Positions 1 through 18,455 of a DNA stretch of 18,455 bases are shown piece by piece. This DNA is from Nitrospirae bacterium CG2_30_53_67 (GTDB lineage: Bacteria > CG2-30-53-67). The notes below the pieces were generated by a model. The model made no database searches. It saw nothing but the letters and a program-made list of their open reading frames with translations, and was not told where the DNA came from. The translations under genes and the position numbers were made by a program. The first letter of the stretch is position 1; every line of letters starts with the position of its first letter. The stretch spans positions 1-18,455 of the forward strand of contig MNYV01000060.1 in NCBI GenBank assembly GCA_001873285.1, read 5' to 3'.

Positions 1-104
1 TCCATCACGGTAATGCGGGCGCCGCGAATGGCCGGCTGCCCGGAGGCAATTTTCGAGTCTACAGATATGTAAGGGTGGCTGGTCTTTCTTTCCGCAACAG
101 TCAT
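1..104 (-). CDS. DUF433 antitoxin-like protein, N-terminal part (runs off left edge)
   Basis: The minus strand reads an open frame of 34 codons from ATG at 104 to the window edge, starting MTVAERKTSHPYISVDSKIA and continuing with a SGQPAIRGARITV segment. The HPYISVDxKIxSGxPxIxGxRITV pattern is the opening of the DUF433 family, small helix-turn-helix proteins often found as VapB-like antitoxins beside PIN-type or DUF5615 toxins. A strong ribosome site (GGAGG, 112-116) lies 7 nt before this ATG. A second in-frame ATG at 110 sits directly against the ribosome site and is less likely. About 40 or more residues should lie outside the window, so any partner toxin cannot be seen. Family assignment is from recognised sequence; an antitoxin role is inferred from family habit. 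Confidence 0.8.
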   Translation of the reverse strand, partial: MTVAERKTSHPYISVDSKIASGQPAIRGARITVM

Positions 105-154
105 AATCATCCCTCCTTCTGTTTTACATCGTCTCTGAATTCCGCGAAATCTTT

Positions 155-325
155 ATGTTGGGATTATACGAAGAAATGGGGATGGAGGCAAGAAAAATCA
201 AGGAGGCATGGCAATTTGTCCGGAGTCCTGTTCCATGGTATATTCAATACAGAATTGAGCGGATCAATCTTCTTTTAAAGGAGCAGGAGATGTCGGAGAT
301 CAAGAAGACGCTCAGCGGAAAGTAG
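155..325 (+). CDS. Possible small ORF or truncated gene remnant, 56 aa
   Basis: An open frame begins MLGLYEEMGMEARKIKEAWQ and ends in a charged, helix-like tail (RIERINLLLKEQEMSEIKKT then LSGK and a TAG stop). The amino-acid mix looks protein-like: amphipathic, rich in E/K/R/I/L, with one WQFVRSPVPWY segment. There is no clear ribosome site before the ATG at 155, and an alternative ATG at 176 also lacks one. The frame is open upstream to about 106, so it may be the 3' end of a gene whose start has been lost. I do not recognise a family. It lies divergent from the DUF433 gene and 40 bases before the MITE-like element, in a stretch that shows signs of rearrangement. Confidence 0.25.
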   Translation: MLGLYEEMGMEARKIKEAWQFVRSPVPWYIQYRIERINLLLKEQEMSEIKKTLSGK

Positions 326-365
326 GGCAGGAAACGGCTCGCTTCCGTCAAAGGGCGTGCTAAAC

Positions 366-512
366 CCAATACCGTTCAGTTAAGATGAAGTCATCCCCGA
401 ATGCCTCTATCGGGGATATGGTTTTTCAGGCAGCTTAAACCAGATTCCCGCTCAGAATCGTTGCGGGAATGACAAAATTCGTGACCGATTATCCTTAAGT
501 GAACAGTATTGG
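366..512. repeat. MITE-like element, 147 bp, with terminal inverted repeats and 8-bp target duplication
   Basis: The left end reads CCAATACCGTTCAGTTAAG (366-384). The right end, read on the other strand inward from 512, is CCAATACTGTTCACTTAAGG, matching at 17 of the first 19 positions. The element is flanked on both sides by TGCTAAAC (358-365 and 513-520), a perfect 8-bp direct repeat typical of a target-site duplication. The interior has no reading frame but holds two hairpins: TCCCCGA/TCGGGGA (394-400 with 410-416) and ATTCCCGC/GCGGGAAT (444-451 with 463-470). Such a layout fits a non-autonomous insertion moved in trans by a transposase not present here; which IS family is not known. The right duplication contains the rmuC stop codon. 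Confidence 0.75.
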
Positions 513-514
513 TG

Positions 515-1762
515 CTAAACCTCGTCTTCCCCTGTTGCCTCAACTTCCATACCGGCAGTCAGCAAATCCACATCCTCATCAGGCGCTGCCGGCAGTCCTC
601 GCTGAGTTCTAAGATCTTCAATTTTATTTAAAACAATATCGAGCTTCCTCTGCCGCGTGGACGTGATGGCATCGTATTCGTTTTGTGCCTCTGCAATCTT
701 TCTGCCCAGCAGATCAAATTTCTTAATATAGTCACCCCATTGTTTCTTGAATTGCCCCAGCAACGATAGTATTTCATTAGAAGTCCGCTCCAATGCGAAG
801 TTGTCAACAGCCTGTCGAATCACGGCCAGAACGGCAAAGAGCGTGATGGGAGAACAGAAGACCACTTTGTTTTTGATCCCATCATCAAAAATTGAGCTGT
901 CCTGCTCATGGATGAAGGCATAGATCTGTTCATTGGGGATAAACAACAGCACATAATCGACCGTGTTCTGTTCCGGACTGATGTATTCACGAGTTGTAAC
1001 TTCTTTAATCCGGGCTTTCACGTCTCTCAAGAAGTCATTGCGATATTTCATTTTCGACTGTTCCGAGTCAGCCTCAAGGAATTTAAGATAGTTGTCCAAA
1101 GGGAATTTAACATCCATATTCAGCGTAAGATGCCGAGGCAGGAGAAACGTGAAGTCCGGCCGCGATCCAATCCCCTGGATGGATTTCTGTTTAAGATAGT
1201 TCACATTCTCAATAAAACCCGCCAGCCGCAAGACATCCTCAGCCATTCGCTCACCCCATTGTCCTCTGACCTTTGTGCTTGCGAGAGCTTCACGAAGCGT
1301 GTTCGTAACCTGCGTAAGAGATGAGGTCTGTTCACTCGTGATTTTCAATTGGGTTGTCAGTTCCCCGAATTTCTTCTCTCTGTCCTTTTCAAGTTCTTTC
1401 ACAAGACCGGAAACATTTTCCAATTGAGATGTCATGCGCTGCAATTGCTGGTCAATGAGACCTTTTTTTGCCTCCAAATCTTTGATATTCCCTTCTCTCT
1501 CTGACTCCAATGTGACTTTGGACAGTTTCAGAAATTCTTCTGTAGATTTTGACAGGGCATCAAGTGACAGACTCCCAAAGCTCGCTTTGACATTCTCGAT
1601 GACCGCATCTACGTCTGCCTTGCGCTGGGTTTCACTCTCTCGAAACAGCTCCCCGGCAAGTTCTTTAGCTGTCTTCGCCTGGATTAACTTTAAGGCAAAA
1701 GCAACGACAAGGCCTATAATAAATCCTGCGAGAAGCGCTATAAGAACCGGAGCCCAATTCAT
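515..1762 (-). CDS. rmuC: DNA recombination protein RmuC
   Basis: This 415-aa protein has the RmuC layout: an N-terminal membrane anchor (about residues 4-24), a long coiled coil (about 30-165), then the RmuC domain. The domain is recognised by RGQWGE (166-171), VLRLAGF, RPDF (201-204) and DVKFP (217-221). The last two carry the acidic and Lys residues of a PD-(D/E)XK-like nuclease fold. Family knowledge: RmuC limits recombination at inverted repeats in E. coli, and its biochemical activity is still poorly defined. The tail (about 391-415) is acidic and low in complexity. An AGGA lies 5 nt before the ATG at 1762. The stop codon (515-517) falls inside the target duplication of the adjacent MITE-like element, so the reading frame survived the insertion. 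Codon use looks AT-richer than the kinase or TPR genes, a weak hint of separate origin. Confidence 0.92.
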   Translation of the reverse strand: MNWAPVLIALLAGFIIGLVVAFALKLIQAKTAKELAGELFRESETQRKADVDAVIENVKASFGSLSLDALSKSTEEFLKLSKVTLESEREGNIKDLEAKKGLIDQQLQRMTSQLENVSGLVKELEKDREKKFGELTTQLKITSEQTSSLTQVTNTLREALASTKVRGQWGERMAEDVLRLAGFIENVNYLKQKSIQGIGSRPDFTFLLPRHLTLNMDVKFPLDNYLKFLEADSEQSKMKYRNDFLRDVKARIKEVTTREYISPEQNTVDYVLLFIPNEQIYAFIHEQDSSIFDDGIKNKVVFCSPITLFAVLAVIRQAVDNFALERTSNEILSLLGQFKKQWGDYIKKFDLLGRKIAEAQNEYDAITSTRQRKLDIVLNKIEDLRTQRGLPAAPDEDVDLLTAGMEVEATGEDEV

Positions 1763-2072
1763 AGAATCCTACTTCAATGTATTTGAGAAAAACGGACAGG
1801 GACGGATGCAAACCCGAAACAGGAATTGACGAATTTCAGGCGATCCCTTTGATGTTAAAACAGCCGCAGAGGTTCCCTTTCATATCGAACCGTCCCTGAA
1901 ACCTCTCGGTTATCCATGTCCTTGAGGACAATGCCATCCCTGTCTATTCACCGACATGTCAGTTGAGTCAGACAGCCAGAAACCTCCCTGACACCATGGT
2001 CATTTGCATAGGGCAACAAATCGAATCAGGGATTGCAGACAGGATCTTGTTTTTCAGGACGTTTTAAAACCG
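1763..2072. other. Non-coding stretch between rmuC and the CBM48 gene
   Basis: About 310 bases separate the start of rmuC from the end of the CBM48 gene, both on the minus strand. No reading frame with a ribosome site, no tRNA fold and no convincing terminator was found. A small palindrome, TGTCCT-TG-AGGACA (1917-1930), and loosely repeated GTCCCTG/GTCCGT words occur. The rmuC promoter should be here, but no clear -35/-10 pair stands out. Confidence 0.4.
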
Positions 2073-2363
2073 TTAATGGATTTCAAGAACCGAGTTTTCG
2101 GTCCCAAAGCTATTGGCCACCTTCTTGGGACAGGAAGGATCCGTGATCCATTTCCCGTCCACGACAAACTTGTATTCATATTTTCCGGACGGCACCATGG
2201 TCTGTATCTTCCAGATGCCGTCCCTGGACCTCTTGGCCTTCAAAACATCGGGCCTCCAGCCGTTGAAATCCCCCGCAATCCCCACCCAATTCGCATCGGG
2301 AGCCGAGATTCTGAACTCCACCATCCTCCTTGCGCTCTCCTTTTTCATCTCTTTCTTCGCCAT
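2073..2363 (-). CDS. Stand-alone glycogen-binding protein, CBM48/AMPK-beta type
   Basis: This 96-aa protein is almost only one carbohydrate-binding module of the isoamylase-N/AMPK-beta family. Visible hallmarks are the early strand VEFRISAPDANWVGIAGDF, the DFNGW motif (32-36), a second aromatic (W51), YEYKFVVDGKW (62-72), D75 and the GTEN tail motif (87-90). By alignment to AMPK-beta from memory, W36, W72, K65 and N90 occupy the sugar-contacting positions, so glycogen or maltodextrin binding is likely retained. A short basic leader (KKEMKKESARR) precedes the domain. There is no signal peptide, so it should act in the cytoplasm. An AAGGAGGG ribosome site is well placed before the ATG at 2363. 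No glycogen enzyme is nearby, so its partner is unknown. It is transcribed away from the histidine kinase gene. Confidence 0.88.
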   Translation of the reverse strand: MAKKEMKKESARRMVEFRISAPDANWVGIAGDFNGWRPDVLKAKRSRDGIWKIQTMVPSGKYEYKFVVDGKWITDPSCPKKVANSFGTENSVLEIH

Positions 2364-2516
2364 AGGTCATCCCTCCTTTTTATAACAGGTTGCACGTTCA
2401 ACCATTTGCTTTGTCAACCACCGTCAAACTTCAGGCTCACCTCCATGACGGACAAGGCCGTCGTCCATTCAGAAGATGTTTACAACATACCCGGAGGATC
2501 GGATCTTGTCAAGATG

Positions 2517-2545
2517 TTTACTTTTCCATGGCCGTATGTTACTAT
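2517..2545 (+). promoter_or_regulatory. Candidate sigma-70 promoter of the histidine kinase operon
   Basis: TTTACT (2517-2522) and TACTAT (2540-2545) are spaced by 17 nt, which would start transcription near 2552, about 30 nt before the kinase ATG. Both hexamers match the consensus only in part. An 11-bp direct repeat, AAGATGTTTAC, lies at 2473-2483 and again at 2511-2521, the second copy overlapping the -35; it could be a regulator site. Confidence 0.35.
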
Positions 2546-2583
2546 TTTTCCCGTCAAAACCGCACGATGAGGGATGACCGGTC

Positions 2584-5349
2584 ATGTTGAATCTTCGGAA
2601 CATCAGCATCTTCTACGGAATCGGGAGAAGGATTCTTCTCTGGTTCAGTCTTTTTTTCCTCATTCCCCTGCTCACCGTAAGCTTTACAGGGTATCAGCAA
2701 AGCAAAAAGGCCATCCGCAAGCAGGTTTATGACCATTTTGAATCCATGCTCGACCTGCAGAAGGAAGCCCTGATCCATTATCTGGAACAGAAAAAAGTCC
2801 AGCTTAAATCCTCGGTCGCGGAAAACGAATTCATCTTTATCTCCACGGTGGTGCTTCAGTCCGCCACCTTCGGCAAAGGAGACATCGAGGCGGCTCGGAA
2901 CCGGGTTCAGAAATACGCGGCGGAAAAGAAGATCGAGATGGCCGCCCGGGAGATTTGGATCCTGGGAAAAAACGGAGGCGTGCTCGCCTCATCCGATGCA
3001 TCCATGCTCGATTCCGACCGCAGGCTTTCCCCGGAATTCATAGCCTATCAGGCTGACCCGGCCCCCATCAAAATCCGTTATATGGAGACCTCCCATGGCC
3101 CCGAAGTCCTGATCTTCGCCCCCATCAAGAGTGAGACCGGAGAATGGGCAGGACTTTTTACCCTGTCCATCAATATAGAGGACATCTACCGTATATTGGA
3201 AAACCGGACCGGTCTTGGAGAAACGGGCGAGACCTACCTGGTTGACGACAAAGGCCGTATGATCTCCAGGTCGCGATTCCTCCCCGATGTGATTTTGAAA
3301 AAGAAGATCCGCCTGGCCGAGATCCTTGAACGCAAGGATTGGCGCATCTCTGAGAATTATCCTCTGAATTACCGCGGGCTTAAGGTCATTCAGGCCCACG
3401 CCCGGTCCCCGTACTTCGGCTGGACGTTGATCGGGGAGATGGAGACCTCCGAGGCCTTTCGCGACCTGACGGCCCAGCGCAATAAGACGATCATGATTGC
3501 GATCGTCCTCTTCATCCTTCTGGTGTTGGTCGCCGCCTTGATCTCCGAAACCCTGACCCGGCCCATCCGCGTCCTGGCCCAGGCCGCCAAGCGGGTCTCA
3601 AAAGGGGATCTCAACCAGAAGGTGGAGACCCAGCCGGGCAATGAACTGGCCGACCTGGCCTTGGAATTCAACAAGATGACCAAAAGCCTCAAGGAGTCCA
3701 AGGAAAAAATGGAGGAATGGAACGCCGGCATCCAGCAGGAAGTGGAGAACCGCACCCAGGATCTGTTGAAGTCGGAGCTCAAGTTCAGAAACCTCATGGA
3801 AAACGCCAACGATGCGATCATGATCTTCAATGCTGAAGACAGGCTCTGCTCCCTCGCCAACCTGAAAGCCGAGATTCTGACCGGATACAGACATGAGGAG
3901 ATCCTCCGAACCCGTTTCTTCGACTTCTTCCCTCCGGACCACAGCGAACGCCTCAAGGAACACTACCGGAAGGCATTGGAACGGGGTTCTGACAATCTGT
4001 ACAACATCCCCCTGCAGAGAAAAGACGGCTGGCTGGTCTTTGTGGATATCAGCAACAGCCTGATCGAATTCCAGAATCAGAAGTTCATCAACTGCATCCT
4101 TCATGACGTGACCGAGAAGCATAAAATCGAACGGGAGAGGAACGCGGTTTTTCAAATCTCAGACATTATTGCAAAATCATCGGATCTGGATACCATTCTC
4201 AGAAAGGCGCTGGACATCATCTTAAAAAATCTGGAGCTGGAGGTGGCCGTCATCTTTCTGTACGATCAGAAAACCAACGAACTCATTCTCTCATTCCAGA
4301 AGGGATTTTCCAAGGCATTCATGGATCAGTTCGCCCGGCAGGCCGTCACGGCGGATTCGGGCAGGATCTGTGTAAAAACCGCCTTCACTCAGGAGATGCA
4401 CTACCTTCAAAACCCTTTCGAGGGGAATATGGACATCTACCTGGACACGGATGTGGACAAGGATTATCTTCAGACCGTCGTGAGCCTTCCCCTCCTCGCG
4501 GAGGGAACCCTGGTCGGCGTCCTGGAGGTGATCACCAACCGCAGGCGCAGATTCTCCAGCGAAAACTTTATGCTCCTCGAAGCGCTTGCAAACCAGCTTG
4601 CCGCAGGCATCCTCCGTATCCAGTTGGAACAGGGAATGCAGGAACGGATCCAGCAGTCCGAAAAGCTTTCCAGCGTGGGCCAGCTTGCAGCGGGAATCGC
4701 CCATGAAATCGGCACCCCTCTGAACATCATCTCCGGTAATGCCGAATACCTGATGATGGACATGAAACCCGATGACCCGAAAATGGAGGAACTCTCCATC
4801 ATCATCCAGCAAACCGAACGGATTGCAAAATTGATTCAACAGCTCATGGACTTCGCCAGAAACACCCGGCCCAGCTTCGAACTCACGGACATCCATCAAC
4901 TGATAGACAACACCCTGACGCTGACCAGGCACCAAATCAAAAAACATTTCATCTCACTCACATCAAATCTGAACGGCCGTCTTCCGAAAATTGTTGCGGA
5001 CCCGAACCAGATCCAGCAGGTCTTTCTGAATATCATCATCAATGCCATCCAGGCCACGCCGGACGGAGGGAGCCTCCGCATAGAGACCGAGATCGGCCGA
5101 GACGAAGAGTCGGTCCAGGTCCGGATCTGCGATACAGGCTGCGGCATCCCCAGGGAATATATCAACAACATCTTCGATCCGTTTTTCACGACCAAGGAAG
5201 TCGGACAGGGCACCGGCCTGGGTCTTGCCGTGAGCCACCGGATCATTGAAAATCACAGAGGCAAGATCGAAGTCGAAAGCAGGGTCAATGAAGGAACCTG
5301 CTTCACGGTGATTTTACCCATCCATGCCGAGGAGACCCGAAATGAATAA
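2584..5349 (+). CDS. Membrane sensor histidine kinase (Cache-like, HAMP, PAS, GAF, HisKA, HATPase)
   Basis: This 921-aa kinase has an N-terminal membrane helix (about 18-38), a roughly 260-residue periplasmic sensor that looks like a double-Cache domain (it includes GLGETGETYLVDDKGRMISR), a second membrane helix (about 302-320), a HAMP linker (about 320-372), a PAS domain (about 398-508) and a GAF domain (about 530-685). The HisKA domain carries the phospho-acceptor His707 in AGIAHEIGTPLN. The ATPase domain has N820, DTGCGIP (from D850) and GTGLGL (876-881). All catalytic boxes are intact. It overlaps the following response regulator by 8 nt, so the two are translationally coupled and form a cognate pair. 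The set-up resembles NtrB/AtoS/ZraS-type kinases that activate sigma-54 regulators. The outside ligand cannot be told from sequence; Cache domains usually bind small metabolites. The GAF domain may add a second, cytoplasmic input. Confidence 0.95.
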   Translation: MLNLRNISIFYGIGRRILLWFSLFFLIPLLTVSFTGYQQSKKAIRKQVYDHFESMLDLQKEALIHYLEQKKVQLKSSVAENEFIFISTVVLQSATFGKGDIEAARNRVQKYAAEKKIEMAAREIWILGKNGGVLASSDASMLDSDRRLSPEFIAYQADPAPIKIRYMETSHGPEVLIFAPIKSETGEWAGLFTLSINIEDIYRILENRTGLGETGETYLVDDKGRMISRSRFLPDVILKKKIRLAEILERKDWRISENYPLNYRGLKVIQAHARSPYFGWTLIGEMETSEAFRDLTAQRNKTIMIAIVLFILLVLVAALISETLTRPIRVLAQAAKRVSKGDLNQKVETQPGNELADLALEFNKMTKSLKESKEKMEEWNAGIQQEVENRTQDLLKSELKFRNLMENANDAIMIFNAEDRLCSLANLKAEILTGYRHEEILRTRFFDFFPPDHSERLKEHYRKALERGSDNLYNIPLQRKDGWLVFVDISNSLIEFQNQKFINCILHDVTEKHKIERERNAVFQISDIIAKSSDLDTILRKALDIILKNLELEVAVIFLYDQKTNELILSFQKGFSKAFMDQFARQAVTADSGRICVKTAFTQEMHYLQNPFEGNMDIYLDTDVDKDYLQTVVSLPLLAEGTLVGVLEVITNRRRRFSSENFMLLEALANQLAAGILRIQLEQGMQERIQQSEKLSSVGQLAAGIAHEIGTPLNIISGNAEYLMMDMKPDDPKMEELSIIIQQTERIAKLIQQLMDFARNTRPSFELTDIHQLIDNTLTLTRHQIKKHFISLTSNLNGRLPKIVADPNQIQQVFLNIIINAIQATPDGGSLRIETEIGRDEESVQVRICDTGCGIPREYINNIFDPFFTTKEVGQGTGLGLAVSHRIIENHRGKIEVESRVNEGTCFTVILPIHAEETRNE

Positions 5350-6694
5350 GTCAGCATCCATTCTGGTGGTGGAAGACGAAGAAAAGATGCGTGAGCTGCT
5401 CCAGAAGATCCTCTTGACCGAAGGGTACCTGGTCCAGACGGCAAGCAACGGCAGCGCCGCCCTCTCGATGATCGAGGAGCACTCCTTTGATATCGTCCTG
5501 ACGGACGTGAAGATGCCGGGCCTCGGCGGGATCGAGCTTTTGAAGGCCGTCAGGGGGATATCCAAGAAGACCTATGTGATCATCATGACCGCCTTCGGGA
5601 CCATTGACTCGGCCGTGGAGGCCATGAAACAGGGGGCTTATGACTACATCTCCAAACCCTTCAAAATGGATGAGATCCGGATCCTCATGAACAAGATCCT
5701 GGATGAGAAGGCCCTTCGTCACGAAGTGAACTCCCTGCGCAGAGAGGTGAACCGCCGGTACCAGTACAGCAACATCATCGGGAAGAGCAAAGGCATGCAG
5801 GAAATCTTCGAGCTGATCGAAAGGGTCTCCGACGGCAAGAGCACGGTGCTGATCCAGGGAAGGAGCGGGACAGGCAAGGAACTCGTGGCCAAAGCCATCC
5901 ACTATAACGGTCCCAGGAAGGACAAACCCTTCATGGCCGTCAACTGCAGCGCCATCCCCGAAACCCTCCTGGAAAGCGAGCTCTTCGGTCATGTTAAGGG
6001 GGCCTTCACCGGCGCCGTCACCACGAAAACCGGACTCTTTGAGGAGGCCGACGGCGGGACCCTGTTCCTGGACGAGATCGGGGACCTCTCACTATCCATG
6101 CAGGTCAAACTGCTGCGGGTCCTGCAGGAAAGGGAGATCAAGCCGGTCGGGGGAACGGAGTCGAAAAAGATCGACATCCGCCTCATCACCGCCACCCACC
6201 AGGACCTGGCGGAAAAAATAAGGCAGGGGACCTTCCGGGAAGACCTCTATTACCGGTTGAACGTCATCAACATCATCATCCCCCCTCTCAAGGACCGCCC
6301 CGAGGATATCCCTCTTCTGGCCCGTCATTTTCTGAACCTTTACGCCAAGGAGAACAACCGGAGCGGGATGACCGTCTCCAGGGAGGTTCTCGAGGCGTTC
6401 ATCAACTATCCGTGGACCGGAAACGTCCGGGAGCTGGAAAACATCATCGAACGGGCCGTCATCCTATGCAAGGGGAATGAGATCACCTTGGAGGACCTTC
6501 CGCCTCACTTCCTCAAGGAGAGCCGGGAGAGTCTGGAGAAAACAGATCTCAGCAGCCTCTCGCTGGATGAGGTGGAAAAGGAGCATATCCAACGCGTCCT
6601 TGAAAGCGTAGGCGGGCACAAAATGAAAGCCGCTGAGATCCTTAAGATCGACCGGAGAACCCTCTACAGGAAACTCCAGAGCTATAACCTGTGA
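5342..6694 (+). CDS. NtrC-family sigma-54-dependent response regulator
   Basis: The 450-aa product has a receiver domain (about 1-120) with acidic D12, phospho-acceptor D55, T83 and K105. It is followed by a sigma-54 AAA+ domain with Walker A GRSGTGKE (173-180), the GAFTGA loop (220-225) that contacts sigma-54, and Walker B with D244-E245. A Fis-type helix-turn-helix ends the protein (about 408-450; GGHKMKAAEILKIDRRTLYR). All residues expected for phosphorylation, ATP hydrolysis and sigma-54 contact are present. The start chosen is the ATG at 5342, because a GAGGAG ribosome site lies 7 nt upstream and the frame overlaps the kinase stop in the usual coupled way. An in-frame ATG at 5324 would have no such site. 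It should bind enhancer sites and activate sigma-54 promoters in answer to the upstream kinase. No sigma-54 site was found within the window, so its targets may lie elsewhere. Confidence 0.95.
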   Translation: MNKSASILVVEDEEKMRELLQKILLTEGYLVQTASNGSAALSMIEEHSFDIVLTDVKMPGLGGIELLKAVRGISKKTYVIIMTAFGTIDSAVEAMKQGAYDYISKPFKMDEIRILMNKILDEKALRHEVNSLRREVNRRYQYSNIIGKSKGMQEIFELIERVSDGKSTVLIQGRSGTGKELVAKAIHYNGPRKDKPFMAVNCSAIPETLLESELFGHVKGAFTGAVTTKTGLFEEADGGTLFLDEIGDLSLSMQVKLLRVLQEREIKPVGGTESKKIDIRLITATHQDLAEKIRQGTFREDLYYRLNVINIIIPPLKDRPEDIPLLARHFLNLYAKENNRSGMTVSREVLEAFINYPWTGNVRELENIIERAVILCKGNEITLEDLPPHFLKESRESLEKTDLSSLSLDEVEKEHIQRVLESVGGHKMKAAEILKIDRRTLYRKLQSYNL

Positions 6695-6710
6695 AACCCG
6701 TTAAAAATGA

Positions 6711-6739
6711 TTTACTTTCTCCCTTTAATCAGATAAATT
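6711..6739 (+). promoter_or_regulatory. Candidate sigma-70 promoter upstream of the CBS protein gene
   Basis: TTTACT (6711-6716) and TAAATT (6734-6739) are separated by 17 nt in the 85-bp gap between the response regulator and the CBS gene. This could give the CBS-transporter pair its own transcript. The hexamers are imperfect, and read-through from the regulator is equally possible, since no terminator is visible in the gap. Confidence 0.35.
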
Positions 6740-6779
6740 ATTAAGTCCGTTTACCGGATTCCCATAGGAGAAAATTACC

Positions 6780-7238
6780 ATGAAAGCCAAAAACATCATG
6801 AATCCATCCCCCATCACCATCCATGCGGATGCCACGATCCAAGACCTGGTCAACCTCCTCAATGATAAGAAATTCGACGGGTTATGCGTGGTGGAAGGCG
6901 AAAACAAACTGGTCGGGGTGGTGACCCTTTTCGAACTTTACGAGGCCTTTCTTCCCGGCTATGTCATGATGAAGGAGGAACTGGCCCACTTGATTCATGA
7001 CGGGTACTTCGAAAAGAAGTGCAGGGAAATAAGAAACCAGCCGGTCCGCTCGATCATGAGGTCCGACCTCGTCAAAATCAAGGAAGAGGATACGCTCATC
7101 AGTGTGCTGGCCGATATCGTGAAATCCCGCCTTCAGGTGGTCCCGGTGACCCGAGGGGATACGCTCATCGGCATGATCCACAAAAAAAGCCTCCTCTCTT
7201 ACACGAGCAAGGTGCTGATAGAAAATCATTCGAACTGA
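6780..7238 (+). CDS. Two-CBS-domain protein
   Basis: The 152-aa protein is a single pair of CBS motifs with no attached effector. The first (about 1-60) opens AKNIMNPSPITIHADATIQD and contains VVEGENKLVGVVTLFEL; the second (about 88-148) opens VRSIMRSDLVKIKEEDTL and contains VVPVTRGDTLIGMIHKKSL. CBS pairs bind adenine nucleotides (AMP, ADP, ATP, SAM and others) and commonly control transporters or enzymes. A GGAG ribosome site precedes the ATG. The gene ends only 24 nt before the transporter gene on the same strand, so the simplest reading is a soluble nucleotide-sensing regulator of that transporter. That functional link is inference from spacing. The linker between the motifs (about 60-88) is longer than in minimal CBS proteins. 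Confidence 0.9.
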   Translation: MKAKNIMNPSPITIHADATIQDLVNLLNDKKFDGLCVVEGENKLVGVVTLFELYEAFLPGYVMMKEELAHLIHDGYFEKKCREIRNQPVRSIMRSDLVKIKEEDTLISVLADIVKSRLQVVPVTRGDTLIGMIHKKSLLSYTSKVLIENHSN

Positions 7239-7262
7239 CGCTGCATAAGGAGCACGACGGTG

Positions 7263-8618
7263 ATGAACCCATTCTGGACAGCCACTCTGATATTCATAAT
7301 ATCCTATGCCGTTATCGTTTCCGAAAAGATCCACAAGACCAAGGTGGCGCTGGCAGGGGCCTCGTTGATGCTGATCCTGAAGATCGTGGATCAGAAAGAA
7401 GCCTTTCACAGCGAGGAACTGGGGATAGACTACAACGTGATTTTCCTGTTGATCTCCATGATGATGATCATCGGGATCATGAAAAGGACCGGGATCTTTG
7501 AATACGTGGCCATCAAATCCGCCAAAATAGCCAAGGGAGAGCCCTTCCGGATTATGGCCATCTTCTCGGTGGTCACGGCCGTTGCCTCCGCCTTCCTGGA
7601 CAATGTGACCACGGTCCTGCTCCTCGCCCCGGTCACCCTCCTCGTGGCCGACGAACTCGATATGGACCCGATCCCGTTTCTCATCACCGAGGCCCTGGCC
7701 TCCAACATCGGGGGGACCGCGACCCTGATCGGCGACCCTCCGAACATCATGATCGCGAGCAAGGCCAGGCTGACTTTCATGGACTTCATCCTCCACCTGG
7801 CTCCGGTGGTGATCATCATCATGATCGTTTACATCTACACGATCAAGCTGATCTTCGGCAGGAAGCTCAAGGTCAAGGAAGATCTCAAAAAGCGGATCAT
7901 GGAGATCCAGGAGAAGGACCTGATCAAGGATCCGGTACTTCTCAGGAAATGCCTGGCGGTGCTCGGCATCACCATCTTCGGATTCGTGATCCACGGGTTT
8001 CTCCACTTTGAGCCCGCGACCATCGCCCTGGCCGGCGCCGCCCTGCTCTTCCTCATCTCCGGGGAAAAACCGCATGACATCTTTCTGGAAGTGGAATGGC
8101 CCAGCATCTTCTTTTTTATCGGTCTTTTTATTATCGTGGGCGGGGTGGTCAAGGTCGGACTGATCGAGAAGATGAGCCGGATGATGATTGATCTCACCGG
8201 CCCGACACAGACCAATATGTTCACGACCTCCATGGTCATACTCTGGTTCTCGGCCATTGCCTCAGCCATCGTGGACAACATCCCCTTCGTGGCGACCATG
8301 AATCCCCTGATCCTGGACATGGCCAACAACATCTACCACGCAGGGGGCGCGGCATCCCATGCGCTCCCGCCTGAGACCATACACAACGCCGTGCTCATGC
8401 CGGTCTGGTGGGCCCTTGCTCTCGGGGCCTGCCTGGGAGGGAACGGTACAGCCATCGGCGCTTCGGCCAACGTGATCATCATCGGCATGGCGGAAAAGGC
8501 CAGGAAACCGATCTCTTTTCTTAAGTTTATGGCCTACGGCATACCGATCATGATCGAAACCGTCGTCATCTCCATGATCTACATCTGGGTGCGATATTAT
8601 ATCTTGACGGCTTCGTAA
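7263..8618 (+). CDS. ArsB/NhaD-type ion transporter (IT superfamily)
   Basis: The 451-aa integral membrane protein has about eleven or twelve hydrophobic helices in two related halves. Signatures of the ArsB/NhaD/SLC13-like family are DNVTTVLLLAPVT, then EALASNIGGTATLIGDPPNI in the first half, with VDNIPFVATMNP and LGGNGTAIGASANVIIIG in the second. Family members move Na+/H+, arsenite or carboxylates; the substrate cannot be fixed here, but the absence of ars genes makes a cation/proton or organic-anion role more likely than arsenite export. AAGGAG (7247-7252) lies 10 nt before ATG 7263; an in-frame GTG at 7260 is an alternative start. The last codons (LTAS-stop) are written by the first bases of the palindromic repeat at 8604, so the native C-terminus was probably replaced by the insertion. 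Confidence 0.9.
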   Translation: MNPFWTATLIFIISYAVIVSEKIHKTKVALAGASLMLILKIVDQKEAFHSEELGIDYNVIFLLISMMMIIGIMKRTGIFEYVAIKSAKIAKGEPFRIMAIFSVVTAVASAFLDNVTTVLLLAPVTLLVADELDMDPIPFLITEALASNIGGTATLIGDPPNIMIASKARLTFMDFILHLAPVVIIIMIVYIYTIKLIFGRKLKVKEDLKKRIMEIQEKDLIKDPVLLRKCLAVLGITIFGFVIHGFLHFEPATIALAGAALLFLISGEKPHDIFLEVEWPSIFFFIGLFIIVGGVVKVGLIEKMSRMMIDLTGPTQTNMFTTSMVILWFSAIASAIVDNIPFVATMNPLILDMANNIYHAGGAASHALPPETIHNAVLMPVWWALALGACLGGNGTAIGASANVIIIGMAEKARKPISFLKFMAYGIPIMIETVVISMIYIWVRYYILTAS

Positions 8619-8956
8619 AAAGTCCATCTGCGGCGTTGCGCCGCGTCCTTCGCCTGCCTGTGCGTGACCGCACGCAGACAGGTCATTGCAGCGTACATCT
8701 AAGTGGCCCTATTCGTAAATACGGTCGCATTCGAGTGCCGTAGGGCGGCCTCATCTGCGTTCCGCTCCTTGCGGCGTACCACAGTGGGTACACCTCAGTC
8801 GCGCGCGGAGATGAGGCCGCCCTACGACCCTCTCGGTACGTTACCATATTTACGAACAGGACCACTAAGTACGCCTCATTCCTCAGGACTTGCGCGCCTT
8901 GCATCTGGGCCTTTTTTCTTTGCCGTCACATTTGAGGACTTCTTACGAGTCCATCA
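8604..8956. repeat. Near-palindromic intergenic repeat element, about 353 bp
   Basis: The ends are inverted copies: GGCTTCGTAAAAAGTCC at 8609-8625 mirrors GGACTTCTTACGAGTCC at 8936-8952, and the similarity runs inward with gaps toward a centre near 8780. The best internal match is an 18-bp perfect inverted pair (8739-8756 with 8809-8826), and TTTACGAACAGG-type sequence occurs in both arms (about 8701-8724 and 8844-8866). Smaller hairpins sit inside, for example GCGGCG-TTG-CGCCGC at 8630-8644 and TGCGTG-ACCG-CACGCA nearby. Open frames on both strands here are by-products of the symmetry. The element lies between the convergent transporter and TPR-operon genes, supplies the transporter's stop codon, and could fold as a two-way terminator. 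Repeats with these ends recur in Desulfobacterota genomes, as far as I recall. Confidence 0.8.
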
Positions 8957-8987
8957 TATTTTGGCTTGAAAAACAGAGGGGGATCGT

Positions 8988-9314
8988 TCAGACGTCCTCA
9001 AGTTCAGCGAAGCTGTTCCCTGAAAAGCGGCTTCGAAGTTCCTTCTCGATGTCTCTCTTCTCGTTCAGCGGATGCTGCGGGCCGCCGATTTCGGCCTGAT
9101 CAACCATTCCCTGCAAAGGCTCATCCTGAATCTGAGATGAAGGATCCTCTTCGCGTACGAGAGGACGCCTCCTCTTCATCCGCTCCTGCATGAGGCGGCT
9201 CACCTGCTCCTCGGGATCCGGCAGGAAGTCATCCACGGGGAGGCGATCTTGGTATCTCCGGACAGCGGTTTCCAGACCGGTCCATAACTTTCCGTAGTCC
9301 ATCTTGGATTCCAT
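8988..9314 (-). CDS. Hypothetical protein, 108 aa, last gene of the TPR operon
   Basis: I do not recognise a family. The product is highly charged and soluble, with no signal peptide or membrane helix. It opens MESKMDYGKLWTGLETAVRR, has a basic RMKRRRP patch near residue 47, and ends in a likely helix (DIEKELRSRFSGNSFAELED). Its start lies only 3 nt after the stop of the 387-aa TPR gene, so it is almost surely co-transcribed and probably translated by re-initiation. No strong ribosome site is seen; an in-frame ATG at 9302 is an alternative. Its stop is about 30 nt from the palindromic repeat, which may end the transcript. The tight spacing suggests it works with the TPR protein. Confidence 0.7.
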   Translation of the reverse strand: MESKMDYGKLWTGLETAVRRYQDRLPVDDFLPDPEEQVSRLMQERMKRRRPLVREEDPSSQIQDEPLQGMVDQAEIGGPQHPLNEKRDIEKELRSRFSGNSFAELEDV

Positions 9315-9317
9315 GGT

Positions 9318-10481
9318 CTATACGGCCCCCTGTTCCTGCGGTTTGAGCAGCGAAAGCCCCTTCTTGGCATCCCTGTTCAAGGGATTGATCTTAAGGGCCC
9401 TGCTCCAGGCATCGAGAGCTTCTTCATATCGTTGCAGTTGATAGAGACTGTTGCCGAAGTTGGCATAGCCCATGGACTGATCCCGGCATCCCTGGTCAAG
9501 CGATTTCGAAAACATCTCGCTCGCTCTCTCGTAATCCATGGCCGTGTAATAAAGGAGGCCGAGATTGTTGTAGGCTTCGGCAAGGTCAGGCCGCAGAGAA
9601 AGCGCCTTCTTGAAGGCCTGCACCGCCTCTTCAGGACGGTCGAGTTCAGTATAGGCGAGCCCCAGATTATTAAAGGCCTCGGCATATTCAGGGTCACAGG
9701 CCACGGCCTTTTCAAAGGCAAGCGCCGAGGCCTCATGGGCCCCCTTGTAGAAGAAGACCACACCCTGGTTGTTGTGCTCCCTGGACTCTTCCTTTTTGCG
9801 GCGGACGACCTCTTCGGTTAGAAGCCGTTTCTGATCGTCATAGTACGATTCGATCTTGCGTTGTCCATCGGCAAGGGCTCTCATCTCTTCATGCGTCTTC
9901 CCCATGAGGGCCTCCATCTTCTCCACGGCCTCGCGGCGTCCGGCGCTCACCATGCTGTGAAGCTCTTCGCCCTGTCTCCATCCCTTTTCTATCTCCTTTT
10001 CCATGCTTTCCAGCCGGGCTTCGGACGCGGAGAGCGTCTCCTGAATCTTTCCGGAGAGCTTCTCATTTAGGGCCTTCACCTCTACTTGCAATGCCTGTAT
10101 GGAGAGATTCAAATCCCCTGAGAAAGCCTGAATAAGATCCTGGACCTTTCCGGAGAGTTCTCCGGGGATCTGACCGATCCGCTCTTGAATCACATCCTGC
10201 CTCCCCTTGATTTCCTCCTGATGGGCCCTGATCTCCCCGGATAATCCCGTCTGAAGGGCATCCAGCCCCGATTTGATCACCTGGAAAGAGGAGACGAAGT
10301 CAATCCGGTCCATGATGTTTCGGACCTCATGTATGGCTTCACTGTTGTGGTAGAGCGAGCATTTCTTCTTCTTGGCGTAAAACAGGCTGCATGCCTCTTC
10401 CAGGCAGGGCTGGCGCTCCCATTCCTCCAACCCGTTTTCGTTCTTTTTGGTCTGCTTGAGAATGATCGGACAGATGGTCAT
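9318..10481 (-). CDS. Cys-rich N-terminus, coiled-coil and TPR protein, 387 aa
   Basis: Three parts are visible. Residues 1-45 hold four cysteines in the pattern C4-x21-C26-x4-C31-x9-C41, which may bind zinc or an iron-sulfur cluster. Residues about 50-235 form a long coiled coil with loosely repeated LSGE/LSGK units. Residues about 237-375 form four TPR repeats with the usual N-N-L-G-L and A-F-K-K-A-L signatures (for example AEAFNNLGLAYTELDRPEEA). There is no signal peptide or membrane segment, so it is likely cytoplasmic. TPRs bind partner proteins, and the coiled coil suggests an oligomer. A GGAGAGG site lies 5 nt before the ATG at 10481. It stands 109 nt after the 1272-aa TPR gene and 3 nt before the 108-aa gene. 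No enzyme domain is present; I infer a scaffold or adaptor. Confidence 0.8.
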   Translation of the reverse strand: MTICPIILKQTKKNENGLEEWERQPCLEEACSLFYAKKKKCSLYHNSEAIHEVRNIMDRIDFVSSFQVIKSGLDALQTGLSGEIRAHQEEIKGRQDVIQERIGQIPGELSGKVQDLIQAFSGDLNLSIQALQVEVKALNEKLSGKIQETLSASEARLESMEKEIEKGWRQGEELHSMVSAGRREAVEKMEALMGKTHEEMRALADGQRKIESYYDDQKRLLTEEVVRRKKEESREHNNQGVVFFYKGAHEASALAFEKAVACDPEYAEAFNNLGLAYTELDRPEEAVQAFKKALSLRPDLAEAYNNLGLLYYTAMDYERASEMFSKSLDQGCRDQSMGYANFGNSLYQLQRYEEALDAWSRALKINPLNRDAKKGLSLLKPQEQGAV

Positions 10482-10590
10482 CTTACCCTCTCCAATAAAG
10501 GTTTCAAAAGCGAAGCGCCTTGAGCCCTCATATCCCTTTTTTTAGGACTCCCTGGCAACCCTGAACCGGACTGCCGCATCATCCTGCGGA

Positions 10591-13500
10591 TCAAGCGGCA
10601 GGGATCTTCAACCGGGTCTTCCCCATGAGCGGCCGTCTCTCTTTCAGGAGGGACTCCTCCATGAGGACGGCTGCGGATTCTTTCATCTTTTCATAAAGGA
10701 TAGGATCCGGGGACTCTTTAAGCGCCTGATCGAGAACCGACGCCGCCAGCAGAGGCTCACCGGCAGATTCCAGCAAATAAACCCGATGGCAGCGATCATC
10801 CTTATCCGAACATGCCTCGGCAAGGGCATAGTTCCCGGCCTGTTCATGGAAGTGCGCCCAGACGGCCCTGGTTTCTCCAGACTCTCGGGATGCTGTCTGA
10901 TGCCGGACTATCTCTTCAGCCCGATCTTGTCTGTCCAAAAGGACCAGGTGCGCGACAAGACGCTTGATCTCGTCTTGAGAAAGAGGTTTCCCGTGATCGG
11001 CGCGTGACTCAAGCTCTCTGACTTCAGATTGAATCCTCCCTAAGTTGAATTCATTCATCTTGGCGTAATAAGCCGCATTATCCCTGGAGAGATCCCTGGC
11101 CTGTTTCAGCATCTTCCCGGCCGATTCAAAATCCCCGGCCTTGTCCATCTGATCCGCGAGCCGGATCAGAAGCTGCACTCGCTCGCTTTCGCCGGATGCC
11201 GTTTTAAGCCCTTCCTGCAGGATCCTGATGCCGGATTCATACGCCCCCTTCATGGCAAACAGATCTCCAAGAAGGAGGTAAAGCGCCGCATCATGCAGCC
11301 CTTTCTCTTTTATCTGATGCAGGAAATCGATCCCGGCATCCATCTTCTCCGGATCCAGGAGGACCGACAGGCGCACGTCCTCAAAAGCGCCCTTCAGGTC
11401 GAGGAGGTTCAGCCGGCAGCGGCATCGCCCCAGCCTGGCATCCGCATGCGCATGGTCCCCGTCTTCTTCAATCAGGGCGGTAAAAAGTTTTTCTCCCTCC
11501 CCGGCTGAAGAGTGATCCAAGGCCAGGGCCCTTTCCATGGATCGGACTGAAGACCCCGGTTTCCCGGCCTTCAGGTAGCTCCATGCAAGAATTTTCAGGA
11601 TCTCGGCCTGGTCAGGAGCCGCCCCTGCAATCTCTTCCATCCTGCACAAAAGTTTCTCCCGGATTTCAGGATGGGCATCCCCGGATGAGGAGAGAAAAGA
11701 GAGCGCGGCTGCGGGGCGCCCCATCCGCACAAAGATCCTGCTGACGGCCCCATAGGCTGAGATCTCCGATGGATCGCAGGAGAGGATATCATGGCAGAAT
11801 TTGATCCCCTGTTCAGACAGGGAGGGGTCCATGCCCACGGCTCCGGCGATATGTTCTGCGGCCTTGGCATGCACTCCTGCCTTGAGATAGACCTTGCCGA
11901 TCTCAAGTTGAACACGGGCCATCTTCGGGTTCTTTTCTGCAATCCGGTTCAGAAGCCCGAGAATGACATCCGTATCCTGAGTATGCCTCTGGACCGCCTT
12001 CCAGAGCAGATCCAGCGCAGGCTCGTCTCTCCCCTCAAGGATATGGATCTCCGCCATGCCGAGGATCGGCGCAATCTGCATGGGGTGCTTTGCAGAGATA
12101 TGCAGCAGGTACTTCATGACCGTATCCCGGCTTTTCGGCAGTTCCCGGGCCAGGCGCATGAGGCAGGAGACCCCTTCCTCCACCCTGCCGCAGGCCGAAA
12201 GGACCGATCCCATGGCGAGCGATGCCTTGGCAAGAGAGGGGTGCAGGACAAGGACCTTTTCAAGCCTTTCGGCGATACCCTCGGCAAGCCCCGGCCGATC
12301 TCGATAAACCGGGGCAAGGGAGGTATCTTCCTTGAAGGCCTGGAAATAAAAAGTAACCGCGTCACTCAAGCGGCCCATCCCTTTGCAGGCATCCCCCATG
12401 GTCCGGTGAATGCACGCAATCTGAGGGGGTCTGAATACCTTCTCGAGTTTTTCCCCCTCTTTTAGGACCAGATCCAATGCCCCTCCCAGAAGGTAGGCTG
12501 AGAGAAGCCCCTGACTCAAAACCAGATTGCCCGGAGATCGGACGAGCCTATCCCGGTACGACTCGATCACCTTGCCTGCCGATTCGGGATGAGCGCATAA
12601 ATGCCGGTTCAGGGTCTCCGAGGTTTCCTGGTATCTCTCCATTCTGAAATAGAATTCGGCCAGCCCGAAGACAAGCGAATCCTCTTCCGGGAAGCGATTC
12701 AGCCACTCCTTGATGAGCCCTTCCAGGACCTGGAATTGACCCGGGCTCTCAAGGGCGCAGCCGATGAGACGCTCGACCGCCTCCTGAAAATCCTCCCCTG
12801 CTGCAGCAGCCTCGGCCCAGACCAGGCGGGCTGCAGGATCACACACCCCTTTGCCCTCCAGTTCGGCAAAGAGCTTCCGGACATCCGAATGGATCTCAGG
12901 GCTCCTTCTCAGGAGCATGGATATCGGGTGAAGGGTCTCATGAAGCAGGCCGGGCGCCCTGGACAGGGCCTGATTCAGCGACTGAAAGGCCTCCCGGTCC
13001 CGCCCGAGGGCCATCAAGACCTCGGCTTCTGCAACCCGGGCCAGCGGAAGGGACTCATCGGCCTTGAGAAGCGCATTCAGCATCGGCGCCGCCCGCCCGG
13101 CCTGGCCGGGCGCAAGCCGGATGAACCGCCGGATCAGAACCAGCGGCCGTTCCGCTTCGGGATGGTTCAGGCAGAGTTCAGCAAGAAAAATGACCAGTTC
13201 AGGATCCTCAAAATGATCCTGCAGAAGCGGCATGGCCTTTTCAAAGACGACGTCTGCCTGTGAGGGATCGGCCTTAACGATCCTTCTCATCTGGTTGATG
13301 GATGCGGCCAGGTCCCCTTGATTCAGACAGAGATCACCCAAGACCCGTGCGGCTTCTATATTTTCCGGGTCGAGTCCGATCAGACGCTGGAAACGCCCCA
13401 TGAGCAGACCCGTCTCCACCCTTCCGTTCAGGCCCGTATAGACCTTCGAGGCCTCGGCAAAACGATTCGATTCAACCAGAACGTCCCCAAGAAATAAAAT

Positions 13501-14409
13501 GAGATCCTCGGCCCCTTTAGAGGATGGATCAACCTTTTTGAGCCGTTCGATGATCCCGGACCGAAAGGCGGGGTCTTGGATCTTCTTAAGGGCATCCGCC
13601 CCTTTTGTCCATTCTCCTTTAGCGAGGCAGGCCTTCCCCATGAGCCAACAGCCCCGAGGCCCGCCATCCGAGTTCATAAATCTTTGGATGACGTAAGAGG
13701 CGGATTCAGGATCGAGGTCCAGGGCCTTTTCATAATATCCGGCGGATTTTTCCGGGTCCTCTTCCCATAAAAGATCCCCCATATAAAGGAAAGGCCCTGC
13801 ATGATTTCGGATATGCGTTAGGATGTTTTCCAAACGAGGGTGGATCAGGGGCCATTCTTCCCTTCGAACCTTGAGGATTTCGGTATAAGACTCAAAGGCT
13901 GCCTCAAAGGATTGACGGTGTTCCTGGATCAACCCCGCGGTATAGCCGAGATCCGCAATCATCATAGAACTCTTCTCATCCGAGGCTATCTTCCGGAGTT
14001 CTGCGATCCGGTTCCGTGTCCGGTCCAGGATCCGCGTGAGAACAGCGCCGTCCGCCTCGCCGATCACCTTGAAGGCCTCATTCAGATCTCTAAGGTGGAT
14101 CAGGATCTCCAGGCGAAGCTCCATGAAATCCGACCGATTGACACCGTCAGGGGGGGCATTCAAAAGGTCAAGGATCTCCCGGACCTTTCCCGGATGGGCC
14201 TTAAACGCCTTCCGGTACTCCCTCAGGGCGGACTGAGGTTCATGGGTCAGACAAAAAAGCTCCGCTGCGCCAAGAAGAAGATCGAGGTTCTTGGGATCCT
14301 TTTTTAACGGGGCCTCAAAGATCTGGACGGCCTTGTCATACTCTCCCTTCTCAAAGAGCTTCCTGGATTTTTCAATAATCTTCTCGGTCGAGTAGAATGT
14401 CTCAAACAT
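10591..14409 (-). CDS. Giant TPR-repeat protein, 1272 aa
   Basis: The whole protein appears to be helical repeats of the TPR type, starting at residue about 10 (KLFEKGEYDKAVQIFEAPLK) and continuing with units such as GDLLWEEDPEKSAGYYEKAL and GDLCLNQGDLAASINQMRRI, through to about residue 1200. Many canonical TPRs are followed by a less regular helix pair ending in a proline-containing turn, giving a longer period near 70 residues. There is no signal peptide, membrane helix or recognisable enzymatic domain. The last 20 residues are basic. Such solenoids act as protein-binding scaffolds; the partner is unknown, but the next gene downstream also encodes TPRs. An AAGGA lies about 11 nt before the ATG at 14409, a loose fit, so the start is likely but not certain. 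A strong promoter lies 55-85 nt upstream. Confidence 0.85.
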   Translation of the reverse strand: MFETFYSTEKIIEKSRKLFEKGEYDKAVQIFEAPLKKDPKNLDLLLGAAELFCLTHEPQSALREYRKAFKAHPGKVREILDLLNAPPDGVNRSDFMELRLEILIHLRDLNEAFKVIGEADGAVLTRILDRTRNRIAELRKIASDEKSSMMIADLGYTAGLIQEHRQSFEAAFESYTEILKVRREEWPLIHPRLENILTHIRNHAGPFLYMGDLLWEEDPEKSAGYYEKALDLDPESASYVIQRFMNSDGGPRGCWLMGKACLAKGEWTKGADALKKIQDPAFRSGIIERLKKVDPSSKGAEDLILFLGDVLVESNRFAEASKVYTGLNGRVETGLLMGRFQRLIGLDPENIEAARVLGDLCLNQGDLAASINQMRRIVKADPSQADVVFEKAMPLLQDHFEDPELVIFLAELCLNHPEAERPLVLIRRFIRLAPGQAGRAAPMLNALLKADESLPLARVAEAEVLMALGRDREAFQSLNQALSRAPGLLHETLHPISMLLRRSPEIHSDVRKLFAELEGKGVCDPAARLVWAEAAAAGEDFQEAVERLIGCALESPGQFQVLEGLIKEWLNRFPEEDSLVFGLAEFYFRMERYQETSETLNRHLCAHPESAGKVIESYRDRLVRSPGNLVLSQGLLSAYLLGGALDLVLKEGEKLEKVFRPPQIACIHRTMGDACKGMGRLSDAVTFYFQAFKEDTSLAPVYRDRPGLAEGIAERLEKVLVLHPSLAKASLAMGSVLSACGRVEEGVSCLMRLARELPKSRDTVMKYLLHISAKHPMQIAPILGMAEIHILEGRDEPALDLLWKAVQRHTQDTDVILGLLNRIAEKNPKMARVQLEIGKVYLKAGVHAKAAEHIAGAVGMDPSLSEQGIKFCHDILSCDPSEISAYGAVSRIFVRMGRPAAALSFLSSSGDAHPEIREKLLCRMEEIAGAAPDQAEILKILAWSYLKAGKPGSSVRSMERALALDHSSAGEGEKLFTALIEEDGDHAHADARLGRCRCRLNLLDLKGAFEDVRLSVLLDPEKMDAGIDFLHQIKEKGLHDAALYLLLGDLFAMKGAYESGIRILQEGLKTASGESERVQLLIRLADQMDKAGDFESAGKMLKQARDLSRDNAAYYAKMNEFNLGRIQSEVRELESRADHGKPLSQDEIKRLVAHLVLLDRQDRAEEIVRHQTASRESGETRAVWAHFHEQAGNYALAEACSDKDDRCHRVYLLESAGEPLLAASVLDQALKESPDPILYEKMKESAAVLMEESLLKERRPLMGKTRLKIPAA

Positions 14410-14464
14410 AGAGGGATAAAATCCTTGAGAATGAAAAATATATGCCTTGTATGACTTATATTCA

Positions 14465-14493
14465 GTATAACTTGTCCCAATTTTTTATGTCAA
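14465..14493 (-). promoter_or_regulatory. Sigma-70-like promoter of the TPR operon
   Basis: On the minus strand TTGACA (14493-14488) and TTATAC (14470-14465) are spaced by exactly 17 nt. The surrounding sequence is very AT-rich, with A/T runs upstream of the -35 that could act as an UP element. Transcription would begin near 14458, leaving a leader of about 50 nt. Confidence 0.6.
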
Positions 14494-14548
14494 TTTTTTT
14501 TATACATTCCCATGTCCGCCGTAATCAAACAGGATCCGCCTTGCGCGC

Positions 14549-14577
14549 TTGACAATAACCCGGCATGATGGTTTATT
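14549..14577 (+). promoter_or_regulatory. Sigma-70-like promoter of the peroxidase operon
   Basis: TTGACA (14549-14554) is a perfect -35, with TTTATT (14572-14577) 17 nt further on as a weaker -10. The start would be near 14584, giving an untranslated leader of about 120 nt that contains the GCATCAAA and AAACGCCC repeats. The promoter faces away from the TPR-operon promoter, 56 nt away. Confidence 0.5.
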
Positions 14578-14588
14578 CTTTCAAGTAC

Positions 14589-14620
14589 GCATCAAAGATG
14601 CATCAAACGCCCAAACGCCC
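14589..14620. repeat. Two overlapping pairs of short direct repeats in the peroxidase leader
   Basis: GCATCAAA occurs at 14589-14596 and 14600-14607, one helical turn (11 bp) apart. AAACGCCC occurs as a tandem pair at 14605-14612 and 14613-14620. They lie just downstream of the expected transcription start of the peroxidase operon, a place where a repressor or an RNA-binding factor could act. No known regulator site is recognised. Confidence 0.4.
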
Positions 14621-14705
14621 ATAAACATTTTTTCAGGATCTTTTCAATAAACTATTTATTTTCGAGTAATTCTTAGATTTCATGAGGAATGAAAGGAGCC
14701 TTCCG

Positions 14706-15710
14706 ATGCTCGCCCTGAAAATCGTTTTCTCCATCCTCTTTTTGCTCGTTTCTTCGAATCTTAGCGCCTATTGCGAACCATACAAACTCGCCATTCCCCT
14801 CGGTCTGACTGAACCGGCGATCCCTGAAAACAATCCCATGACCGTGGAGAAGATCGCCTTGGGGAAAAAGCTCTATTTTGACAAAAGGCTTTCCGCGGAC
14901 GATACCGTGGCCTGTTCCAACTGCCATGACCCCAAACTCGGGTTTGCCGATGCCTTGCCGACATCGGCAGGCATACGCGGACAGTTCGGCCCACGCAACG
15001 CCCCCACGGTCCTGAACTCGGCCTTTTACGACCTTCAATTCTGGGACGGGCGCGTCCCTTCTCTTGAGGATCAGGCCAAGGGGCCGATCATCAACCCCGT
15101 GGAGATGGGGATGGCTTCGCACGACGATCTGGTGAAAAAACTGAAGGGGATCCCCGAATATGTGAAGGACTTTCAGGCGGTCTTCGGGGCAGAGATCACC
15201 ATCGACCGGATCGTTCAGGCCATCGCCGCCTTTGAAAGGACCCTGATCTCCGGCAACTCCCCATTCGACCGGTTCTTCTACAACAGCGAATCCGATGCCA
15301 TCAGCGAGCCGGCAAAAAAGGGGCTCCTGGTCTTCCGGGGCAAAGGCCGGTGTCTCAACTGTCACGACTTCAACCCCATCTATGCGCTCTTCACGGACAA
15401 CAAGTTCCACAATATCGGGGTCGGCATGGACAAGGCCGAACCTGATCCGGGCAGATTCAAGGTCACCGGCAATTCCGCTGACCAAGGGGCCTTCAAGACC
15501 TCCACGCTTCGCAATATCGCGCTGACGGCGCCCTATATGCACGACGGAAGCCAGAAGACCCTTGAGGAGGTGGTGGAGTTTTACAATCAAGGCGGCCATA
15601 AAAATCCTTATCTTGACGGGGGAATCGTCCCCTTGAATCTCACCGATCAGGAAAAGAAGGATCTCGTGGAATTTTTGAAATCTCTCACTGGAGAATTGCC
15701 GAAGCTTTAA
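14706..15710 (+). CDS. Di-heme cytochrome c peroxidase/MauG-family protein
   Basis: The 334-aa product has a Sec signal peptide (about 1-22, MLALKIVFSILFLLVSSNLS) and two c-type haem sites, CSNCH (70-74) and CLNCH (216-220). Family hallmarks include LGKKLYFDKRLS, GPRNAPTVLNSAF, QFWDGR, NPVEMG, AFERTL, TLRNIALTAPYMHDG and a closing FLKSLTG. Met278 in YMHDG fits the distal ligand of the high-potential haem. The enzyme class reduces hydrogen peroxide with electrons from small cytochromes, or oxidises proteins in the MauG branch, in the periplasm. Residue 90 is Ile where Pseudomonas CcpA has the distal haem ligand His71 (both 16 residues after the haem His), so activation may differ. The start at 14706 is chosen for its AAAGGAG site and signal peptide; an in-frame ATG at 14682 lacks one. 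It is first in a three-gene operon. Confidence 0.92.
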   Translation: MLALKIVFSILFLLVSSNLSAYCEPYKLAIPLGLTEPAIPENNPMTVEKIALGKKLYFDKRLSADDTVACSNCHDPKLGFADALPTSAGIRGQFGPRNAPTVLNSAFYDLQFWDGRVPSLEDQAKGPIINPVEMGMASHDDLVKKLKGIPEYVKDFQAVFGAEITIDRIVQAIAAFERTLISGNSPFDRFFYNSESDAISEPAKKGLLVFRGKGRCLNCHDFNPIYALFTDNKFHNIGVGMDKAEPDPGRFKVTGNSADQGAFKTSTLRNIALTAPYMHDGSQKTLEEVVEFYNQGGHKNPYLDGGIVPLNLTDQEKKDLVEFLKSLTGELPKL

Positions 15711-15734
15711 CCGTCTTTATACAGGAGGTGCCGC

Positions 15735-16796
15735 ATGGATTCGAACAAAAAAAACGGAATGACCCGGAGAGAACTTTTGAGAACCGGAACGGGCGCCGCA
15801 GCCGTGACACTGCTGGCGGGGATCTCGCCTTTCGGACTGGTCAGGGCGGCCTTCGGAGAAGAGAAAGCAGAGCCCTTCACCTTTGCCTATCTTTCAGATG
15901 CCCACTTGTATGTGAAAAACATCAACCAGAAGTTCGTGGATGCCTTGGTTAAGGGGGTGCAGAATGTCAACGACATGAACCCGGCCCCGGATTTCGTCTT
16001 CTTCGGCGGGGATTTGGCCCAGCTCGGCCACCCCGACGAGCTCAAGCTCGGGAAAGAAATCCTTTCCGATCTCAAACCCAAGCTCCATATCATGGTCGGG
16101 GAGCACGACTGGTACCGAGATATGGGAGAGACCTGGAAGACACTCTTCGGACCGGACCGATATTCCTTTGACCATAAGGGGATTCACTTCGTGGTCTTGA
16201 ACAGCGTGATCGTCAAGGACTATTGGACACCGAACAAGATGACGCCGGAGCAGAGGATGCTGGCCATGGCCCAGTTGGACAATCCCAAGGGCGAGGCCTT
16301 CACCGTAGGCGAAGAACAGCGTGATTGGCTGCAAACGGATCTAAAGAAGGTCAAGAGTGAGACCCCTGTGGTGGTCTTTTCCCATTCTCCCCTCTACAAG
16401 CTTTACCGTCCCTGGAATTTCTGGACCGACGATGCCGAGGAAGTCCGGAAGCTCCTCTCCCGATTCAAGACCGTCACGGTCTTTCATGGGCATACACACC
16501 AAGTCCTGACCAACCGGATCGGCAACATCACCTTCCACGGTTTTCTTTCCACGTCCTGGCCCTGGCCCTATGCCCCGAAAGGCACGCCGGAACTGACCCT
16601 GCAGATGGACCGTCCGGACCCGTTCTTCTCCACGGACGGCTGCGGCTGGGGGATCATCGACATGCTCGGCTCCGGGCAGGCGGACAAGACCTATGAACCC
16701 TGGAACCGCAGCCCCATGAAAGTCACTTACGAAGAGATTGCCTCAGGGAAATGGCCCCCGGCCTATCCCCAAGGCTCCAGCGGTCCGTCTTATTAA
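15735..16796 (+). CDS. Tat-exported metallophosphoesterase
   Basis: This 353-aa calcineurin-like phosphoesterase has a twin-arginine signal (TRRELLRTGTGAAAVTLLAG, Arg11-Arg12), so it should be folded with its metals before export. Metal-site motifs appear in order: SDAH (D55, H57), GGD (D93), GEHD (122-125), SHSPL (H217) and GHTH (H253, H255). The third motif is normally GNHD/E, so Glu123 replaces a metal-binding Asn. A CGWG segment near the end and the final 40 residues fall outside the core. The substrate cannot be predicted: the superfamily includes phosphomonoesterases, phosphodiesterases and nucleotidases. A strong GGAGGT site precedes the ATG. It lies 24 nt after the peroxidase gene and 29 nt before a cytochrome gene, so it probably works in the same periplasmic process. 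Confidence 0.9.
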   Translation: MDSNKKNGMTRRELLRTGTGAAAVTLLAGISPFGLVRAAFGEEKAEPFTFAYLSDAHLYVKNINQKFVDALVKGVQNVNDMNPAPDFVFFGGDLAQLGHPDELKLGKEILSDLKPKLHIMVGEHDWYRDMGETWKTLFGPDRYSFDHKGIHFVVLNSVIVKDYWTPNKMTPEQRMLAMAQLDNPKGEAFTVGEEQRDWLQTDLKKVKSETPVVVFSHSPLYKLYRPWNFWTDDAEEVRKLLSRFKTVTVFHGHTHQVLTNRIGNITFHGFLSTSWPWPYAPKGTPELTLQMDRPDPFFSTDGCGWGIIDMLGSGQADKTYEPWNRSPMKVTYEEIASGKWPPAYPQGSSGPSY

Positions 16797-16825
16797 TGAT
16801 TAAACGGGATAAAGGAGGAATCGGC

Positions 16826-17251
16826 ATGACTATAAAAAAAGGGATCCTGACCAGCTTATGCATCACCGCACTGATCGTCTTCGCAGGGTATACCGGCATT
16901 GTCTTCGCCCACGGCCAACCCCACTCAGCGCAGGATCTAAAGCTCTTTGAAATGGCCTACCAAAAGGCCGTGGACCAGGGGTATAAGATCTTCCACGATG
17001 CCAAGCTGGGAACCACGGGGCAGTCCTGCGACATGTGCCATCCGGATGCGGCCAATACGCATCCTGAGACCTATCCCAAGTACCAAACACAGATCAAGAA
17101 GGTCATCGGACTTCGGGACATGATCAACTGGTGCATTCTCAACCCGCTCAAGGGAAAAGAGCTCGCCCCGGACAGCGAAGAGATGATCGCCCTGGAGGCC
17201 TATATCACGAACCAGAGAAAAGGGACTCCCCTTGCTCCGGGAAAACATTGA
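16826..17251 (+). CDS. Periplasmic mono-heme cytochrome c, SoxA/TsdA-like
   Basis: The 141-aa product has a signal peptide or membrane anchor (about 1-28) and one haem site, CDMCH (68-72). After the haem the pattern runs PKYQTQIKKVIGLRDMINWC, a GKELAPDSEEMIALEAYI segment and a short tail. This spacing of an R-x3-N-x-C block and a DS-x-EM-x-ALEAYI helix recalls the haem domains of SoxA and the thiosulfate dehydrogenase TsdA, in which a Cys ligates the haem. Cys103 is the candidate ligand, though it is about ten residues closer to the haem than in those proteins. The start ATG 16826 follows an AAGGAGG site; a longer frame from 16751 would overlap the previous gene and lose the signal. It is the last gene before a terminator. 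It may be the electron partner of the peroxidase or may handle a sulfur compound. Confidence 0.85.
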   Translation: MTIKKGILTSLCITALIVFAGYTGIVFAHGQPHSAQDLKLFEMAYQKAVDQGYKIFHDAKLGTTGQSCDMCHPDAANTHPETYPKYQTQIKKVIGLRDMINWCILNPLKGKELAPDSEEMIALEAYITNQRKGTPLAPGKH

Positions 17252-17270
17252 ACCGGTTCATGACGGCTTC

Positions 17271-17303
17271 GCAGGGAGGGGAATGACCCTCCCTGCTGTT
17301 TCT
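17271..17303 (+). terminator. Hairpin terminator of the peroxidase operon
   Basis: GCAGGGAGGG (17271-17280) pairs perfectly with CCCTCCCTGC (17287-17296) around a GAATGA loop, followed by a short T-containing tail (TGTTTCT). It starts 20 nt after the cytochrome stop codon. The tail is weak for a rho-independent site, but the 10-bp GC-rich stem is strong. Confidence 0.7.
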
Positions 17304-17345
17304 GCCCGAAGCCGCGCTCAACCCCTTAATCTTCCCGCTCTCCGG

Positions 17346-17390
17346 AAAGAATTGAGAAAAGAATTAGGAAAAGAATTAGGGTCAGACACC
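17346..17390. repeat. Three 12-bp tandem repeats next to a GGGTCAGACACC motif
   Basis: AAAGAATTGAGA, AAAGAATTAGGA and AAAGAATTAGGG follow one another at 17346-17381, and run straight into GTCAGACACC (to 17390). As far as I recall, the words AATTAGGGTCAGACACC often flank REP-associated or small IS transposases, so this may be an insertion scar. The rest of 17300-17588 holds no gene, RNA fold or promoter that I can support. Confidence 0.45.
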
Positions 17391-17588
17391 GATTCTGCAC
17401 CATGAATCTCCGTCGTGGGCACTGATTCCTTTGTCAATAATAAATAAACGATCCCTTTGACAACACCTTCTCCTCAACGAGCCATCGGCAAACGGCCAAT
17501 CAACGCCTTCGTCTTATTACACTTCTGGTTCCGCTAAATAGAACCGTCACCTTTCCCATTTCCCAGTCTATACTTTTCAAATGAACTT

Positions 17589-17912
17589 CTACTTCAGACC
17601 CAATTGAATTTTGATCGCTTCCCCAACTTTATACATGTCATTACCGGAAATAACACCAATCCGCTTGGACAAGCGCATTTTACTAACGGTGGCCATCTGG
17701 TCTGCCATTGCCTTACTCTGCTTTCCATGAATCATGACGTAAGCTTCACTTGGGTATAGTCTATCCACGTTGCTCGTGAGAGGGATTACCTGAACACGAT
17801 TGAGGAAGTTATTAGAGGCATCATTACTGACGATGACGGCAGGACGCTTTTTTCGAATTTCCCAGCCTATTGAAGGATCAAAATTCACCCACCACACTTC
17901 ACCTCTTTTCAT
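17589..17912 (-). CDS. MazF/PemK-family endoribonuclease toxin
   Basis: The 107-aa product begins [20 protein letters not shown], the usual opening of the MazF/PemK fold, followed by [20 protein letters not shown] and a [16 protein letters not shown] stretch. These match the conserved strands and the RPAVIVS and D-Q-x6-K-x-R-L elements of the family. MazF toxins cut mRNA at short sequences and are held inactive by the antitoxin. The length is typical. The start at 17912 is preferred over longer frames (up to 18008) because a GGAGA site lies about 8 nt upstream and the product then starts exactly at the family motif. The gene overlaps the antitoxin by 14 nt, as expected for a coupled module. 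Codon use is AT-richer than the neighbouring operon, which fits a mobile origin. Confidence 0.92.
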
Positions 17913-18129
17913 GAACGCTATCTCCAAATGTTGCTTCGGCCCATTCGAGCGCTTCCTTTTCTCGAGACTTATCCTTCGACATCTCTTTGTAAGCTGCTTC
18001 GAGTTCATGTTTAACTACATGAGGGCGGACCAGGTCTTCTACAAATCTGCTGATTTTTCCTGGACCAATAACCTTGTGAAGGCCTGTATAGACTTCTTCA
18101 TCAATGGTGATGGTTAATTTCTTCTGCAT
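17899..18129 (-). CDS. Ribbon-helix-helix antitoxin of the MazF-like pair
   Basis: The 76-aa product starts [20 protein letters not shown], a ribbon-helix-helix opening (a short beta strand and two helices), and goes on with [16 protein letters not shown]. The tail ([20 protein letters not shown] then [12 protein letters not shown]) is the acidic, flexible part expected to wrap the toxin; the EALEWAEA block is typical of antitoxins paired with MazF-like toxins. A GGAGGG ribosome site precedes the ATG at 18129. It is first in the operon and should repress its own promoter through the palindrome at 18150-18170. It is not a classical MazE (AbrB fold). Confidence 0.88.
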
Positions 18130-18149
18130 GATGATCCCTCCACTCTAAA

Positions 18150-18187
18150 TACACGTATATAATACGTGTAGAAGTGCTTTATGTCAA
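18150..18187 (-). promoter_or_regulatory. Toxin-antitoxin promoter with overlapping palindromic operator
   Basis: On the minus strand TTGACA (18187-18182) and TATTAT (18164-18159) are spaced by 17 nt, a near-perfect sigma-70 promoter. A 9-bp perfect inverted repeat, TACACGTAT-ATA-ATACGTGTA (18150-18170), covers the -10. This is where an autoregulating ribbon-helix-helix antitoxin would bind and block RNA polymerase. Confidence 0.8.
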
Positions 18188-18196
18188 GACATTTTA

Positions 18197-18398
18197 AAAA
18201 TAGGGACAGCGCCCATTTATTCCTTTCCCTTCTGGCGTATTGGAAGCCCTCGCCATGGAATCGAACTCCATCGGCACTGCGATGAAGTGAATGTGGTTTC
18301 TCATGAGCAGTATATCTTTAGTGAATATTTGCTGATGTATGTCTTGAGCCAGTCAAAATGGATGTGAAGTCAGTTTAAATGGGCGCTGTCCCTATTTT
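18197..18398. repeat. 202-bp element with perfect 23-bp inverted ends
   Basis: The left end (18197-18219, core AGGGACAGCGCCCATTTA) and the right end (18376-18398) are perfect inverted copies over 23 bp. The 156-bp interior has no supported gene. No target duplication is seen outside the ends. The AATAGGGACAGCGCCCAT word is, to my knowledge, common around small transposases of the REP-associated type, so this is probably a non-autonomous or decayed element. It begins 10 bp upstream of the toxin-antitoxin -35 box. Confidence 0.7.
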
Positions 18399-18402
18399 CT
18401 GC

Positions 18403-18455
18403 CCATATTTACGAACAGGACCACTTGGGCGTCACGTGGATGTAAATCGCAGCAT
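18403..18455. repeat. Fragment of the interspersed palindromic repeat family (continues past the edge)
   Basis: Positions 18403-18425 are identical over 23 bp to 8844-8866 inside the large palindromic element (core TTTACGAACAGGACCACT). The sequence diverges after that, up to the window edge. It starts only 4 bp after the 202-bp element, so two repeat families abut here. Confidence 0.65.

Follow-up and report, generated by a model that had tools for sequence, protein, structure and literature searches.

A widespread gene pair of a SoxA/TsdA-type cytochrome and a metallophosphoesterase-fold protein, often joined by a MauG-like di-haem enzyme: a possible Sox-like periplasmic module

In the Sox system, SoxAX, which is related to TsdA, couples thiosulfate oxidatively to the carrier SoxYZ, and SoxB, a dimetal hydrolase, cleaves the terminal sulfonate off the SoxYZ conjugates (PMC5336275). 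Erythrobacter flavus is reported to use TsdA plus SoxB in a pathway that runs via tetrathionate (PMC7608252). The window analyzed here, an 18,455-nucleotide stretch of contig MNYV01000060.1 from Nitrospirae bacterium CG2_30_53_67, contains three consecutive genes, whose products we call P0001, P0002, and P0003. As in Sox and the TsdA-SoxB pathway, a SoxA/TsdA-type haem domain with an invariant Cys (P0003) accompanies an exported hydrolase of dimetal, calcineurin-like fold (P0002), and the SoxYZ carrier with its Cys arm is matched in a sister clade, although it is absent from the window genome. Unlike those systems, P0003 has a single domain and a single haem, P0002 is GpdQ-like rather than a SoxB, and the triad includes a MauG-like di-haem enzyme (P0001). 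The initial annotation knew of no pathway joining such proteins, and we likewise found no description of the three-gene combination in the literature searched. The features of the locus, in window numbering, are as follows.

14706..15710, plus strand: P0001 gene, 334 aa, two CXXCH motifs, Sec-type signal
14913..14927, plus strand: P0001 haem motif 1, CSNCH, residues 70-74, invariant (33/33 homologues)
15351..15365, plus strand: P0001 haem motif 2, CLNCH, residues 216-220, invariant among homologues
15582..15584, plus strand: P0001 Tyr293 in YNQGG, predicted to be the axial ligand of the six-coordinate haem, as in MauG/MbnH
15735..16796, plus strand: P0002 gene, 353 aa, TRRELL Tat motif
15765..15770, plus strand: P0002 twin arginine, R11 R12, Tat signal, weak Pfam TAT_signal match
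16098..16109, plus strand: P0002 GEHD motif, Glu in place of the metal-ligand Asn of GNHD
16826..17251, plus strand: P0003 gene, 141 aa, one CXXCH motif, Sec-type signal
17027..17041, plus strand: P0003 haem motif, CDMCH, residues 68-72, invariant
17132..17134, plus strand: P0003 Cys103 in INWC, predicted to ligate the haem and to serve as the sulfur site, as in SoxA/TsdA
17271..17296, plus strand: terminator-like hairpin 3' of P0003, 10-bp stem, z -3.8

Gaps of 24 nt (P0001/P0002) and 29 nt (P0002/P0003) separate the genes, and AGGAGG-like ribosome sites precede P0002 and P0003. The coordinates, gaps, and family assignments of the initial annotation were recovered unchanged, as was its hairpin behind the last gene, the U-tract of which is weak, and all three products do look exported, two by Sec-type signals and one by a Tat motif. 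The single shared promoter that it also reported did not emerge: a scan of 14400-17420 found no plus-strand sigma-70-like site, and the sole promoter-like match lies on the minus strand at 14493-14464, pointing away from the triad. Judged from gene spacing, one promoter for all three genes is nonetheless plausible. The minus-strand site (11/12) would serve a divergent TPR-like gene, and overlapping it, about 235 nt upstream of the triad, is the palindrome TTATATTCAGTATAA at 14456-14470, which matches the PerR-box consensus at 12/14 positions.

P0001 belongs to the CCP_MauG superfamily (PF03150, 4.7e-62, 209.5 bits versus a cut-off of 25.6), in keeping with the MauG/CCP-type di-heme peroxidase originally proposed, but it is not a plain CCP: by alignment, the second haem has Tyr rather than Met. 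In 1iqc, the axial Met of canonical bacterial CCPs lies in ETMGRIQL, and the segment of P0001 that aligns there contains none. Because Tyr293 is invariant among homologues at this axial-Met segment, as in MbnH, where it aligns to YSEGG of 6e1c, we predict MauG/MbnH-style ligation of the second haem, with Tyr replacing the peroxidase Met. Homologues keep Glu133, and 31/33 keep Trp113 (in FWDGR). The Met of PYMHDG was considered as a CCP axial ligand and rejected: it aligns with Phe in CCPs, Phe occupies the position in six family members, and a Tyr stands at the ligand position. With MauG (partner preMADH) and MbnH (partner MbnP), P0001 shares the fold, the predicted Tyr at the six-coordinate haem, and a gene placement beside a candidate protein substrate. 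These two families are also its best NCBIfam matches, although the scores fall below the curated cut-offs for both MbnH (TIGR04039, 268.6 versus 362.85 bits) and MauG (TIGR03791, 255.2 versus 443.85 bits); moreover, its partner has a phosphoesterase fold, and the ORFs inspected in the window include no mau-like genes beside P0001 and no mbn genes. The locus also recalls that of Burkholderia BthA, where the gene for a Tyr-ligated di-haem enzyme likewise adjoins that for a putative metallophosphatase and a role beyond ordinary peroxide scavenging is likewise suspected (PMC6405878). P0001 is, however, closer to bCCP and MbnH than to BthA and retains the bridging Trp, and the main text of the BthA study names no SoxA-like cytochrome. 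Stand-alone P0001 genes at L170 (genome G370) and L171 (G104) adjoin ccm/CcdA-like cytochrome maturation genes, and the gene in G104 is broken into two ORFs.

P0002 is a member of the calcineurin-like superfamily (Metallophos PF00149, 1.8e-13, 51.8 bits versus a cut-off of 21.5), and phosphodiesterases are its nearest relatives by both sequence and fold. Its structure model matches GpdQ, Rv0805, and purple acid phosphatases, with an E value of 1.3e-15 for 3d03, and GpdQ and Rv0805 are the nearest folds. It shares the fold and most metal-ligand positions of the class III cyclic nucleotide phosphodiesterases and GpdQ but differs from them in its Tat export, its Trp-rich conserved loops, its fixed partner gene, and its metal motif, which is GEHD in 38/38 homologues and in both subfamilies described below, whereas the aligned GpdQ motif is GNHD. 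The earlier suggestion that phosphate is released from an oxidized substrate gained no support, and the altered motif makes ordinary phosphoesterase chemistry less certain. P0002 gave no match to TIGR04486 (SoxB) in a profile search. By eye, the true SoxB at L130 likewise departs from GNHD, with HWEF in the corresponding stretch, which is a parallel and no evidence of kinship. Trp residues 164, 198, 227, 230, and 275 of P0002 are invariant or near invariant, and Trp126, Trp134, Trp277, and Trp323 are nearly invariant.

The assignment of P0003, a single-domain monohaem protein, to the SoxA/TsdA kind is agreed by profile (SoxA-TsdA_cyt-c PF21342, 2.2e-14, 53.6 bits versus 27), PDB sequence, and fold, its model matching TsdA and SoxA with a probability of 1.00 though with E values of 0.02-0.04. 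The CDMCH-type motif and Cys103 are kept in 35/35 homologues, the Cys being invariant in the sister clade too, and the small Cys-ligated SoxA/TsdA-like cytochrome of the initial annotation is thus upheld. P0003 is not a SoxA proper, scoring 47.1 bits with TIGR04484 versus the curated 110. Most homologues (L017, L021, L028, L033, and others) have an extra N-terminal segment, often with an LCDGxT-like motif, that is absent from P0003 of the window and of Planctomycetia.

A genome scan with P0002 as the query yielded 53 loci, many of them metagenome assembled, with ORFs called by a simple codon-composition rule. In 45 of the 53, the three genes are together on the same strand, and 44 of these have the order P0001-P0002-P0003, the sole exception being L019 (P0001-P0003-P0002). 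Among the eight loci without a full triad, three (L036, L045, and L061) are truncated by a contig end, a fourth (L051) stops 0.5 kb past P0002, and L063-L066 are missing P0001. According to record titles and lineages, the loci come from Myxococcota, Acidobacteriota, Planctomycetota (including Brocadia), Nitrospirota, Nitrospinota, Pseudomonadota, and Schekmaniibacteriota, and conservation of the triad over these phyla far exceeds chance. The initial annotation took the genes to act as a unit and named confinement to close relatives as what would refute it; the conserved order and linkage across many phyla speak for the unit.

What that annotation missed is that P0002 and P0003 are the obligate core and P0001 is accessory. 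When 386 genomes, mostly from different families, were surveyed with a P0002 profile (E <= 1e-30), 14 matched, and the P0003 profile picked out the same 14 (E about 1e-46 or better; next genome, 2e-25). The chance of two identical 14-genome sets would be about 1e-25 were the genomes independent; their kinship makes this an underestimate, yet the two genes clearly go together. Since the genome sets are identical and P0002 and P0003 are adjacent in 14/14 genomes, with P0001 adjoining in 8, the first two form the core, and P0001 is a frequent partner.

In the remaining 6 of the 14 genomes, the pair belongs to another kind of cluster. The P0002 tree places eight such loci in one sister clade (type II, as opposed to the P0001-bearing type I) with 100/100 support. 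Directly after P0003, these clusters encode a Tat-exported SoxYZ fusion (SoxY, 2e-20; SoxZ, 1e-14), which is present beside the pair in 8/8 loci, L063 and L066 included; in all four fusions examined, a GGCAT arm closes the SoxY part. The presence of this carrier lends support to the sulfur-compound option raised in the initial annotation. Several loci also encode a carboxypeptidase-regulatory-like protein, a beta-propeller, and CcoN- and FixO-like oxidase subunits. A P0001-like gene occurs in 5/6 sister-clade genomes, distant from the pair except at L115, where two P0001-type genes flank the pair and SoxYZ. We found no SoxY in the window genome (G000), which accordingly has no complete Sox system, or in 5/7 other triad genomes, and the triad subfamily therefore has no known carrier. 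True SoxB and SoxY do occur in two triad genomes, away from the triad; the above-cut-off SoxB genes in the 14 genomes number two, both located elsewhere than the pair. At L113, L114, L116, and L118, P0002-P0003-SoxYZ adjoins divergent CcoN-/FixO-like subunits, an arrangement that suggests a cbb3-like oxidase served by a sulfur-linked donor system of its own.

Redox regulators recur beside the module. The commonest Pfam among 128 neighboring ORFs (best 25 of 118 listed) was FUR, with seven, followed by rubrerythrin and ECF sigma/anti-sigma with four each. FUR-family genes with a PerR-type Asp lie directly upstream at L024, L046, L050, L054, L056, L057, and L059; they score under curated PerR cut-offs, and three match Irr equally. 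OxyR adjoins L041 and L060 (PRK11151, 253 and 270 bits versus a cut-off of 329) and, by homology, L045 and L047, and at all four loci it has both sensing Cys residues and GHCLRGQALAAC. Rubrerythrin is encoded at L019, L054, L057, and L059. ECF sigma factors with HxxxCxxC zinc anti-sigma factors accompany type I triads at L020, L021, L023, L035, L039, and L049, and homologues of these genes occur next to type II pairs (L113 and L118) and, in type II genomes, next to stand-alone P0001 genes (L170 and L171), the closest homologies among the three settings reaching 1e-62 to 1e-110. The sharing of these regulators with stand-alone P0001 ties P0001 to the pair even where the genes are unlinked. The PerR-like and OxyR cases fall in separate branches of the P0002 tree. 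From such neighborhoods in separate lineages we infer control of the module by oxidant stress. The PerR-like, OxyR, and rubrerythrin neighbors also support the peroxide part of the idea of peroxide defense tied to phosphate release, and the peroxide-defense and sulfur-compound options may be true together.

Our preferred reading, to which we give somewhat less than even weight, is a redox-stress-controlled periplasmic Sox/Tsd-like module built on the obligate P0002-P0003 pair. A SoxA/TsdA cytochrome that is constantly paired with a dimetal-fold hydrolase, and in one clade also with SoxYZ, reproduces the anatomy of Sox, and this favors a Sox-like division of labor. At its Cys/His-ligated haem, P0003 would bind a reduced sulfur species and couple it oxidatively to P0003 itself, to another sulfur molecule, or, in sister-clade systems, to the SoxYZ Cys arm. 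P0002, as a SoxB analogue by fold and partnership and not by family, would then hydrolyze the coupled product, releasing a terminal sulfonate or another group. In the subfamily of the window, P0001 would face the oxidant, using peroxide and taking up the released electrons. The substrate, the hydrolysis of a sulfur bond, and electron transfer from the Cys/His haem of P0003 to P0001 are proposals; the corresponding haem in TsdA lies at about -185 mV (PMC6879331). Counting against the Sox-like reading are the lack of a known carrier in the triad subfamily and the kinship of P0002 with phosphodiesterases instead of SoxB. Against the stress link, the window triad has no adjoining redox regulator, and the FUR neighbors elsewhere are sub-cut-off and in part Irr-like. 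MauG, moreover, is a poor peroxidase (PMC6405878), which counts against a peroxide role for P0001. “Sox-like” may also name the parts and not the pathway, because the type II SoxYZ and beta-propeller resemble accessory proteins of quinoprotein dehydrogenases. A more specific form, which we consider unlikely, is a hitherto unrecognized branch of periplasmic sulfur oxidation in which a P0003-type cytochrome and a GEHD hydrolase replace SoxAX and SoxB, with H2O2 as the electron acceptor via the MauG-like P0001; if this is true, a single reaction both oxidizes sulfur and removes peroxide.

The main rival, in our view rather unlikely, is oxidative maturation, in which P0001, as a MauG/MbnH/BthA-type enzyme, would use peroxide to oxidize aromatic residues of P0002 at long range through its haems, giving a cross-link, a kynurenine, or a tuned metal site, while P0003 shuttled electrons. 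Tyr293 at the MauG/MbnH ligand position, Trp113 in FWDGR, the NCBIfam ranking of P0001, and the wealth of conserved Trp in P0002 suit this idea, as does the Tyr-ligated BthA of Burkholderia, which is always encoded beside a putative purple acid phosphatase and which its authors suggest may oxidize that neighbor (PMC6405878). Yet the sister clade, in most of which P0001 does not adjoin the pair, conserves the P0002 Trp residues equally well, and a search for any peculiar to the P0001-bearing subfamily found none; the obligate P0002-P0003 pairing and SoxYZ are also left unexplained. The P0001-like genes of the sister-clade genomes keep maturation in contention.

Plain detoxification, in which P0001 is a periplasmic peroxidase, P0003 its donor, and P0002 an ordinary phosphodiesterase cleaving or scavenging a phosphorylated compound released by damage, seems distinctly unlikely. 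It accounts for the PerR-like, OxyR, and rubrerythrin neighbors, the retention of Glu133 and Trp113 in P0001, and the nearest folds of P0002, but P0001 lacks the bCCP-typical Met ligand, a Cys-ligated SoxA/TsdA haem would be an unusual donor, the GNHD Asn is lost family-wide, and the sister-clade SoxYZ has no place in it. Least probable, and by our estimate improbable, is an accessory module in which the pair, the SoxYZ-like carrier, and the beta-propeller assemble or protect a quinoprotein or other periplasmic dehydrogenase cofactor enzyme. Sister-clade neighbors do match TIGR04557 (SoxYZ-like carrier; below the cut-off) and TIGR03866 (PQQ-dependent catabolism-associated beta-propeller; above it); however, no quinoprotein dehydrogenase is among the neighbor families listed, which in one of the surveys were the best 25 of 118, and the redox regulators go unexplained.

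Wide and tight conservation of an arrangement with no description in the literature searched points to a periplasmic function overlooked by annotation, since the parts are singly named only cytochrome c peroxidase, metallophosphoesterase, and cytochrome c. The locus bears on two open questions, namely, the targets of MauG-like enzymes other than MauG and MbnH and the handling of reduced sulfur under oxidant stress in bacteria without a full Sox system, and both are testable in culturable Myxococcus relatives that carry the triad. Just downstream of the triad in the window, an ORF on the minus strand (17589-18008) resembles, by eye, a MazF/PemK-type toxin. Near the window end, inverted copies of ATAGGGACAGCGCCCATTTA at 18196-18220 and 18374-18399 bracket a short segment and may mark the termini of a small mobile element.
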